Below, in pieces: positions 1 through 64,000 of a DNA stretch of 64,000 nt (position 1 is its first letter; each line of letters starts with the position of its first letter). Below the pieces are notes generated by a model. That model worked only from the letters and a program-made list of their open reading frames with translations. It did no database searches and was not told where the DNA came from. Origin of the DNA: Lysinibacillus irui (GTDB lineage: Bacteria > Bacillota > Bacilli > Bacillales_A > Planococcaceae). A program made the position numbers and the translations under genes. Location of the stretch: the NCBI RefSeq assembly GCF_028877475.1, contig NZ_CP113527.1, positions 613,501-677,500 on the forward strand. Reading direction: 5' to 3'.

Positions 1-494
1 TATGTGAAAGATGTAACTCTCACTTTCAACGCTCAAACTCCTCTACCGCACTCTACCAATACAATGATCACATGAAAGATTTCTTACACCAGTTTAAATT
101 TCTACAAGATGTAGCCCTCGCAAAAGTATTTCGTCAGGAGCTATATACTCGCTTTAAGAAAGAAAAGGCGACTTTTATTCCAATTCCCGTGCATCCCCTC
201 AAACAACAGGAACGCACCTTTTCGCATACAGAGGAACTATTGAAGGCTGCTCATGTCCCATATATTCAGCTACTAGAAAAGACTACTACCGAGACACAAA
301 GCTCTAAAAATAGAGAACAACGGTTACATGCGGCACCACTTTTTCGCTTGATGACGGATGTACACGTGGAGCATAAAGATTATCTTCTATTTGACGATAT
401 AAAAACTACAGGAACTACTTTACAGCATGCTGAAGATGTGTTAAAACAAGCAGGTGCTAAAAATGTCCAATACTTCACATTAATTGAAGGTTAA
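1..494 (+). CDS. comFC: ComF-family phosphoribosyltransferase, 5' end cut by the window
   Basis: The frame is open from the window edge, so the start codon lies upstream; the first in-frame ATG at 72 is internal. The visible part begins with a C-E-R-C motif, the end of the zinc-binding N-terminal region, followed by the Y-N-D-H-M-K-D-F stretch typical of ComFC. Near the C-terminus is the phosphoribosyltransferase signature F-D-D-I-K-T-T-G-T-T. ComFC is needed for DNA uptake during competence in Bacillus; its exact reaction is unclear. It precedes yvyF and flgM, as in B. subtilis. Confidence 0.9.
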   Translation, partial: CERCNSHFQRSNSSTALYQYNDHMKDFLHQFKFLQDVALAKVFRQELYTRFKKEKATFIPIPVHPLKQQERTFSHTEELLKAAHVPYIQLLEKTTTETQSSKNREQRLHAAPLFRLMTDVHVEHKDYLLFDDIKTTGTTLQHAEDVLKQAGAKNVQYFTLIEG

Positions 495-518
495 AAATAC
501 CAAAGTGTAATGTATAAT
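491..518 (+). promoter_or_regulatory. Possible sigma-A promoter upstream of yvyF
   Basis: A perfect TATAAT lies at 513-518, with a weak TTAAAA 16 bp upstream at 491-496 overlapping the comFC stop. It could give yvyF its own transcript. The -35 match is poor, so this is tentative. Confidence 0.3.
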
Positions 519-563
519 AAATAACATTCATAGATAAGAAATGTTGTAAGAGGAGGAAAATAG

Positions 564-977
564 ATGGCAGAGGTTCGTAATTGTCCAAAATGTAATGAAT
601 TTTTCAATTATACAGGGGTCCGAGAGGTTTGTCATAAATGTGCACAATCAGAGGAAGAGCTGTATCAAATCGTCTATCGCTTCTTACGTAAACGCGAAAA
701 CCGTGCAGCAACAGTTGAACGCATTGTGGAAGCAACAGGCGCAGAAGAAGAGCTATTATACAGATGGGTTCGCAAAGGTCGTTTGCAACCAGCCATGTTC
801 CCTAACCTTGGCTATCCATGTGATAACTGTGGTCACCTGACAACGAAAGGCAAGCTTTGTACGAAATGTCAGGATGAATTAAAGGCCGATTTGCGTACAT
901 TTGAAGCGGCAAAGGAATTCCGTGAAAGTGTAGAGCAACGTGATCGTGTCACGTATCACTCAGAGCGAAAACGTTAA
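564..977 (+). CDS. yvyF: YvyF-type flagellar operon zinc-ribbon protein
   Basis: A 137-residue protein with two Cys-x2-Cys pairs near the N-terminus (C7/C10 and C23/C26) and two more around residues 86-102, separated by a helical, MerR/HTH-like central segment (V-R-K-G-R-L-Q-P). This is the layout of the B. subtilis YvyF family of flagellar operon proteins, whose molecular role is not well established. A strong AGGAGGA site precedes the ATG. It sits between comFC and flgM, the conserved position, and is followed by a terminator, so it is probably not on the flgM transcript driven by sigma-D. Confidence 0.85.
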   Translation: MAEVRNCPKCNEFFNYTGVREVCHKCAQSEEELYQIVYRFLRKRENRAATVERIVEATGAEEELLYRWVRKGRLQPAMFPNLGYPCDNCGHLTTKGKLCTKCQDELKADLRTFEAAKEFRESVEQRDRVTYHSERKR

Positions 978-988
978 TAACTGGAATT

Positions 989-1025
989 GTGTGTTAATTT
1001 TAAACAAAATTAGCACACTTTTTTA
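989..1025 (+). terminator. Rho-independent terminator after yvyF
   Basis: GTGTTAATTTT pairs with AAAATTAGCAC (one G-U pair) around a short loop, followed by six T residues. It separates comFC-yvyF from the flgM transcript. Confidence 0.8.
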
Positions 1026-1036
1026 TATGTGAAAAC

Positions 1037-1063
1037 TTAACATTATGTGAGACAATCCGAAAT
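1037..1063 (+). promoter_or_regulatory. Sigma-D-type (flagellar) promoter for flgM
   Basis: TTAA at 1037-1040, a 15-bp spacer and TCCGAAAT at 1056-1063 resemble the sigma-D consensus TAAA-N15-GCCGATAT (6 of 8 at the -10). Its position 38 bp upstream of flgM matches the sigma-D promoter known for flgM in B. subtilis. Confidence 0.65.
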
Positions 1064-1100
1064 AATAGTAAGATAAGATTTTTAGATAGGAGGTTTCGAT

Positions 1101-1361
1101 ATGAAAATTACATCTTATGGAATTAATGCGGTGAACGCCTATAAAAACCAAGTGCGCAATGTGAAATCAGATACAAACAAAGCTTCTTTTGCAGATAAAA
1201 TTGAAATTTCAAAGGCAGCACAGGAATTGCAAGGAGTTTCAACCTACAGTACAGAACGAGCTGACCGCGTACAGCAATTGAAAAAAGACATTGAATCTGG
1301 TGAATACAAAGTAGATGCTCGTAAAGTAGCGGAGGATATGCTGAAATATTATCGTTTCTAG
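1101..1361 (+). CDS. flgM: Anti-sigma-D factor FlgM
   Basis: An 86-residue FlgM-family protein. FlgM binds sigma-D and blocks late flagellar transcription until the hook-basal body is complete. The C-terminal half contains the family pattern I-x-x-G-x-Y-x-V-D-A-x-x-V-A-x-x-M that contacts the sigma factor. The N-terminal half is polar and probably disordered, as usual. AGGAGG lies 8 bp before the ATG. It heads the flgM-flgN-flgK-flgL operon, with a sigma-D-like promoter just upstream that would provide feedback control. Confidence 0.93.
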   Translation: MKITSYGINAVNAYKNQVRNVKSDTNKASFADKIEISKAAQELQGVSTYSTERADRVQQLKKDIESGEYKVDARKVAEDMLKYYRF

Positions 1362-1388
1362 GGAATAGCAGAAAGGGTGTATAGCGAT

Positions 1389-1889
1389 ATGTCTGTAGAA
1401 GCGATTAGTTCTACACTAACGATGCTAGAGAAAATGCATAAAAGCTTACTTGAACTAGCCTATAAAAAAACAGAAATCATCAAAGCTGGCGATATCGAAG
1501 CTCTAGACCAATTGCTCAAGGATGAGCAGGCACACGTAGCAGCCATCGATAAGCTCGAGCAACAGCGTCAGAAACAGGTAACGGACTACCTTGAAGCAAA
1601 GGGACTTGCTTCAACTGACAAAACAACTGTAGCAGATGTCATCGAGGCTGCTGAACAACAAGCTGACAAAGCAACACTATCAGCAGTTCGCGAACGCTTA
1701 ATACAAATCATCAAAGACCTACGAAAACAAAATGATCTAAATCAAAAACTCGTTTTCCAATCTCTACAAATCGTCAACCTAACACTAGACGCCGTAAGAC
1801 CTCGCACAGAGCAAATGAATTACTCTAGCAATGAGGTCCGCGGCACAAACAATATAGCTAAAAAATCATATTTCGATTCACAAGCATAA
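1389..1889 (+). CDS. flgN: Flagellar export chaperone FlgN
   Basis: About 166 residues, almost entirely helical and charged, with the FlgN/YvyG pattern (long N-terminal helices around L-x-K-M-H-K-S-L-L-E-L-A). FlgN chaperones the hook-junction proteins FlgK and FlgL, which are encoded immediately downstream. The start is set at the ATG at 1389 because the GAAAGGG site at 1371-1377 overlaps the alternative GTG at 1377 and is better spaced (11 bp) for the ATG. The tail is serine and asparagine rich. Confidence 0.85.
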   Translation: MSVEAISSTLTMLEKMHKSLLELAYKKTEIIKAGDIEALDQLLKDEQAHVAAIDKLEQQRQKQVTDYLEAKGLASTDKTTVADVIEAAEQQADKATLSAVRERLIQIIKDLRKQNDLNQKLVFQSLQIVNLTLDAVRPRTEQMNYSSNEVRGTNNIAKKSYFDSQA

Positions 1890-1905
1890 CAAGGGAGGAA
1901 GAAAC

Positions 1906-3498
1906 ATGCGCTCAACATTTATGGGCCTAGAAGCAAGCAAACGCGGCCTCTTCGTACAACAAACAGCTTTATACACAACAGGACACAATATCTCGAACGC
2001 TAACACGCTAGGTTACTCTCGCCAACGAGTAAATATGCAGGCGACACCAGGTTTTCCAACAGCCGGCTTAAACCAACCTACTTATCCAGGACATCTTGGT
2101 ACTGGGGTTGAAGCAAGTTCAATCCAACGTATTCGCAGTGAATTTATCGATCGCCAATACCGTCAAGAAACAAATAAATTTGGATATTGGGAATCTAGAA
2201 CAAATGCTATAGCACAAATGGAAGATGTCATGAATGAACCTTCGGAATTCGGTTTAGATAAAGCATTCGAGCAGTTCTGGAAAGGACTTGAAGATGTGGG
2301 GACTAAGCCTGCAGATGGTGCTTCACGTCAAGTAGCTATTAGCCGTGCAGAGCACTTAGCTGAATCTTTTAATTACCTTGATAAACAATTAAAAATGATT
2401 CAGGGCAATCTTGGAAATGAACTTAATGTTTCGACAACTCAAATTAATACCATCCTTAAACAAATTGCAGCGGTTAATAAACAGATACAAGAGGTCGAAC
2501 CAAGTGGACATGTACCGAATGATTTATATGATGTTCGTGATACTTTAGTCGATAAATTAAATGAGTATATCCCAGTATCAATTGAACGTATTCCTTCAGG
2601 TGGTTTAGCATCAGAGGTTGCAGAAGGAAGTTTGAAAATTACCTTTAAAGGGACAGATGGTATTGTCAGAGATCTAGTAAACGGTAAAGATTTCGCTCAA
2701 TTTACAGCAATGGGTACAAATGGCACTAAGGTGACAGGCGACGATATTACAAACTCTTTTTCTGAATTACAATTAACAGGATTGGAATCTTTAGATGTAC
2801 ATGAGGCTGGCACTGTCACTAGTACACAAACGGCCATTAAACAGCAAGATTTTGAAGCATCGAAAGGGAAATTACTTTCATTAATTAATTCATTTGGTTA
2901 TCAAAGTGCGGGTGGCGATGTTAAAGGATACTACCCAGAAACTTTACAAAAATTAGATCAATTAGCCAATGCATTTATTAAAGAATTCAATGCACAACAT
3001 GCAAAAGGTTATACACTAGAAGAGAAAGATGCAAATGGAAACATCATCAATGCTTCTGTACAAGGAGGCGTTTTCTTTGAAGGTACTGGTGCTGGTGGAA
3101 TCAAGGTTAATGAAGATATCCTAAAAAACCCCAACCTATTAGCTGCATCTTCTAACCCAACAGAAGAAGGAAATGGTAAGAATGCTTACGAACTTGCAAA
3201 TATGCAACATAAATTATATGCAGATATAGATAACGCAAGCTTACAATCATTCTACCAAGCGATTGTCGGAAAAGTTGGTGTAGATGGTGAAGAGGCGTTA
3301 CGTTTAGCTGCGACATCTGAATCCCAGCGTCTTATGGTATCTAATAGCCGTGATGCTGTAAGTGCAGTTTCCTTAGATGAAGAAATGACAAATATGATTA
3401 CATTCCAACAAGCGTATAATGCAAATGCACGTATGATTACGGTTGTCGATGAAACATTGGATAAAATCATTAATGGTATGGGTCGAGTTGGTCTATAA
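1906..3498 (+). CDS. flgK: Flagellar hook-associated protein 1 (FlgK)
   Basis: A 530-residue FlgK, near the usual length. The N-terminal rod/hook domain carries the signature N-I-S-N-A-N-T-L-G-Y-S-R-Q-R-V (residues about 28-42). The C-terminal D0 helix ends with F-Q-Q-A-Y-N-A-N-A-R-M, typical of axial proteins that pack in the filament core. It forms the first hook-filament junction layer. GGGAGG precedes the ATG at 1906, 16 bp after the flgN stop. Confidence 0.95.
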   Translation: MRSTFMGLEASKRGLFVQQTALYTTGHNISNANTLGYSRQRVNMQATPGFPTAGLNQPTYPGHLGTGVEASSIQRIRSEFIDRQYRQETNKFGYWESRTNAIAQMEDVMNEPSEFGLDKAFEQFWKGLEDVGTKPADGASRQVAISRAEHLAESFNYLDKQLKMIQGNLGNELNVSTTQINTILKQIAAVNKQIQEVEPSGHVPNDLYDVRDTLVDKLNEYIPVSIERIPSGGLASEVAEGSLKITFKGTDGIVRDLVNGKDFAQFTAMGTNGTKVTGDDITNSFSELQLTGLESLDVHEAGTVTSTQTAIKQQDFEASKGKLLSLINSFGYQSAGGDVKGYYPETLQKLDQLANAFIKEFNAQHAKGYTLEEKDANGNIINASVQGGVFFEGTGAGGIKVNEDILKNPNLLAASSNPTEEGNGKNAYELANMQHKLYADIDNASLQSFYQAIVGKVGVDGEEALRLAATSESQRLMVSNSRDAVSAVSLDEEMTNMITFQQAYNANARMITVVDETLDKIINGMGRVGL

Positions 3499-3553
3499 CC
3501 ATAATATATAGAGATAACTCTCTTAAACTTACAAGAAGGAGGTTTTTTTCAGA

Positions 3554-4468
3554 ATGCGTGTAACACAATCTATGCTTTCAAATAACATGCTACGCAATTT
3601 AAATAACAGCTATGGTAAAATGTCAAAGCTCCAAGACCAAATCAACTCCGGTTCAAAAATTACTCGGCCATCTGACGACCCAGTAATTGCAGTTAAAGGA
3701 ATGGGTTATCGCCGAGATTTAGCTAAAGTTGAACAATATACTCGTAATATGATTACAGCAAGTAGCTGGTTAGATTCGACGGATGAATCTCTTAATCAGG
3801 TAGGCGAGCAAATGAAGCGAGTTCGAGAACTTGTCATTCAAGCTTCCAACGATACTAACACACCTGAAGAACGTGAAAAAATGAAGATGGAAATTGATCA
3901 AATTCGCCAACAGATACAGGATGTAGGAAATACGAATATTGGTGGCAGTTACATATTTAGTGGAACCAATACAAATCAGCCATTGTTTATACCAGGAGGA
4001 AGCGGTAAAGTAATTGATCCTAATATAAACAGTAATACAGTGAATATTGAAATTTATGATGGTATTCAAATCCCAGTCAATACACCGGGCAAGGATTTAT
4101 TTAAAAATATAGATGATATGATGGGGAAAATCTCTGATATACTAGGCGACCCAACAAAAACAGGTGAAGAAATAGGAGATATGCTTGGCGGCTTATCATC
4201 ATCGAGTACTAATGATGATATTACGGCAATGCATAATAAAGTCTTAGAGGCACAAGCGGATATCGGTGCCCGTCAAAATCGTGTAGAGATGATGGAAAAT
4301 CGTCTAGGGATCCGTGAGGTTAACGTTACAAAACAATTAAGAGATAATGAATCTGTCGATTATGCAAAAGCTATCACTGAAATGGTGACACATGAGTCTA
4401 TTCATCAGGCTGCACTTTCCGTAGGTTCTAAAATCATTCAACAAACACTAGTGGATTTTATTAGATAG
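3554..4468 (+). CDS. flgL: Flagellar hook-associated protein 3 (FlgL)
   Basis: A 304-residue flagellin-like protein starting M-R-V-T-Q-S-M-L-S-N-N-M-L-R-N-L-N. It has the G-S-K-I-T-R-P-S-D-D-P motif at about 33-43 and a C-terminal helix ending A-A-L-S-V-G-S-K-I-I-Q-Q-T-L-V-D-F. FlgL is the second junction protein, onto which the filament assembles. AAGGAGG precedes the start. A weak intra-operon hairpin follows the gene. Confidence 0.94.
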   Translation: MRVTQSMLSNNMLRNLNNSYGKMSKLQDQINSGSKITRPSDDPVIAVKGMGYRRDLAKVEQYTRNMITASSWLDSTDESLNQVGEQMKRVRELVIQASNDTNTPEEREKMKMEIDQIRQQIQDVGNTNIGGSYIFSGTNTNQPLFIPGGSGKVIDPNINSNTVNIEIYDGIQIPVNTPGKDLFKNIDDMMGKISDILGDPTKTGEEIGDMLGGLSSSSTNDDITAMHNKVLEAQADIGARQNRVEMMENRLGIREVNVTKQLRDNESVDYAKAITEMVTHESIHQAALSVGSKIIQQTLVDFIR

Positions 4469-4493
4469 TAACAAAAGAATATAAATTTTCATC

Positions 4494-4525
4494 AGCGTTT
4501 GGATACTTAGTTCCAGACGCTTTTC
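4494..4525 (+). terminator. Weak terminator or attenuator inside the flgM-csrA operon
   Basis: AGCGTTTGGA pairs with TCCAGACGCT (one G-U pair) around an 8-nt loop and is followed by only four T residues. It lies between flgL and the yviE-like gene and may reduce rather than stop downstream transcription. Confidence 0.45.
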
Positions 4526-4542
4526 TTGAAAGGAGAGATTAT

Positions 4543-5106
4543 ATGAGACTCCCGCAAATTCAAATTCGGACAACGGATGCGAAATTAGATCTTAATATAT
4601 CAAAGCCACAACAGTATATTAAACAACCTAGTGCTAAACAGCATATTGAACAACCCGCTGCAATTTTAGAAATTCATACAACAAGAGGTGTTTTAAAAAT
4701 AGATTCTTCACAGGCTAGACGGGATGTTGGTATGATAGGGCCTTTGGAAGCTACAAAAAATGCTGCAGCTGAAGGACAACAAGCTGCTTTAAAAGGTGCT
4801 GCAAGACGGGCAAGGGAGGGGCGACAAATGATGATGTCAGCGGGCAAAGGACAAGGGCATACAACCATCCAAAACATTGCAAAGCAAAATCATGGTCCAC
4901 AACGTACACCCTTCAACATTAAATTTGTCCCATCAATAGGAGCTGTAAAAATAGACTATACACCAGGCACAACTGACGTTAATATTCAACGTAGAGAGCC
5001 AATAATTGACGCTAAAGTGAACAAACCAATACACGAATACACACCAGGAAAAGTAACTGGTACAATGGTACAAAGACCAGATGTTGACATCGATGTCATC
5101 ATTTAA
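4543..5106 (+). CDS. yviE: YviE-like flagellar operon protein (DUF6470-type)
   Basis: A 187-residue protein starting M-R-L-P-Q-I-Q-I-R-T-T-D-A, the usual opening of the YviE family found between flgL and fliW in Bacillales. It is mostly beta-prone, with a repeated pattern of short strands containing I-x-x-D or I-D-x motifs, and a central Ala/Gly/Arg-rich helix (about 65-105). No catalytic motif is visible. Function is unknown; the position suggests a role linked to late flagellar assembly. AAGGAGAG precedes the ATG. Assignment rests on context plus the N-terminal pattern. Confidence 0.75.
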   Translation: MRLPQIQIRTTDAKLDLNISKPQQYIKQPSAKQHIEQPAAILEIHTTRGVLKIDSSQARRDVGMIGPLEATKNAAAEGQQAALKGAARRAREGRQMMMSAGKGQGHTTIQNIAKQNHGPQRTPFNIKFVPSIGAVKIDYTPGTTDVNIQRREPIIDAKVNKPIHEYTPGKVTGTMVQRPDVDIDVII

Positions 5107-5120
5107 AGGAGAGTATATAA

Positions 5121-5564
5121 TTGGAAATTACTACTAAATTTTTAGGAGAAGTCAAAATTGATGAACAAGATATCCTTACATTTGAACATGGCTTACTTGG
5201 ATTAGAGGAGGAGAAAAAATTTGTTTTGCTACCGATCGATGCAGACCTTCCCTTAGCAATATTACAATCAGTTGAGCGGCGTGAAATTGGTTTTGTCGTT
5301 GCATACCCTTTCGCTTTCAAAAAGGATTATAGCTTTGAGATAAGTGAAGATGATCTTGAGCAGCTACACTTAGAGAAGGAAGAGGATGTGTTAACATATT
5401 CTATAGTAACAATGAAGGAAACATTCCAAGATTCAACTATTAATCTACTTGCACCTTTAATCATTAATTTGGATAAAAAATGCGGTAAACAAATTGTCCT
5501 TCAAGATAGTAAATCCTATCCATTACGTTACCCAATGCAGTCATTGGAAGGAAGTGCGAAATAA
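5121..5564 (+). CDS. fliW: Flagellar assembly factor FliW
   Basis: A 147-residue FliW with the family's N-terminal pattern [21 protein letters not shown]. FliW binds CsrA and also flagellin; when flagellin accumulates, CsrA is released to repress hag translation. The start codon is TTG at 5121, with AAAGGAGAG upstream. The stop codon overlaps the csrA start by one base (TAATG), so the two partners are probably translationally coupled. Confidence 0.93.
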
Positions 5565-5782
5565 TGCTTGTCCTATCACGTAAAAAGGATGAATCTATCA
5601 TGATTGGAGATCAAATTGAAATAAAGATACTAGCCGTAGAAGGCGAGCAAATTAAACTTGGAATTGTTGCACCGAAAACGGTGAAAGTACATCGCTCAGA
5701 AGTTTTTGAAGCAATTCAAGCTCAAAATAAAGAAGCTCTTTCTTCAACAACAAACTTCTTAGAGAAGCTGAAGAAAAAATAA
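5564..5782 (+). CDS. csrA: Carbon storage regulator / translational repressor CsrA
   Basis: A 72-residue CsrA starting [15 protein letters not shown], with the G-I-x-A-P-x-x-V-x-V-H-R-x-E-V RNA-binding segment at about 47-61. CsrA dimers bind GGA motifs in the leader of hag mRNA and block ribosome access. A near-ideal target hairpin lies 130 bp downstream in the hag leader. It is slightly longer than many CsrA proteins because of a Ser/Thr/Lys-rich tail. Confidence 0.95.
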
Positions 5783-5840
5783 GAGATTAATGTTCATTTT
5801 GAATCTATTACATAAAAAATAAAAAACTTTTAAAAAAACT

Positions 5841-5867
5841 ATTAAATATCTCCAACTAATTACGATA
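5841..5867 (+). promoter_or_regulatory. Sigma-D-type promoter for hag
   Basis: TTAA(A) at 5841-5845, about 15 bp, then TACGATAT at 5860-5867. This matches the sigma-D -10 consensus GCCGATAT at six of eight positions. It would start a leader of about 90 nt containing the CsrA sites. Confidence 0.6.
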
Positions 5868-5912
5868 TATAGGATGTAAGGGGCAGGAAGTATACATACT
5901 ACCTAATCCGAA

Positions 5913-5954
5913 ATTCCACAAGGATGTGGAATACAAAACAAACATTCAAGGAGG
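5913..5954 (+). promoter_or_regulatory. CsrA-binding hairpin and second GGA site in the hag leader
   Basis: ATTCCACA (5913-5920) and TGTGGAAT (5925-5932) form a perfect 8-bp stem presenting AGGA as a tetraloop. The ACAAGGATGT core equals the CsrA consensus. A second GGA site is the hag Shine-Dalgarno itself, AAGGAGG at 5948-5954. This two-site layout, one high-affinity hairpin plus the ribosome site, matches the CsrA repression mechanism described for B. subtilis hag. Confidence 0.85.
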
Positions 5955-5962
5955 AATTCCAA

Positions 5963-6871
5963 ATGAGAATTCAACACAACATTTCAGCTTTAAACACACA
6001 CCGTAACCTTACTTTCAACAACACTCAAGCTTCTAAAAACCTTGAGAAATTATCTTCAGGTTACAAAGTAAACCGTGCTGGCGATGACGCTGCTGGTTTA
6101 GCAATCTCTGAAAAAATGCGTGGACAAATCCGTGGTCTTGACATGGCTACTAAAAACGCACAAGATTCAGTATCTTTAATTCAAACTGCTGAGGGTGCTC
6201 TTAACGAAACACACGCAATCCTACAACGTATGCGTGAGTTAGCAGTTCAATCTGCGAACGATACAAACGTATCTTCTGACCGTGCTGCATTACAATTAGA
6301 AATTAACTCTCTAGCAAAAGAAATCACTCGTATTTCTACTGATACTGAGTTCAACACACAAAAATTATTAGATGGTACTTTCGGTGGTAAAGTACAATCA
6401 GGCGCAGACTTTGACATTAATAATGCAACTGCTGCTGAAGGTAAAGTATTCCACATTGGTGCGAACTCTGGTCAATCTATCAACTTAAGCATTGGTAACA
6501 TGTCAGCGTCTGCACTTGGTGTAAATGCTGCTGCTGATCCTGCCGATGTTACTGAGGCTGGTACAGATGGTATTAATATTTCAACTCAATCAGCTGCAGA
6601 TAACTCTATTTCAATTATTGATAAAGCATTAAACCGTGTATCTGAAACTCGTGCATCTTTAGGTGCAGTTCAAAACCGTTTAGAGCACACAATTAATAAC
6701 TTAGGTGCAACATCTGAAAACTTAACAGCTGCTGAATCACGTATCCGTGATACAGATATGGCTAAAGAGATGATGGGCTTCACTAAAAACAACATCTTAA
6801 TGCAAGCTGCACAATCAATGTTAGCTCAAGCTAACCAACAACCACAAGGCGTTCTTCAATTATTAGGTTAA
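5963..6871 (+). CDS. hag: Flagellin
   Basis: A 302-residue flagellin. The N-terminal D0/D1 region begins [15 protein letters not shown] and has [17 protein letters not shown]. The C-terminal D0 helix ends [17 protein letters not shown]. The variable centre (about residues 140-215) is short and rich in Ser, Thr and Asn, so it is the likely surface and glycosylation zone. An upstream in-frame ATG at 5924 lies inside the CsrA hairpin and is not the start. The gene has its own promoter and terminator, and the downstream maf genes suggest it is O-glycosylated. Confidence 0.96.
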
Positions 6872-6884
6872 TTTTTAAACGCTA

Positions 6885-6912
6885 AACCTCTAGCTTTGGC
6901 TAGAGGTTTTTT
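6885..6912 (+). terminator. Strong terminator after hag
   Basis: AACCTCTAGC, loop TTTG, then GCTAGAGGTT, followed by a run of T residues. It separates the flagellin transcript from the glycosylation island. Confidence 0.92.
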
Positions 6913-6954
6913 ATATTATTAAATAATGAAGATGAAGTATCGAGGTGATATGTT

Positions 6955-8655
6955 TTGAAAATTAATATTGAGTTCATACCCAGTAAAAATGGTGAGGAAA
7001 CATTAAAAATAAATGAGTACTTTGTACATAGTAAATATAATCCTAATAAAGAAGCGGAACAGTTAATTCATAATCAATACACACCTCATCACACTCATAT
7101 CATTTTTGGTTATGGGTGTGGTTATATTGTAGATGCTTTATTAAAGCGTAGATCATTTGAAGAGACTATTATTGTGATAGATCCCTTATTTGATAATCAA
7201 ACATTAAAACCTAAACACCAAGCTCTTAATTTATTTATGTTTGATAGTACAGCCATTTCAGTACTTGAACTATATATAAATAAAATTGCTACAAATACAC
7301 GTGTAACCTTTAAAATAATATGTACTTCAAATTATGAAAAGTTGTTTCCGAATCAGTATAAAGAACTACTAAAAAAAATAGTTGATATACAATATAAAAA
7401 TAGAACAAATGATTATACGATATTACGGTATGCTAAAGACTGGCAACGTAATTTTATAGAAAATTTACAAAATCTCAATGTGGACTGCACTATTGAGGGG
7501 TTATATAAAACATATAACTGTCCTGTTGTGGTAGCTTCGGGTGGTCCCTCTTTAACAAAGCAGATTCCCTTAATAAAAAAATATAGAAAATATATGATAC
7601 TAATTTCAGCAGGCTCAACAACTAATTCATTAGTAAGTAATGGTATAGAACCGGATTATGTTGTCACAATAGATGGCGGTGAACCTAATTATCACCATTT
7701 CAAAAATTTACTTCTAAAAAATGCTGAAATAATTTATAGTATGCAAAGTCATTATATGGTTAGAAAATCTTTCGAGAAAAAAGGATTTGTCATCGGAACA
7801 AACGGTTTTAAGAAATTGGCAAAATATCTTGATAATGAAGTAGGATTAAAGTTTCCTGTTTTAGAGTATGGAGGAAGTGTAGCTCATTCAGCCTTTAATG
7901 TTGCCCATTTTATTACTACTGGACCGATTGCTTTAATAGGTCAAGATTTGGCATATACAGATAATTTAACTCATGCTACAAGTAACAAAAATGCTAGAGG
8001 TATCGATGAAGCATTTATTAAAGAACATGAGGCATTTCAAATTGAGGGTTATTATGGAGAGCTCGTTTGGACAAATCCTGTATTCCAATCAATGAAATTA
8101 GATTTTGAAGCTCTTATCGCAGTGAAGAAACCAGATGTACCATTTTATAATTGTACTGAAGGTGGTGTTAAGATAAAAGGTTTCGAACAAATGTCATTTG
8201 AAGATTTTTTAAAGCAATTTGTAAGTAAAATAGAAGAAACTAAAGTAATAAAAGTAAATGATATTAACCTGAATTTAGACATCAATAATAATTTAAAACA
8301 TATGCTTAACAATTTAAATGAGTTAAAAGTATTTTTAAATAAAGGGTTAATTGTAATAGAGAAAATTGAACTATCTAATCAAATTGATAAAAAAGCTCTT
8401 AAAAAATTAGATAATTTGGAAAGAAATATTAATAAGCTTCTTGATAAAATTCCCATGGAACCAATGACTAATTCTATTACAATAGATATTTTAAGTAATT
8501 ATTTACCAGAAGAAAATGAAACTACAGTTGAAACTTATAAACGAGTTAATAGGCAAACTAAGGCCTTATATACACAGCTACAGGATGCTATAAATTATAC
8601 TGAGCAGTGTATTAAAAATGTATTTGAAAATAGTGAGGTTGAAAACAATGAATGA
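6955..8655 (+). CDS. Maf-type flagellin glycosyltransferase (DUF115), copy 1
   Basis: A 566-residue motility-associated-factor protein. Maf enzymes transfer nonulosonic acids such as pseudaminic acid from CMP-sugars to flagellin Ser/Thr. The DUF115 core starts near residue 185 with V-V-V-A-S-G-G-P-S-L and continues with the G-I-E-P-D-Y-V-V-T-I-D-G-G and I-A-L-I-G-Q-D-L-A-Y motifs. The N-terminal 180 residues form the usual Maf N-domain, and a Lys/Asn-rich helical tail follows residue 430. The start is TTG at 6955 behind GAGGTGAT, since the ATG at 6950 stops at once. The 3' end overlaps the next gene by 8 bp. Confidence 0.85.
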   Translation: MKINIEFIPSKNGEETLKINEYFVHSKYNPNKEAEQLIHNQYTPHHTHIIFGYGCGYIVDALLKRRSFEETIIVIDPLFDNQTLKPKHQALNLFMFDSTAISVLELYINKIATNTRVTFKIICTSNYEKLFPNQYKELLKKIVDIQYKNRTNDYTILRYAKDWQRNFIENLQNLNVDCTIEGLYKTYNCPVVVASGGPSLTKQIPLIKKYRKYMILISAGSTTNSLVSNGIEPDYVVTIDGGEPNYHHFKNLLLKNAEIIYSMQSHYMVRKSFEKKGFVIGTNGFKKLAKYLDNEVGLKFPVLEYGGSVAHSAFNVAHFITTGPIALIGQDLAYTDNLTHATSNKNARGIDEAFIKEHEAFQIEGYYGELVWTNPVFQSMKLDFEALIAVKKPDVPFYNCTEGGVKIKGFEQMSFEDFLKQFVSKIEETKVIKVNDINLNLDINNNLKHMLNNLNELKVFLNKGLIVIEKIELSNQIDKKALKKLDNLERNINKLLDKIPMEPMTNSITIDILSNYLPEENETTVETYKRVNRQTKALYTQLQDAINYTEQCIKNVFENSEVENNE

Positions 8656-8992
8656 AGTAATTGATGTAATTAGTAGCTACAATGAGTATATTTTAAAGGT
8701 GACTAAAGGAAGTGTTCAAATTGCCGAACATTTACGTAAAGATGAAGTACCTGAAGCAATGCAAATGATTTTACAATTTTCTGAAGGAATGGGCTGGCTA
8801 GTAGAAGCTAGTGAACTACTTGCTAAAAATAAAGTAACAGTTCACTTACCAGTCGAACAAATTCATGAGTTTTTAAATGAAATTAATAGTGGACTAGAAC
8901 TGCAAGATTACGTATTAGTTGCTGATATGTTTGAATATGAAATCGCACCATTTTTTGAACAACTAGCGCCAATTGAAGGGTTTGAAAACTAA
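8648..8992 (+). CDS. Small helical protein coupled to the maf genes, function unknown
   Basis: A 114-residue acidic, helix-rich protein with no cysteine, signal peptide or catalytic motif that I recognise. The start is placed at ATG 8648, which overlaps the end of maf copy 1 (ATGAATGA) and follows GAGGTTG; the ATG at 8618 lacks a site. Its stop overlaps the start of maf copy 2 by one base. This tight double coupling suggests a partner, chaperone or stabiliser of the Maf enzymes or of flagellin. That role is inferred from context only. Confidence 0.75.
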   Translation: MNEVIDVISSYNEYILKVTKGSVQIAEHLRKDEVPEAMQMILQFSEGMGWLVEASELLAKNKVTVHLPVEQIHEFLNEINSGLELQDYVLVADMFEYEIAPFFEQLAPIEGFEN

Positions 8993-10191
8993 TGAACTGG
9001 GAAGTTGCTACCGCAAAAAATGGAGAAGCAACATTAACGTTAAATAATTATGCGATTTATAGTAAATATAGACCTAGGGAAGATGCATGGAAATGGATAG
9101 ATAGTGAATTTGAAGAATCCATGGAACAGTATTTCTTAATTGGTCTAGGTCTTGGCTATCATGCTGAAAGGTTAGCGAAATTAGCAAAAGGTAAAAGAGT
9201 CATTGTATATTTCTTTGAAAAAATAGAATATGAGTTATTTTTGAACAACGACAAATCTGATGATTTACTATTAAAAATAGAAATTATTCATGATTTGAAG
9301 GATATTATCTTAAATGAAAAGACCCAGGTGCTGATTTCCGGTAGTTGGATAAAAGCAATTGGACACGACCATCCACTATTTACTTATTTAGAAGATATAA
9401 AAATTAATCAAGTGACCTATAAAAGATCTGCCGATTTAATGGAAAATAATTTTAAAAGTAACATGCGAATTGCTTCAGAAATTCAAAATTACCCAAAATA
9501 TATAAAGAAAATTGCATGTATTGTTGCATCAGGTCCATCGCTTAATAAAACAGTAAGCTGGTTAAAAGAAATACAGGATAAAGTCGAAATATTTGCAGTG
9601 GGCTCTGCTTTGAAAATATTATTGCTAAATGGAATAACACCCACAGCGGCTATTATTTCAGATGCAAAGGATGACATTATTAAACAAATTGAAGGATCAG
9701 GATATCTGGGTACATTGTATTTTTTAAGCACTGCTAATGCCAAAACTGTTATCAAACATGAGGGAGACTCTTTCATAATATTTCAACAAGGGTATCCTTT
9801 AGCCGAGGTAGCTGCAGAAAAGCATCAAATGCCTCTGTTTGAGACAGGGGGCTCCGTATCTACAGTTGCTATTAGCTTACTAGAATATTTGAATTTTGAA
9901 GAGATTATTTTATTTGGACAAGATCTGAGTTTTGTAGGCAATCAAACACATGCCAAAGGTTCTACATCTGGAAGGGCAGTCAGTGATGATTTAAATATAA
10001 GAGAAGTTCTTGCTAATGATGGCTCTTTAGTTTATACGACACCAAATTTGCAAGTCTATACAAGGTGGATAGAAAATAAGGCTAAACGAATGTCAAAAAA
10101 ACTTTATACAACATCAGAGAAAGGTGTTTTTATACCTAAAGTACCATATATAAACCAAAAAGAACTAAATAGCATTGTTGATTCAAATTAA
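8992..10191 (+). CDS. Maf-type glycosyltransferase (DUF115), copy 2
   Basis: A 399-residue second Maf-family protein, shorter than copy 1. It has a reduced N-domain and no long helical tail. The DUF115 core runs from about residue 175 (I-V-A-S-G-P-S-L-N-K) through G-S-A-L-K-I-L-L-L-N-G-I and I-I-L-F-G-Q-D-L-S-F-V. The opening N-G-E-A-T-L-T-L-N-N-Y parallels the opening of copy 1, which indicates paralogy. The ATG overlaps the preceding stop by one base. Two Mafs may modify different sites, use different sugars, or act on different substrates. Confidence 0.85.
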   Translation: MNWEVATAKNGEATLTLNNYAIYSKYRPREDAWKWIDSEFEESMEQYFLIGLGLGYHAERLAKLAKGKRVIVYFFEKIEYELFLNNDKSDDLLLKIEIIHDLKDIILNEKTQVLISGSWIKAIGHDHPLFTYLEDIKINQVTYKRSADLMENNFKSNMRIASEIQNYPKYIKKIACIVASGPSLNKTVSWLKEIQDKVEIFAVGSALKILLLNGITPTAAIISDAKDDIIKQIEGSGYLGTLYFLSTANAKTVIKHEGDSFIIFQQGYPLAEVAAEKHQMPLFETGGSVSTVAISLLEYLNFEEIILFGQDLSFVGNQTHAKGSTSGRAVSDDLNIREVLANDGSLVYTTPNLQVYTRWIENKAKRMSKKLYTTSEKGVFIPKVPYINQKELNSIVDSN

Positions 10192-10216
10192 AAGCCTACT
10201 GAGATGTAGGTTTTTA
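10192..10216 (+). terminator. Terminator after maf copy 2
   Basis: AAGCCTAC, a 6-nt loop and GTAGGTTT, running into a T tract. It ends the maf transcript before pseB. Confidence 0.7.
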
Positions 10217-10285
10217 TTTATTATTGAGGAATTTTGTCGATATATATAGATAGAAGATGGTTATATAATAAAATACATAAAATGA

Positions 10286-11284
<999 letters not shown>

Positions 11285-11295
11285 AGGAGTTCAAA

Positions 11296-12153
11296 ATGAA
11301 AGGTATTATATTAGCAGGTGGTAGTGGAACACGTTTATATCCGTTAACAAGATCTATTTCTAAACAAATTCTACCGATATATGACAAACCGATGATTTAT
11401 TACCCTTTATCAGTTCTAATGTTGACAGGGATAAAAGAAATACTAGTTATCAGCACTTCAAAAGATTTATCTTTATTTAAGGAATTACTGGGCAACGGGG
11501 CTCAATGGGGAATAACAATAGAATATGCTCAACAGAGTGAACCTAAAGGAATTGCCGATGCTTTTATTGTAGGTGAAGATTTTATCGGTAGTGATTCAGT
11601 TTGTTTAATATTAGGAGATAATATTTTTTATGGACAAGGGTTTACGCCTGTTTTAAAAAAAGCTGCCACATTAAAAGAGGGAGCGATTGTTTTTGGTTAT
11701 CAAGTAAAAGATCCCGAACGTTTTGGTGTTGTTGAATTCGATGAGAATTTAAATGCTATTTCTATAGAAGAAAAGCCAAATGTCCCCAAATCAAATTTTG
11801 CAGTGACTGGTTTATATTTTTATGATAACGATGTAATTTCAATTGCTAAAAATGTGAAGCCATCTAAGCGTGGAGAAATAGAAATTACGGATGTAAATAA
11901 TGAATATTTGAATCGAAAAAAATTAAAAGTCCAACTTCTTGGAAGAGGATTCTCATGGTTAGATACTGGAACATTTGAAAGTTTATTAGAAGCAGGGCAA
12001 TTTGTTGAGACTGTTCAAAAAAGGCAAGGTTATATGATTGCTTGTTTAGAAGAAATTGCTTTAAATAATGGTTGGATTGTAAAAGAAGAAATTAACATTG
12101 GTAAGGGGGAAAATAGCTATAACGTATATGTGAAATATTTAAAGGATAAATAA
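11296..12153 (+). CDS. rfbA: Glucose-1-phosphate thymidylyltransferase
   Basis: A 285-residue RmlA/RfbA-family nucleotidyltransferase that makes dTDP-glucose from dTTP and glucose-1-phosphate. The signature [11 protein letters not shown] is at about 8-18; E-K-P and the late [10 protein letters not shown] motif are also present. The start is ATG 11296, behind AAAGGAG and 11 bp after the pseB stop. It forms a dTDP-sugar set with the VioA-like transaminase, RfbB and the N-formyltransferase. There is no rfbC or rfbD nearby, so L-rhamnose is not the product of this cluster. Confidence 0.93.
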
Positions 12154-12184
12154 TATAAAATTATTAGTAAAGGAGGTTTATGAA

Positions 12185-13267
12185 ATGATACCAGTTACAC
12201 AACCTTTTCTTCCCCCTAAAGAAGATTATGAAAAAAAGTTAGAGTTAATATGGGAAAAGAAATGGTTAACCAATAATGGATACTATGTTTCTAATCTAGA
12301 AAAAATGCTGGAAAGTGAATTGAATGTGCCTAATCTAAAATATGTAACTAATGGAACATTAGCCCTTCAGCTAGCTATAAAGGCATTAGATATACAGGGT
12401 GATATTATTACCACTCCATTTTCTTTCGTCGCAACAACTACCTCTATTTTATGGGAAAAATGTAAGCCTGTATATGTTGATATCGATCCGACAACATTAT
12501 GTATTAATCCTGATAAAATAGAAAGTGCTATTACATCGAATACGGTTGCAATTTTGGCTACACACGTATTTGGTATTCCTTGTGACGTTGAAAAAATAGA
12601 AATAATAGCTAAAAGGCACAATTTGAAAGTGGTTTATGATGGTGCACATGCCTTTGGTGTTACTTATAAAGGACAGTCTATATTTAACTATGGTGATATC
12701 TCAACTTATAGTTTCCATGCAACTAAAGTTTTTCATACAGTAGAGGGGGGAGGTATTACGTGCATTAGTGATGAACTAGTAACAAAAGTTGAACTCTTGC
12801 ATAGCTTTGGTTATTTTGGTGAAGATTTTTATTTACCTGGGATAAATGCAAAAGCGACGGAATTTCATGCCGCAATGGGCTTATGTAACATGAAATACAT
12901 TAAGCAGAATTTAGAAAAGCGAAAAAGAATAAGTGAACAATATAATATGATGCTACCTAAGGAAATTCAAGTTATTCATATTAAGGAGAATGTTGGATAC
13001 AATTATGCATACTATCCTGTTATGTTTGACAGTGAGGATGTCTTATTAAGAGTAATTTCAAATTTACAAACAAAAGAAATACAAACTCGTCGATATTTTT
13101 ATCCATCTTTAAATAAACTATCTTATATTACTGAAAATTTTGACTGTCCAATTTCAGAAAGTGTTTCGAAAAGAATTTTGTGTCTGCCATTATATGTAGA
13201 TTTGGACGAGTATATTGTGAAAGAAATAGCAGATATTATTTATTCAGTAATTGAGGGGAGAAACTAA
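12185..13267 (+). CDS. PLP sugar aminotransferase, VioA-like (dTDP-4-amino-4,6-dideoxyglucose)
   Basis: A 360-residue DegT/DnrJ/EryC1/StrS transaminase. The PLP lysine is K181 in S-F-H-A-T-K-V-F-H-T; the opening I-P-V-T-Q-P-F-L-P-P and W-L-T-N-N-G resemble E. coli O7 VioA as I recall it. VioA converts dTDP-4-keto-6-deoxyglucose to dTDP-viosamine. The flanking rfbA, rfbB and N-formyltransferase genes fit this. An alternative is a C3 transaminase (FdtB-like), but the 3,4-ketoisomerase that would require is absent. AAAGGAGG precedes the ATG. Confidence 0.78.
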   Translation: MIPVTQPFLPPKEDYEKKLELIWEKKWLTNNGYYVSNLEKMLESELNVPNLKYVTNGTLALQLAIKALDIQGDIITTPFSFVATTTSILWEKCKPVYVDIDPTTLCINPDKIESAITSNTVAILATHVFGIPCDVEKIEIIAKRHNLKVVYDGAHAFGVTYKGQSIFNYGDISTYSFHATKVFHTVEGGGITCISDELVTKVELLHSFGYFGEDFYLPGINAKATEFHAAMGLCNMKYIKQNLEKRKRISEQYNMMLPKEIQVIHIKENVGYNYAYYPVMFDSEDVLLRVISNLQTKEIQTRRYFYPSLNKLSYITENFDCPISESVSKRILCLPLYVDLDEYIVKEIADIIYSVIEGRN

Positions 13268-14320
13268 GTGAATCTATTAGTTACAGGTGGAGCAGGATTT
13301 ATTGGTTCTAACTTTATTAGTTATATACTTAGTAAATATCCACAATATAAAATTATTAATTTAGATCTTTTAACATATGCCGGTAATTTAGAGAATTTAA
13401 AAGAAGTTGAAAATCACCCCAATTATGAGTTTGTTGAAGGGGATATTTGTAATCGAGATCTAATAGGTTTTTTATTTAAAAAATATGATTTTCAAGGGGT
13501 TTTCCATTTTGCAGCTGAATCTCATGTTGATAATTCTATCAAAAATCCCGAAACGTTTGTAAAAACAAATGTTAATGGAACTTTTACTTTATTAGATGTA
13601 GCCAGAGGTCATTGGATGGAAGCATCTAATAAGGTGAAAAGAGAATTTGTTAATGCTCGGTTTCATCATGTTTCAACCGATGAGGTTTTTGGTTCATTAG
13701 GAAGTGAAGGATATTTTACTGAAGAAAGTCCTTATGCACCTAATAGTCCTTATTCAGCAAGTAAAGCAGCTTCTGACATGTTAGTTCGAAGTTTTTATCA
13801 TACATATGGAATGAATGTTGTGACGACAAATTGTTCAAATAACTTTGGACCAAGGCAGCATGCTGAAAAGTTGATTCCAACGATTATAAGAAAAGCACTA
13901 GCTTTTGAACATATCCCTATTTATGGAGATGGTTTGAATATTAGAGATTGGTTATATGTAGAAGATCATTGTCGAGCAATTGATTTAGTCTTTCATGAAA
14001 GTGATGCGGGAGAAACTTATTTGATTGGTGGACATAATGAAAAGACTAATTTAGAAATTGTAAATGATATTTGTGGAATTCTAGATGAGAAACTCTCAGA
14101 TAAATTAGAAGAAAACAATATGTATTCTTTTAAAGAATTGATTACTTTTGTTGAGGACCGATCAGGGCATGATTTTAGATATGCGTTAGATTCAAGTAAA
14201 ATTCATGAAAAACTCAAATTTAATTTTGCAGAAAATGACTTTAAAAAAATAGAAAAAACTATAGATTTTTATATAAATTTCAAAAGTAGGGATAACATTG
14301 AAAGTATTAGTTTTAACTGA
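13268..14320 (+). CDS. rfbB: dTDP-glucose 4,6-dehydratase
   Basis: A 350-residue extended short-chain dehydratase producing dTDP-4-keto-6-deoxyglucose. The NAD motif T-G-G-A-G-F-I-G-S-N is at the N-terminus; A-A-E-S-H-V-D-N-S and the catalytic S-T-D-E-V-F-G-S-L and Y-S-A-S-K-A-A-S-D segments are intact. The start is GTG 13268, directly after the transaminase stop, with GAGGGGAG upstream. The 3' end overlaps the next gene by 23 bp. Its product feeds the VioA-like transaminase. Confidence 0.93.
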   Translation: MNLLVTGGAGFIGSNFISYILSKYPQYKIINLDLLTYAGNLENLKEVENHPNYEFVEGDICNRDLIGFLFKKYDFQGVFHFAAESHVDNSIKNPETFVKTNVNGTFTLLDVARGHWMEASNKVKREFVNARFHHVSTDEVFGSLGSEGYFTEESPYAPNSPYSASKAASDMLVRSFYHTYGMNVVTTNCSNNFGPRQHAEKLIPTIIRKALAFEHIPIYGDGLNIRDWLYVEDHCRAIDLVFHESDAGETYLIGGHNEKTNLEIVNDICGILDEKLSDKLEENNMYSFKELITFVEDRSGHDFRYALDSSKIHEKLKFNFAENDFKKIEKTIDFYINFKSRDNIESISFN

Positions 14321-15017
14321 TAATCAAAATATTTATGAAAAATTCCTAAATGATATTTTAAATTCTTTTAAGAGTATAGAATTTGATTTTTACTGTAGTC
14401 CAAATAGTAAATTATTATATATGTTAAAGCCTTTGAACATAAAAAAAAACACTAATGAAATTATTGGAAAATACAGTCTAGTGATTTCTTTGCATTGCAG
14501 ACAAATATTCCCGGAACATTTATTACAAAAGGTACTTTGTGTTAATATTCATCCAGGCTATAACCCCTATAATAGAGGATGGTATCCACATATATTTGGA
14601 ATTATTAATAAAAAGCCAATAGGTGCAACATTGCATATAATGGATGCGAAAATTGATAATGGTCCAGTAATTGATCGAATTCTTATAAAAGTAGAGGCGC
14701 ATGAAACATCTTTAGAAGTTTATAATAAAATATTAGATGCTGAAATAAAATTGTTGAAGAAAAACTTGGCTGCCATTTTTGATCGTACATTTAAAGTTAT
14801 GCTAATTAATAATGAGGCTTTTGATGGTATCAATTATGAAAAAGATTTTATTAATTTATGTGAAATTGATTTAGAAAGTAAGTTGAAATTTCAAGAGGCT
14901 ATCGATTACTTGAGAGCTATGTCACATGGAGAATATAAAAATGCATACTTTTATAATGAAAAAGGTGAAAAAATCTATGTACAATTGAAACTGTTTAAAG
15001 AAGAATATACAGAATGA
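14298..15017 (+). CDS. dTDP-4-amino-4,6-dideoxyglucose N-formyltransferase (VioF-like)
   Basis: A 239-residue sugar N-formyltransferase using N10-formyl-tetrahydrofolate. The motif N-I-H-P-G-Y-N-P-Y-N-R-G-W-Y-P-H starts at N83; with H85 and D120 it supplies the catalytic Asn-His-Asp triad of the family. The predicted product is dTDP-4-formamido-4,6-dideoxyglucose, as for the VioF/WbtJ type. The start is TTG 14298 inside the end of rfbB. Together with rfbA, rfbB and the transaminase it completes a four-gene pathway. The formyl acceptor is inferred from context. Confidence 0.83.
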   Translation: MKVLVLTDNQNIYEKFLNDILNSFKSIEFDFYCSPNSKLLYMLKPLNIKKNTNEIIGKYSLVISLHCRQIFPEHLLQKVLCVNIHPGYNPYNRGWYPHIFGIINKKPIGATLHIMDAKIDNGPVIDRILIKVEAHETSLEVYNKILDAEIKLLKKNLAAIFDRTFKVMLINNEAFDGINYEKDFINLCEIDLESKLKFQEAIDYLRAMSHGEYKNAYFYNEKGEKIYVQLKLFKEEYTE

Positions 15018-15046
15018 TAATAGTATAAAACAGCAGGGTATCGAGA

Positions 15047-15196
15047 ATGCTAAAAAAAGATTTGTTGTTAGACCTTATTAAAGAAAATAATATGGATAAA
15101 CAAATTTATGTTTTTGGAGCTGTGGAATTTGGAGTACAAGTAACAAAATATTTATTAGAAAACAATATTCCAATATCAGGTTTTATGAGGGTATAA
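15047..15196 (+). pseudogene. Truncated Rossmann-like module, cut by an insertion sequence
   Basis: A 49-codon open frame reading Q-I-Y-V-F-G-A-V-E-F-G and then N-N-I-P-I-S-G-F-M. It matches the beginning of the Y-I-F-G-A-G-x-F-G module found at the C-termini of the two glycosyltransferases at 15997 and 17881. After the G-F it runs into IS-derived sequence and stops. It is probably the 5' remnant of a gene whose rest was lost with the insertion or a later deletion. Confidence 0.65.
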
Positions 15197-15983
15197 AATA
15201 TTTTTTGTAAATGAAATAAGAAGACAAAAAAAGGAAGACCTTTTCTGGTAGAATTAAGTCACCATAACCAATCCTAGAAAAGAGGTCTTCCCTATGAATC
15301 AGGTTTACAACAGAATTAATCGAGGCACTAGTAAAAAAACAAGATATTACCGGAGTTTTGTACGCATTTAGAAACAACGGTCAATACGTTGCTGGCAACA
15401 GAACTGACGGTATTTTTAGATTACGAAAAATATTAATCGATCAGCTTTAACTCAGGCAACCCGCAATGATTCGTATTCAATGTACATTGCACACGGAATA
15501 TGGTGATTTAAACATCCAGATTCCTCGCGATCGAAACGGTGAATTCAAGCAATAGACCATCGCACCGTATAAACGCTCAAATGACACGTTAGAATCAACG
15601 GTCATCCATCTCTTCCAAAAAGGGATTACGATTTCAGAAATCGCCGGTTTAATTGAAAAAATGTATGGTCATCATTACACACCACAGACGATTTCTAACA
15701 TGACAAAGGTGGTCACAGAACAAGAAGAAGCCTTTCATAAACGTCCCTTAAACACACGATATGTCTACGTTTATTTAGACACGACTTATATTCCTGTTAG
15801 TCGTCAAACGGTATCCAAAGAAGCTGTTTATATCGCTGTGGGTATTCGTGAGGACGGCTCAAAGGAAGTACTGGCCTACACAATTGTACCAACAGAATCT
15901 GCGTACAACTGTCAAGAACTTCTCCTAGACATGAAGGAGACGTGGTGTCGAAGAAGCTGTATTGTATGCTATTAAAGACTAGA
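15188..15983 (+). mobile_element. Decayed IS256-family insertion sequence remnant
   Basis: The stretch contains an IS256/mutator-type transposase reading frame with several stops and frameshifts. Its right-hand part (catalytic C-terminus and right inverted repeat) is missing. The left boundary is placed where the truncated frame loses similarity to its paralogs, near 15188. A long imperfect inverted repeat (GGAAGACCT near 15230 and AGGTCTTCC near 15290) precedes the transposase start. Exact ends are uncertain because no terminal-repeat pair survives. Confidence 0.75.
15294..15982 (+). pseudogene. IS256-family transposase pseudogene
   Basis: Starts with M-N-Q, then needs a frame change to read T-T-E-L-I-E-A-L-V-K-K-Q-D-I-T. 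Stops occur near 15450 and 15555. A clean block from 15661 reads M-Y-G-H-H-Y-T-P-Q-T-I-S-N and Y-V-Y-L-D-T-T-Y-I-P-V (the first catalytic Asp region), then A-V-G-I-R-E-D-G-S-K-E-V-L. Near 15945 another shift is needed to read R-G-V-E-E-A-V-L-Y, after which the gene ends. It is non-functional: the second and third catalytic acidic residues are gone. Confidence 0.85.
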
Positions 15984-15996
15984 AGGCGTGGTAAAT

Positions 15997-17142
15997 GTGA
16001 AGAATTATTTAGTTAGTATAATATGTATTACTTATAATCATGAGCTATATATTGCAAAAGCAATTGATGGCTTTTTAACTCAAGAAACGAACTTTGAATT
16101 TGAGATAATTATAGGAGAAGATGCTAGTACAGACTATACTAGAATGATTATTAATAAGTATAAAAAATTATACCCTGATAAAATAAAAATAATTACTTCT
16201 AAATCAAATGTAGGTATACAAAAAAATTATATGCGATCTATTAAAGCAGCTACCGGAAAATATTTAGCATTTTGTGAAGGCGATGATTATTGGATTGATC
16301 CTTTAAAATTACAAAAGCAAGTAGATTTTTTGGAAAAAAATCGGGATTATGTATTTTGTGGACATAATGTGTATATAAAAGATGTTTTAACAGATAAGTT
16401 TTTGGAAGCTGGATATGAAAAAATAGTAAGCAGTAAAGAGGGGAGCGTAGTGAAAGACGAGTTATTAACAGGTGTTCCATTTCAAACGGCATCTTATATG
16501 ATAAGAAATGATGTATTAATGAATGTTGAATTTGAGTCGTTTTTTATGGAGTTTAATATAGCAGACTATCCATTGGGTTTATATTTGTTAAACAAAGGAA
16601 ATATATATCGATTTTCTGAACAAATGAGTGTGTATAATGTAAATGTTAAAGGGTCTTGGACAGATGTGAATACTCATAAAATTTCAAAAATAGAGAAGTT
16701 ATATGTTGACGAAATAAACTTAATAAAGAAATATCATTATTATTTCCCATTAGAAAAAAAATTTGTAGACTCTAGATTACATTATATTAAAGAAATTTAT
16801 GTACCACTAATAAAATTTTACGAATATATAATGAATAAAAAATCGGATAATTTAATTAATATAGTAGATTTAAATAAAAATTTAGAGAATGAAAGTAATA
16901 TATATATATTTGGAGCGGGTAATTTTGGACAAAAAGTTTGTGAAATATTGGAATCGAAAGTTGCCGGTTATATAGATAATAATAAATCTTTATATAATAA
17001 AAAAATTGATGAATTGTTAGTTTATTCACTAGATAAAATTGAAACTGATTCTATAATTATTATTTGTTCGTTATGGGCTAATGAAATTGAAAAGCAGTTA
17101 ATCTTAAATGGATATACAAATTATTATATAGTATTAATATAA
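15997..17142 (+). CDS. Family 2 glycosyltransferase with C-terminal Rossmann-like module
   Basis: About 381 residues. The N-terminal GT-A domain shows V-S-I-I-C-I-T-Y-N-H-E and G-E-D-A-S-T-D-Y-T, then E-G-D-D-Y-W as the metal-binding acidic motif. The last 80 residues (from N-I-Y-I-F-G-A-G-N-F-G) form a separate nucleotide-binding-like module, repeated in the GT at 17881 and in the fragment at 15047. GTG 15997 is preferred to GTG 15988 because AGAAGG at 15981-15986 is too close to the latter. The gene begins right at the IS junction, so its original start may have been altered. Acceptor unknown. Confidence 0.8.
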   Translation: MKNYLVSIICITYNHELYIAKAIDGFLTQETNFEFEIIIGEDASTDYTRMIINKYKKLYPDKIKIITSKSNVGIQKNYMRSIKAATGKYLAFCEGDDYWIDPLKLQKQVDFLEKNRDYVFCGHNVYIKDVLTDKFLEAGYEKIVSSKEGSVVKDELLTGVPFQTASYMIRNDVLMNVEFESFFMEFNIADYPLGLYLLNKGNIYRFSEQMSVYNVNVKGSWTDVNTHKISKIEKLYVDEINLIKKYHYYFPLEKKFVDSRLHYIKEIYVPLIKFYEYIMNKKSDNLINIVDLNKNLENESNIYIFGAGNFGQKVCEILESKVAGYIDNNKSLYNKKIDELLVYSLDKIETDSIIIICSLWANEIEKQLILNGYTNYYIVLI

Positions 17143-17164
17143 ATTTTAAAGAAATGGTGATAGC

Positions 17165-17884
17165 ATGAAAAGTTTAAATAGTGAAGAGTGGGGAGCAATT
17201 TATAACTTATCTCAAGTTAAGAATATTATTTATGCAATTGAAAATGAAAAATATAGAACTTGGACAAGAGAATTATTAAAGTTAACAGAAACAAATGCGA
17301 AAATTATGGAAATAGGTTGTGGTTCTGGAGAAACCTCATTAGCGCTATCTATAAATCAAAGAAAGGTTACTGCTGTTGATTATTCAGAAGAAAGTATTAA
17401 ACTTGTTGAGTATTTAAATAATTATTTTGAACAAGATATAATTATTAAGAAACTAGATGCTACTAAATCAATGCCTTTTGAAAAAAATGAATTTGATTTG
17501 ATATTCCAAGCAGGGTTATTAGAACACTTTGAGCAAGAAGAAAGGATTGAACTCTTGAAAAACTGGTCCGAATATGGGAAAAAGATGGTTTCATTAATCC
17601 CTAATGCTGCTTCCATACCTTACAGAGTTGGAATGGAACTTATGAAAAAAAACGGAACTTGGAAATACGGTAAAGAATTACCCCAATATACAATGATTCC
17701 AGAGTTTAGAGATGCTGGTTTATCTGTGATAGCTGAATATTCAATTGGCCTGTACGATGCTATAGAGTTTTTACCTGAAAATCATTATTTAAGAATTGCT
17801 TTTGAAAAATTAAACTTGGAAAATCCATGCGATGATATATGTGGAAATGGATATCTGCTAGTTACTATAGGGGAAAAGAAATGA
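17165..17884 (+). CDS. Class I SAM-dependent methyltransferase
   Basis: A 239-residue methyltransferase. The SAM-binding motif I-M-E-I-G-C-G-S-G-E-T is at about residues 42-52, followed by V-T-A-V-D-Y-S-E-E-S-I and a later F-D-L-I-F-Q-A-G-L-L-E-H-F motif of the methyltransferase-11/25 type. Lying between two glycosyltransferases and overlapping the second by 4 bp (ATGA), it probably methylates a sugar of the glycan made by this cluster. The substrate cannot be told from sequence. Confidence 0.8.
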   Translation: MKSLNSEEWGAIYNLSQVKNIIYAIENEKYRTWTRELLKLTETNAKIMEIGCGSGETSLALSINQRKVTAVDYSEESIKLVEYLNNYFEQDIIIKKLDATKSMPFEKNEFDLIFQAGLLEHFEQEERIELLKNWSEYGKKMVSLIPNAASIPYRVGMELMKKNGTWKYGKELPQYTMIPEFRDAGLSVIAEYSIGLYDAIEFLPENHYLRIAFEKLNLENPCDDICGNGYLLVTIGEKK

Positions 17885-18840
17885 AAAAGGTATCGATAAT
17901 TATCCCTACTTATAATAGAGCTAAGCTTCTAAAAAAATCAATTGAAAGTTGCTTACAACAAACATATAAAAATATTGAACTTATTATTGTTGATGATGGA
18001 TCAACTGATAATACTTGTGAAATTTTACATGATATAAAGGATGGAAGAGTGAAATATATTTTCCAGGAAAACAAGGGTTTGCCTGAGGCGTTAAATACAG
18101 GATTTAAAAACGCTGAAGGTGATTATTTAACTTGGACTTCAGATGATAATTTATATAGATTAGAAACAATTAAAGTAATGGTTGATAGATTAGAAGAATT
18201 AGGGGAACCAGGTTTTGTTTATACTGATATGGAAATTTATTATGAGGATACGGGTGAAACTGAATATCGCAATTATTCAGTAAATAATCGTATATATATG
18301 GGAAATTATATAGGAGCATGTTTTTTATATAGTAAAGAAATTTATAATGAAATTGGTGATTATGACCCAGATATGTATTTAGCTGAGGATTATGATTATT
18401 GGATTAGAGTTTGCGAAAAATATCCAATGATTCATATTCCTAAGAATCTTTATATTTATAGAGATCATAAAGAATCATTGAGCCGTTCTAGACGATTAAA
18501 AGTTATTGAAGCCTTTGAAAAAGTATTTGAAAAAAATGATTGTTATACTAAAATGTTTTCTGAAATTGCGAACTATTCCTTAGAAAGAGATATTTATATA
18601 TATGGTAAAGGAGCTTTTGCAGAAAGAATTTACAAAAACAGCTCTTTTCCTAATTTCAAAGGATTTATCGATTCTTTCATTAAAGAAGAAGAGGTATTTT
18701 GCTCAGAAAAAGTATACCCATTACACAAGTTAACTGAATGTAGTTCTAAACCTTATATAATAATTGCTTCTACTTTCAGAGCAGAAATTGAAAAAAATTT
18801 AAAAAAAATTGACTATAAACCTATTTTAGATTTTTATTAA
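17881..18840 (+). CDS. Family 2 glycosyltransferase with C-terminal Rossmann-like module
   Basis: A 319-residue protein. The GT-A domain opens V-S-I-I-I-P-T-Y-N-R-A, with I-V-D-D-G-S-T-D-N-T and a T-S-D-D-N acidic motif; E-D-Y-D-Y-W-I-R lies late in the domain. Residues about 237-319 (D-I-Y-I-Y-G-K-G-A-F onward) repeat the Rossmann-like module of the GT at 15997. ATG 17881 overlaps the methyltransferase stop as ATGA and follows GGGGAAAAG; an upstream in-frame ATG at 17839 lies inside the methyltransferase gene. Donor and acceptor unknown. Confidence 0.83.
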   Translation: MKKVSIIIPTYNRAKLLKKSIESCLQQTYKNIELIIVDDGSTDNTCEILHDIKDGRVKYIFQENKGLPEALNTGFKNAEGDYLTWTSDDNLYRLETIKVMVDRLEELGEPGFVYTDMEIYYEDTGETEYRNYSVNNRIYMGNYIGACFLYSKEIYNEIGDYDPDMYLAEDYDYWIRVCEKYPMIHIPKNLYIYRDHKESLSRSRRLKVIEAFEKVFEKNDCYTKMFSEIANYSLERDIYIYGKGAFAERIYKNSSFPNFKGFIDSFIKEEEVFCSEKVYPLHKLTECSSKPYIIIASTFRAEIEKNLKKIDYKPILDFY

Positions 18841-18865
18841 CTTTTACAGAGCAGAGGCGTTTCTA

Positions 18866-19987
18866 TTGAAAGTTTCTATTATTACACCAGTATATAACGC
18901 AGAAAAATATATAGATAATAGTATAGAAAGTGTTTTAAATCAAACATATCAAGATTTTGAATTAATAATTGTAAATGACGGGTCTACAGATAATTCCGCT
19001 CAAAATATAAAAAAGTATTTATTTGATTCTAGAATTAAATACTATCTCCAAGAAAATAAAGGTGAATCAGCTGCCAGAAATAAAGGAATCGAAGAAGCTC
19101 AAGGTGAATTTATTGCGTTTCTTGATGCAGATGATTTATATCAGCCTACTAAAATTGAAGAACAAATTAACTATTTTAACCAATATAAGGATATAGATGT
19201 TGTATATACAGATGTGCAAATTATAGATGAAAAGGGTAGAAATCAAGGTGTATTAAAAAGTGAGGAAATTATTTCGACTCAAGATAACTTTCTTGCAAAT
19301 ATGTTGTATAGACAATTAATTCCGGGACCAGCAGCTATTATGTTAAGAAGAAAATGTATTGAGAGTGGGATTCGCTACCCTGAGAATTATTCGAATGCAG
19401 AAGATTATTTATTTACTATTCAATTATCCCAACACTTTAATTTTGGATATCTACCAAAAAAGTTATATTCTTATCGAAGACATGATAGTAATTTAACGAA
19501 CAACCATTCTAAGCAATTAGAAAGTGAATGTGAAATAATTCAATCATTGGGTGTTCATAAAATTATTAGTATTGTAAAAAGTACGTCTTACAATAGTGAA
19601 GAACAAAATCTACTGTTAGCTAAAATATTCTTGAAAATCAATGAACTGCAGAAAGCGTTAGAATTTTTAGATAATAATAGTGAAAACTGGGAGTATTTTT
19701 TTGTAAAAGGAATCATTTTTTATAAGCTAAATAGATTCACTGATGCAAAAGCAGCATTTGAATTGGGAAGAATAAAAAAAGAGAATGCTGAAATTTTAAA
19801 TAACCTTGGATGTACATATTGCCAGTTAGGAAATTGGAAGGAAGCAGTTTTTTTATTTAAAAAAGCAATTAATATTCGAGAAAATTATAGTGACCCCCTA
19901 ATTAACTTAGCAAGTGCAAAAACGAGAAAATCTCCTAAAATAACGGAGAAAAAACTAAGGGTTCAATTGACGAATTATAATAAATAA
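18866..19987 (+). CDS. Family 2 glycosyltransferase fused to TPR repeats
   Basis: A 373-residue protein with an N-terminal GT-A domain (V-S-I-I-T-P-V-Y-N-A-E, V-N-D-G-S-T-D-N-S, L-D-A-D-D). From about residue 245 it has helical repeats with the tetratricopeptide pattern, including A-E-I-L-N-N-L-G-C-T-Y and W-K-E-A-V-F-L-F-K-K-A. A GT-TPR fusion is compatible with acting on a protein such as flagellin, as TPRs often dock protein acceptors; this is inference. The start is TTG 18866 behind AGAGG. A terminator follows. Confidence 0.8.
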   Translation: MKVSIITPVYNAEKYIDNSIESVLNQTYQDFELIIVNDGSTDNSAQNIKKYLFDSRIKYYLQENKGESAARNKGIEEAQGEFIAFLDADDLYQPTKIEEQINYFNQYKDIDVVYTDVQIIDEKGRNQGVLKSEEIISTQDNFLANMLYRQLIPGPAAIMLRRKCIESGIRYPENYSNAEDYLFTIQLSQHFNFGYLPKKLYSYRRHDSNLTNNHSKQLESECEIIQSLGVHKIISIVKSTSYNSEEQNLLLAKIFLKINELQKALEFLDNNSENWEYFFVKGIIFYKLNRFTDAKAAFELGRIKKENAEILNNLGCTYCQLGNWKEAVFLFKKAINIRENYSDPLINLASAKTRKSPKITEKKLRVQLTNYNK

Positions 19988-19994
19988 TACAAAT

Positions 19995-20025
19995 ACGATA
20001 GCCTGTTTTACATGGCTATCGTTTT
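19995..20025 (+). terminator. Terminator after the glycosyltransferase block
   Basis: ACGATAGCC pairs perfectly with GGCTATCGT across a 10-nt loop and is followed by four T residues. It splits the island into two transcription units. Confidence 0.75.
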
Positions 20026-20044
20026 AAATTTGAGGTGATTTAGG

Positions 20045-20971
20045 GTGACTAATAACATATTATTAACAAGTGTAGGAGGAAAAGTCCCGTTAATTCAATG
20101 TTTGAAAGAAAAAACATCCGCTAAAATAATAGGTTGTGATATTCAAGATTCTATACTAAGTAAAAATTTTTTAGATGATTTTTTCATTGAAGAAAAATTA
20201 GAAAATGTTAATATGAATCAATTCATATTAACTTGTAAAAATAAAAAAATAAATTATATTATTCCAACACGAGAAGCAGATCTCCTTTTTTTTAGTGAAT
20301 GGAAAAATATTTTAGAGAAAGAAAATATTTTTGTAATGGTTTCGGATAGACAAAGTATTGAATTTGTAAATGATAAATATAAATTTTATCAAGCATTAAT
20401 TAAAGAAGATTTAAATGTTATACCTGTAATACAAAAATCAGATTTAAAAGAAAATAAACAATATGTATTGAAGGAATGTAAAGGAGCAGGGTCTAAAAAT
20501 TTATTAGTAAAATTAAATAAAAATCAAGTTCTTGAAAATTACGATTTTTTTGAAGAGCCTATTATTCAACCTTATATTAAAGGAAAAGAATTCAGTATAG
20601 ATATTTATATTACAAAAAATAAAAAAGTAAAAGCTACTATTGTGAGAGAGAGAGTATTAGTAATTGATGGAGAATCTCAGATTACTCAAGTTGTAGAGCA
20701 TCCTAAATTATCAAAGTTAATAGAAAAAGCAGCTTTAGTTTTAAACTTAGAAGGTCATGTTATGTTTCAAGCATTTGAAGATAACAATGGAGAACTTTGG
20801 ATTATAGAGTGTAACGCTCGCATAGGTGGTGCTTCAACGCTTAGTATTTACGCAGGACTAGACACATTTAATTGGTGGATAGCTGAATGTAATGGGCAAA
20901 ACATTGATAATTGGCCTGTAGAAACTAAAATGTTGAAACAAATTCGATATAAAAAGGATTTGATTTTATGA
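20045..20971 (+). CDS. ATP-grasp enzyme, carbamoyl-phosphate-synthase-like
   Basis: A 308-residue ATP-grasp protein. The N-terminus resembles the pre-ATP-grasp domain (N-I-L-L-T-S-V-G-G-K), the middle has the nucleotide-binding strands Y-V-L-K-E-C-K-G-A-G-S-K-N, and the metal-binding motif near the end reads I-I-E-C-N-A-R-I-G-G-A-S. ATP-grasp enzymes join a carboxylate to an amine or thiol through an acyl-phosphate. The start is GTG 20045 with GAGGTGATTTAGG upstream. The stop overlaps the HAD gene by 4 bp. It may attach an acyl or amino-acid group to an amino sugar; the substrate is unknown. Confidence 0.78.
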   Translation: MTNNILLTSVGGKVPLIQCLKEKTSAKIIGCDIQDSILSKNFLDDFFIEEKLENVNMNQFILTCKNKKINYIIPTREADLLFFSEWKNILEKENIFVMVSDRQSIEFVNDKYKFYQALIKEDLNVIPVIQKSDLKENKQYVLKECKGAGSKNLLVKLNKNQVLENYDFFEEPIIQPYIKGKEFSIDIYITKNKKVKATIVRERVLVIDGESQITQVVEHPKLSKLIEKAALVLNLEGHVMFQAFEDNNGELWIIECNARIGGASTLSIYAGLDTFNWWIAECNGQNIDNWPVETKMLKQIRYKKDLIL

Positions 20972-21645
20972 AAAAAGTAGTTGTATTTGATATGGATGAT
21001 ACTGTATATGATGAATTTGATTTTGTTAAAAGTGGATTTCAAGCTGTAGCTCAATATCTAGCTTCAACATACGATTTAAATGAAAAAAATCTTTATAAAT
21101 GGATGTGGAAAGAAGTACTCGAAAAAGGAAGAGGTACTGTTTTCGATAATTTATTAAGAGAGTTGCATCTATATAATAAGACACTAGTTCAAAAATGTAT
21201 CTCGATTTATCGTTTGCACAAACCAAATATAAAACTACCAATTGAAAGTGAAAAAGTGTTACAAAATTTATCTAAGGACTATGTTTTATATCTAGTAACG
21301 GATGGTAATAAAATAGTACAACAAAATAAAGTTACAGCATTAAAAATAGAGCAGTATATGAAGAAGTGTTATATTACATATCGTTATGGAAGAAAGCATA
21401 GCAAACCCTCACCACATTGTTTCAAATTGATTGCTCAAAGAGAGAATATTGAACCTAATCAAATTGTTTATATAGGGGATAATCCAACAAAAGATTTCAT
21501 AGGTATTAAACCACTGGGATTTAAAACGATAAGAATTATGACTGGACAACATAAGGATTTAGAATTAGATAACGAATATGAAGCAGATATTCGAATAAAT
21601 TCTCTGTTGGAACTTCCACCTATATTAAAACAACTGTGGAGATAG
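20968..21645 (+). CDS. HAD-superfamily hydrolase
   Basis: A 225-residue haloacid-dehalogenase-like phosphatase. Motif I is F-D-M-D-D-T-V-Y-D (D7 nucleophile, D9 acid/base), motif II is the L-V-T-D-G strand, motif III is K-P-S-P, and motif IV is Y-I-G-D-N-P-T-K-D. A helical cap lies between motifs I and II. It is coupled to the ATP-grasp gene by an ATGA overlap, so the two probably act on the same substrate. It could remove a phosphate from a sugar or nonulosonic acid intermediate, but no specific substrate is shown. Confidence 0.82.
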   Translation: MKKVVVFDMDDTVYDEFDFVKSGFQAVAQYLASTYDLNEKNLYKWMWKEVLEKGRGTVFDNLLRELHLYNKTLVQKCISIYRLHKPNIKLPIESEKVLQNLSKDYVLYLVTDGNKIVQQNKVTALKIEQYMKKCYITYRYGRKHSKPSPHCFKLIAQRENIEPNQIVYIGDNPTKDFIGIKPLGFKTIRIMTGQHKDLELDNEYEADIRINSLLELPPILKQLWR

Positions 21646-21658
21646 GAGAGATATATAA

Positions 21659-22381
21659 ATGAAAATTATTATTATTATTCAAGCCCGTTTGGGTTCTACT
21701 CGCTTACCAGGGAAAGTTTTGAAGCCACTAGGTGATGTCGATGTTTTAACATATGATATTGAACGCTGTAGAGCAATAAAGGGAGTTGAGAATGTCATTG
21801 TAGCAACCTCTTCTTTACCTCAAGATGATGCTATTGCAGCTTGGTGTGAGAATCACCAAGTAGCCTATTTCCGTGGTTCAGAAGATGATGTATTAGATCG
21901 ATACGTACAATGCGCTAAATTGTATAAACCAGATTATGTGATGCGCATTACATCGGATTGTCCATTTGTTGATTATGAAATGGCATCAGAAATGGTTGAA
22001 TTACTTGAAAAAGAGCCTAAAGAAATTGTATTAATTGATGGTCAATTGCCACGTGGTCTTGCGGTAGAAATTATTTCTTATGAGACTTTGTTAAGAATTA
22101 ATGAGATAGGTCAGGAGCCACGTCACCGTGAACATGTGACCTATTATGCATATGAATTTTCTGAAAAGTTTACTTCGATTACATACAAGGTACCTGAAAA
22201 TCGAAATGCACCAGCGCTTCGTATTACTTTAGATACGGAGGAGGATTATGCATTAATGGTTGAGGTTGCTAAGCACTTTAACAATCCACTTGTATCAAGT
22301 GCTGATGTAATTCACTTTTTGAAAGAGCATCCAGAAGTAGCTAAAATAAATGCTTGTATTGAGCAAAAGCCAGTGATTTAA
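21659..22381 (+). CDS. pseF: SpsF/PseF-type cytidylyltransferase
   Basis: A 240-residue nucleotidyltransferase opening I-I-I-I-Q-A-R-L-G-S-T-R-L-P-G-K-V-L, with S-D-C-P-F-V-D as the metal-binding motif and an R-G-L-A-V-E-I segment late. This SpsF-like type does the job of PseF, activating pseudaminic acid to CMP-pseudaminic acid, in many Gram-positive flagellar clusters. The next gene, pseG, starts right after its stop. The activity is inferred from the pseG-pseI neighbours. Confidence 0.8.
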   Translation: MKIIIIIQARLGSTRLPGKVLKPLGDVDVLTYDIERCRAIKGVENVIVATSSLPQDDAIAAWCENHQVAYFRGSEDDVLDRYVQCAKLYKPDYVMRITSDCPFVDYEMASEMVELLEKEPKEIVLIDGQLPRGLAVEIISYETLLRINEIGQEPRHREHVTYYAYEFSEKFTSITYKVPENRNAPALRITLDTEEDYALMVEVAKHFNNPLVSSADVIHFLKEHPEVAKINACIEQKPVI

Positions 22382-23338
22382 ATGAACGTTATTATTCGTA
22401 CAGATGCTTCTATTACAATCGGCAGTGGACATGTAATGCGTTGTTTGACGATCGCTAAAAGTCTTCGAAGACATGGGTTTAATGTTTTATTTTGGATGGA
22501 TTCTTTGGAGGGTAATTTAATCCAATATGTACAGCAACAGGGTTTTGAGTGTTGTAAAACAGCTCTCGAAGCAGATTTATATATAATTGACCATTATGCA
22601 TTAGAAGTAAAGTGGGAAAAATCAATTCGTCCCTTCACGAAAAAGATTGTAGTCATTGATGATTTAGCACGTAAACATGATTGTGATTTGATATTAGACC
22701 AAAATGTTATTCCACAGTTTGAAACACGCTATGACAAGAAAGTCCCAGCACATTGTGTAACGTTACTTGGTCCGAAATATCTGATTATGCGTGATGAATT
22801 TTTACGACAGCGGCAGAAATTAAGACATCGAGGAAACCAAATCAATAGGCTTCTTATTTTCATGGGGGGCAGTGATTCAACGAATGAAACGATGAAAATT
22901 TTAAGTGCGATAGAAAGTCTTAATTTTGTACATGTCGATGTAGTCGTAGGCAATAGTAATCCGAGGAAAGAACAAATTAAACAAATTTGTTCGAAACGAA
23001 ATTATCATTTTCATTGCCAAATAAACTATATGGCAAAGTTAATGCAGCTAGCAGACTTTGCGATAGGCGCAGGTGGAAGTACGCTTTGGGAACGTTGTTA
23101 TGTTGGTCTTCCTTCAAGTTCGACAATTGTTGCCGATAATCAAAGAGAGACAACTACTTATGCTGGACAATTAGGTGTAACAATAAATTTAGGATGGCAT
23201 GAGGAAGTAACTTCTAACACGTATAGTCAATTATTAACGGACCTACAAATGAAAGGCATGAGTGAAAAAGGTCTAGAACTTACAGCAAATGAGCAACCAA
23301 ATGCTTGGTTGTATGAAATTTTGGAGTTGATAAAATGA
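22382..23338 (+). CDS. pseG: UDP-2,4-diacetamido-2,4,6-trideoxy-altropyranose hydrolase, PseG
   Basis: A 318-residue GT-B-fold hydrolase that removes UDP from the bacillosamine-like altrose intermediate before condensation. The N-terminal signature is T-I-G-S-G-H-V-M-R-C with the catalytic His, followed by I-D-D-L-A-R-K-H-D-C-D and L-D-Q-N; the donor-binding part shows G-A-G-G-S-T-L-W-E-R. ATG 22382 follows the pseF stop directly, and the end overlaps pseI by 4 bp. If the C4 amine is formylated rather than acetylated here, the substrate would differ from that of Campylobacter PseG. Confidence 0.88.
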   Translation: MNVIIRTDASITIGSGHVMRCLTIAKSLRRHGFNVLFWMDSLEGNLIQYVQQQGFECCKTALEADLYIIDHYALEVKWEKSIRPFTKKIVVIDDLARKHDCDLILDQNVIPQFETRYDKKVPAHCVTLLGPKYLIMRDEFLRQRQKLRHRGNQINRLLIFMGGSDSTNETMKILSAIESLNFVHVDVVVGNSNPRKEQIKQICSKRNYHFHCQINYMAKLMQLADFAIGAGGSTLWERCYVGLPSSSTIVADNQRETTTYAGQLGVTINLGWHEEVTSNTYSQLLTDLQMKGMSEKGLELTANEQPNAWLYEILELIK

Positions 23339-24381
23339 TAAAAATAGGACATAAAGAAATTGGACGTCATACTAAACCATTTATTATTGCAGAAATGTCA
23401 GGTAATCATAACCAATCATTAGAACGTGCTTTACACTTAGTAGAGTTAGCTGCAGAAGCAGGTGTTGATGCGTTAAAGCTACAAACCTATACACCTGATA
23501 CAATTACCTTGGATGTACATACTAACGAATTTTTCATTCAGGATGAAAGTAATCTTTGGAAGGGTAATTCTCTCTACAATTTATATAAAGAAGCTTATAC
23601 TCCTTGGGAATGGCACGAAGCTATCTTTAATCGTGCAAAAGAACTTGGCCTATTAGCGTTTAGTTCACCTTTCGATGAAACAGCCGTTGATTTTTTAGAA
23701 ACTCTGAATGTACCTGCTTATAAAATTGCCTCTTTTGAAAACGTGGATATACCATTAATTAGAAAAGTGGCGCGTACTGGTAAACCAATTATTATTTCGA
23801 CCGGTATGGCAACAGCAGCAGAGTTGGATGAAGCAGTTCGTGTTGCGAAAGCTGAAGGAAATCATCAAATAGTATTATTAAAATGTACTAGTACATACCC
23901 TGCAACACCGGAGAATTCTAATATAGCGACAATACCTCATATGCATGAACTATTTAGAACTGAAATTGGTTTATCAGATCACACAATGGGAGTCGGGGTA
24001 TCAGTTGCCGCAGTAGCTTTAGGTGCAACTGTTATTGAGAAACATTTCACCACTTCAAGAGCTCATGGTGGAGTAGATTCTGCATTTTCAATGGAGCCAC
24101 ACGAGTTAAAAATGTTAGTTGAGGAAACTGAACGTGCATGGCAAAGCGTGGGACAAATTCAATATGGCTCGACTGAGGCTGAGAAAGGTTCAGAAATATT
24201 CCGACGTTCATTATATATAGGGGAAGACTTAAAAACTGGTGACATTTTAACTGAGGAGAATCTACGAAATGTTCGACCAGGATTAGGCTTACCGACAAAA
24301 TACTATGATTTAGTGCTTGGGAAAACTGTTAAACAAGATGTAAAAAAAGGAACACCTTTAAGTTGGGAGTTATTACTGTGA
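23335..24381 (+). CDS. pseI: Pseudaminic acid synthase, PseI
   Basis: A 348-residue NeuB-family enzyme that condenses a 6-deoxy hexose with phosphoenolpyruvate. The TIM-barrel domain shows I-I-A-E-M-S-G-N-H-N, D-A-L-K-L-Q-T-Y, F-S-S-P-F-D, S-T-G-M-A and L-S-D-H-T-M-G. The last 60 residues form an antifreeze-like SAF domain (R-R-S-L-Y-I onward). The Y-T-P-D-T-I-T-L pattern is typical of PseI rather than of sialic or legionaminic acid synthases. It overlaps both neighbours by 4 bp. Confidence 0.92.
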   Translation: MIKIGHKEIGRHTKPFIIAEMSGNHNQSLERALHLVELAAEAGVDALKLQTYTPDTITLDVHTNEFFIQDESNLWKGNSLYNLYKEAYTPWEWHEAIFNRAKELGLLAFSSPFDETAVDFLETLNVPAYKIASFENVDIPLIRKVARTGKPIIISTGMATAAELDEAVRVAKAEGNHQIVLLKCTSTYPATPENSNIATIPHMHELFRTEIGLSDHTMGVGVSVAAVALGATVIEKHFTTSRAHGGVDSAFSMEPHELKMLVEETERAWQSVGQIQYGSTEAEKGSEIFRRSLYIGEDLKTGDILTEENLRNVRPGLGLPTKYYDLVLGKTVKQDVKKGTPLSWELLL

Positions 24382-25718
24382 ATGAATTAAATGAAATGGA
24401 CGAATTGTTTGATCGACTTTTTCCAATTATGCGTAGTATTACAGGAGAAGGTGTTCGAGAAACAATTCGCATCCTACAAGAATATATTCCACTTAAAATG
24501 GAAGGAATTCCAACAGGAACAAAAGTATTTGATTGGGAAATTCCAAAAGAGTGGGTTATCCGAGAAGCTTGGATTAAGGATGAGCATGGTGAGACAATCA
24601 TTGATATCAAGGATTTAAATTTACATGTTGTTAATTATAGTGAGCCTATAGATATGTGGCTTTCTCTTAAGGAATTAAAGAAACATGTACATACGATTCC
24701 ACATCTACCAGAAGCTGTGCCCTATGTTATTTCCTATTATAAGGAACGTTGGGGTTTTTGCATGAGCCAAAACCAGTTAGAGGATCTTCCAGATGGCAAG
24801 TACCATGTGTATATTGATAGTGAAAAAATTGATGGTGAGTTAAACTTTGCTCAAGCTGTTTTACCTGGAAAATCAAGAAAAGAAGTTTTAATTAGTACAT
24901 ATATTTGTCATCCTTCCATGGCGAATAACGAACTAAGTGGACCAATTGTTGCAGCCTTTTTATATAATCGCCTTAAACAGTGGGAAAATAGAGAGCTAAC
25001 TTATCGATTTGTTTTTTTACCTGAAACAATAGGATCTATTGCCTATTTATCGAAATACGGACAACATTTAAAGGAGAATATGTATTCCGGAGCAGTATTA
25101 ACTTGTTTGGGTGGTAAAGAACATCAACTTAGTTACAAGAAATCTCGTAATACTAATGCGCCACTTAATAATTTGTTAACCTACTTAAAAGAAAGTGGAC
25201 AATATAGTTATCCAATACGTCCATTTACACCATTGTTTGGTTCAGATGAACGTCAATATTGTTCGCCTGGTTTTAATTTGCCAGTAGGGCAGTTCTCTAA
25301 AATGATATATGGAGCGTACCAAGGCTATCATAATTCTTTCGATACAAAAGAGCATATGACAATAGAAGCTTTATTAAATAGTGTCAATGAAATTGAATAT
25401 ATTTTACAGCTACAAGAATTAGATGGCTATTATATTAATAAAAAACCATTTGGTGAACCAAAACTAGGAAAATATGATCTTTATCCTGATATAAATGCCC
25501 CTGGGTCATGGGGAAGCTCTAGTAGTAAAAAAATAGATAATCGACAACAATTAAATCAAGTACTAACACTTTTAAGTTATTCTGATGGGAAACATAAATT
25601 ATCCGATGTAGCTAAAACATTAAACTATTCACTAGAAGATTATAAAATTTCAATTGATGTATTAAAAGAGCATCAATTACTTGAAGGTCCATTTTACGAC
25701 GAGAAGGAGTTATTTTAG
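24378..25718 (+). CDS. DUF4910 aminopeptidase-like protein with C-terminal winged helix
   Basis: A 446-residue protein with a DUF2172/DUF4910 (zinc aminopeptidase-like, M28-related) body and a short C-terminal winged-helix segment (from about residue 375) of the HTH_47 type. Candidate metal or active-site segments are I-C-H-P-S-M-A-N-N-E-L-S-G and F-L-P-E-T-I-G-S. GTG 24378 overlaps the pseI stop as GTGA and has GGGAG 8 bp upstream; the in-frame TTG at 24363 overlaps that site. Such genes recur in surface-sugar clusters, but no biochemical role is known to me. It may process an amide on a sugar. Confidence 0.8.
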   Translation: MNELNEMDELFDRLFPIMRSITGEGVRETIRILQEYIPLKMEGIPTGTKVFDWEIPKEWVIREAWIKDEHGETIIDIKDLNLHVVNYSEPIDMWLSLKELKKHVHTIPHLPEAVPYVISYYKERWGFCMSQNQLEDLPDGKYHVYIDSEKIDGELNFAQAVLPGKSRKEVLISTYICHPSMANNELSGPIVAAFLYNRLKQWENRELTYRFVFLPETIGSIAYLSKYGQHLKENMYSGAVLTCLGGKEHQLSYKKSRNTNAPLNNLLTYLKESGQYSYPIRPFTPLFGSDERQYCSPGFNLPVGQFSKMIYGAYQGYHNSFDTKEHMTIEALLNSVNEIEYILQLQELDGYYINKKPFGEPKLGKYDLYPDINAPGSWGSSSSKKIDNRQQLNQVLTLLSYSDGKHKLSDVAKTLNYSLEDYKISIDVLKEHQLLEGPFYDEKELF

Positions 25719-26524
25719 TGAGAGTATTATTACTAACAGGATCACATCCGAGACATATATATATAGTAAATAGACTAGCTGAATTAGGCTTAGTAGCTGC
25801 ACATGTTATGGAAATCCGAGAGGCGTTTATTCCTCAGCCACCAGCCAATCTAGAAGAAATGGATCGCTTGAACTTTATTCGACATTTTGCAGATAGAGAT
25901 GAAGCAGAACAGCGCCATTTTGCAGGACATGAAAAAGTACAACTTGAAATTCCAACTTTAAATGTGTCTTTAGCACAGTTAAATAGTGAGGAAACAATTA
26001 AGTGGATTGCTTCACAATCATTTGATATAGCTATTAGTTATGGGGTACATAAGTTATCTGACGAGTTATTAAATGTTCTACCAAAGCATTCATGGAATAT
26101 TCATGGTGGACTTTCACCTTGGTATAAAGGAAACACCACACTATTTTGGCCATTCTTTATGTTACGTCCAAATTGGGCAGGTATGACAGTCCACCGATTA
26201 TCGGCGCGTTTAGACGCGGGAGATATTGTCCATCAATCAGTTCCAAATTTAGATTATGGAGATGGTCTTCATGATGTTGCTTGTAAAGCGGTCGTTCAAG
26301 TTGCTAAGGATTTATCTACAATTCTAACTACAACATCTCTTGACCAAGTAGATTATTATCCGCAAAAAGGAAATGGGAAACTTTGGATAGGTAATGATTG
26401 GATGCCACAGCATCTACGCTTTGTTTACAATCAATATAAGAATGATATTGTAGACCAGTTTTTAGACGGCAAAATACCTAGAATTGATCCTCCTATTATT
26501 TCTGCTTTGAGAAATGAGGAATAG
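25718..26524 (+). CDS. Formyltransferase-family protein in the pseudaminic acid cluster
   Basis: A 268-residue formyltransferase with N127, H129 (N-I-H-G-G-L-S-P-W-Y-K-G) and D166 (R-L-D-A-G-D-I-V), matching the Asn-His-Asp triad of folate-dependent formyltransferases. It lacks a tRNA-binding domain, so it is not methionyl-tRNA formyltransferase. It lies between the DUF4910 gene and pseC. No PseH acetyltransferase is encoded in the window, so it may formylate the C4 amine made by PseC. That role is inference. GTG overlaps the previous stop by one base. Confidence 0.82.
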   Translation: MRVLLLTGSHPRHIYIVNRLAELGLVAAHVMEIREAFIPQPPANLEEMDRLNFIRHFADRDEAEQRHFAGHEKVQLEIPTLNVSLAQLNSEETIKWIASQSFDIAISYGVHKLSDELLNVLPKHSWNIHGGLSPWYKGNTTLFWPFFMLRPNWAGMTVHRLSARLDAGDIVHQSVPNLDYGDGLHDVACKAVVQVAKDLSTILTTTSLDQVDYYPQKGNGKLWIGNDWMPQHLRFVYNQYKNDIVDQFLDGKIPRIDPPIISALRNEE

Positions 26525-26526
26525 AT

Positions 26527-27669
26527 ATGAAAAAATTGCCTGAATTTCTTTCCTATGGTCGTCAATCTATTGATGAGGACGACATACAGATTGTTATAGA
26601 AACATTACGCTCACCTTTTTTAACACAAGGACCAAAAATTCAACAGTTTGAGCAGGCAATTGCTGATTATGTGGGCGCTCAATATGCAGTTGCGTTTTGT
26701 AACGGAACAGCAGCACTTCACGCAGCATGTTATGCATCAGGTATAAGTGAAGGTGATGAGGTAATTACTTCACCCATTACATTTGCGGCTAGTGCTAACT
26801 GTGTTAGATATACGGGAGGAACGGTTGTTTTTGCAGATATTGATGCAAATACATACAACATTGATCCTGAAGAGATAAGAAAAAAGATAACACCAAATAC
26901 GAAGGCAATCATCCCAGTTGATTTTACAGGCCAACCAGCAGACATGGATGCAATCATGGACATCGCACGTGAACATAACCTAGTTGTGATTGAAGACGGT
27001 GCTCACTCTCTTGGTGCTGAATATAAAGGGGAAAAAGTTGGTACCCAGGCACATATGACAATGTTTAGCTTCCATCCTGTTAAGCCAATTACTACAGCTG
27101 AAGGCGGTATTATTGTAACGAATAATGAGGACTATTATCGTAAATTACAACTCTTCCGTAGTCATGGTATTGAGCGAACGGACTATTCAGCTGATCAAGG
27201 TAGTTGGTATTATGAAATGACTGACCTCGGCTATAATTGTCGAATGACTGATTTACAAGCTGCACTTGGTTTATCTCAAATTAAAAAAATTGATACGTTT
27301 ATCCAACAACGTCGTGAAATTGCAGCATTTTATACGGAGGCATTTCAAGATATAGAAAGAATTATCGTTCCACAGCAACTAGAGGGAACTAATTCCGGTT
27401 GGCATTTGTATATGCTTCAGCTTGAGGAAATATCTCGTAAGTTTGTGTTTGAACAAATGAGATCTTTAAATATAGGAGTTCATGTACATTATATTCCTGT
27501 ATATTGGCACCCATATTATCGGGAACTGGGTTATGAACGTGGAATATGTCCAATTGCAGAAAAGTGGTATGAAAAAGCTTTAACATTACCAATTCATCCA
27601 AATATGACTGTAGAAGATTTATCAATAATCGTGTCGAATATTAAAGAATTAATAAAACAACCGAAATAA
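26527..27669 (+). CDS. pseC: UDP-4-amino-4,6-dideoxy-N-acetyl-altrosamine transaminase, PseC
   Basis: A 380-residue PLP-dependent sugar aminotransferase of the DegT family that acts on the PseB product. The internal aldimine lysine is K186 in S-F-H-P-V-K-P-I-T-T-A-E-G-G; I-E-D-G-A-H-S-L-G-A supplies the cofactor aspartate. The opening Y-G-R-Q-S-I-D-E-D-D-I and F-L-T-Q-G-P match PseC. It is the last gene of this unit, 2 bp after the formyltransferase, and is followed by a strong terminator. Confidence 0.9.
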   Translation: MKKLPEFLSYGRQSIDEDDIQIVIETLRSPFLTQGPKIQQFEQAIADYVGAQYAVAFCNGTAALHAACYASGISEGDEVITSPITFAASANCVRYTGGTVVFADIDANTYNIDPEEIRKKITPNTKAIIPVDFTGQPADMDAIMDIAREHNLVVIEDGAHSLGAEYKGEKVGTQAHMTMFSFHPVKPITTAEGGIIVTNNEDYYRKLQLFRSHGIERTDYSADQGSWYYEMTDLGYNCRMTDLQAALGLSQIKKIDTFIQQRREIAAFYTEAFQDIERIIVPQQLEGTNSGWHLYMLQLEEISRKFVFEQMRSLNIGVHVHYIPVYWHPYYRELGYERGICPIAEKWYEKALTLPIHPNMTVEDLSIIVSNIKELIKQPK

Positions 27670-27680
27670 GTAGTATAACA

Positions 27681-27713
27681 AACAGCTTGCTCTTAAAAGA
27701 GTAAGCTGTTTTT
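27681..27713 (+). terminator. Terminator after pseC
   Basis: AACAGCTTGCTCTT pairs with AAGAGTAAGCTGTT (one G-U pair) with a tiny loop, followed by five T residues. Confidence 0.9.
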
Positions 27714-27729
27714 AACAGGAGTTGACGAT

Positions 27730-28944
27730 ATGATTAATTTTCATCCACTAGCTGATCTCCCTAAAATGAAAATTTCAGAAAATCCAAGCATGCAGCATTA
27801 TAATCCTGTTACAATGCAAGAGCTTTTTGCCATTCAAAATGTTGCAAATCAAGTAATTTCACAAGCGAAAATTTTCCTAGTTATTGGTGTAGGCGGTTCA
27901 TTTCTTGGTGCTCGTGCGGTAATTGATGCCCTAACTCCTTATTTCCATACTAATAATGGTGTCGAAATTTTATATGCTGGAAATAATATGAGTGGTGCAT
28001 ACTTAAAGCAGCTATTAAATTATTTAGATACAAAGGATGTTTATGTCAATGTTATTTCAAAGTCTGGTTCAACGATGGAGCCAGCTCTTGCTTTTCGAGT
28101 TGTGAAAAAATATATGGAGCGACGATATGGTAAGGAGTCGCGTAAAAGAATAATTGTTACAACTGATGCTGAAAAAGGAATCTTAAAGCAAATTGCCATT
28201 AAAGAAGGATATCGCCAATTTACTGTTCCGTCTGAAGTTGGAGGACGTTATTCTGTATTTACCCCAGTAGGTTTATTACCAATTGCAGTTGCAGGTATTG
28301 ATATAGAAGCTTTTGTTCGTGGTGGAAGACAAGCAGAATTAGATTTTTCTAGTGAATCGAATAGTGCAGTCGATTATGCTTGTAATCGTTATGCATTGTA
28401 TAAACAAGGTTATTCAGTTGAGCTGCTTGCCTCGTTTGAGCCAAGACTTAATAAATTGCATGAATGGTGGAAACAGCTATTTGGAGAAAGTGAAGGGAAA
28501 GAGAATAAAGGGTTATATCCTTCAACCGTGAACTATTCGACAGATTTACACGCTATTGGACAGTTTATTCAAGATGGTAGTCGTATTATGTTTGAAACAC
28601 TTATTCACTTTGACAATATTGAAGAAGATATTGAAATACCTTTTTCAGTTGAAAATATAGATGGTCTGAATTATTTAGCTGGTCGATCAATGAATGAGGT
28701 AAATGCAACATCAAAAGATGGGGTAGCCCTCGCACATGAAGAAGGTGGCGTCCCTGTTATTCGTATAGAATTGCAAAAATTAGATGCATATCATGTTGGA
28801 TATTTGATGATGTTCTTTATGAAAGCATGTGTTATCAGTGCTAACTTACTTGAGGTGAATCCATTTGATCAGCCTGGTGTAGAAGCATATAAAAAGAAAA
28901 TGTTAGAGTTGTTAAAGGAAGATGTGGTGAAGGTTCGTGCATAA
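27730..28944 (+). CDS. Phosphoglucose isomerase-family protein (island copy)
   Basis: A 404-residue glucose-6-phosphate isomerase, about 45 residues shorter than B. subtilis Pgi, mainly at the N-terminus. Active-site segments are kept: V-I-G-V-G-G-S-F-L-G-A-R, S-K-S-G-S-T-M-E-P, V-G-G-R-Y-S-V, W-K-Q-L-F-G-E-S-E-G-K and the late F-D-Q-P-G-V-E-A-Y. It overlaps the phosphoglucomutase gene by 8 bp. It is probably a second pgi supplying glucose-6-phosphate to the dTDP-sugar pathway; whether the housekeeping pgi lies elsewhere cannot be seen here. Confidence 0.85.
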   Translation: MINFHPLADLPKMKISENPSMQHYNPVTMQELFAIQNVANQVISQAKIFLVIGVGGSFLGARAVIDALTPYFHTNNGVEILYAGNNMSGAYLKQLLNYLDTKDVYVNVISKSGSTMEPALAFRVVKKYMERRYGKESRKRIIVTTDAEKGILKQIAIKEGYRQFTVPSEVGGRYSVFTPVGLLPIAVAGIDIEAFVRGGRQAELDFSSESNSAVDYACNRYALYKQGYSVELLASFEPRLNKLHEWWKQLFGESEGKENKGLYPSTVNYSTDLHAIGQFIQDGSRIMFETLIHFDNIEEDIEIPFSVENIDGLNYLAGRSMNEVNATSKDGVALAHEEGGVPVIRIELQKLDAYHVGYLMMFFMKACVISANLLEVNPFDQPGVEAYKKKMLELLKEDVVKVRA

Positions 28945-30634
28945 AGAATTGTATGAGTTATGGCGACAAAAAGCGAATAGTATGTATCAAGATGAACTGC
29001 TAGAAATTGCTAATAATAAACAAGCTATTGAAGATCATTTCTATCAATTAGTTCCTTTCGGTACAGGCGGAATGAGGGGGAAGCTAGGAGCTGGCACAAA
29101 TCGTATCAATATTCATACCATTCGTTTAGTAGCTGAAGGATTAGCTCGTCAAATTGAGTGTCAGGGAGAAGCGGCGAAAATAAGTGGTGTTGTTATTGCG
29201 TATGATACACGACATTTTTCACAGGAGTTTGCTTATGAAACAGCAGGAGTTTTGGCTGCGCATGGTATACAAACCTATGTATTTAGTGAAAGTAGACCAA
29301 CTCCTGAATTAAGTTTTGCTATTCGATATTTAGCGGCCTATGCCGGAGTAGTTATTACAGCTAGTCATAATCCTAAAGAATATAATGGTTTTAAAGTATA
29401 TGGACAAGATGGAGCACAGTTAACACCTCGATTTGCCGATGAAGTCTCTGAACATATGAAAAGTGTAGAAGATATTTTTAAAATTCATTCCCTCACAAAA
29501 GATGAATTATTTACATCGGATTATTGCATTGAGATGCTAGACAAATTGGATGATGCGTATAATGCTGCTCTAAAAACACTTATTCAAGTTAATGGTAAAA
29601 AGGATGTAAACATAATCTATACTCCTTTGCATGGTGCAGGTCTTGTGCCGACAAAGCGTGCTTTAAAAGAGGCAGGCTTTACAAATGTACATATTGTTAA
29701 CGAACAAGCTGTTCAAGATGGCGATTTTCCAACAGTGCAGTATCCAAATCCAGAAGAAACGCTTGCCTTTGAAATGGCGATTGCTTTAGGGAAGAAAGTT
29801 GGAGCTGAATTAATACTGGCTACAGATCCAGATGCAGATCGTCTTGGTGTAGCGATACTTAATGGTGATTATTATCAGCTATTAACAGGGAACCAGCTTG
29901 GTGCCCTATTGTTAAACTATTTACTTTCTACAAAGCAACAAGCAGGAACTTTACCTTTGAATGGGGCAATCTTAAAAACTATTGTAACCTCTGAATTAGG
30001 GACAGCAATTGCAGGTAGTTTTAATATACAAACAATAAATACGCTTACAGGTTTTAAATACATTGCTGAGAAAATCGCAGAATTTGAGACAACTGGTGAG
30101 CATTCATTTATATTTGGCTATGAAGAAAGCTACGGGTATCTAGCAGGAAGTTTTGTAAGAGATAAAGATGCAGTACAAATTGCACTCTTAACTGCAGAAA
30201 TGGCTTCTTATTATAAAGAACAAAATCTATCACTTTTAGATGTGCTGAACTCCCTTTACCAACAACATGGATACTATCAAGAAAAGTTGTTGTCATTTAC
30301 TTATGAGGGGATAGAGGGACAGAAGCGTATAACCAATATTATGGAGCAATTTAGAAAAAACGAATCTACCGAAATGGCTGGAATCAAAGTTATAGTAACA
30401 GAAGATTACAAGGCAGGATTTACATATCTTGCAAACGGTGAGAAACAAGCGTTATCTTTACCAAAAACAGATGTTCTCAAATATAGATTACAAGATGGTT
30501 CATGGATTTGTATTCGACCTTCTGGAACAGAACCGAAATGTAAGATTTACATTGGAGTACGAAAGGATAGCGAAGCAGAAGCATTTGAAACCTTAATTGA
30601 TGTAGAAGATTATATGAAAAAAATGATTAATTAA
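28937..30634 (+). CDS. pgcA: Phosphoglucomutase/phosphomannomutase
   Basis: A 565-residue alpha-D-phosphohexomutase of PgcA size. Motifs in order are F-G-T-G-G-M-R-G-K near the N-terminus, the phosphoserine loop T-A-S-H-N-P-K-E-Y-N-G, the metal loop D-P-D-A-D-R-L-G, sugar-binding G-Y-E-E-S-Y-G-Y and phosphate-binding R-P-S-G-T-E-P-K. It converts glucose-6-phosphate to glucose-1-phosphate, the RfbA substrate. The start is GTG 28937 inside the isomerase gene. Confidence 0.88.
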   Translation: MHKELYELWRQKANSMYQDELLEIANNKQAIEDHFYQLVPFGTGGMRGKLGAGTNRINIHTIRLVAEGLARQIECQGEAAKISGVVIAYDTRHFSQEFAYETAGVLAAHGIQTYVFSESRPTPELSFAIRYLAAYAGVVITASHNPKEYNGFKVYGQDGAQLTPRFADEVSEHMKSVEDIFKIHSLTKDELFTSDYCIEMLDKLDDAYNAALKTLIQVNGKKDVNIIYTPLHGAGLVPTKRALKEAGFTNVHIVNEQAVQDGDFPTVQYPNPEETLAFEMAIALGKKVGAELILATDPDADRLGVAILNGDYYQLLTGNQLGALLLNYLLSTKQQAGTLPLNGAILKTIVTSELGTAIAGSFNIQTINTLTGFKYIAEKIAEFETTGEHSFIFGYEESYGYLAGSFVRDKDAVQIALLTAEMASYYKEQNLSLLDVLNSLYQQHGYYQEKLLSFTYEGIEGQKRITNIMEQFRKNESTEMAGIKVIVTEDYKAGFTYLANGEKQALSLPKTDVLKYRLQDGSWICIRPSGTEPKCKIYIGVRKDSEAEAFETLIDVEDYMKKMIN

Positions 30635-30638
30635 AAAT

Positions 30639-30687
30639 AAAAAAACCTCGAAATCACTCGGCAAATTGTCTGATTTCGAGGTTTTTT
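30639..30687 (+). terminator. Terminator closing the sugar island
   Basis: AAAAAACCTCGAAATCA and TGATTTCGAGGTTTTTT form a long near-perfect stem. With A-rich and T-rich ends it could work on both strands. Confidence 0.9.
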
Positions 30688-30755
30688 AACTATAGCTTGT
30701 TTAAAAACGAAATGAAGACTTAACAAGATACTAAGCATTTGTTTACCAAAAAACG

Positions 30756-30782
30756 TGAAACTATACAAAATGCTTCCGATAA
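30756..30782 (+). promoter_or_regulatory. Sigma-D-type promoter for flaG-fliD-fliT
   Basis: TGAA at 30756-30759, 15 bp, TCCGATAA at 30775-30782 (six of eight to the sigma-D -10 consensus). It stands 40 bp upstream of flaG, as expected for the filament-cap operon. Confidence 0.6.
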
Positions 30783-30821
30783 TAATGGTAAGCAATTGAA
30801 AAGTTTAGGAGGTTGAGTTAC

Positions 30822-31208
30822 ATGCGTATTGCATCGCAGGGGCAGTCAATTGAGACGATTACTGCACCAACTAATACAAAAGCAATGACTGTGCAGGAAA
30901 AAATGACGCCTAATGTTTCAACAGTAACCGACTCTCAACTGGTAGTAGAAAAAGCAACTACTGTTGGAGAAGAACAGGAAATTTCAAAAGAAAAACTACA
31001 ACAGGCTGTAGATGTTGTAAATGAATTTTTGGAAATAAATCATAGTTCCTCAAAATTTATTTATCATGAGGGCTTGGAACGCTATTATGTGACGATAGTA
31101 AATCGTGATACTGAGGAAGTTGTTAAGGAAATCCCACCTAAAAAATTATTAGATGCTTTCTATGAAATGCAAAAAATGGTGGGAATGATTGTAGACGAGA
31201 AAATTTAA
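30822..31208 (+). CDS. flaG: FlaG-family flagellar protein
   Basis: A 128-residue FlaG/YvyC protein. The first 65 residues are polar and variable; the conserved part has V-N-E-F-L-E-I-N, F-x-Y-H-E-G-L-E-R-Y-Y-V-T-I-V-N and the ending I-P-P-K-K-L-L-D. FlaG affects filament length in some bacteria. The start is ATG 30822, 9 bp after AGGAGG at 30807-30812; an upstream TTG at 30813 is immediately adjacent to that site and unlikely. It precedes fliD as in B. subtilis. Confidence 0.9.
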   Translation: MRIASQGQSIETITAPTNTKAMTVQEKMTPNVSTVTDSQLVVEKATTVGEEQEISKEKLQQAVDVVNEFLEINHSSSKFIYHEGLERYYVTIVNRDTEEVVKEIPPKKLLDAFYEMQKMVGMIVDEKI

Positions 31209-31229
31209 AGAAAAATAGGAGGATGAAAA

Positions 31230-33548
31230 ATGGTTTCAAGAATTGGTGGATTAGCCTCAGGAATGGATATTGATAGTATTGTAGAGAAGTTAATGCAGGC
31301 GGAAAGAATGCCTTTAAATAAAGCTTTTCAAAGAAAGCAAACATTAGAATGGCAGCGTGACGCGTATCGAAATGTGAATGTAGCTACACAGAAACTCAAT
31401 AAATTTTTAGAAGAAAAAATGTGGTTGCAGAGCCAGATGATGAAAAAAACAGCTACATCTTCTAATGAAAACTTAGTAACAGTTAAGGCTACAAATAATG
31501 CTACTGGTTCTCTCAATATTGAAAGTGTTACGCAATTAGCCACTTCAACTCAGATGATTGGTGAGCAAACAGGTTATACAGGTACAACGAAATTATCAGC
31601 TTTGGTGGGGGAATCTGTTAAGTCTATAGAGATAAAATCAATCGATAAGAACGGTAATTTAGCAGAAAAGGCAACTACAATTACCTTTGATCCTTCGAAA
31701 GATACAATTAATGATTTAATAAAAAAAATCAATCAGAGTAATGCTGGAGTTACTGCATTATTTGAAAATGGACAACTTTCATTAACTGCAAATAATACAG
31801 GTAGTGTAAAAAGTGGTAGTGGGGAGATTGTCTTTGGACAAGGGAAAGAACTATTTGATGCATTAGGGATGGATAAAGCAACGCCTATATCTGGTAAAAA
31901 TGCGATTCTAAAAGTTAATGGTATTTCGATGGAGCGTTCATCAAATACAATTACGATTTCTGGCTATGAGGTATCACTTAAGTCAACATTCAATGCCAAA
32001 GCAGGAGCAGCTGATCGTGTAGCAGCAGCAGAAATAGAATTAAAAAATGCGAAAGATGCACAGCCAATTTTAGAAGCTGATAGAGATAAAAAGCTTGGAG
32101 AATACAATACTTATTATAATGATACGTACAAAAAAGAGCACGAGCGTATTTTTGGGAAAAACAATTTAACCGTAGATCAACAAGAAAAATTTGATAAGTT
32201 ATCGGACATAGGGAAAGTTGCTCTTCTAAATGCTACTGATTTAACTGACTTACAATCTATAAGTATTGATTATACAGATGCAGAGAGTATTAAGTCATCT
32301 ATTAACAATTCAAGCTTAACAGATGAACAAAAAGCAAAACTATTAAGACTATCTCCAGATGACTTAAAATCTTTACAAAGTGCTGATGGGGGAGCATTGC
32401 TTGACCGAGCACAGCAAATCGATTTTGAAAACTCCTATAAATCCTTAGATAAGACTTTTTTAAATAATTTGACTGCCGATGATATAGCATTTTTATCTGA
32501 AATTAAAGGAAAAGATAATACTGAAATAGATCAAATTCTAGCAGGAAAAGACGATGCTATTAAGGAAAAATTCGGAAAAATGGATAGAGTTGATTTAAGC
32601 CGTTTATCTGATTTAAGTGGTTCCTTAGAAGATTTTAAACAGTTTAGTACAGTGGAGAAAAAGAATAATGACAATCTAGCTGCATATAAAGCAGCAGAAA
32701 GTAATGTACAGTCTGGACTAAAACGTATTGAAGAAGCACAGAAATCTTATGATAATGCAAAGGCGGCAGAGAACAGCACGGCCGGTGATAGTTCACCTAC
32801 TGTAGCTCCAGTTAATTTAACCTCTACTACTGATACTAAAAGCATAAAAGATAGTATTCAAGAATTTGTAAAAACTTATAATGAAATGCTCGATACGATG
32901 AATGGTCTATTAAAAGAAAAGAAATATCGTGATTATCCACCATTGACAAAAGAACAACGTGAAGATATGTCTGAAAGCGAGCAAAAGTTGTGGGATGAAA
33001 AAGCGAAAAGTGGTTTATTACGTAACGACTCTTTAATTCGAGATGGTTTAGCTAAGATGCGCTCTCAGTTTGTATCGTCTGTCAATGGACTGGGCGATGA
33101 TACAATTGATTCTTTAGCTGAAATAGGGATTACGACATCGAAAACACTTTCAGATGGTGGGAAGTTAGTAATAGATGACAAGAAGCTTGATGCTGCCTTA
33201 GAAAAAGACCCTGATCAAGTTATTCAAATGTTTACTAATCAAGGCAGTGTAACTACCATTACTGATGAAAAAGGTAGAAAAATTACTCAAGATTCACGAG
33301 GCATAACAAAACGTTTAAGAGATGAAATAGATGCTTTAACTAAAAATATTGAGAAGAAAGCGGGTAAAGAAGGAAAAACAGATCAAACTTATAGTTTAGG
33401 TAAACTAATTATTGAATCTGATAATCGCATTACTAAATTACAAGCTAAACTAGTAGATATTGAGGCGCGTTATTGGAAACAATTCACAGCTATGGAGCAA
33501 GCAATAAACAAAGCAAATCAACAATCGAGCATGTTCATGCAAGGCTAA
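31230..33548 (+). CDS. fliD: Flagellar filament cap protein FliD with a large inserted domain
   Basis: A 772-residue FliD, about 270 longer than B. subtilis FliD (about 500). The N-terminus I-G-G-L-A-S-G-M-D-I-D-S-I-V-E-K-L and the C-terminal region (S-I-Q-E-F-V-K-T-Y-N-E-M and the final helix) are normal. The extra sequence spans roughly residues 258-527. It starts and ends with long charged helices that look like an antiparallel coiled-coil stalk, with a helical Leu/Asp/Ser-rich head between. FliD caps the filament and may contact surfaces. AGGAGGA precedes the ATG. Confidence 0.92.
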   Translation: MVSRIGGLASGMDIDSIVEKLMQAERMPLNKAFQRKQTLEWQRDAYRNVNVATQKLNKFLEEKMWLQSQMMKKTATSSNENLVTVKATNNATGSLNIESVTQLATSTQMIGEQTGYTGTTKLSALVGESVKSIEIKSIDKNGNLAEKATTITFDPSKDTINDLIKKINQSNAGVTALFENGQLSLTANNTGSVKSGSGEIVFGQGKELFDALGMDKATPISGKNAILKVNGISMERSSNTITISGYEVSLKSTFNAKAGAADRVAAAEIELKNAKDAQPILEADRDKKLGEYNTYYNDTYKKEHERIFGKNNLTVDQQEKFDKLSDIGKVALLNATDLTDLQSISIDYTDAESIKSSINNSSLTDEQKAKLLRLSPDDLKSLQSADGGALLDRAQQIDFENSYKSLDKTFLNNLTADDIAFLSEIKGKDNTEIDQILAGKDDAIKEKFGKMDRVDLSRLSDLSGSLEDFKQFSTVEKKNNDNLAAYKAAESNVQSGLKRIEEAQKSYDNAKAAENSTAGDSSPTVAPVNLTSTTDTKSIKDSIQEFVKTYNEMLDTMNGLLKEKKYRDYPPLTKEQREDMSESEQKLWDEKAKSGLLRNDSLIRDGLAKMRSQFVSSVNGLGDDTIDSLAEIGITTSKTLSDGGKLVIDDKKLDAALEKDPDQVIQMFTNQGSVTTITDEKGRKITQDSRGITKRLRDEIDALTKNIEKKAGKEGKTDQTYSLGKLIIESDNRITKLQAKLVDIEARYWKQFTAMEQAINKANQQSSMFMQG

Positions 33549-33575
33549 GGTTTCTAATTAAGATAGGAGAGTAAA

Positions 33576-33935
33576 ATGCAGCAAACAGAACAACTATTGC
33601 AGACATCAGCTAATTTATTTAAGTTTTTAGGGGACGTTCCTAAAGGCGAAGACCGTGATGAATACATCAATACTATCAATACTATGTTGGACAAGCGTGG
33701 GACGATTATTGAAGACTTGATCAAAGAAGGATTTCGTTTTGATGAACAAAATCGAGTTCATCGTACACTATTGGAACTAGATAAAGGCATTAAAGAACGA
33801 TTGGCTGCCGTAATGAGTGCCGTTAAACAAGACATGGCAAACCTACAAAAAACGAAAAAAAGTGAACAGCAATATTTCAATCCTTATTCGAATGTTCGTG
33901 TGATGGATGGCATGTATTATGACAAAAAGAATTAA
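33576..33935 (+). CDS. fliT: FliT-like flagellar export chaperone
   Basis: A 119-residue helical protein with L-D-K-R-G-x-I-I-E-D-L-I-K-E-G, resembling Gram-positive FliT proteins, and a polar tail ending Y-Y-D-K-K-N. FliT chaperones FliD, encoded directly upstream. The order fliD-fliT-fliS is reversed relative to B. subtilis (fliD-fliS-fliT). AGGAGAG precedes the ATG. The identification rests on size, helicity and context as well as the short motif. Confidence 0.7.
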   Translation: MQQTEQLLQTSANLFKFLGDVPKGEDRDEYINTINTMLDKRGTIIEDLIKEGFRFDEQNRVHRTLLELDKGIKERLAAVMSAVKQDMANLQKTKKSEQQYFNPYSNVRVMDGMYYDKKN

Positions 33936-33944
33936 TATTTTATC

Positions 33945-34096
33945 TTCATTCAGCGTGGTGGAAGTCGCCCGCTGAATGGAAGATTAAGCCCCGGCGGATG
34001 TCATGGATTTTAAAAGGAGTAAATTGTGATCGCAATTCAAAATCCAGACACAATTACGCTGAGGCGTAATTGATCAAATAGCTTTTCTTCGGAAAA
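33945..34096 (+). repeat. Multi-hairpin intergenic element between fliT and fliS
   Basis: Four inverted repeats follow each other. CATTCAGCG/CGCTGAATG is at 33947-33978. TGGATTTT/AAAATCCA (34004-34046) encloses AATTG/CAATT. CAATTACGC-TGAG-GCGTAATTG is at 34051-34072, and TTTTC-TTCG-GAAAA at 34083-34096. There is no open frame. It looks like a dispersed, MITE-like or structured-RNA repeat; I believe similar sequences recur in Lysinibacillus intergenic DNA but could not check. None of the hairpins ends in a terminator T tract. Confidence 0.7.
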
Positions 34097-34143
34097 TGGT
34101 TTAAACTAGTAAATAAGTAACCTTTCAAAGGAGTTGTCCTTTA

Positions 34144-34554
34144 TTGGCAGCAAATTTAACAGCACAAAACGCATACAAACAAAATAGTGTAACCACTGCT
34201 TCTCCTGGTGAGTTGACGTTAATGCTTTATAATGGATGTCTGAAATTCTTGCATAAGGCGAAACAAGCTATTCAAGAGAAGAATATCCAAGAAAAGAACA
34301 CAAATCTTCAAAAGGCGCAGGCGATTATTGCTGAGCTAATGTCTACACTCAATATGGATATTGAGATTTCGAAACAAATGCTTCCTCTTTATGAATATAT
34401 GAATCATCGTTTAGTCGAAGCGAACATTCAAAATGATGTAGCCATTATTGAAGAAGTAGAGGGATTGGTGACGGAATTCCGCGATACGTGGAAGGAAGTT
34501 ATTCGCATTAATCGACAACAGCAGTTTGGTCAAGGAAACAGCGGACAAATTTAG
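34144..34554 (+). CDS. fliS: Flagellar export chaperone FliS
   Basis: A 136-residue FliS, the flagellin chaperone. The signature A-Y-K-Q-N-S-V-T-T-A-S-P-G-E-L-T-L-M-L-Y-N-G lies at residues 10-31. The rest is a four-helix bundle with a Gln/Gly-rich tail. The start is TTG 34144, 10 bp after AAAGGAG. It is separated from fliT by about 200 bp of hairpin-rich DNA, so it may be transcribed at a different level from fliD. Confidence 0.93.
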   Translation: MAANLTAQNAYKQNSVTTASPGELTLMLYNGCLKFLHKAKQAIQEKNIQEKNTNLQKAQAIIAELMSTLNMDIEISKQMLPLYEYMNHRLVEANIQNDVAIIEEVEGLVTEFRDTWKEVIRINRQQQFGQGNSGQI

Positions 34555-34561
34555 ACACAAC

Positions 34562-34594
34562 GAGAGGCCATCTTCAACGGGTGGTCTCTTTTTT
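34562..34594 (+). terminator. Terminator after fliS
   Basis: AGAGGCCA pairs with TGGTCTCT (one G-U) across a 12-nt loop and runs into six T residues. Confidence 0.8.
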
Positions 34595-34748
34595 ATGGCA
34601 AGAATCATCAACTAAAAATTATCACTAAATAGTCATAAATTAGGCTATTCAACGGTAAAATATGTTACTTATTCCCTCTGGTTGTAAGTAGGGCATCGTG
34701 TCATAATCAAAGCAATATCAATGTTTAATATAGTACTGGGGTGGGAAT

Positions 34749-35129
34749 ATGATCTTTAAGCGTCAAGAAGGCTTCCGCTTTAAATTCGAGGAGCCTATTC
34801 AAATAACTTTTGCTATGTATGAGAATGGAAAGGTCAATCATGGACAGACAGCCATGGCAGACTTGCTGGATATTAGTCCGCGTGGATTAAAAATGTTTAC
34901 TGAAGTGGATTTAGGCGTCAACCCTCCACCATTGGACCTCCGATTTGTACTTGATACACTTGAGGTGCGAGCATATGGGGATGTCATTTGGAGTCGCCCG
35001 TTTGGTAACGGTAAGCAATATGGCATCCATTTCAATGATCAAGGACCAGTAGAAGATTTGATTGTTGAAGAATTAAAGCTGCGACGTAAAAAGGAAGCGG
35101 CAGAAGCGAAGAAACAAAATGATTTTTAA
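34749..35129 (+). CDS. PilZ-domain protein with an incomplete c-di-GMP motif
   Basis: A 126-residue single PilZ domain. The second motif D-I-S-P-R-G (D/N-x-S-x-x-G) is intact at about residues 42-47. The first motif R-x-x-x-R is altered: R10 is present, but residue 6 is Gln, with Arg at 5 instead. PilZ proteins bind cyclic di-GMP and often adjust flagellar motor function, which fits its place after fliS. The charged tail (K-K-E-A-A-E-A-K-K) is helical. Binding may be weak or different from canonical PilZ. Confidence 0.85.
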   Translation: MIFKRQEGFRFKFEEPIQITFAMYENGKVNHGQTAMADLLDISPRGLKMFTEVDLGVNPPPLDLRFVLDTLEVRAYGDVIWSRPFGNGKQYGIHFNDQGPVEDLIVEELKLRRKKEAAEAKKQNDF

Positions 35130-35265
35130 TCATAATACTTTCACTGCCATATGACAGTGTGTCTCCATACAGGAGTAGTTTGAACGCACGGTAAATTCAC
35201 TGATAGAAAATAGAGTTTTCTACTAAATTAAAATAAAAATATTTTGTAAAAAAAAGAATGATTTT

Positions 35266-35293
35266 AGAGGAATTTCACACACTTGTGTAGAAA
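35266..35293 (+). promoter_or_regulatory. Sigma-H-type promoter for hpf
   Basis: AGAGGAATT at 35266-35274 equals the sigma-H -35 consensus RnAGGAwww. After 12 bp, GTAGAAA at 35287-35293 matches the -10 consensus RnnGAAT at six of seven. B. subtilis yvyD (hpf) is known to use sigma-H and sigma-B; no convincing sigma-B site was seen here. Confidence 0.7.
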
Positions 35294-35327
35294 TATATAG
35301 TATAGCAGTTATAAAGGAGGAGTTTAC

Positions 35328-35879
35328 ATGTTAAACTTTAACATTCGTGGTGAAAATATTGAGGTAACTCCAGCTATTCGAGAGTATGTTGAGAACAAAG
35401 TCGACAAAGTGGAACGTTATTTTAACGAAGATGTTAACGCCAACGCTAATGTCAATTTAAAGGTTTACAATGACAAGCAAACTAAAGTGGAAGTCACAAT
35501 TCCAATGAAAAACTTAACTCTGCGTGCTGAAGAGCGTCATAACGATATGTATGCTGCTATTGATCTAATTGTTGATAAATTAGAGCGTCAAATTCGTAAG
35601 CATAAAACAAAAGTAAACCGTAAATTCCGTGAGCGTGAAGGTGCAGGCCTTTATTTTGCTACTACACAAGCAGCCGCTGATGCCGCTACAGAGGAAGAAG
35701 AATACTCCATTGTGCGTACCAAGCAATTTGATTTAAAACCAATGGACCAAGAAGAGGCTGTTTTACAAATGAATATGCTTGGACATGATTTCTATGTCTT
35801 TACAGATGCTGAGTCAAATGGCACAAATATTGTGTATAAACGTAAAGACGGAAAATATGGCTTAATTGAAACAACTTAA
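35328..35879 (+). CDS. hpf: Long-form ribosome hibernation promoting factor
   Basis: A 183-residue long HPF. The N-terminal S30AE domain (about 1-100) has F-N-I-R-G-E-N-I-E-V-T and ends with a basic K-H-K-T-K-V-N-R-K helix. The C-terminal domain (about 125-183), which drives 100S ribosome dimerisation, contains I-V-R-T-K-Q-F-D-L-K-P-M and A-V-L-Q-M-N-M-L-G-H-D-F-Y-V-F. AAGGAGGAG precedes the ATG. The sigma-H-type promoter implies induction in stationary phase. Confidence 0.95.
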   Translation: MLNFNIRGENIEVTPAIREYVENKVDKVERYFNEDVNANANVNLKVYNDKQTKVEVTIPMKNLTLRAEERHNDMYAAIDLIVDKLERQIRKHKTKVNRKFREREGAGLYFATTQAAADAATEEEEYSIVRTKQFDLKPMDQEEAVLQMNMLGHDFYVFTDAESNGTNIVYKRKDGKYGLIETT

Positions 35880-35895
35880 ACTTCATGATGACAAA

Positions 35896-35924
35896 GGCTC
35901 TCGCGATGGCGAGAGTCTTTTTTT
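35896..35924 (+). terminator. Terminator after hpf
   Basis: GGCTCTCGC, loop GATG, GCGAGAGTC, then seven T residues. Confidence 0.92.
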
Positions 35925-35955
35925 GTATGGCTACTACTGTAAACGGGGTGACCGT

Positions 35956-35985
35956 TTGCATGAAACTGTTACACAATGGTAAAAT
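35956..35985 (+). promoter_or_regulatory. Probable sigma-A promoter for secA
   Basis: TTGCAT at 35956-35961, 18 bp, TAAAAT at 35980-35985, with TG at 35977-35978 as an extended -10. The secA ATG is 35 bp downstream. Confidence 0.55.
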
Positions 35986-36020
35986 GAAAGTTGAATCTAT
36001 ATAGGAAGTGAAAAACATTC

Positions 36021-38534
36021 ATGGCAAACCTATTAAATAAATTATTTGATTTCAATAAACGTGAGTTAAAAAAATTAGAAAAAATCGCTGACCAAGTTGA
36101 GGGTTTCGCTTCTCAAATGGAACAGCTTTCAGATGATCAATTACAAGCGAAAACAGACGAGTTTAAAAAGCGCTATGCCGATGGAGAGAAGTTAGATTCG
36201 ATTCGTGCGGAGGCTTTTGCTGTTTGTCGAGAAGCGGCGAAACGTGTTTTAGAAATGTACCCATTCCGTGTTCAAATTATGGGGGCTGCTGCGCTTGATG
36301 AAGGTAATATCGCAGAAATGAAAACCGGGGAAGGTAAAACATTAACGGCGACGATGGCTGTTTATTTAAATGCGATCACTGGTAAAGGTGTACATGTTGT
36401 TACAGTCAACGAATATTTAGCAAGTCGTGATGCTGCTGAAATGGGACAGCTGTATAATTTCTTAGGTTTATCGGTTGGTCTTAACCTAAACAGTCTTTCA
36501 AAAGAGGAAAAACGAGCTGCGTATGAGGCGGATATTACGTATAGTACAAACAATGAGCTAGGGTTTGACTATTTACGCGATAACATGGTGCTTTATAAAG
36601 AGGAACGTGTACAACGTCCGTTGCACTATGCTGTTATTGATGAGGTCGACTCGATTTTAATTGATGAAGCGCGTACGCCATTAATTATTTCGGGTCAGGC
36701 TGGGAAATCAGCACAGCTTTATAAGCAATCGAATGCCTTTGTACGTATGTTAAATGCGGAAACGGATTATACGTATGAGGAATCAACGAAAGGTGTTACG
36801 TTGACGGATGCAGGTGTTGAAAAGGCAGAAAAAGCTTTCGGCATTGATAATCTGTTTGATTTGACACATGTTCGTTTAAATCATGCAATCAATCAATCAT
36901 TAAAGGCACATGTTAGTATGCATAATGATGTCGATTATGTTGTGCAGGATGGCGAAATTGTGATTGTTGATGGCTTTACAGGTCGTTTGATGAAGGGCCG
37001 TCGTTATTCTGATGGCTTACACCAAGCAATTGAAGCTAAAGAAGGCGTTGAGATTCAAAATGAATCGATGACGATGGCGACCATTACTTTCCAAAACTAC
37101 TTCCGTATGTATCAAAAGCTTGCAGGGATGACAGGTACGGCGAAAACAGAGGAAGAGGAATTCCGAAATATTTACAATATGAATGTTGTAGCTATTCCGA
37201 CGAATAAACCGATTGCTCGTGATGATCGTGCTGACTTGATTTTTGCAACGATGGAAGGGAAATATAAAGCAGTTGCTGCTGATATTGCAGAGCGCCATAG
37301 AGCTGGCCAACCTGTTCTTGTTGGTACAGTTGCGATCGAAACATCTGAGATTATTTCTAAACTATTGGATAAGCATAAAATTCCACATAATGTCTTGAAT
37401 GCGAAAAACCATGAACGTGAAGCAGAAATTATTGCGAATGCTGGTACAAAAGGTGCCGTAACGATCGCGACAAACATGGCGGGGCGTGGTACAGATATTA
37501 AACCAGGTGAAGGTGTACTCGAAATTGGTGGTTTAGCGGTAATCGGTACAGAACGCCATGAGTCACGTCGTATTGATAACCAGCTTCGTGGACGTTCTGG
37601 TCGTCAAGGGAATCCAGGGGTTACACAATTCTATCTATCTCTAGAAGATGATCTAATGCGTCGTTTCGGCTCCGATAACATGAAGTCTATGATGATGCGC
37701 CTAGGTATGGATGATTCTCAACCTTTACAATCTAAAGTTGTGTCGAGAGCTGTAGAATCAGCGCAGAAACGTGTCGAAGGTAATAACTTTGATGCACGTA
37801 AGCGTTTATTACAATATGACGATGTTCTACGTCAGCAACGTGAGATCATTTATAAAGAGCGTTATGATGTATTGGAAACAGAAAATATGCGTGTGCTCGT
37901 TGAGTCCATGATTCAAGAAACAATCGATAATGTTGTTGGCCTATATACGCAAGGTGAGCAAAAAGATTGGAACTTGAAAGCTATTGAAGATTTTGTAGCG
38001 GCTAACCTACTTGATGAAGGTCAACTTAAAGTGTCTGATTTCCAAGGCAAATCTGCTGAAGACATTAATCAAATGATTTCTGATGCTGTTCATGTTCGCT
38101 ATGATGAAAAAGAGGCAGAATTGACACCAGAGCGTATGCGTGAGTTTGAAAAGGTTATTCTATTACGCTCTATTGATACGAAATGGATTGATCATATTGA
38201 TGCAATGGATCAATTACGTCAAGGTATCCATCTACGTGCCTATGGACAAAATGATCCTCTTCGTGAATACCAACAAGAAGGTTTTGCGATGTTCGAGGAT
38301 ATGGTTGCTTCTATTCGTGAGGATGTTGCGAAGTATGCGATGAAGGCAGAAATTCGCAATAATCTAGAGCGTGAAGAGGTGGCAAAGGGCCAAGCAGTTA
38401 ATCCAAAGGAAGAAGGCGGCGGCTCAGCTCCGAAAAAGCAACCAGTTCGTAAGGCTGAAAACATTGGTCGTAATGATTTATGCCCTTGTGGAAGTGGCAA
38501 GAAATTTAAAAACTGTCATGGTGCAGCTCAATAA
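36021..38534 (+). CDS. secA: Protein translocase ATPase SecA
   Basis: An 837-residue SecA, the motor that pushes preproteins through SecYEG. Walker A is [10 protein letters not shown] (about 98-107); the DEAD-type [18 protein letters not shown] follows; motif VI is in R-G-R-S-G-R-Q-G. The C-terminal zinc tail [16 protein letters not shown] is complete, which binds SecB-like partners or the membrane. Length and order are standard. A promoter and terminator flank it. Confidence 0.98.
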
Positions 38535-38542
38535 AATAGGTG

Positions 38543-38582
38543 AAAAAGATCATTTTAACTTTATGTTGAGATGATCTTTTTC
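38543..38582 (+). terminator. Terminator after secA
   Basis: AAAAAGATCAT and ATGATCTTTTT flank an inner TTAAC/GTTGA pairing and form a long AT-rich stem ending in T residues. Confidence 0.8.
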
Positions 38583-38635
38583 TTTGTGAAATCCCTCCAT
38601 TTTGAAGGAAATTTAGTATAAAAAGTCAGAATTTA

Positions 38636-38664
38636 TAGACAATTGGAAATTATCGGTATACAAT
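38636..38664 (+). promoter_or_regulatory. Sigma-A promoter for the comK leader
   Basis: TAGACA at 38636-38641, exactly 17 bp, TACAAT at 38659-38664 (five of six each). Transcription would start near 38671, giving a leader of about 250 nt before comK. Confidence 0.65.
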
Positions 38665-38670
38665 AGCTGT

Positions 38671-38709
38671 AATAATAGGAGGTTAGTTGAGGGAATGAAT
38701 CCTATTATT
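38671..38709 (+). promoter_or_regulatory. Hairpin and micro-ORF at the 5' end of the comK leader
   Basis: AATAATAGGA (38671-38680) and TCCTATTATT (38700-38709) are perfect inverted repeats. The left arm covers part of an AGGAGG site at 38677-38682. Between and through the right arm runs an eight-codon frame from ATG 38695 (M-N-P-I-I-I-L-N, stop at 38719-38721). Folding would hide the ribosome site and tie up the start of the micro-ORF. Confidence 0.5.
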
Positions 38710-38757
38710 ATCCTAAATTAAGTTGTTAACATTAAGTCTTAAGGAGGATGAGAAAAA

Positions 38758-38940
38758 TTGAGAGAAGCTTTCTTTGAAAAAGTTGAAAGATTGTTTGCGA
38801 AGATCAAGATTCTTAAACAATCTTTCTCGTCGGTAGTATTTGGAATGTACGGATTTTGGTATATTCCTTTTTATTTTGGTTGTAAAGGAAACATAAACTG
38901 TTTAAAGGGGGACTATGGATGCATAAAAAAGATATTATGA
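38758..38940 (+). CDS. Small leader ORF upstream of and overlapping comK
   Basis: A 60-codon frame from TTG 38758 with an excellent AAGGAGG site 10 bp upstream (38741-38747). The predicted peptide starts basic and amphipathic (M-R-E-A-F-F-E-K-V-E-R-L-F-A-K), has a hydrophobic aromatic middle (G-M-Y-G-F-W-Y-I-P-F-Y-F) and three cysteines. No family is recognised. It overlaps the comK start by 22 bp, so it may work as an upstream ORF that couples or limits comK translation, or encode a small protein. Confidence 0.5.
   Translation: MREAFFEKVERLFAKIKILKQSFSSVVFGMYGFWYIPFYFGCKGNINCLKGDYGCIKKIL
38785..38826 (+). promoter_or_regulatory. Perfect 12-bp inverted repeat in the comK leader
   Basis: GAAAGATTGTTT (38785-38796) and AAACAATCTTTC (38815-38826) form an uninterrupted 12-bp stem with an 18-nt loop containing a further AAGA/TCTT pairing. 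No T tract follows, so it is not a simple terminator. It lies inside the 60-codon leader frame. Confidence 0.6.
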
Positions 38941-39452
38941 GTAGTGAAACAATGTTGTATATGCCTGTATATGATTCCTTTGGAAATTTATGTACGCGGG
39001 TGTACGAGAAAAATAATGAATATATATCTAAACTAGCTCCGACAAAGTTATTGGACTATAATCTTCGTTATTTTGGTTCTAGTTTAAGAGGAGCTTTCGA
39101 TGGATCAAAAATGATTCTAGGTAAGCTTAATAAAAACCCAATCATAGTAGATGAACGCGGGAATATTTTATGGTGTCCAAGCAGGTCACCACTACATCCG
39201 CTATGTATATGGTTTGCTGTTCATCATATTGATGAATATTCAGCTGTGGATAAAAAGAGGACGAAGATCACTTTTGTGAATGGCAAGGAAATTATTGTGG
39301 ATATCAGTGAGAAAGTTCTTGAGTACCGGATACAGAGAGCATTTTTATTAAAGTATAGATTAGAGAAACGCACAAAGCATTTACTTGTACAGTATGATCG
39401 TGTGAAAGTATTTCAGCGAATGGCTCTTAATATGCTTGAGGAAGAGAAATAA
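38919..39452 (+). CDS. comK: ComK-family competence transcription factor, copy 1
   Basis: A 177-residue ComK-family protein. Diagnostic segments are L-D-Y-N-L-R-Y-F-G-S-S-L-R-G (compare R-F-F-G-S-S in B. subtilis ComK), K-N-P-I-I-V-D-E-R-G-N-I-L-W-C-P-S-R-S-P and C-I-W-F-A-V-H-H-I. ComK binds AT-rich boxes in the minor groove and activates DNA-uptake genes. The ATG at 38919 has AAAGGGGG 8 bp upstream. The long leader with hairpins and upstream frames suggests post-transcriptional control. Divergence from B. subtilis ComK is substantial. Confidence 0.85.
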   Translation: MHKKDIMSSETMLYMPVYDSFGNLCTRVYEKNNEYISKLAPTKLLDYNLRYFGSSLRGAFDGSKMILGKLNKNPIIVDERGNILWCPSRSPLHPLCIWFAVHHIDEYSAVDKKRTKITFVNGKEIIVDISEKVLEYRIQRAFLLKYRLEKRTKHLLVQYDRVKVFQRMALNMLEEEK

Positions 39453-39582
39453 GATCGTTGAATTAATACAATTAACAGCTGCTAGATAGTATGTTTTCCT
39501 TTGTAAAAACGTTATAATAAAAAAATACGGAGCTTTGTAAATGAATTTGTAGCTCCATTACTAACGTTCGGAGGATTTAACA

Positions 39583-40687
39583 ATGATTGAATTAGCAGAT
39601 GTACGCAATGTGTTAGACACTACAGCCAAAAAATTGGCAGACTTTAGGGGGTCTCTTTGACTTAGAAAACAAAGAGGCACGTATTCAGGAGCTAGATGAA
39701 ATGATGCTAGAGCCAGGTTTTTGGGATGATCAACAAGGTGCACAGGTAATCATCAATGAAGGAAATGGCTTGAAAGCAATCGTCAATGAATATAAAGATT
39801 TAGTGGAAACACATGAAAATTTAGATATGACACTGGAACTTTTACGTGAAGAGCCAGATGAAGAATTACAGGAAGAACTAGGCAAAGAGCTAGCAGAATT
39901 CCAACAAAAAATAGGAGACTTTGAGCTCCAATTGCTATTAAGTGGTCCATATGATCAAAACAATGCCATTTTAGAGCTACATCCTGGTGCAGGTGGAACG
40001 GAATCACAGGACTGGGGTTCTATGCTGTTACGTATGTATACTCGATGGGCAGAAAAACGTGGCTTTAAAGTGGAGACAGTCGATTATCTTCCAGGTGATG
40101 AAGCTGGGATTAAATCGGTTACCTTGTCTATTAAAGGTCACAATGCTTTTGGTTATTTACAGGCTGAAAAAGGTGTACATCGTTTAGTACGTATTTCACC
40201 ATTTGATTCGTCTGGGCGCCGCCATACATCATTCGTTTCTTGTGATGTTATGCCAGAGTTTGATGACAATATTGAAATCGATATTCGTACAGAGGATTTA
40301 AAAATTGATACGTACCGTGCAACAGGTGCAGGTGGTCAGCATATTAATACGACGGATTCAGCAGTTCGTATTACACATATCCCGACTGGTACCGTTGTAC
40401 AATGTCAAGCAGAACGTTCACAGATTAAAAACCGTGAAAAAGCGATGACTATGTTAAAGGGTAAATTATATCAATTAGAGCTTGATAAGCAGCAGGCTCA
40501 GCTAGATGAAATACGTGGTGAGCAAAAGGAAATCGGCTGGGGCTCACAAATTCGTTCTTATGTGTTCCATCCATACTCTATGGTGAAGGACCATCGTACG
40601 AATGAAGAGACAGGTAATGTCGGTGCAGTAATGGATGGCGATTTAGATCCATTTATTAATGCCTTTTTACGATCTAAAATTAATTAG
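39583..40687 (+). CDS. prfB: Peptide chain release factor 2, with programmed +1 frameshift
   Basis: RF2 recognises UGA and UAA. The start is ATG 39583 (GGAGG upstream); codon 26 is an in-frame TGA at 39658-39660, and translation continues one base forward (39659) as D-L-E-N-K. The mature product is about 367 residues. The anticodon-like and catalytic motif [20 protein letters not shown] is intact. The feature should be read as a join of 39583-39657 and 39659-40687. It follows secA across the comK insertion point. Confidence 0.96.
39646..39661 (+). promoter_or_regulatory. prfB autoregulatory frameshift site
   Basis: AGGGGG (39646-39651), three bases, then CTT TGA C (39655-39661). This equals the classical RF2 arrangement: an internal Shine-Dalgarno-like sequence spaced to push the ribosome +1 when RF2 is scarce. 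Confidence 0.95.
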
Positions 40688-40694
40688 TAAACAT

Positions 40695-40728
40695 ATCCCC
40701 CAAGAGTGAGGTGCTCTTGGGGGATTTT
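40695..40728 (+). terminator. Terminator after prfB
   Basis: ATCCCCCAAGAG and CTCTTGGGGGAT form a 12-bp perfect stem with a 7-nt loop, followed by TTTTC. It also lies just past the 3' end of the convergent minus-strand gene. Confidence 0.88.
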
Positions 40729-40732
40729 CTAT

Positions 40733-41242
40733 TTAAAAGGGTGGATGATAGGGTGCATCTTGGTTAAGTTGTTTTCGTTCATTCATGTAGTATTTATAGA
40801 GCATGGATGCGTTCACAAACTGTTTACTAATAGAAGCATACTGAATAGGTAACTCAATTTGTTTCTCATTTTTTAATGTAACGATACACCCCGATTGACT
40901 AGGTGTGATATTAATAATTGCATGTAATCCAATCCATATATTGTGAATGGAATTCGGTGAATAGGTTGGTAGAAATATACAGGGGTACCCATAATCAAAG
41001 GCCACGACGATTGGTAGCTTATGTTGATTGCCAAAGAAACGTTTAGCCGATTGTTTTGCCGCTTCATAGGTTGTGCCTAAAGAGATGCAAGATTTGCGAA
41101 GCACATGCATTGGTTTGCGTGTAACAATTAGTTCATTATGTTTGTCAATCACATGGGTGAAAATTTTTGTATCGTGCTGAATAGGTTGTAGCATGTAAGT
41201 ATTAAATGAAATTAAGTAACCATTTACAAAATTGCTAGTCAT
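40733..41242 (-). CDS. ComK-family protein, copy 2
   Basis: A 169-residue second ComK-family member on the opposite strand. Shared segments include K-P-M-H-V-L-R-K-S-C-I-S-L-G-T-T-Y, K-L-P-I-V-V-A-F-D-Y-G-Y-P-C-I-F-L-P-T-Y-S and W-I-G-L-H-A-I, which align with the P-I-M-V-D and L-F-P-T-L-S-S segments of ComK. The start ATG at 41242 has AAAGGAGG 10 bp upstream; the longer frame to 41329 lacks a site. It is convergent with prfB. It may be a partner, antagonist or specialised paralog of copy 1. Confidence 0.75.
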   Translation of the reverse strand: MTSNFVNGYLISFNTYMLQPIQHDTKIFTHVIDKHNELIVTRKPMHVLRKSCISLGTTYEAAKQSAKRFFGNQHKLPIVVAFDYGYPCIFLPTYSPNSIHNIWIGLHAIINITPSQSGCIVTLKNEKQIELPIQYASISKQFVNASMLYKYYMNERKQLNQDAPYHPPF

Positions 41243-41468
41243 ATGGGAAATGCCTCCTTTTTCTATTGTTAACGGTAGTGTAGAACAGAAAATGGATTTG
41301 TTGAAATAGAGGAAATAGCTAAAGGGCATTCAGAAAAGAATGAAATGCTTAGAGAATTTGCTTTAAATCTCAAGAGATTAATAGCGAATCCAAGTTATTT
41401 TCGATTCGTAAGCATTGCATTTTAGTTTCAATTTTCATATAATTTAGAAAAGGATCGAGGTGAGATCG

Positions 41469-41708
41469 TTGGATAAATATTATTCGTATACCGATTTTCT
41501 AAAAGCCGTTGGTCAGTCAAAAAAAGTTGATGAGGCAGAGAAATTATTAAACGAGATTTATTTAGATCTATTTTTAAATCGTATCCAGCGTATGCATCGT
41601 CAAGAGCAGCTCATGGTTCTGATTGATAGAGCACTCGATGAAAAGGATGAACACGCATTTTATCAATACGCAGCCGAACTAAATTCCTTGCAGCAAACAG
41701 AAGAATAA
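41469..41708 (+). CDS. IDEAL-domain protein
   Basis: About 79 residues with a C-terminal IDEAL domain: L-D-L-F-L-N-R-I-Q-R, V-L-I-D-R-A-L-D-E-K-D and F-Y-Q-Y-A-A-E-L. Similar short modules occur at the end of B. subtilis ComK-degradation adaptor partners and in YpiB/YpbQ-like proteins; function is poorly known. The start is set at TTG 41469, 8 bp after GAGG, since the GTG at 41460 overlaps that site. A strong terminator follows. Confidence 0.72.
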   Translation: MDKYYSYTDFLKAVGQSKKVDEAEKLLNEIYLDLFLNRIQRMHRQEQLMVLIDRALDEKDEHAFYQYAAELNSLQQTEE

Positions 41709-41720
41709 TCATATGGACGA

Positions 41721-41755
41721 ACCCGCTCTCAGATCTATTGGAGAGCGGGATTTTT
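41721..41755 (+). terminator. Terminator after the IDEAL gene
   Basis: CCCGCTCTC and GAGAGCGGG form a 9-bp stem with a 10-nt loop, then A and six T residues. It is followed by gene-free DNA up to uvrB at 42551. Confidence 0.9.
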
Positions 41756-41880
41756 TATTGGAGGGATAGTTGGTGAGTTTATTGATGATAGGTTTTTGTT
41801 TGAAAGAGGGGGAAGTGATTTGAGGGAGAATATAGAAAACCTACTCGGGGATTAGTGACTTTGCTCGTAAAATAAGAAGA

Positions 41881-42290
41881 GCGCTCCAAAAGTGTAGTCC
41901 TCCGCTCATAAAAGGAGGAGAACCGCTCCAAAAGTGAATGTCCCCGCTCATAAAAGGAGGAGAACCGCTCCAAAAGTGAATGTCCCCGCTCATAAAGAGA
42001 AGATAACCGCTCCAAAAGTGAGTGACTCCGCTCATAAAGAGAAGATAACCGCTCCAAAAGTGAATGTCTCCGCTCATAAATGGGAAAGCCGCTCCAAAAG
42101 TGTAGTCCTCCGCTCATAAGAAGAGGAGACCCGCTCCAAATGTGAGTGACTAAGCTCATAAAGGGAGAAGAGGCACTCCAAAAGTGAATGCCTCCGCTCA
42201 TAAAAAGAGGAGACTCACTCCAAAAGTGCAAGCCCCTTGCTCATAATAGAAGCGTCCCCGCTCCAAAAATGCGTGTCCCCCATAAAAGAA
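41881..42290. repeat. Tandem repeat cluster 1, about ten 42-bp units
   Basis: Units of 42 bp, each made of two 21-bp halves that both begin with (C)CGCTC: one half continues CAAAAGTG, the other ATAAA plus purine-rich sequence. The copies are imperfect and vary at the same positions. Because 42 is divisible by three, both strands stay open as repetitive 14-residue frames, which are not taken as genes. It fills about half of the 842-bp gap between the IDEAL gene and uvrB. Confidence 0.88.
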
Positions 42291-42463
42291 GACAATCAAA
42301 AAAGACTAACGTCATCCCAAAAGATAGTGACTACCACTCTAAAATTAAAATCTAATGAATAGAAAAAGCTTGAAAACCTGATGAAGCGGCTATTATGAGG
42401 GTAACAAGTATTAATGGCTTCACGGTTATTTATTACAAATTTACGAGATGAAAAAATTTTTTA

Positions 42464-42477
42464 CAAACATTCGTTCG
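42464..42477 (+). promoter_or_regulatory. LexA/SOS box upstream of uvrB
   Basis: CAAACATTCGTTCG matches the Bacillus LexA consensus CGAAC-N4-GTTCG with one mismatch. It lies 74 bp before the uvrB start, just ahead of a TATGCT -10-like element. uvrBA is an SOS operon in B. subtilis. Confidence 0.75.
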
Positions 42478-42550
42478 TTAAATGTTCGAAATTTTAATAC
42501 TGCTATGCTAAAATATATGTACAAATTGGAAGGAAAGGGCGGGGACATGT

Positions 42551-44530
42551 GTGCAAACATTTGATTTACAAGCGCCATATCAGCCTAGTGGGGATCAGCC
42601 ACAGGCAATTGCGGAATTAGTGGAGGGTGTGAAAGCAGGTAAGCGTCATCAGACATTGTTAGGAGCTACGGGAACAGGTAAAACGTTTACCATTTCGAAT
42701 GTCATCCAGCAGGTTAAGAAACCAACACTTATTATGGCGCATAATAAAACACTAGCTGGTCAGCTATATAGTGAGTTTAAAGAATTCTTCCCAAATAACG
42801 CGGTTGAATATTTTGTCAGCTATTATGATTACTATCAACCAGAAGCCTATGTACCGCAGACAGATACCTATATAGAGAAAGATTCTAGCATTAACGATGA
42901 AATTGATAAGCTACGTCACTCTGCTACTTCTGCATTATTTGAGCGTGATGATGTCATCATTATTGCATCTGTGTCCTGTATTTATGGTTTGGGGTCTCCT
43001 GAAGAATATCGAGAAATGGTTGTATCGATTCGCACAGGCATGGAAATCGAACGGAACCAGCTACTGCGTAAACTTGTTGATGTTCAATACGAGCGCAATG
43101 ATGTTAGTTTTACACGCGGAACATTTCGGGTACGTGGAGATGTAGTGGAGATTTTCCCTGCATCACGTGACGAGCATTGTATTCGTGTGGAGTTTTTTGG
43201 TGATGAAATTGATCGCATTCGTGAGGTAGATGCCTTAACGGGAGAAATTTTATCGGATCGAGATCATGTGGCTATCTTCCCTGCCTCCCACTTCGTAACA
43301 CGTGAAGAAAAAATGCGAAAAGCCATTGAAAATATTGAAAAAGAATTAGAGGAACGTCTTGCGTTGTTGCGTGCAGAGGATAAGTTACTTGAGGCACAAC
43401 GTCTAGAGCAACGTACTCGTTATGATTTAGAAATGATGCGTGAAATGGGCTTTTGCTCTGGGATAGAGAACTATTCACGTCATTTAACTTTGCGTGAAGC
43501 AGGTGCTACTCCGTATACACTGCTTGATTATTTCCCCGATGACTTTTTACTTGTAGTCGATGAAAGTCACGTTACACTTCCACAGGTTCGCGGAATGTAC
43601 AATGGTGACCAAGCTCGTAAAGGGGTGCTCGTAGAACATGGCTTCCGCTTGCCATCTGCTCTTGATAACCGTCCATTGCGTTTTGAAGAATATGAAAATC
43701 GAGTGCATCAAGCCATTTATGTATCCGCAACACCTGGACCTTATGAGTTGGAGCACACTCCAGAAATGGTCGAGCAAATTATCCGTCCTACTGGATTATT
43801 AGATCCAGTAATTGATGTTCGTCCTATCGAAGGACAAATCGATAATTTGATCGATGAGATTCAAGATCGAATTGCGCGAGATGAGCGAGTTTTAGTGACA
43901 ACGTTAACGAAGAAAATGTCTGAGGATTTAACCGCCTATTTGAAGGAAATGGGCTTAAAGGTTGAATACTTGCATTCTGAAATTAAGACACTAGAACGTA
44001 TTGAGATTATCCGTGAGCTACGTAAAGGGACGTATGATGTCTTAATTGGTATTAATTTATTGCGTGAAGGACTTGATATTCCAGAGGTATCACTTGTAGC
44101 AATTTTAGATGCTGATAAAGAAGGATTTTTACGTTCAGAACGTTCATTGATTCAAACAATTGGTCGTGCTGCACGTAATGCGAATGGTCATGTCATCATG
44201 TACGCGGACAATATGACAGACTCAATGAAAAAGGCGATTGATGAAACGAAACGTCGTCGAGCATTGCAAATGGCTTATAACGAGGAGCATGGTATAACGC
44301 CTCAAACGATTATTAAGAAAATTCCTGATGTGATTCGTGCAACACAAGTAGCGGAAGAAGAAGAATCTTATGTTACGAAGGCTACAAAAGGCAAAAAGCT
44401 GACAAAGGCAGAAAAAGAGCAGCTGTTGGCTTCTTTAGAGGTAGAAATGAAAGAAGCAGCAAAAGCGCTTGATTTTGAACGTGCTGCTGAACTGCGAGAT
44501 ACAATATTTGAATTGAAGGTAGAAGGGTGA
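42551..44530 (+). CDS. uvrB: Excinuclease ABC subunit B
   Basis: A 659-residue UvrB. Walker A is [10 protein letters not shown] (about 39-48), followed by the beta-hairpin tyrosines in [16 protein letters not shown] helicase motif II and the R-A-A-R-N-A-N-G motif VI. The C-terminal UvrC-binding coiled coil ([12 protein letters not shown]) is present. UvrB verifies damage handed over by UvrA. The start is GTG 42551 after a purine-rich site. It is cotranscribed with uvrA, 8 bp away. Confidence 0.97.
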
Positions 44531-44537
44531 ATGACTT

Positions 44538-47405
44538 GTGAAAAATACTGAAATTGTCGTGCAAGGTGCACGTGCTCATAATTTAAAAAATATCAATGTC
44601 ACAATTCCACGTGATCAATTAGTCGTATTAACAGGTTTATCAGGCTCAGGGAAATCTTCATTAGCGTTTGACACAATTTATGCGGAGGGGCAACGACGTT
44701 ATGTCGAATCCCTATCCGCCTATGCTCGTCAATTTCTTGGGCAAATGGATAAGCCGGATGTCGATGCAATAGAAGGTTTATCGCCGGCTATTTCGATTGA
44801 CCAAAAAACAACGAGCCGGAACCCTCGATCGACTGTTGGTACAGTAACAGAAATCTATGATTACTTACGATTACTTTATGCTCGGATCGGTAAACCGATT
44901 TGTCCCAATCATGGCATAGAAATCACTTCTCAAACGATTGAGCAAATGGTGGACCGTTTATTAACTTATCCTGAAAGAACGAAAATGCAGCTCCTTGCGC
45001 CGATGGTTTCTGGACGTAAAGGAACACATGTTAAACTGCTGGAGGATTTAAAAAAGCAGGGCTTTGTACGTGTGCGTATAGATGGTGAATTACGTGATTT
45101 AGATGATGCGATTGATCTTGATAAAAATAAAAAGCATTCGATCGAAGTAGTAGTGGATCGCGTGGTCATGAAGGAAGGTATCGCTGCTCGTCTAAGTGAT
45201 TCTCTAGAGACGGCTTTACGATTAGCTGATGGCCGAGTACTTGTGGATGTGATGGAGCACGAGGAACTACTATTTAGTGAACATCATGCCTGCCCGTTAT
45301 GTGGTTTTTCTATTGGTGAGCTTGAGCCTCGTATGTTTTCATTTAATAGTCCGTTTGGTGCTTGCCCAAGCTGTGATGGCTTAGGTTCAACACAAGAAGT
45401 GGATTTAGATTTGGTCGTGCCTGATTGGGACCGTTCCTTGTTAGAGCATGCCATTGCACCGTGGGAACCAACTAGTTCGCAGTATTATCCACAATTATTA
45501 AAAGCGGTTTGTGATCACTATGATATTCCAATGGATGTGCCTGTGAAGGATTTACCAAAAGACAAGATGGATAAAGTTCTATATGGATCTGGAAAAGACA
45601 AAATTCACTTCCATTATGAAAATGAGTTTGGCAATGTGCGAGATCAAATGATTGAATTTGAAGGGGTAGTCCGTAATGTTGAGCGTCGTTTTAAAGAGAC
45701 AACGTCAGATTATGTTCGTGAGCAAATGGAAAAATATATGGCTCAACAAGCTTGCCCTTCATGTAAAGGTTATCGCTTAAAGCCTGAAACATTGGCGGTA
45801 AAAGTAGCGGACAAGCATATTGGTGAAGTAACACAATACTCGATTCAGGAAGCGGACACATTTTTCAAAGAGCTTAATCTCACTGAAAAGGATTTGCAAA
45901 TAGCTCGCCTAGTTTTACGAGAAATTGAGGAACGATTGGGCTTCCTTGTCAATGTAGGCTTAGACTATTTAACATTGAGCCGCGCTGCAGGTACTTTATC
46001 AGGTGGAGAGGCGCAACGTATTCGATTAGCTACACAAATCGGTTCACGTTTAACTGGAGTTCTCTATATTTTAGATGAACCTTCGATTGGTTTGCATCAA
46101 CGGGATAATGATCGTTTGATTAGCACATTACAAAATATGCGTGATATCGGAAATACGCTAATTGTGGTAGAGCATGATGAAGATACGATGCTAGCAGCAG
46201 ATTATCTCATTGATGTAGGACCGGGCGCAGGCGTTCATGGCGGTCAAATTGTAGCAGCCGGAACACCACAAGAAGTTATGAATAATGAAAAATCGTTAAC
46301 TGGGCAATATTTAAGTGGTAAAAAATTTATTCCATTGCCAATTGAAAGACGTCAACCGAATGGTCGTAAGCTCTCTATTAAAGGTGCCAAGGAAAATAAT
46401 TTGCGCAATGTCAAAGTGGATGTTCCACTAGGTTTATTTGTAGCGGTGACAGGAGTTTCTGGCTCTGGGAAGTCTACACTTATAAACGAAATTTTATATA
46501 AATCATTGGCACAAAAGCTGAATCGTTCTAAGGTCAAACCTGGCGAGCATAAAGAAGTGACGGGTATGGATGAGCTTGAAAAGGTTATTGATATTGACCA
46601 ATCACCAATTGGGCGTACACCTCGTTCAAACCCAGCAACATATACTGGTGTCTTTGATGATATTCGCGATGTTTTTGCTGCAACAAATGAAGCAAAGGTA
46701 CGAGGTTATAAAAAGGGCCGGTTTAGCTTTAATGTCAAGGGCGGTCGCTGTGAAGCATGTCGTGGGGATGGCATTATTAAAATCGAAATGCATTTCCTTC
46801 CAGATGTTTATGTACCTTGCGAAGTATGTCATGGTAAACGTTATAATCGTGAAACACTAGAAGTGAAATATAAAGATAAAAGTATCGCAGATATTCTCGA
46901 TATGACCATTGAAAATGCAGTCGTGTTCTTCGAAAATATTCCAAAAATCCAACGTAAGCTACAAACAATTGTTGATGTTGGCTTGGGTTATATGAAATTA
47001 GGACAACCTGCCACAACCTTATCGGGTGGTGAGGCACAGCGTGTAAAATTGGCCTCAGAATTACATCGACGCTCTACAGGAAAGTCCTTCTATATTTTGG
47101 ATGAACCAACAACAGGCTTACATGCCGATGATATTGCACGATTACTAGTCGTGTTACAACGACTTGTTGAAAATGGCGACTCTGTATTAGTAATTGAACA
47201 TAATTTAGATGTTATCAAAACTGCTGATTATCTTATCGATTTAGGACCAGAAGGCGGAGACAAAGGCGGAACAATTGTTGCGACGGGTACACCTGAAGAA
47301 GTTGCAGAAGTGGCAGGCTCGTACACAGGGAAATACCTAAAGCCGATTTTAGAACGCGATCGTTTGCGAATGGATGCATTGCTAGCAGAGGCCTCTCAAT
47401 CTTAA
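44538..47405 (+). CDS. uvrA: Excinuclease ABC subunit A
   Basis: A 955-residue UvrA with two ABC ATPase halves: Walker [12 protein letters not shown] near 32-42 and V-S-G-S-G-K-S-T-L near 640, and two signature L-S-G-G-E-A-Q-R motifs. Zinc modules C-P-L-C...C-P-S-C and C-E-A-C-R-G-D-G...C-E-V-C are complete. It scans DNA for bulky lesions. The start is GTG 44538. The gene ends in a spacer filled by tandem repeats, without a clear terminator. Confidence 0.98.
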
Positions 47406-47428
47406 AAGGTGTTTCACTCGGTAGCTAA

Positions 47429-47600
47429 TCAATTGGGTGAAAAGTGATCCAAAAGTAGAGAAACCCGCTCAATCAAGGTTGAAAAGTGATCCAAAAATGG
47501 AGAAACCCGCTCAATCAAAGGTGAAAAGTGATCCAAAAATGGAGAAATCCGCTCAATCAAAGGTGAAAAATGATCCAAATAGGAGAGCCCCGCTCAAACT
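47429..47600. repeat. Tandem repeat cluster 2, four 42-bp units
   Basis: GTGAAAAGTGATCC recurs at 47437, 47479 (TTG variant), 47521 and 47563 (AATG variant), exactly 42 bp apart. Each unit also has (C)CCGCTCAATCAAAG. The TGATCCAAAA segment parallels CGCTCCAAAA of cluster 1, so the two clusters are related. This occupies about half of the 360-bp gap between uvrA and yvlB; the rest holds a sigma-W-type promoter. Confidence 0.88.
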
Positions 47601-47703
47601 AGTTTGGAAATTTAACCAAAAAGACAGATGTCCTATAAATTTTTCTGAAAGTAGTAATGCTAGGTTGCTGTAATGAAAAGAACCAATTTATTCAATTTTG
47701 CAG

Positions 47704-47731
47704 TGAAACTTTTCACATGATGAATCGTATA
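47704..47731 (+). promoter_or_regulatory. Sigma-W-type (ECF) promoter for yvlB
   Basis: TGAAAC at 47704-47709, 16 bp, CGTATA at 47726-47731. This is a perfect match to the sigma-W consensus TGAAAC-N16-CGTA. The B. subtilis yvlABCD operon belongs to the sigma-W envelope-stress regulon. Confidence 0.85.
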
Positions 47732-47765
47732 AATAGTATAACGAACTGAGGGAGGCTATTTATTT

Positions 47766-48953
47766 ATGCAAAATGAACGTCAACGAATTTTAGAACTTGT
47801 AGAAAAAGGTACGATTTCGGCACAAGAGGCGATTACATTATTGGAAGCATTAGAGCAACCTGGCAAGTCTACTCAAAATGTTATGGATGATGTGACAAAA
47901 GAGACACCGTCCTTTTCAACTGAAAAAGAGTCACTCTTTGAAGAAAAACCAAAAGATAATGATAAGAAAAAAGATGATTTTATGAAGCATTTCCAAGATG
48001 AAATGCAGGATTTTCGTAAAGATTTAACACAGATCGGTTCTCTTTTTATGGATATGATGAATACGGCTGTTAAAAAGGTTAAGGAATTTGATGTAGCCTC
48101 TCCATTTGGAGATAAAATTGAGTTTACACATACTGAAGAAGTGGCTGCTGCCCATGTAGACAATGTTATTGTTGAATTACCAAACGGTAACTTTTCATTG
48201 GAAGCTAGTGAAGGAGACACAATCCAAGTTATTTGCAAGGTGAAGGCACCACTGATGAACGATAGTGAGGAAGAGACACGTAATCACTTTTTAGAGCAAT
48301 TTGTTGTGAAAGAGGATGAGCGTTCATTGCGCATTTTAAGCCAATTGAAGCTTGTTCAAGTTAATGTTAAGGTGGTAGTCCCTAAGGAAAAGCTTGAAAA
48401 ATTATCTGTTCGTCTAATGAATGGTAGTGTTTCTTTACAAGACACAGAGTTTGAAGAATTAAAAGTGAAAACGTTAAATGGTGCTATTAAAGGTACGAAG
48501 TTTAACTTTGGAAAAGCGGAAGTTGATTCATCTAATGGCTCCATTGAATTGACAAATGTCCGTGGTAAAGATTTAGAAGCTGAAACATTAAATGGACGTG
48601 TTTATTTAGATGGTGCTTTGGATGAAGTGGAAGCTAAATCTGTCAATGGACATGTAGTGGTGACGACTTGTTCAACAAACTCATCGAAAATAAAGGCACA
48701 GACAGTTGCTGGGGCAGTCGAATTATATGTCCCACGATCAATTTCATTAAGCGGAAAAGTTGTCACGAATTTTGGGAAAGTGGATGTAGGAATTCAGGAT
48801 GTTTCTAAAATGGAATCACAAGATCAATTCCTTTCTAAAGTAGTTCGTTTTGATAAAGAAGTAGAAGGTGCAAATCGTTTATTTATCGAAGGTGAATCGA
48901 AAACGGGTGCTGTATTAGTACGCTATACAACAACAGACGAACAACAAATTTAA
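47766..48953 (+). CDS. yvlB: YvlB-like DUF4097 protein, envelope-stress associated
   Basis: A 395-residue protein. The N-terminal bihelical segment (R-I-L-E-L-V-E-K-G-T-I-S-A-Q-E-A-I-T-L-L-E-A-L-E) is the SHOCT-like motif of YvlB. An acidic linker follows, then from about residue 120 a right-handed beta-repeat DUF4097 domain with recurring N-G-S-V/N-G-x-I/N-G-x-V turns. There is no signal peptide. Function is unknown, but the sigma-W promoter points to cell-envelope stress. The companions yvlA, yvlC and yvlD are absent here; a terminator follows directly. Confidence 0.85.
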   Translation: MQNERQRILELVEKGTISAQEAITLLEALEQPGKSTQNVMDDVTKETPSFSTEKESLFEEKPKDNDKKKDDFMKHFQDEMQDFRKDLTQIGSLFMDMMNTAVKKVKEFDVASPFGDKIEFTHTEEVAAAHVDNVIVELPNGNFSLEASEGDTIQVICKVKAPLMNDSEEETRNHFLEQFVVKEDERSLRILSQLKLVQVNVKVVVPKEKLEKLSVRLMNGSVSLQDTEFEELKVKTLNGAIKGTKFNFGKAEVDSSNGSIELTNVRGKDLEAETLNGRVYLDGALDEVEAKSVNGHVVVTTCSTNSSKIKAQTVAGAVELYVPRSISLSGKVVTNFGKVDVGIQDVSKMESQDQFLSKVVRFDKEVEGANRLFIEGESKTGAVLVRYTTTDEQQI

Positions 48954-48959
48954 CAACAG

Positions 48960-48997
48960 AAGCATTTGGGCTATCTTAAAGGCCTGAATGCTTTTTT
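48960..48997 (+). terminator. Terminator after yvlB
   Basis: AAGCATT and AATGCTT arms with inner GGC/GCC pairing, followed by six T residues. Confidence 0.75.
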
Positions 48998-49142
48998 AAA
49001 TCAAACAGGATTCGACGCTAAAGGAAGTCGATTTCTGTTTTTATTTTGTGTCATTTTCTTAAAAATAATGGCAAGGAAAGAACGAAATTGAAGGAACTAC
49101 CACGGATTGAAATGAAACTGTAATAAAAAAACAGAAATAGAG

Positions 49143-49151
49143 TGCTATAAT
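49143..49151 (+). promoter_or_regulatory. Extended -10 promoter element for ftsE
   Basis: TGCTATAAT is a consensus extended -10 (TGnTATAAT) 50 bp before ftsE. No good -35 lies 17 bp upstream. Confidence 0.45.
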
Positions 49152-49200
49152 AGTAAAAGAAATACCTCTTACATAGATGAGAGTTTTAGGTGGTTTAATC

Positions 49201-49887
49201 ATGATAGAAATGAAAAATGTGACAAAGAAGTACCCAAATGGTGTTGTTGCGACAAATGGTATTTCCGTTAATATAAAGCAAGGCGAATTTGTGTATGTAG
49301 TTGGTCCAAGTGGGGCAGGTAAATCTACATTTATTAAATTGATGTACCGTGAAGAAAAGGCAACATCAGGGCAAATCATTGTCAATGGTATTGATTTAGC
49401 AACATTAAAGAATAAAAAGGTCCCTTTTTTGCGCCGTCAACTTGGCGTTGTTTTCCAAGATTTCAAATTGCTACCTCGTTTGAATGTTTATGAGAACGTA
49501 GCATTTGCGCTTGAAGTAATTGAGGAAAAGCCAGATGAAATAAGACGTCGTGTTATGGAAGTATTAGAACTTGTAGGATTAAAGCATAAAGCAAGAATGT
49601 TCCCAAATGAGCTGTCAGGGGGGGAACAGCAACGAGTATCGATTGCACGTTCGATTGTCAATGTTCCGAAAGTGGTGATTGCAGATGAACCTACTGGGAA
49701 CCTTGATCCTGAAACATCATGGGAAATTATGAATTTATTTGAGGAAATTAATGCACGAGGAACAACGATTGTGATGGCAACCCACAACCGTGAAATTGTA
49801 AACACGATTCGTCGTCGTGTAATAGCAATTGAGGGCGGATTAATTGTCCGTGATGAACACGGAGGTGAATACGGCTATGAAATTTAA
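49201..49887 (+). CDS. ftsE: Cell-division ABC transporter ATPase FtsE
   Basis: A 228-residue ABC ATPase, the same length as B. subtilis FtsE. Walker A is G-P-S-G-A-G-K-S-T, the Q-loop F-Q-D-F-K-L-L, the signature L-S-G-G-E-Q-Q-R and Walker B V-V-I-A-D-E-P-T-G-N. With FtsX it controls a peptidoglycan hydrolase. The start is ATG 49201 (M-I-E-M-K-N-V), which fits the family; the in-frame ATG at 49177 has no site. It overlaps ftsX by 11 bp. Confidence 0.95.
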   Translation: MIEMKNVTKKYPNGVVATNGISVNIKQGEFVYVVGPSGAGKSTFIKLMYREEKATSGQIIVNGIDLATLKNKKVPFLRRQLGVVFQDFKLLPRLNVYENVAFALEVIEEKPDEIRRRVMEVLELVGLKHKARMFPNELSGGEQQRVSIARSIVNVPKVVIADEPTGNLDPETSWEIMNLFEEINARGTTIVMATHNREIVNTIRRRVIAIEGGLIVRDEHGGEYGYEI

Positions 49888-50761
49888 TACAGTCCAACGT
49901 CACTTCCGTGAAAGTGTCAAATCACTTGGCCGAAATAGCTGGATGACCATTGCATCTGTTAGTGCCGTAACAGTTACGCTCATACTAGTAGGCGTTTTTG
50001 CGCTTATTATGATGAATTTAAATAAAGTAGCAACCGATTTAGAAAACGATGTCGAAATTAAAGTTTTAATTGATGAGACGGCGGATGAAGCTGCTGAAAA
50101 AGCACTCATTGAAAAAGTCAAAAAATTGCCTGGTGTCTCTGAGATGAACTATTCCACAAAAGAAGATGAGTTAACCAAGCTAGTCAAAGATTTTGGTGAT
50201 GATTTTAAGCTATTTGAACAAAGTAACCCATTACGTAATGTAATTTATGTAAAGGCTGCTGACCCGCAGCAAACAGCAAAAGTTGCTAAAGCAATTGATA
50301 AATATGAGTATACATATGACGTTATGTATGGCGAAGGAAAAGTTGAAAAACTATTTAACTTCTTAAATATTAGTCGTAATGTAGGAATCGTGCTTATTTT
50401 AGGGTTATTATTTACGGCAATTTTCTTAATTTCGAATACTATTCGTATTACGATTATTGCACGTCGAGATGAAATTGAAATTATGAAACTTGTAGGGGCT
50501 ACAAATTCATTTGTACGTATCCCATTCCTATTGGAAGGTATGTGGCTCGGGATTTTAGGTTCCATCATTCCGATTGCGGTTGTCACAACCCTTTACCACA
50601 ATGTATATAAAATTATTGCACCACGTTTACAAGGTGAGCTTATTCAAGTACTTGATTTTTCTCCACTTGTGTATCAGGTGAGCGGTCTTCTGTTACTCAT
50701 AGGGGTACTTATCGGTATTTGGGGAAGCTTCATGTCAGTACGCAAGTTCTTAAAAATTTAG
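49877..50761 (+). CDS. ftsX: Cell-division protein FtsX
   Basis: A 294-residue membrane protein with four predicted transmembrane helices: one near residue 30, an extracellular domain of about 120 residues, then three C-terminal helices. The N-terminus R-H-F-R-E-S-V-K-S-L-G-R-N-S-W-M-T is typical. FtsX passes FtsE ATP hydrolysis to an outside hydrolase. ATG 49877 lies in the end of ftsE; the upstream GTG at 49844 is rejected. The M23 hydrolase downstream is the likely partner. Confidence 0.95.
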   Translation: MKFNTVQRHFRESVKSLGRNSWMTIASVSAVTVTLILVGVFALIMMNLNKVATDLENDVEIKVLIDETADEAAEKALIEKVKKLPGVSEMNYSTKEDELTKLVKDFGDDFKLFEQSNPLRNVIYVKAADPQQTAKVAKAIDKYEYTYDVMYGEGKVEKLFNFLNISRNVGIVLILGLLFTAIFLISNTIRITIIARRDEIEIMKLVGATNSFVRIPFLLEGMWLGILGSIIPIAVVTTLYHNVYKIIAPRLQGELIQVLDFSPLVYQVSGLLLLIGVLIGIWGSFMSVRKFLKI

Positions 50762-50815
50762 TCACAACGGATATTTGTGAGGTAGAACAAGAATAGTCGA
50801 AGGGGAGTTCAATCG

Positions 50816-52123
50816 GTGAAAAGTAAGGCGAAAAACACATTGAAAACACTTGCAGCAGCATCTGCTCTAATTCTTTTTATCCAAACTCCATCAGCATATG
50901 CAACAAGTTTGTCGGATTTAAAAGAAGAAAAGAAACAAGTTGAAACAAAGAAAAATGAATTAAACTCTTCGATTAGTAATAAGTCAAATGCCATTACTGC
51001 TAATCAAGAAAAGCAACAAAAAATCTTAGATCAAATTCAAGCATTGAACGCTGAAATCGACAAAACCAATAGTAATATTAAAAATGTACAAGCTGATATT
51101 CATGCAACAAATGAAGAAATTAAAAAATTAGAAGCGTCTATTAAGGAACTTCTGCATAAAATCGAAGAGCGTGATTTATTGTTACAAGAGCGTGCTCGTG
51201 CCATTCAAGCGGGTGGATCAGTAAGCTATTTAGACGTATTGCTTGGTTCTAATAGTTTTGTAGACTTCATCGATCGTTTCTCTGCAGTCAATGCATTATT
51301 AGAAGCAGATCGTCAAATTATTCAAGATCAAAAAGAAGATAAACAAAAATTAGAAGAGCAAAAGCAAGCAGTTGAAGAAAAGCGAAAAAAATTGGAAGGT
51401 AAAAAAGCTGAGCTTGAAAGATTAAAAGCATCATTAGATGGTCAAAAAGCTGAGAAAAACAAATTAGTCGACCAATTAGAAAAAGAGCAAGAAAAGCTAA
51501 AATCAGAGAAAGTATTACTTGAAAAAGAATACTCTGAAGCATTAGAAGTAAGCCAAGAATTACAAGATCAAATTATTGCTGAACAAAAGCGTTTAGCTGA
51601 AATTGCTCGTCAACAAGAAGCAAAACGTAAAGCAGCCGCGGCAGCTGCGGCGGCAGCTGCTAACAAAGGTGGTGGCGGTTCATCTGGTGGAACAGTCAAT
51701 GCGCCTCAATCAAATGGTACATGGATTAAACCAACGAATGGTCGCTTAACGTCACCATATGGCTGGAGAAATCTTGGGGCAGGCCCTGAATTCCATTACG
51801 GTGTCGACCTTGCGAATGCAACGGGTACACCAATTTGGGCAGCATCGGATGGCGTAGTTTCTTATGCAGCACCACTTAGTTCATATGGTAATGTTGTCAT
51901 CCTAACACACTCCATTGATGGACAAATTTATACAACTGTCTATGCGCATTTAAGTGCATTCAATGTTAGTGTAGGACAGGAAGTAACACAAGGTCAGCAA
52001 ATTGCAGCGATGGGCAGTACTGGTCGCTCCACTGGTCCACATTTACACTTTGAAGTGCATAATGGCCCTTGGAGAGGACAAGCAGTCGGCAGTGTAAACC
52101 CACTAAAATATATTCCATTGTAA
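50816..52123 (+). CDS. EnvC/PcsB-like coiled-coil M23 peptidoglycan hydrolase
   Basis: A 435-residue exported protein. It has a signal peptide (basic start, hydrophobic core, A-Y-A cleavage region near 27-29), a long antiparallel coiled coil (about 35-265), an Ala-rich linker with a Gly/Ser stretch, and a C-terminal M23 domain. Zinc ligands are H327 and D331 (H-Y-G-V-D) and H411 in H409-L-H411. Proteins of this shape are activated by FtsEX, which is encoded just upstream. The start is GTG 50816 after AAGGGGAG. A terminator follows. Confidence 0.92.
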   Translation: MKSKAKNTLKTLAAASALILFIQTPSAYATSLSDLKEEKKQVETKKNELNSSISNKSNAITANQEKQQKILDQIQALNAEIDKTNSNIKNVQADIHATNEEIKKLEASIKELLHKIEERDLLLQERARAIQAGGSVSYLDVLLGSNSFVDFIDRFSAVNALLEADRQIIQDQKEDKQKLEEQKQAVEEKRKKLEGKKAELERLKASLDGQKAEKNKLVDQLEKEQEKLKSEKVLLEKEYSEALEVSQELQDQIIAEQKRLAEIARQQEAKRKAAAAAAAAAANKGGGGSSGGTVNAPQSNGTWIKPTNGRLTSPYGWRNLGAGPEFHYGVDLANATGTPIWAASDGVVSYAAPLSSYGNVVILTHSIDGQIYTTVYAHLSAFNVSVGQEVTQGQQIAAMGSTGRSTGPHLHFEVHNGPWRGQAVGSVNPLKYIPL

Positions 52124-52128
52124 AAAAT

Positions 52129-52166
52129 AAGCTATACATTAGAGTTTTCTAGTGTATAGCTTTTTG
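52129..52166 (+). terminator. Terminator after the M23 hydrolase gene
   Basis: AAGCTATACA and TGTATAGCTT, with an inner TAGA/TCTA pairing, followed by five T residues. Confidence 0.88.
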
Positions 52167-52358
52167 TATGTCTACTATTGTTTCCCTCAAAGCCTTCGTT
52201 CCATACTTTTTGTAAAATATGTTATGATGAACATATACATAGTGGGGTATTTTTACGACCCTGATTTCTTAAGAATTTCTGAAAACGTAGGAAATATTCT
52301 TATTTTAAAAAGGTTCTATGCTATGCTGTATGTATCTTTTGGAGGAGGGTTTGTTGGA

Positions 52359-52991
52359 GTGATTAATACGGAGTGGTACTCCATTCGAGCATTAACTTTA
52401 CCAGCAACTGCTATCGCTTTACTTGCTACATTTTTTATTGTGTGGCTTATATTGCGTATACAATTTTCAAAAAAGTGGTCGGATGTATATAGTGATGCCG
52501 TTTTCACATTTATCATTGTGTGGAAATTAAGCCTGTTAGTAACTGATTTCAAGTCCGTTGTATCTTATCCAATTTCTTTGCTTTATTTTAATGGCGGAAC
52601 CATTGGTGTTTATGTTGGCGTCATTGTAGCATCTTTGCAAATATGGAGAAAGCGTCACAAACTGGGGTTTGATGAACGGGTGATGATACCTTGTAGCTGG
52701 GCAATTATTTTAACGCAATCAATTTATCAAATGCTTGTCGTGCTACTCAACGACAACACCACACCGAGTGAAGTTATTACATTAGTTGTGCTAAGTCTAT
52801 TAACACTCCTCATATTATGGAAACTAGCAGCAATGAAACAAACTTTATTACTCTATACAGTTAGCTATATACTTGTTGCCTTCTTTCAGCCACTAGGTGT
52901 ATCGCAAACAGCTGTGGGAGTCAGTCTAGTATTACTTTGTATGGGAATAGTCATTCAACGTGAGCGAAACATTGTGGGAGGTAAGGAATGA
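52359..52991 (+). CDS. Multispanning membrane protein upstream of a TlpA-like gene
   Basis: About 210 residues and roughly seven hydrophobic helices, for example [15 protein letters not shown] and the C-terminal [12 protein letters not shown]. There are no CXXC or catalytic motifs. The start is GTG 52359, with GGAGGAGGG ending 9 bp upstream; the frame extends to 52152 without a site. It overlaps the thiol-disulfide oxidoreductase gene by 4 bp (ATGA), so it may help that protein, for example in electron supply or membrane placement. I do not recognise the family. Confidence 0.75.
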
Positions 52992-53575
52992 AAAAAAATA
53001 TTGGACTACTGATTGTCGTGCTTTTAGTAGTTGCGATGATTGGTACATATGTAAAGCAGCAAATTGACGAAGAACGTGCAATTGAAAAATCGGCCCTCGG
53101 TAAGGATATGGAGGAGCGTGAAGTAGGCTTAGGAAATGGGGATACACCACCTGATTTCACATTAACAAGCTTAGATGGGGAAGACATTACGCTAAGTGAT
53201 CTCCGAGGAAAAAAGGTTGTTTTGAATTTCTGGGCGACATGGTGTCCACCATGTAAGGCGGAAATGCCACATATGCAAAGCTTCTATGATGAGTATGCAA
53301 AAGAGAAAAATGTTGAAATCTTAGCTGTTAATTTAACAACGGCAGAGCGTGATGTGACAGATGACGCGAAAGTGGACACAGTCATGACCTTTAGAGATAG
53401 CTTCGAGCTAACATTCCCAATTCTATTGGATCAAGATAATTCGGTAGGATTGGATTATCAAATTATTCCCATTCCAACAACTTATTTTATTGATTCCAAC
53501 GGCTATATTCAACGTGCCATTAAAGGACCTATGGACGTGGACATGTTAAAGGAATATGTAGATGCATTAGATTAA
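52988..53575 (+). CDS. TlpA/ResA-like membrane-anchored thiol-disulfide oxidoreductase
   Basis: A 195-residue protein with one N-terminal membrane anchor (about 5-21) and an extracellular thioredoxin fold. The active site [13 protein letters not shown] is of the ResA/TlpA type, and the cis-proline loop I-P-I-P-T-T-Y is intact. Such proteins reduce disulfides outside the membrane, for example in cytochrome c maturation or spore development. Its target here is unknown; it is coupled to the membrane protein upstream. Confidence 0.88.
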
Positions 53576-53580
53576 TTCAT

Positions 53581-53626
53581 AAAAAATCTGTTCGTTTTCT
53601 ATAGTAGAAACGAGCAGATTTTTTTA
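53581..53626 (+). terminator. Terminator after the TlpA-like gene
   Basis: AAAAAATCTG-TCGTTT pairs with AAACGA-CAGATTTTTT across a short loop and ends in T residues. The 448-bp gap up to ctpB then holds tandem repeat cluster 3 and a short leader with GGAGGAGGG before the start. Confidence 0.85.
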
Positions 53627-53635
53627 TTTATAAAC

Positions 53636-53940
53636 AAGAGTGAAATGAAATACTCGCGGGGCAAGGGTGAATACCCGCGGGCAAGGTGAATACCCGCGGA
53701 GCAAGGCGAAATACCCGCGGAACGAGAGTGAATACCCGCGGAACGAGAGTGAATACCCGCGGAGCAAGGCGAAATACCCGCGGAACGAGAGCGAACACCC
53801 GCGGAGCAAGGCGAAATACCCGCGGAACGAGAGTGAATACCCTCGGAACGAGAGTGAATACCCGCGGAGCAAGGTGAATACCCGCGAAGCAGGGCGAAAT
53901 ACCCGCGAAGCAAGATGAAACCCTTAGGGAAAGTGAAATA
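53636..53940. repeat. Tandem repeat cluster 3, about thirteen 21-bp units
   Basis: Units average 21 bp (20-22 bp) of the form (A)TACCCGCGG followed by AGCAAG or AACGAG and G(T/C)GAA. Nine units contain CCGCGG; the last ones decay to CCGCGA and then CCTTAGG. The two unit variants alternate irregularly. It is GC-rich against the AT-rich surroundings. Both strands stay partly open, but the peptides are repetitive artefacts. Confidence 0.9.
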
Positions 53941-54023
53941 TTCTCCCTTCATAAATTTGAAAGGTAATCTTGTATGTTTGAAAAAATAGAGTCATACAGT
54001 AAAAGAGACGGAGGAGGGAAGAT

Positions 54024-55466
54024 TTGCGCAAATTAACGGCTGGTGTCGGAGTCCTACTTAGTAGTTTAGTGGTAGGTAGTGGTATTTACTTTGATTGGTT
54101 CAATATTGGCGATAAAAAGGAGCCTGTTACGGAGGTTGATACAATTGGTGAAGCCATGACACTCATCGAAGAGAAATCTGTATACAGTACGAAAAAGGAT
54201 GCCTTGGTGGAGGGGGCTCTTCGTGGTATGGCTGATGCCATTAAGGACCCTTACAGTACGTATTATTCCAAGGAAGAGGCAGAGCAACATCGGCAAATGC
54301 TGGCCGAGGAAAGAGTGGGCATAGGGATTGAACTAACAGAAAATAAAGGGAAATTTATTGTTGTGTCTCCAGTCCGTTCATCACCAGCAGAGAAGGCAGG
54401 TATGCGCTCGCTCGATGAAATTGTACAAGTTGATGGGGTTCGGGTTGATGGGAAAACGATGAGTGAGTTAATGCATTTAATTCAAGGTGAGAAAGGAACG
54501 AAGGTAACCATTGTTGTTTATCGTCCTAGTGAGGATAAACATATTAAAATGACAATGGAACGCGCTGCCATCTCTAATAAAACCGTATCAAGTGAAGTTG
54601 TAATGGTTGAAGATACAGCCATTGGTTATGTGGTTATTTCATTATTTGGTGAAAAGACAGCGAATGAATGGGTTGCTGAAACAAGTAAATTGCTTCGTAA
54701 AGATGTTGAAGGAATCGTAATTGATGTACGTGATAATCCAGGTGGTTATTTACATAGCGTCGCAGCGCTACTGAGCACGGTATTAGACAATGGCAAAGTA
54801 TTTGCATATATGCAAAATGCGGAAGGGGCTATGGAACCATTAAAAACACAAACAAAGGGCTTTGATGAAAAATATTTAGAAACGATGAACAAAATTCCAA
54901 TCGTTGTTTTACAAAATCAAGGTAGTGCTTCTGCTAGTGAGGTGTTGAGCGGTGCTTTAAAAGGATGGGGGCGTGCTTCACTTGTGGGGGTTAAAAGCTT
55001 TGGGAAAGGAACTGTGCAGGAATCTTGGGAGCTTTCAAATGGTGGGGAATTAAAATTATCAACCAATAAATGGCTGACACCAAAACGCGAATGGATTCAT
55101 GGGCAGGGTATTGAAGCAAGTTTAGTAATTGAGCAAAATGAATTATTTGCTTTTCAACTCCATCCTCTAACAGGTAAGTTTAAAGTGGGTGATATGAGTG
55201 AGGAAATTTCGTATTCACAAAATGCCTTACAGAAACTAGGCTATCAAATTGATCGTTTAGATGGCTATATGGACGAGACAACGGCAGAGGCGGTTAATCT
55301 TTATCGTAAACAGAAAAAATTAAAACTTGCAGAAGATGAATTTTACATGGATACAACGTTCTTTAATAGTTTAAATGAGACGTTAAAGGATTTTAAAGCC
55401 GATCGTCAAAATGATCAGCAATTCCAAATGGCCACTAGCTTTTTACTACATGCAATTGAACAATAA
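54024..55466 (+). CDS. ctpB: S41-family carboxy-terminal processing protease
   Basis: A 480-residue exported protease. It has an N-terminal membrane anchor or signal (about 5-22) and a PDZ domain (about 95-170). The catalytic residues are S303 (in G300-S-A-S-A-S-E306), K328 (K-S-F-G-K) and Q332, with the same spacing as in B. subtilis CtpB. A C-terminal peptidoglycan-binding domain (about 395-440) follows. In B. subtilis CtpB cuts SpoIVFA to signal sigma-K activation. The start is TTG 54024 after GGAGGAGGG. It precedes minJ. Confidence 0.93.
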   Translation: MRKLTAGVGVLLSSLVVGSGIYFDWFNIGDKKEPVTEVDTIGEAMTLIEEKSVYSTKKDALVEGALRGMADAIKDPYSTYYSKEEAEQHRQMLAEERVGIGIELTENKGKFIVVSPVRSSPAEKAGMRSLDEIVQVDGVRVDGKTMSELMHLIQGEKGTKVTIVVYRPSEDKHIKMTMERAAISNKTVSSEVVMVEDTAIGYVVISLFGEKTANEWVAETSKLLRKDVEGIVIDVRDNPGGYLHSVAALLSTVLDNGKVFAYMQNAEGAMEPLKTQTKGFDEKYLETMNKIPIVVLQNQGSASASEVLSGALKGWGRASLVGVKSFGKGTVQESWELSNGGELKLSTNKWLTPKREWIHGQGIEASLVIEQNELFAFQLHPLTGKFKVGDMSEEISYSQNALQKLGYQIDRLDGYMDETTAEAVNLYRKQKKLKLAEDEFYMDTTFFNSLNETLKDFKADRQNDQQFQMATSFLLHAIEQ

Positions 55467-55588
55467 CATCTTCTAAAAGAATAAAATGACCATAATACAA
55501 AGCTTTCTATGAGTTTGTACTACGCAAGAGTGTAGTCGTTTGATACAATAAATTCATAGTATTCATGATAGAAATGGCGGGTGTTCGT

Positions 55589-56770
55589 ATGGTTAGTGAG
55601 ATATTAATAGAAATTGTAACAGCGATTGGCCGCTTTTTACTCAACCCATTACTGTATATAGTCATAATATTTGCTATTTTATTAGGTTATCGTCGTGTAA
55701 AACAGGAGCGAAAATATTTTAATAGACGCATTATTTGGGGCTGGACGGAGCTAATCGGACAATGGAAAGATGGGTGGCTTTATGCATTACTCATTTCTCT
55801 TATCAGTATGATAGCAGGGCTTACTGTACCGAAAGAATTTTTAATTATTTTAATAGCAGTTTCTATAGTAGCACTTATCTTGTATTTCATTAATGCATTG
55901 TCACCCATTTTCACAATGGGTATTGCAACATTAGCGATATGGGCTATGTCCTATTACCATTGGTCTTTCTCTTGGTGGAAAATTTCCTTTGAGGATGTCA
56001 ATTTAGATGATGGAGCAGTCGTTACGATTACCATTCTTGCGGGTCTTTGTGTCATTGCGGAAGGACTATTGATTCGACGTGCAGCAATGAAGGTTACTAC
56101 GCCTAGTATTGAAAAAACGAAGCGGGGTATGCAGGCTATTGTGTATCGTTCAAGGAATGTTTGGGTGCTTCCGATTTTCTTTGTTATGCCTGGTGATGCT
56201 ATTTCTGCCGTGTTGCCGTATTGGCCATTGTTTACGATAGGAGATAGTCAATTTGCATTTGTATTGTTTCCGATTGTTATAGGCTTTGCCAAGCTGCTAA
56301 GAAAGGAATTACCAGCATTAAAGCTGCCTAAAATAGGGCGATCTGTTTTATTACTAGGACAGCTTATTTTAATAGGCGGTTTAGCTGCTTATTTTGAGCC
56401 AATGATCGGTTTCCTGACGCTCGGTATTGGAGCGCTAATCCGTATCATTATGTCTATTTACTTTGCTCAACAAGATAAAACAGATCATTATGCGGTAGCA
56501 CCAAGTACAAAGGGTGCGATTATAGCAGCCGTACTTCCTGATTCACCAGCTGAAAAAATGGGCTTACTGGCAGGGGAATGTATTCGCAAGGTAAATGGTG
56601 TGACTATTTTTACTGAAAATGAACTGTACGAAGCGCTACAATTAAATGCAGCCCATTGTCGTCTAGAAGTGTTAGATCGAAATAATGAAATTCGTCTCAC
56701 ACAGCATGTTATATATAGTAATGATCATTACCGCATCGGATTACTTCTTGCTGAGCCGAGGGATGTATAA
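55589..56770 (+). CDS. minJ: Division-site topology protein MinJ
   Basis: About 393 residues: six to eight transmembrane helices followed by a cytoplasmic-end PDZ domain in the last 90 residues (I-I-A-A-V-L-P-D-S-P-A-E-K-M-G-L-L-A-G). This matches B. subtilis MinJ (397 residues), which links DivIVA to MinD. The start is uncertain: ATG 55589 follows GGCGGGTG at 5 bp, while in-frame ATGs at 55565 and 55574 have no clear site. Its stop overlaps csbA by one base. Confidence 0.85.
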   Translation: MVSEILIEIVTAIGRFLLNPLLYIVIIFAILLGYRRVKQERKYFNRRIIWGWTELIGQWKDGWLYALLISLISMIAGLTVPKEFLIILIAVSIVALILYFINALSPIFTMGIATLAIWAMSYYHWSFSWWKISFEDVNLDDGAVVTITILAGLCVIAEGLLIRRAAMKVTTPSIEKTKRGMQAIVYRSRNVWVLPIFFVMPGDAISAVLPYWPLFTIGDSQFAFVLFPIVIGFAKLLRKELPALKLPKIGRSVLLLGQLILIGGLAAYFEPMIGFLTLGIGALIRIIMSIYFAQQDKTDHYAVAPSTKGAIIAAVLPDSPAEKMGLLAGECIRKVNGVTIFTENELYEALQLNAAHCRLEVLDRNNEIRLTQHVIYSNDHYRIGLLLAEPRDV

Positions 56771-56991
56771 TGGACGTTTTTGGAAAAATGATGTTAGCAT
56801 TATTTATACCTGCTTTATTGGTGTTATTGTTTACAAGAATTACGTATAATCGCTATGTTGCATTAGTATTAGCGATTGCACTAATTGCTGCCTCTGTCTA
56901 TGCAGGTTACACATCTCCATCAATTATTTTTGTCATTGATGCTTTTTCACTAACAGTCGGTTTTTGGCTAGCAAGTAAACTGAAGAAATAA
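56770..56991 (+). CDS. csbA: CsbA-family small membrane protein
   Basis: A 73-residue protein with two to three hydrophobic helices; L-L-F-T-R-I-T-Y-N-R-Y-V-A matches B. subtilis CsbA (L-F-T-R-V-T-F-N-H-Y-V-A). CsbA is sigma-B controlled in B. subtilis and of unknown function. Here it is coupled to minJ and has no visible sigma-B promoter. In B. subtilis it sits beside uvrBA, so the neighbourhood is rearranged. Confidence 0.85.
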   Translation: MDVFGKMMLALFIPALLVLLFTRITYNRYVALVLAIALIAASVYAGYTSPSIIFVIDAFSLTVGFWLASKLKK

Positions 56992-56994
56992 AAG

Positions 56995-57028
56995 AAGGTC
57001 AGTCCTAGCGAAGGGACTGACCTTTTTA
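56995..57028. terminator. Bidirectional terminator between csbA and azlD
   Basis: AAGGTCAGTCC and GGACTGACCTT form an 11-bp stem, with T residues on the right and A residues on the left. It serves the convergent csbA and azlD transcripts. Confidence 0.9.
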
Positions 57029-57352
57029 CATGAAAAATCGTACAGCTGCCATAATGATAACGCCAGCAATAACTGTAATAGACAAACTTTTTGTAATAAG
57101 TGCAATAATTAGTGTTGGCACAAATGTAACAAAAACGGGCCAATCCAATGTCACCAATTTGCCACTGTCAGTATCTAATAAGTTTTCGATGACAAGAGCA
57201 CTTAAAATACAAACAGGAATAAAACTGAGCCATTTAAGCACCACATCGGGGAGTGTTACACTACGTACGAACATAAAGGGAATAACACGCGGTAGCCATG
57301 TAACAAGGGCACAGCCGATAATGAGCCAGACCATATATGTAGTTGTCGTCAC
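57026..57352 (-). CDS. azlD: AzlD-family branched-chain amino acid export subunit
   Basis: A 108-residue membrane protein with three to four helices and the AzlD pattern T-W-L-P-R-V-I-P-F. It is the small subunit of an AzlCD (LIV-E type) exporter of branched-chain or related amino acids. It overlaps azlC by 4 bp. Confidence 0.9.
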   Translation of the reverse strand: MTTTTYMVWLIIGCALVTWLPRVIPFMFVRSVTLPDVVLKWLSFIPVCILSALVIENLLDTDSGKLVTLDWPVFVTFVPTLIIALITKSLSITVIAGVIIMAAVRFFM

Positions 57353-58080
57353 TTATCCGTCACCACCCCAATTGTTGCGACAATGATTGTTGCTAGCAGC
57401 ACAGCCACATGCGAAGGTACTATATAAGAAAGACCATACATAATGACCGCCATATAGCCGATTAATTTAATATAATGCATGATTTTACTTTTGCCAACGC
57501 TGCTCAATTGTAGAACTAATAGCGCAACAAACATGGCAATTAACGCAAAATCTAAGCCCCATTTTTCAGGGTGGGCTACCCACTGACCTAAAAAGGCACC
57601 AGTAACACAGGAAAGAATCCAGAAAGAGTAGGCAGTAATGTTTAGTCCATCCATCCATTTGCCGTATAATTTGCTTGTTTGCATTTGCTTTGTTACGGCT
57701 ACGCCAAATGTTTCATCTGTTAATAATGTACCAAAGCCAACATTTCTTAGCATGGAATAGCGCGTAAAATGAGGTGCTAATGTTAAACTCATTAATAAAT
57801 GGCGTAGATTGACGACAAAAATGGTTACAATAATAGCAGAAGCAGGACTACTTGTTAAGAGAAGCGCACAAAAAATAAATTGTGCAGATCCAGCATAAAC
57901 AAGGATCGTTAAAAGTGCGATTTCAAGGACAGATAAACCAGAAGCGGAACCTACAACACCGAATGCAAGTCCTATACTAATATAACCGAGTAATGTTGGT
58001 ACACAATCTTTCACACCTTGTAAAAAGCTATCGTTGGAAGAGCTTGTTGTATTCTGATGAAGCTCTGTTGTACTTGTCAT
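57349..58080 (-). CDS. azlC: AzlC-family branched-chain amino acid exporter
   Basis: A 243-residue membrane protein with the AzlC segments C-V-P-T-L-L-G-Y-I-S-I-G-L-A-F-G, Y-A-G-S-A-Q-F-I-F and L-L-T-D-E-T-F. It is the main permease of the exporter and is divergent from an XRE-cupin regulator gene 124 bp away, which probably controls it. Confidence 0.9.
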   Translation of the reverse strand: MTSTTELHQNTTSSSNDSFLQGVKDCVPTLLGYISIGLAFGVVGSASGLSVLEIALLTILVYAGSAQFIFCALLLTSSPASAIIVTIFVVNLRHLLMSLTLAPHFTRYSMLRNVGFGTLLTDETFGVAVTKQMQTSKLYGKWMDGLNITAYSFWILSCVTGAFLGQWVAHPEKWGLDFALIAMFVALLVLQLSSVGKSKIMHYIKLIGYMAVIMYGLSYIVPSHVAVLLATIIVATIGVVTDK

Positions 58081-58204
58081 AAATAGGTCATCCTTTCTTG
58101 ATAATTTCCATGTATACTATTGATGGAATTGTTTGATAGTTCTTGATGTTTATTAAAGTATACATATGTCTGATAAAATAAACAATAGAAAATGGTGAGT
58201 AAAA

Positions 58205-58756
58205 GTGGAACAAATGAGCCGGAATTTAGCATTTCAATTAAAAAAAATTAGACAGCAGCGTCATTTAAGCCTAGATGATGTAGCAAAAGAAACAGGCGTT
58301 AGTAAAGCGCAGCTTGCCCAAATTGAAAAAGGAGAGGCCAACCCAACTGTGTCGACGATTTGGAAAATTGCTGCAGGGATGCGTATTTCATTTTCTTCTT
58401 TATTGCAGCCACCAACAGCCCATTTCACACGTTATAGCAGTAAAGATGTGCCACATGTCGATGAGGACGAGGGGCGCTATCGAGTGTATTCTATCATTCC
58501 GTATAACCCGGAGCGGGGTTGGGAATTCTATAAGGTTGAAATGGAGCCAGGAGCCGTTAGCAGGAGTGAAGCTCATACAGAAGGGGTAGAAGAAACTATA
58601 ATGGTCATCAAGGGACAAGCAGTTATTTCTGCTGGAGATATGCATGAATTACTGGAAGAAGGGGATACACTAGTATTCTCAGGGCATCAGCCCCATGAAT
58701 ATCGAAATACGTCAGATGAGCTAACTATTTTTCATTTAATTTTACAGTATAAATAG
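58205..58756 (+). CDS. XRE-family regulator with C-terminal cupin
   Basis: A 183-residue regulator. An XRE-type helix-turn-helix (about 10-65; V-S-K-A-Q-L-A-Q-I-E-K-G-E-A-N-P-T) is joined to a cupin-2 sensor domain (about 105-180; E-G-V-E-E-T, G-D-T-L-V-F-S-G-H-Q-P-H). Regulators of this shape often sense small molecules. Its position divergent from azlCD suggests that it regulates that exporter. The start is GTG 58205. Confidence 0.88.
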   Translation: MEQMSRNLAFQLKKIRQQRHLSLDDVAKETGVSKAQLAQIEKGEANPTVSTIWKIAAGMRISFSSLLQPPTAHFTRYSSKDVPHVDEDEGRYRVYSIIPYNPERGWEFYKVEMEPGAVSRSEAHTEGVEETIMVIKGQAVISAGDMHELLEEGDTLVFSGHQPHEYRNTSDELTIFHLILQYK

Positions 58757-58764
58757 AGGTGTCG

Positions 58765-59406
58765 ATGTTGAGTGAATGGTTTACTGTAGAAAATATTGAA
58801 CAGATTGCGGCACAGTATCGAACACTTGGTCCAATCATTGGTTTACTGTTACCATTTTTAGAAGCGTTTTTACCATTTCTTCCTTTAGTCGTGTTCGTTG
58901 TTGCTAATGCAAGTGCATTTGGTTTATGGTTAGGATTTTTATTATCTTGGTTAGGCTCCGTAGCTGGCTCCTATGCAGTATTTTTGCTTGTCCGCCATTT
59001 TGGTAAGCATCCAAAGCTACGATTTTTAACAGGCAGTAAAAAAGTACAGAAGCTGATAAAATGGGTGGATATGAATGGTATTAGTCCTCTTTTTGTCCTC
59101 CTATGCTTTCCCTTTACACCATCTGTCATAGTGAATATTGTAGCGGGGTTGTCCCATATTCATAAAAAGTTTTACTTAGTCGTTTTACTAGCTGGAAAGT
59201 TTGTCATGATTTTAGGGATGAGTGTACTAGGCTATGATCTTCAATCCTTATTGACAAGCCCTGTAAGATTAGTGATTGCTGCAGTTGCGATTGTTATTTT
59301 ATGGTGGGTAGGCAAGCTGATTGAGAAGCGATTGAACGCTCGTGTAGAAAGAGATTTAAAGCAATCGCGAAATTTGACGAAAAACCATGATCACCCTGCC
59401 AGTTAG
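58765..59406 (+). CDS. VTT-domain (TVP38/DedA-like) membrane protein
   Basis: About 213 residues with five to six helices and the VTT pattern F-L-P-F-L-P-L-V-V-F, G-S-V-A-G-S-Y-A-V-F and F-P-F-T-P-S-V-I-V-N-I-V-A-G-L-S. VTT/DedA proteins are thought to be lipid scramblases or transporters. ATG 58765 is used, since the GTG at 58759 overlaps the AGAGG site. A basic C-terminal tail follows the last helix. It is in line with the XRE-cupin gene and followed by a terminator. Confidence 0.83.
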   Translation: MLSEWFTVENIEQIAAQYRTLGPIIGLLLPFLEAFLPFLPLVVFVVANASAFGLWLGFLLSWLGSVAGSYAVFLLVRHFGKHPKLRFLTGSKKVQKLIKWVDMNGISPLFVLLCFPFTPSVIVNIVAGLSHIHKKFYLVVLLAGKFVMILGMSVLGYDLQSLLTSPVRLVIAAVAIVILWWVGKLIEKRLNARVERDLKQSRNLTKNHDHPAS

Positions 59407-59417
59407 CTATTTACTAT

Positions 59418-59451
59418 AGCCTCTTTCTTTATTTGAAGAGGCTGTTTTTTT
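59418..59451 (+). terminator. Terminator after the VTT gene
   Basis: AGCCTCTT and AAGAGGCT with a 10-nt loop, G and seven T residues. About 230 bp of AT-rich, gene-free DNA then leads to addB. Confidence 0.88.
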
Positions 59452-59683
59452 ATGTAAACATATCCTTCTTTTTTATTATCAGGTGAAGGTTGATAAATAG
59501 TATTTACTAGTTTTTTTCGATAGAATTTAAGGTAGACTATTAAAGTTGATTTTAAATATAGAAGGGTTCACTCAAAGAGAAAAGGAACCCGTTTAATAAT
59601 AGATGATTCCACAGAAAAGCACGCTCGATTTTGGTGAGGTGTTTACTAGAAGAAAGAAAACCATCTAAAGAGGGGGAAAGGAT

Positions 59684-62600
59684 ATGACATTACGTATTGT
59701 TTCAGGACGATCGGGAACAGGGAAATCGGCATTTATTCATCAGGAAATTGTTGAACAACTTAAGACGGATCCATTAGGGCATCCAATTTTCATCATTGTT
59801 CCTGACCAGATGTCCTATTCTACGGAATATGAGCTGACGAATAAGCATGGTTTACAAGGTTTGATTCGGGCACAGGTGATGACATTTAAGCGTTTAGCGT
59901 GGTTAGTCTTACAGGAGACAGGTGGTATCGCACGTAAAGAAGTAAATGGCTATGGTTACCGAATGCTCATTCGTAAACTTCTAGAGGAACAGAAAAGTGA
60001 GTTTTCTTTATTCCGACAAGCAGCAGGAAAACGAGGTTTTACAGAGGAAATAGAAGCCCTTCTAAAAGAATTTAGTCGCTATAGCGTCAATAGTTCCGTC
60101 TTGGCAGAAGTAACGGAATCTTTGAAGGCACTTGATGCTCCCAACACCTTACAAGCAAAAACGAATGATTTACATGTCGTTTTGCAGGCATTAGAGGAAC
60201 GACTTGGTACAACATATGTCGACAGTGAGGGCTATTACCCTATTTTAACAGAACAATTGAAGTATGCTGAAACGATGAAGCAAGCGACAATTTATATTGA
60301 TGGTTTTACGGCCTTCACTGTACGAGAATTAGAATTAGTTCGAGAGTTATTAAAGGTAACGAAGCAAGTAACTGTTGTTCTTCCTTTTGACCATATAGAT
60401 GAGGCTTTTGATGAGCAGGCACTATTTCATGAAGCAGCTTTAACAAATCAACGACTCCATGATATCGCTAATGAAGAGGGCATTGATGTTGATTTTCCAT
60501 TACATTTTTATCATGCTAGAAGATTTCATTCTGATGATTTACAGCATGTAGAGGCTAATTTTGCTAATTTAATGTCTAAAACGAAAGAAACCTCAGGAGA
60601 TGTCATGGTACTTGAAGCATCAAATCGTCGAGCGGAGGTACATGCGATTGCCCGGGAAATAACTAAATTGACAAAAGAAGACGGATATCGCTATCAGGAT
60701 ATTGTACTTTTATATAGACAAGCAGATCTCTATGATCCACTTATCACAAGTATTTTCCAACAATATGATATTCCTATTTTCACAAATACTAAAAAGTCGA
60801 TGCTACACCATCCATTAATAGAGTTAAGTCGGTCTGCATTAGAGATCATGACATCTAATTGGAAGTATGAACCGGTCTTTCGCAGTGTAAAAACCGATTT
60901 GTTTTTCCCGCTCCAAGCTGAACTAACAATTTGGCGCGAACGAGCGGATCGATTGGAAAACTATTGTTTGGCACAGGGGATCTATGGCGAACGTTGGTTT
61001 GAGGAGGCTCGTTGGTTTTATAAAAAGTATCGGGGACTAGAATTCCATTCACGTGTACAAACAGATGAAGAGCGTGCAATGCAGGCAGAAATCGAGGCTA
61101 TTCGAGATGAAATTCGCCAACCATTAAAGAATTTACAGGACAAGCTTGAAGCTGCGCAAACTGGTAGGGAAATTGCCACTGCCTTATTTGAACTAGTGGA
61201 GGCATTACAGGTTTATGACAAGCTTCAGGCGATGAAAGACCGTGAGCTTGATCGAGGCGACGCTTTAGCAGCGAGTGAGCACGACCAAGCTTGGAATGAA
61301 TGGATTGCAGTCCTCGATCAATTCGTCTATATGTTTGGTGAGCAGGAGATGACTGTGGAGGAAGCAGCCAAAATTCTTGATGAAGGCTTTGATACATTAG
61401 AATTTTCTCGAATTCCACCAACCCTAGATGAGGTCATGGTAGCGACTGTTGATTTGGCTCGTCTTTCTAATATAAAGGTTGCCTTTGTTGTAGGGATGAA
61501 TGATGGTATTTATCCAACACGAATGGAATATGAGGGCTTATTGTCAGATTCAGAGCGTGAATGGTTTAGTCAAATTGGCTATGAGCTTGCACCAACCTCT
61601 ACCAATCGTTTATTACAGGAAAATTTCTTAATCTATCGTGCAGTTACGACACCTTCTAATAAGCTTTATTTGTCGTATCCAACAGCAGATGAAGAGGGAA
61701 AGGCACTGCTACCTTCTTTATATATCAAGAAAATAATTGGTAATGACAAGGCGCCAGGTCTATTTAGTGATGTTGCTATAGAGCGAGTGGTTATTGATCC
61801 GATTGAATTACTGGATGGAGATGTTTTACCTTATTTACGCCATCCACGTACCGCATTAGCCCACCTTATGATACAGCTACGTCAAGCAGAGCATAGTCGT
61901 GAATTAGCACCTGAATGGCTAGCATTACAAAAATTTTATAAACAAGATCCTTATTGGACACTTATTTTTGAGCGTGTACGCTATCCGATTACACATAAAA
62001 ATGAGGCTGAGCCACTTGAAACCTATATCACACAGGAGTTATACGGACAAAAGCTTACATCAAGTGTGTCACGAATAGAGAAATATTTTAGATGTCCATT
62101 TTCTCATTTCACTACGTATGGTCTACGTTTAGAAGAGCGTGCAGAGTATCGCTTGGAAACTTTTGCAATGGGTGATTTATTCCATGAGGCGTTAAAGTGG
62201 ATTACAGAGGAAACACATAGACAACAGCTTTCATGGATACGTTTGACGAAGCAGCAAATTAAACAATTAGCACGGCAAGCAGTCGAGCAAATTGTACCTG
62301 TTTTTTCACATCAAATCTTATTATCTAGTGCCCGCTATCGCTATATTCAGCGGAAGCTTATTCGTATTGTTGAACGCACGATGACGGCATTGACACAGCA
62401 TGCTAATGTATCTCATTTTAAACCTATTGCCATTGAGGCATCGTTTGGCCCAGGGCAACATGAACAGCTACCACCACTTGAAATTGATTTGACTGGTGGG
62501 AAGAAAATGTTTATGCGAGGACGTATCGATAGAGTGGATAGTGCAACGATAGATGATCGCTCTTATTTGCGGATTGTTGATTATAAATCTTCAGCCCGTG

Positions 62601-63193
62601 ATTTAGATTTAAACGAGGTTTATTATGGATTATCTTTACAGGTCCTTACTTATTTAGATGTGGCGATGGAAAATAGCTCTTATTGGTTACCAGGTCAAAC
62701 AGAGCCAGCAGGGGTACTGTATGTGCATGTGCATAATCCAATGCTAAAACTAGATAAGGATTTAACGGATAGTGAAATAGAAGAAGATCGTTTAAAGCAA
62801 TACAAAATGAAGGGCCTACTTTCAGAAAATGCTGAGGCCATTTTATCGATGGACGAGCAACTAGAAGAAAGTAGCGGCCACTCTAAAATCATTCCTGTTT
62901 ATATGAAAAAAGATGGGACACCATCTGAATCACAATCACGTATTGTCCCAGTAAATGATATGAAAAAGCTACAGCATTTCGTTCGTCGTAAACATCAGGA
63001 GGCAGGCAATGGTATTTTGTCTGGTGATACAGCTATCAGCCCCTATAAATTAAAGGCAAAAACAGCATGTGATTATTGTCAATTTGCTGCAGTTTGTCAA
63101 TTTGATCCGTCTGATGGTAAACAAAGCTATCGTCAATTGATGCAAGCGAAACCGAATGACATTGTTGATAAAATTCGGAAGGAGGTAGAATAG
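59684..63193 (+). CDS. addB: ATP-dependent helicase-nuclease subunit B
   Basis: A 1169-residue AddB. Walker A lies at the N-terminus (S-G-R-S-G-T-G-K-S-A). The C-terminal nuclease has I-V-D-Y-K-S-S, and the four cysteines of the iron-sulfur staple are C804, C1129, C1132 and C1138, with the spacing found in B. subtilis AddB. AddAB resects double-strand breaks for RecA repair and recognises Chi. AGGGGGAAAGG precedes the ATG. addA starts 2 bp after its stop. Confidence 0.96.
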   Translation: MTLRIVSGRSGTGKSAFIHQEIVEQLKTDPLGHPIFIIVPDQMSYSTEYELTNKHGLQGLIRAQVMTFKRLAWLVLQETGGIARKEVNGYGYRMLIRKLLEEQKSEFSLFRQAAGKRGFTEEIEALLKEFSRYSVNSSVLAEVTESLKALDAPNTLQAKTNDLHVVLQALEERLGTTYVDSEGYYPILTEQLKYAETMKQATIYIDGFTAFTVRELELVRELLKVTKQVTVVLPFDHIDEAFDEQALFHEAALTNQRLHDIANEEGIDVDFPLHFYHARRFHSDDLQHVEANFANLMSKTKETSGDVMVLEASNRRAEVHAIAREITKLTKEDGYRYQDIVLLYRQADLYDPLITSIFQQYDIPIFTNTKKSMLHHPLIELSRSALEIMTSNWKYEPVFRSVKTDLFFPLQAELTIWRERADRLENYCLAQGIYGERWFEEARWFYKKYRGLEFHSRVQTDEERAMQAEIEAIRDEIRQPLKNLQDKLEAAQTGREIATALFELVEALQVYDKLQAMKDRELDRGDALAASEHDQAWNEWIAVLDQFVYMFGEQEMTVEEAAKILDEGFDTLEFSRIPPTLDEVMVATVDLARLSNIKVAFVVGMNDGIYPTRMEYEGLLSDSEREWFSQIGYELAPTSTNRLLQENFLIYRAVTTPSNKLYLSYPTADEEGKALLPSLYIKKIIGNDKAPGLFSDVAIERVVIDPIELLDGDVLPYLRHPRTALAHLMIQLRQAEHSRELAPEWLALQKFYKQDPYWTLIFERVRYPITHKNEAEPLETYITQELYGQKLTSSVSRIEKYFRCPFSHFTTYGLRLEERAEYRLETFAMGDLFHEALKWITEETHRQQLSWIRLTKQQIKQLARQAVEQIVPVFSHQILLSSARYRYIQRKLIRIVERTMTALTQHANVSHFKPIAIEASFGPGQHEQLPPLEIDLTGGKKMFMRGRIDRVDSATIDDRSYLRIVDYKSSARDLDLNEVYYGLSLQVLTYLDVAMENSSYWLPGQTEPAGVLYVHVHNPMLKLDKDLTDSEIEEDRLKQYKMKGLLSENAEAILSMDEQLEESSGHSKIIPVYMKKDGTPSESQSRIVPVNDMKKLQHFVRRKHQEAGNGILSGDTAISPYKLKAKTACDYCQFAAVCQFDPSDGKQSYRQLMQAKPNDIVDKIRKEVE

Positions 63194-63194
63194 C

Positions 63195-64000
63195 ATGGTA
63201 CAAACAATTCCAGCAAAGCCGGCAGATGTCACATGGACAGATGATCAGTGGAAGGCGATTTATGCAAGTGGTCAAGATACGCTTGTATCTGCTGCAGCAG
63301 GTTCTGGGAAAACGGCCGTACTAATTAATCGTATGATTGAAAAGGTCATTGCTACTGAAAATCCCATCAATGTAGATGAACTATTGGTAGTGACCTTTAC
63401 GAATGCTTCAGCTGCTGAAATGCGCCATCGTATGTCAGAGGCATTAGAAAAGGCTATAGCAGAAAACCCGACATCCAATCATTTAAGACGGCAGCTCAGT
63501 CTGGTCAATAAAGCGCAAATCTCCACACTGCATTCCTTCTGTTTAGCCATTGTGAAGCAATACGCCTACTTGCTTGATATTGATCCAGGCTTCCGTATCG
63601 CCAATGAAGCGGAAATTGCTTTATTAAGAGATGATATTTTAGCGGATGTTTTAGAGGATGCTTACGATTCAGAGGACGAAGCTCAAGTGCAGGCAATCTA
63701 TCGTCTTGTCGATAGCTTTACGTCGGATCGTGATGATCAAGCCATCGAAACGTTGATTAGTAAACTTTATGATACTTCTCGTGTACATGCGGAGCCTTTA
63801 AAGTGGTTGCTAAGTCTACCGAAAGCCTATGATTTAGCAGATGATGTGACCATTGATGATTTAGAGTTATCTCATTATGTCAAATTAACCGTTCGACATA
63901 GCTTGGAAGAAGCTTTTGTTTTAATTTCAGAAATGCGAGCGATAACCTTACAGCCGGATGGACCTGCCCCCTATGCTGAAACGGCAGAAATTGATTTTGC
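63195..64000 (+). CDS. addA: ATP-dependent helicase-nuclease subunit A, 3' end cut by the window
   Basis: The first 268 codons of AddA, a UvrD-type helicase plus nuclease. Motifs visible are T-D-D-Q-W-K-A-I (Q motif), A-A-G-S-G-K-T-A-V-L (Walker A), V-V-T-F-T-N-A-S-A-A-E-M-R (Ia) and I-S-T-L-H-S-F-C (Ic). The frame is open to the window edge. GGAGG lies within the end of addB, upstream of ATG 63195. Confidence 0.96.
   Translation, partial: MVQTIPAKPADVTWTDDQWKAIYASGQDTLVSAAAGSGKTAVLINRMIEKVIATENPINVDELLVVTFTNASAAEMRHRMSEALEKAIAENPTSNHLRRQLSLVNKAQISTLHSFCLAIVKQYAYLLDIDPGFRIANEAEIALLRDDILADVLEDAYDSEDEAQVQAIYRLVDSFTSDRDDQAIETLISKLYDTSRVHAEPLKWLLSLPKAYDLADDVTIDDLELSHYVKLTVRHSLEEAFVLISEMRAITLQPDGPAPYAETAEIDF

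What the first reader, a model, noticed from the sequence alone, without database searches (positions are those of the whole stretch)
20045..27669. Pseudaminic acid pathway without PseH but with a formyltransferase: possible N-formyl pseudaminic acid
PseB, PseC, PseG, PseI and a PseF-type enzyme are all encoded, yet no GNAT-type PseH acetyltransferase is visible. Instead a free-standing formyltransferase with an intact Asn-His-Asp triad (N127, H129, D166) sits next to pseC and is translationally linked to pseI through the DUF4910 gene. The simple reading is that the C4 amine is formylated rather than acetylated, giving a nonulosonic acid variant on flagellin.
Basis: inference. Interest (0 to 1): 0.8.

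Follow-up and report, generated by a model that had tools for sequence, protein, structure and literature searches.

The report
Formyl-swapping cassette for flagellar pseudaminic acid
This Lysinibacillus-type bacterium has the genes for the flagellar sugar pseudaminic acid but no PseH acetyltransferase that passes the family's cut-off; its formyltransferase, found beside a peptidase-like protein in every related gene cluster with it that was examined, likely swaps an acetyl group already on the sugar for formyl, and PseH is likely replaced by a different pair of enzymes next door.

Summary
The genes are as described: PseB, a SpsF-type cytidylyltransferase, PseG, PseI, DUF4910, formyltransferase (FT) and PseC. 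No gene in the genome reaches the PseH cut-off (best 58.8 bits against 93.1). That FT stands in for PseH is not supported. Of 55 loci with over-cut-off PseC in the order, 12 carry this FT, and 9 of those 12 genomes also carry PseH. What tracks PseH loss is an ATP-grasp/HAD pair just upstream (20045-21645): 5 of 5 genomes with it lack PseH, and 2 of the 5 loci lack FT too. In these loci FT always has DUF4910 beside it (12 of 12), and DUF4910 always has FT or an AAC(3)-like acyltransferase (14 of 14). Two loci 90-96% identical in nine genes differ in the DUF4910-FT cassette. PseJ-type formyltransferases sit in the PseH slot of 5 other loci; the window FT is not one. Campylobacter jejuni Cj1295, in the same family by published assignment, is needed to replace the N5 acyl group of pseudaminic acid; cleavage is its authors' hypothesis. 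I predict N5-formyl pseudaminic acid: DUF4910 removes the N5 acetyl, FT re-acylates, ATP-grasp/HAD acylates N7. A new variant of a known kind; no chemistry is shown.

The parts
10313..11284 (+). pseB, UDP-GlcNAc 4,6-dehydratase (inverting)
   Evidence: TIGR03589 546.4 bits, cut-off 407.75
20045..20971 (+). ATP-grasp ligase with PylC-like N-terminal domain; proposed to acylate the C4 amine (N7) in place of PseH
   Evidence: PF15632 59.6 bits, PF02655 54.2, PF21360 31.5; with the HAD gene in 5 of 55 loci, 0 of 5 genomes with PseH over cut-off
20968..21645 (+). HAD phosphatase-like partner of the ATP-grasp gene
   Evidence: PF13419 69.5 bits; overlaps the ATP-grasp gene by 4 bases; directly downstream of it in all 5 loci
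21659..22381 (+). SpsF-type cytidylyltransferase, predicted CMP-Pse synthetase
   Evidence: PF02348 102.1 bits; below the PseF equivalog cut-off
22382..23338 (+). pseG, UDP-sugar hydrolase, no GNAT match
   Evidence: TIGR03590 270.8 bits
23335..24381 (+). pseI, pseudaminic acid synthase
   Evidence: TIGR03586 504.4 bits
24378..25718 (+). DUF4910/DUF2172/HTH_47 peptidase-like protein, proposed N5 de-N-acetylase
25718..26524 (+). formyltransferase (FT, 268 aa), proposed to formylate the freed N5 amine
26527..27669 (+). pseC, aminotransferase
   Evidence: TIGR03588 497.8 bits

Best explanation
The formyltransferase at 25718-26524 is likely the second half of a DUF4910-formyltransferase cassette that would exchange the acetyl group on N5 of pseudaminic acid for formyl, and the missing PseH is likely replaced by the ATP-grasp/HAD pair at 20045-21645. 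Shown by sequence: the genes, their order and coupling, the absence of a PseH over cut-off, the FT-DUF4910 pairing in the loci read, the presence of PseH in most FT-bearing genomes read, and the lack of PseH in all five genomes with ATP-grasp/HAD. Inferred: PseB and PseC make the UDP-4-amino sugar; the ATP-grasp enzyme joins a carboxylic acid, perhaps an amino acid, to the C4 amine (later N7), with the HAD protein removing a phosphate from donor or product; PseG, PseI and the cytidylyltransferase make the CMP sugar; at some stage before transfer DUF4910, a metal-dependent amidase-like protein, removes the N-acetyl inherited from GlcNAc and FT puts a formyl from N10-formyl-tetrahydrofolate on the freed amine. 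Predicted product on flagellin: Pse5Fo7X, X unknown.
For: (1) Of 55 over-cut-off PseC loci, 12 have FT+DUF4910: 9 with PseH, 3 with ATP-grasp/HAD (window, G244, G248) (presence rechecked by tblastn). (2) FT with DUF4910 12 of 12; DUF4910 with FT or AAC(3)-like acyltransferase 14 of 14; the AAC pairs coexist with PseH (L042) and with PseJ (L025). (3) ATP-grasp/HAD: 5 of 5 genomes without PseH, 2 of 5 loci without FT (G242, G194). On a PseI tree it needs 5 changes, 3 of them forced by well-supported branches; in 3 independent pairs lack of any GNAT goes with it in all 3, lack of over-cut-off PseH in 2.6 on average. FT shows no such link to PseH: same way 0.5, other way 0.3, no difference 2.2 of 3. 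(4) G029 (cassette) against G027 (none): GNAT 94%, AMP-ligase 93%, SDR 91%, LuxE 95%, LuxC 92%, cytidylyltransferase 94%, PseG 90%, PseI 96%, PseC 91% identical. (5) Five other loci carry a PseJ-type FT in the PseH slot; the 3 searched match PDB PseJ at E 7e-66 to 4e-58, the window FT only at about 3e-5. (6) C. jejuni Cj1295, an aminopeptidase-like protein encoded beside two Pse genes, is required for pseudaminic acid with 5-(2,3-di-O-methylglyceroyl)amino in place of 5-acetamido; its authors propose that it cleaves the C5 acetamido (PMC3068675). (7) DUF4910-FT or DUF4910-AAC pairs recur in 4 of 5 full-length DUF4910 loci read from other Bacillota families, and AAC with DUF4910 near pse or NeuB genes on plasmids of Tritonibacter, Agrobacterium and Maritalea.
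Against: No enzyme activity or glycan structure is known to me for this organism. The Zn ligand Asp195 of 3k9t is Asn189 here and in 36 of 36 aligned sequences, and the authors of 3k9t state that the usual M28 catalytic residues are missing and consider transacylation as well as an amidase (PMC4000134), so hydrolysis is uncertain. Halorussus has a DUF4910 beside a PseG-like gene with no FT or AAC match in 25 kb; L102 has DUF4910 without FT or AAC; L106 has a DUF4910 fragment at a contig start directly before PseC with no FT between. FT is somewhat commoner among ATP-grasp/HAD loci (3 of 5) than elsewhere (9 of 50). The window itself, taken alone, fits the simple reading. Independent-pair counts are too few for significance.
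Confidence: 0.5

Rival explanations
1. One reading: FT formylates the C4 amine of the PseC product in place of PseH, giving Pse5Ac7Fo; DUF4910 and ATP-grasp/HAD act elsewhere.
For: No PseH over cut-off in the genome; FT is next to pseC; its closest solved relative by sequence is ArnA; Pse with 7-formamido is known in Pseudoalteromonas distincta (PMC3210612); PseJ-type proteins show that a formyltransferase can occupy the PseH slot.
Against: 9 of 12 FT loci lie in genomes with PseH; the cassette plus/minus pair keeps its GNAT; two ATP-grasp/HAD loci lack FT while their genomes lack PseH; FT is not a PseJ orthologue.
Confidence: 0.22
2. DUF4910 is not a deacetylase but a transacylase or scaffold partner of FT, and FT formylates another amine of the same sugar, for example the amino group of an amino acid placed on N7 by the ATP-grasp enzyme.
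For: DUF4910 has lost the usual M28 catalytic residues and transacylation to an amino sugar was suggested for it (PMC4000134); PylC-like ATP-grasp enzymes join amino acids to amines (recalled); an alanyl-bearing sugar, Leg5Ac7AcAla, exists (PMC7371886).
Against: The cassette also occurs in 9 of 12 loci that have PseH and no ATP-grasp/HAD, and DUF4910 with AAC occurs beside PseJ (L025), where N7 would carry no free amine.
Confidence: 0.13
3. DUF4910-FT acts on a different amino sugar of the flagellin glycan, not on pseudaminic acid.
For: The locus encodes other sugars, including a dTDP-4-amino-4,6-dideoxyglucose formyltransferase cluster at 11239-15017.
Against: The pair lies between pseI and pseC and overlaps pseI, in loci whose other sugar genes differ; the other predicted sugar has its own formyltransferase (NF005755 266.3 bits, cut-off 238).
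Confidence: 0.1

Closest known systems
C. jejuni Cj1295 system (PMC3068675)
   Same: Aminopeptidase-like protein of the same published family as C. acetobutylicum 3k9t, encoded beside two Pse biosynthesis genes (Cj1293, Cj1294) and near a gene listed as N-acetyltransferase (Cj1296/7), in a flagellin pseudaminic acid locus; needed for exchange of the N5 acyl group
   Different: There the new N5 acyl is di-O-methylglyceroyl; here the partner is a formyltransferase, so formyl is predicted. Cj1295's own sequence was not compared here
PseJ (PDB 6ci2, 6ci4, 6ci5, 6edk)
   Same: A formyltransferase in a Pse locus
   Different: The PseJ-type proteins found here are 188-202 aa; the 3 searched match PDB PseJ at E 7e-66 to 4e-58, and all 5 sit between PseG and PseI, the PseH slot. 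The window FT is 268 aa, aligns to them at 27-31% over 83-93 residues, pairs with DUF4910 and coexists with PseH in relatives
Geobacillus flagellin glycosylation islands types II-IV (PMC5109656)
   Same: Pse genes without PseH reported in types II-IV; a formyltransferase (fmt2) in both type III strains
   Different: There too, reported PseH absence does not follow the formyltransferase; the words DUF4910, peptidase and ATP-grasp do not occur in the main text
Halorubrum sp. PV6 5-N-formyl-legionaminic acid (PMC6137143)
   Same: N5-formyl nonulosonic acid with a putative formyltransferase gene in the cluster
   Different: Legionaminic acid in an archaeon; the word peptidase does not occur in the text
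CA_C2195, PDB 3k9t (PMC4000134)
   Different: Zn ligand Asp195 is Asn189 here, followed by Glu190

Membership tests
CMP-pseudaminic acid pathway | PseB, PseC, PseG and PseI above equivalog cut-offs | tested here: met
CMP-pseudaminic acid pathway | PseH acetyltransferase | tested here: not met
   best 58.8 bits against cut-off 93.1 in the whole genome, completeness 99.99%
CMP-pseudaminic acid pathway | PseF equivalog cytidylyltransferase | tested here: not met
   22.6 bits against 205.7 for 21659-22381; an SpsF-type CTP_transf_3 protein stands there instead. The rest of the genome was not searched for PseF
Sugar N-formyltransferase (Formyl_trans_N fold) | Domain over cut-off, Asn-His-Asp triad, fold of ArnA/Fmt | tested here: met
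PseJ (PseH-slot formyltransferase) | Orthology by profile to the PseJ-type proteins | tested here: not met
   FT-family members of the loci score 35.6-46.2 bits on a PseJ-type profile against 330-361 for its own five members, and 540-567 on the FT profile; each profile was built from its own members, so own scores are high by construction. Window FT to the five: 27-31% over 83-93 residues, while L026 to the other four is 48-54% over 189-190
PseJ (PseH-slot formyltransferase) | Occurs in place of PseH | tested here: not met
   9 of 12 FT loci have PseH in the genome
DUF4910 (3k9t-like) family | DUF4910, DUF2172 and HTH_47 domains, M28-like fold | tested here: met
DUF4910 (3k9t-like) family | Zn ligands His189, Asp195, His324 of 3k9t | tested here: inconclusive
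   H183 and H323 kept; Asp195 is Asn189
Cj1295-type N5 acyl-exchange module | DUF4910 gene next to an N-acyltransferase in a Pse locus | tested here: met
Cj1295-type N5 acyl-exchange module | Sequence relationship to Cj1295 itself | not tested
   Cj1295's sequence was not at hand; the link rests on the family assignments in PMC3068675 and PMC4000134
Cj1295-type N5 acyl-exchange module | Change of the N5 acyl group on the sugar | not testable with these tools
   needs glycan analysis

The most novel reading that the evidence does not exclude
Flagellar pseudaminic acid in these bacilli carries a two-position acyl code set by swappable gene cassettes: N7 by GNAT (with acyl-ligase modules), PseJ or an ATP-grasp/HAD aminoacyl ligase, and N5 by a DUF4910 de-N-acetylase paired with a formyltransferase or an AAC(3)-like acyltransferase; the window's strain makes an undescribed N5-formyl, N7-aminoacyl pseudaminic acid.
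Probability: 0.33. Interest if true: 0.75.

Novelty: new variant of a known kind. Interest (0 to 1): 0.6.

Why it matters
It turns a long-open question, what DUF4910 does in nonulosonic acid loci, into a directly testable one: a formyl group is an easily tracked acyl mark, and strains with and without the cassette in otherwise near-identical loci already exist. It also points to an ATP-grasp/HAD pair as a likely, so far unrecognised substitute for PseH, and warns that a formyltransferase in a Pse locus without PseH need not be the PseH substitute.

Tried and rejected
FT as the PseH substitute: rejected as best reading because 9 of 12 FT genomes carry PseH. FT as a PseJ orthologue: rejected. 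A hidden PseH elsewhere in the genome: 42 weak matches, none over cut-off; that one of these GNATs acts as PseH cannot be excluded. A GNAT fused to PseG: PseG is 318 aa and showed no GNAT match. Asn at the metal ligand as a mark of Pse-linked DUF4910: the ANNELSGP form is in 23 of 24 rows read (six rows are second copies, so 17 of 18 distinct), and in 5 of 5 full-length ones; the one D form there (L081) and 3k9t are few, and 3k9t comes from a locus with a sialic acid synthase gene (PMC4000134), so no rule is claimed. Shared contig lengths between the FT and DUF4910 homologue lists: 43 shared among 119 and 119 distinct; both lists are cut at 120, so I rest nothing on it.

Literature searched: 'pseudaminic' with 'PseJ' 0 papers; 'pseudaminic acid' with 'formyltransferase' 7; 'pseudaminic' with 'N-formyl' 3; two of Anoxybacillus, formyltransferase, pseudaminic 8; formamido terms, 30 of 1,742 listed, mostly unrelated; DUF4910 2; three of pseudaminic, deacetylase, aminopeptidase, nonulosonic 12; 'pseudaminic acid' with 'ATP-grasp' 3; 'legionaminic acid' with alanyl and nonulosonic 4. 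In what I opened of these I saw no assignment of N5 formylation of pseudaminic acid or of an ATP-grasp/HAD PseH substitute; not every listed paper was opened, and most subscription journals are not held. Shewanella flagellin with a mono-N-acetyl pseudaminic acid and a second unit (PMC3765264, passages) was looked at and not used.

Rows dropped and parts not examined: of 60 PseC matches the 5 below the family cut-off (L073-L077) were left out of the 55-locus table; L054 is in the table but not in the 54-row PseI tree for want of a clear PseI. In one search six loci print as 'none'; five (L029, L040, L048, L066, L072) carry a GNAT below the PseH cut-off or divergent, L054 none recognised. Some stretches are cut by contig ends (L036 is 4.8 kb), so absence of the cassette there is not shown. 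Of the 12 other genomes with a DUF4910 match (13 of 398) I fetched 6, five full-length and one fragment; the six not fetched scored 74-115 bits. Of 42 plasmid records with DUF4910 I opened 10: 4 lie near pse or NeuB genes, 5 in PIG-L/CDP-sugar-type clusters, 1 (NGR234) bears no annotation and gave no pse match.
Full report
Observation. The window lies in a 4.70 Mb genome in two contigs, completeness 99.99%; its nearest named relatives are Lysinibacillus and Ureibacillus, so Lysinibacillus is inferred. The locus runs from a flagellin gene (5924-6871, by sequence) and two proteins with the PF01973 domain (their role as MAF-type flagellin glycosyltransferases is recalled) through PseB, a dTDP-sugar cluster and glycosyltransferase-like genes to the genes of the finding, then FlaG- and FliD-like genes (by sequence). 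PseB, PseC, PseG and PseI all pass their equivalog cut-offs. The cytidylyltransferase is SpsF-like, not PseF. The formyltransferase (FT) has its triad and is coupled through DUF4910 to pseI. No PseH over cut-off exists in the genome.

Comparison across the order. PseC was found in 60 of 261 genomes at the threshold used, 55 over the family cut-off. I fetched up to 20 kb around each of the other 59, more upstream DNA for 13, mapped the genes and searched all 55 genomes for PseH. The table (with the GNAT reading): 37 genomes with PseH over cut-off, 5 loci with PseJ, 5 with ATP-grasp/HAD (window included), 2 with another ATP-grasp gene, 5 with a sub-cut-off or divergent GNAT, and 1 (L054) with none recognised. 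FT with DUF4910 is in 12: 9 of the PseH class and 3 of the ATP-grasp/HAD class. AAC(3)-like with DUF4910 is in 2: one PseH, one PseJ. A tblastn recheck gave the same sets. So the N7-slot enzyme and the DUF4910 cassette vary separately.

FT is not the PseH substitute. If FT replaced PseH, FT loci should lack PseH; 9 of 12 have it, and FT is no commoner in genomes without PseH (3 of 18) than with it (9 of 37). The GNAT in FT loci is not a different enzyme: G029 (FT present) and G027 (FT absent) share GNAT at 94% and eight other genes at 90-96%, and G246/G235 share GNAT at 90%. In the FT-less member the GNAT is the only N-acyltransferase recognised in the stretch read. Loci in which a formyltransferase does occupy the PseH slot carry a PseJ-type protein: L023, L025 and L026 match PDB PseJ at E 4e-58, 7e-66 and 4e-62, and L031 and L036 are 48% and 51% identical to the L026 protein.

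ATP-grasp/HAD is the better candidate. It sits just 5' of the cytidylyltransferase, where the GNAT sits in L057, L061 and L064. All 5 genomes with it lack PseH over cut-off; two of the loci (G242, G194) have neither FT nor PseJ in the stretch read, so it is the only N7 acylation candidate recognised there. On the PseI tree it needs 5 changes (3 forced by well-supported branches) and FT needs 7. In 3 independent pairs lack of any GNAT goes with ATP-grasp/HAD in all 3, lack of over-cut-off PseH in 2.6 on average; FT shows no link to PseH. ATP-grasp/HAD and FT themselves lean weakly together (same way 1.0, other way 0.1 of 3 pairs; 3 of 5 against 9 of 50 loci). These counts are too small for significance. 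In L021 and L063 another ATP-grasp gene lies between PseG and PseI, the usual PseH slot, and neither genome has PseH over cut-off. In a distant Bacillota genome (L104) ATP-grasp, HAD, a PseI/NeuB-type gene, cytidylyltransferase, PseG, DUF4910 and FT stand in one row; no PseB or PseC was recognised in that stretch, so its sugar is not established. The PylC-like domain suggests an amino acid as donor; this is inference.

Caveats. The metal ligand Asp is Asn here (36 of 36). FT's best solved relative by sequence is ArnA. PseG, PseI and the cytidylyltransferase are nearly the same with and without the cassette, which suggests tolerance or action after CMP activation; this is inference. Everything about substrates is untested.

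Known and new. [quoted passage not shown] PseJ is known to me here by its PDB name; its paper (Reimer et al. 2018) is recalled, not read. An alanyl-bearing sugar, Leg5Ac7AcAla, is cited in PMC7371886 (passage). Pse loci reported to lack PseH are described in Geobacillus (PMC5109656, passages). New here, as far as the searches listed under Tried and rejected reach: the FT-DUF4910 cassette, its independence from PseH, and ATP-grasp/HAD as the likely PseH substitute.

Noticed in passing
window 11239-15017: A dTDP-sugar cluster: RmlA, DegT aminotransferase, RmlB and a dTDP-4-amino-4,6-dideoxyglucose formyltransferase (NF005755 266.3 bits over cut-off 238), so a second formylated amino sugar is predicted in the same flagellin locus.
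   Followed up: partly
window 15661-15975: A 104-aa remnant of a Mutator-family transposase (PF00872, 84.2 bits), between the dTDP-sugar cluster and the glycosyltransferase-like genes.
   Followed up: no
L035, L056, L062 and others, 5' of the cytidylyltransferase: In relatives the GNAT is followed by an AMP-binding acyl ligase and often LuxE- and LuxC-like genes, or by an AMP ligase and an SDR reductase: apparent modules for unusual N7 acyl groups; what LuxC and LuxE make here is unclear.
   Followed up: partly
L021 and L063: A different ATP-grasp gene and an SDR between PseG and PseI, with a ~300-aa gene nearby (a methyltransferase in L063), and no PseH over cut-off in either genome.
   Followed up: partly
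L054: A Pse-like locus with a PIG-L de-N-acetylase directly before PseC and a WbqC-like gene, no GNAT, PseJ or ATP-grasp/HAD recognised.
   Followed up: no
window 24921-24944 (DUF4910 residues 187-194, ANNELSGP): Asn-Glu stands where 3k9t has the zinc ligand Asp195 and Asn; the form is shared by DUF4910 of Bacillota, Alphaproteobacteria and a haloarchaeon.
   Followed up: partly
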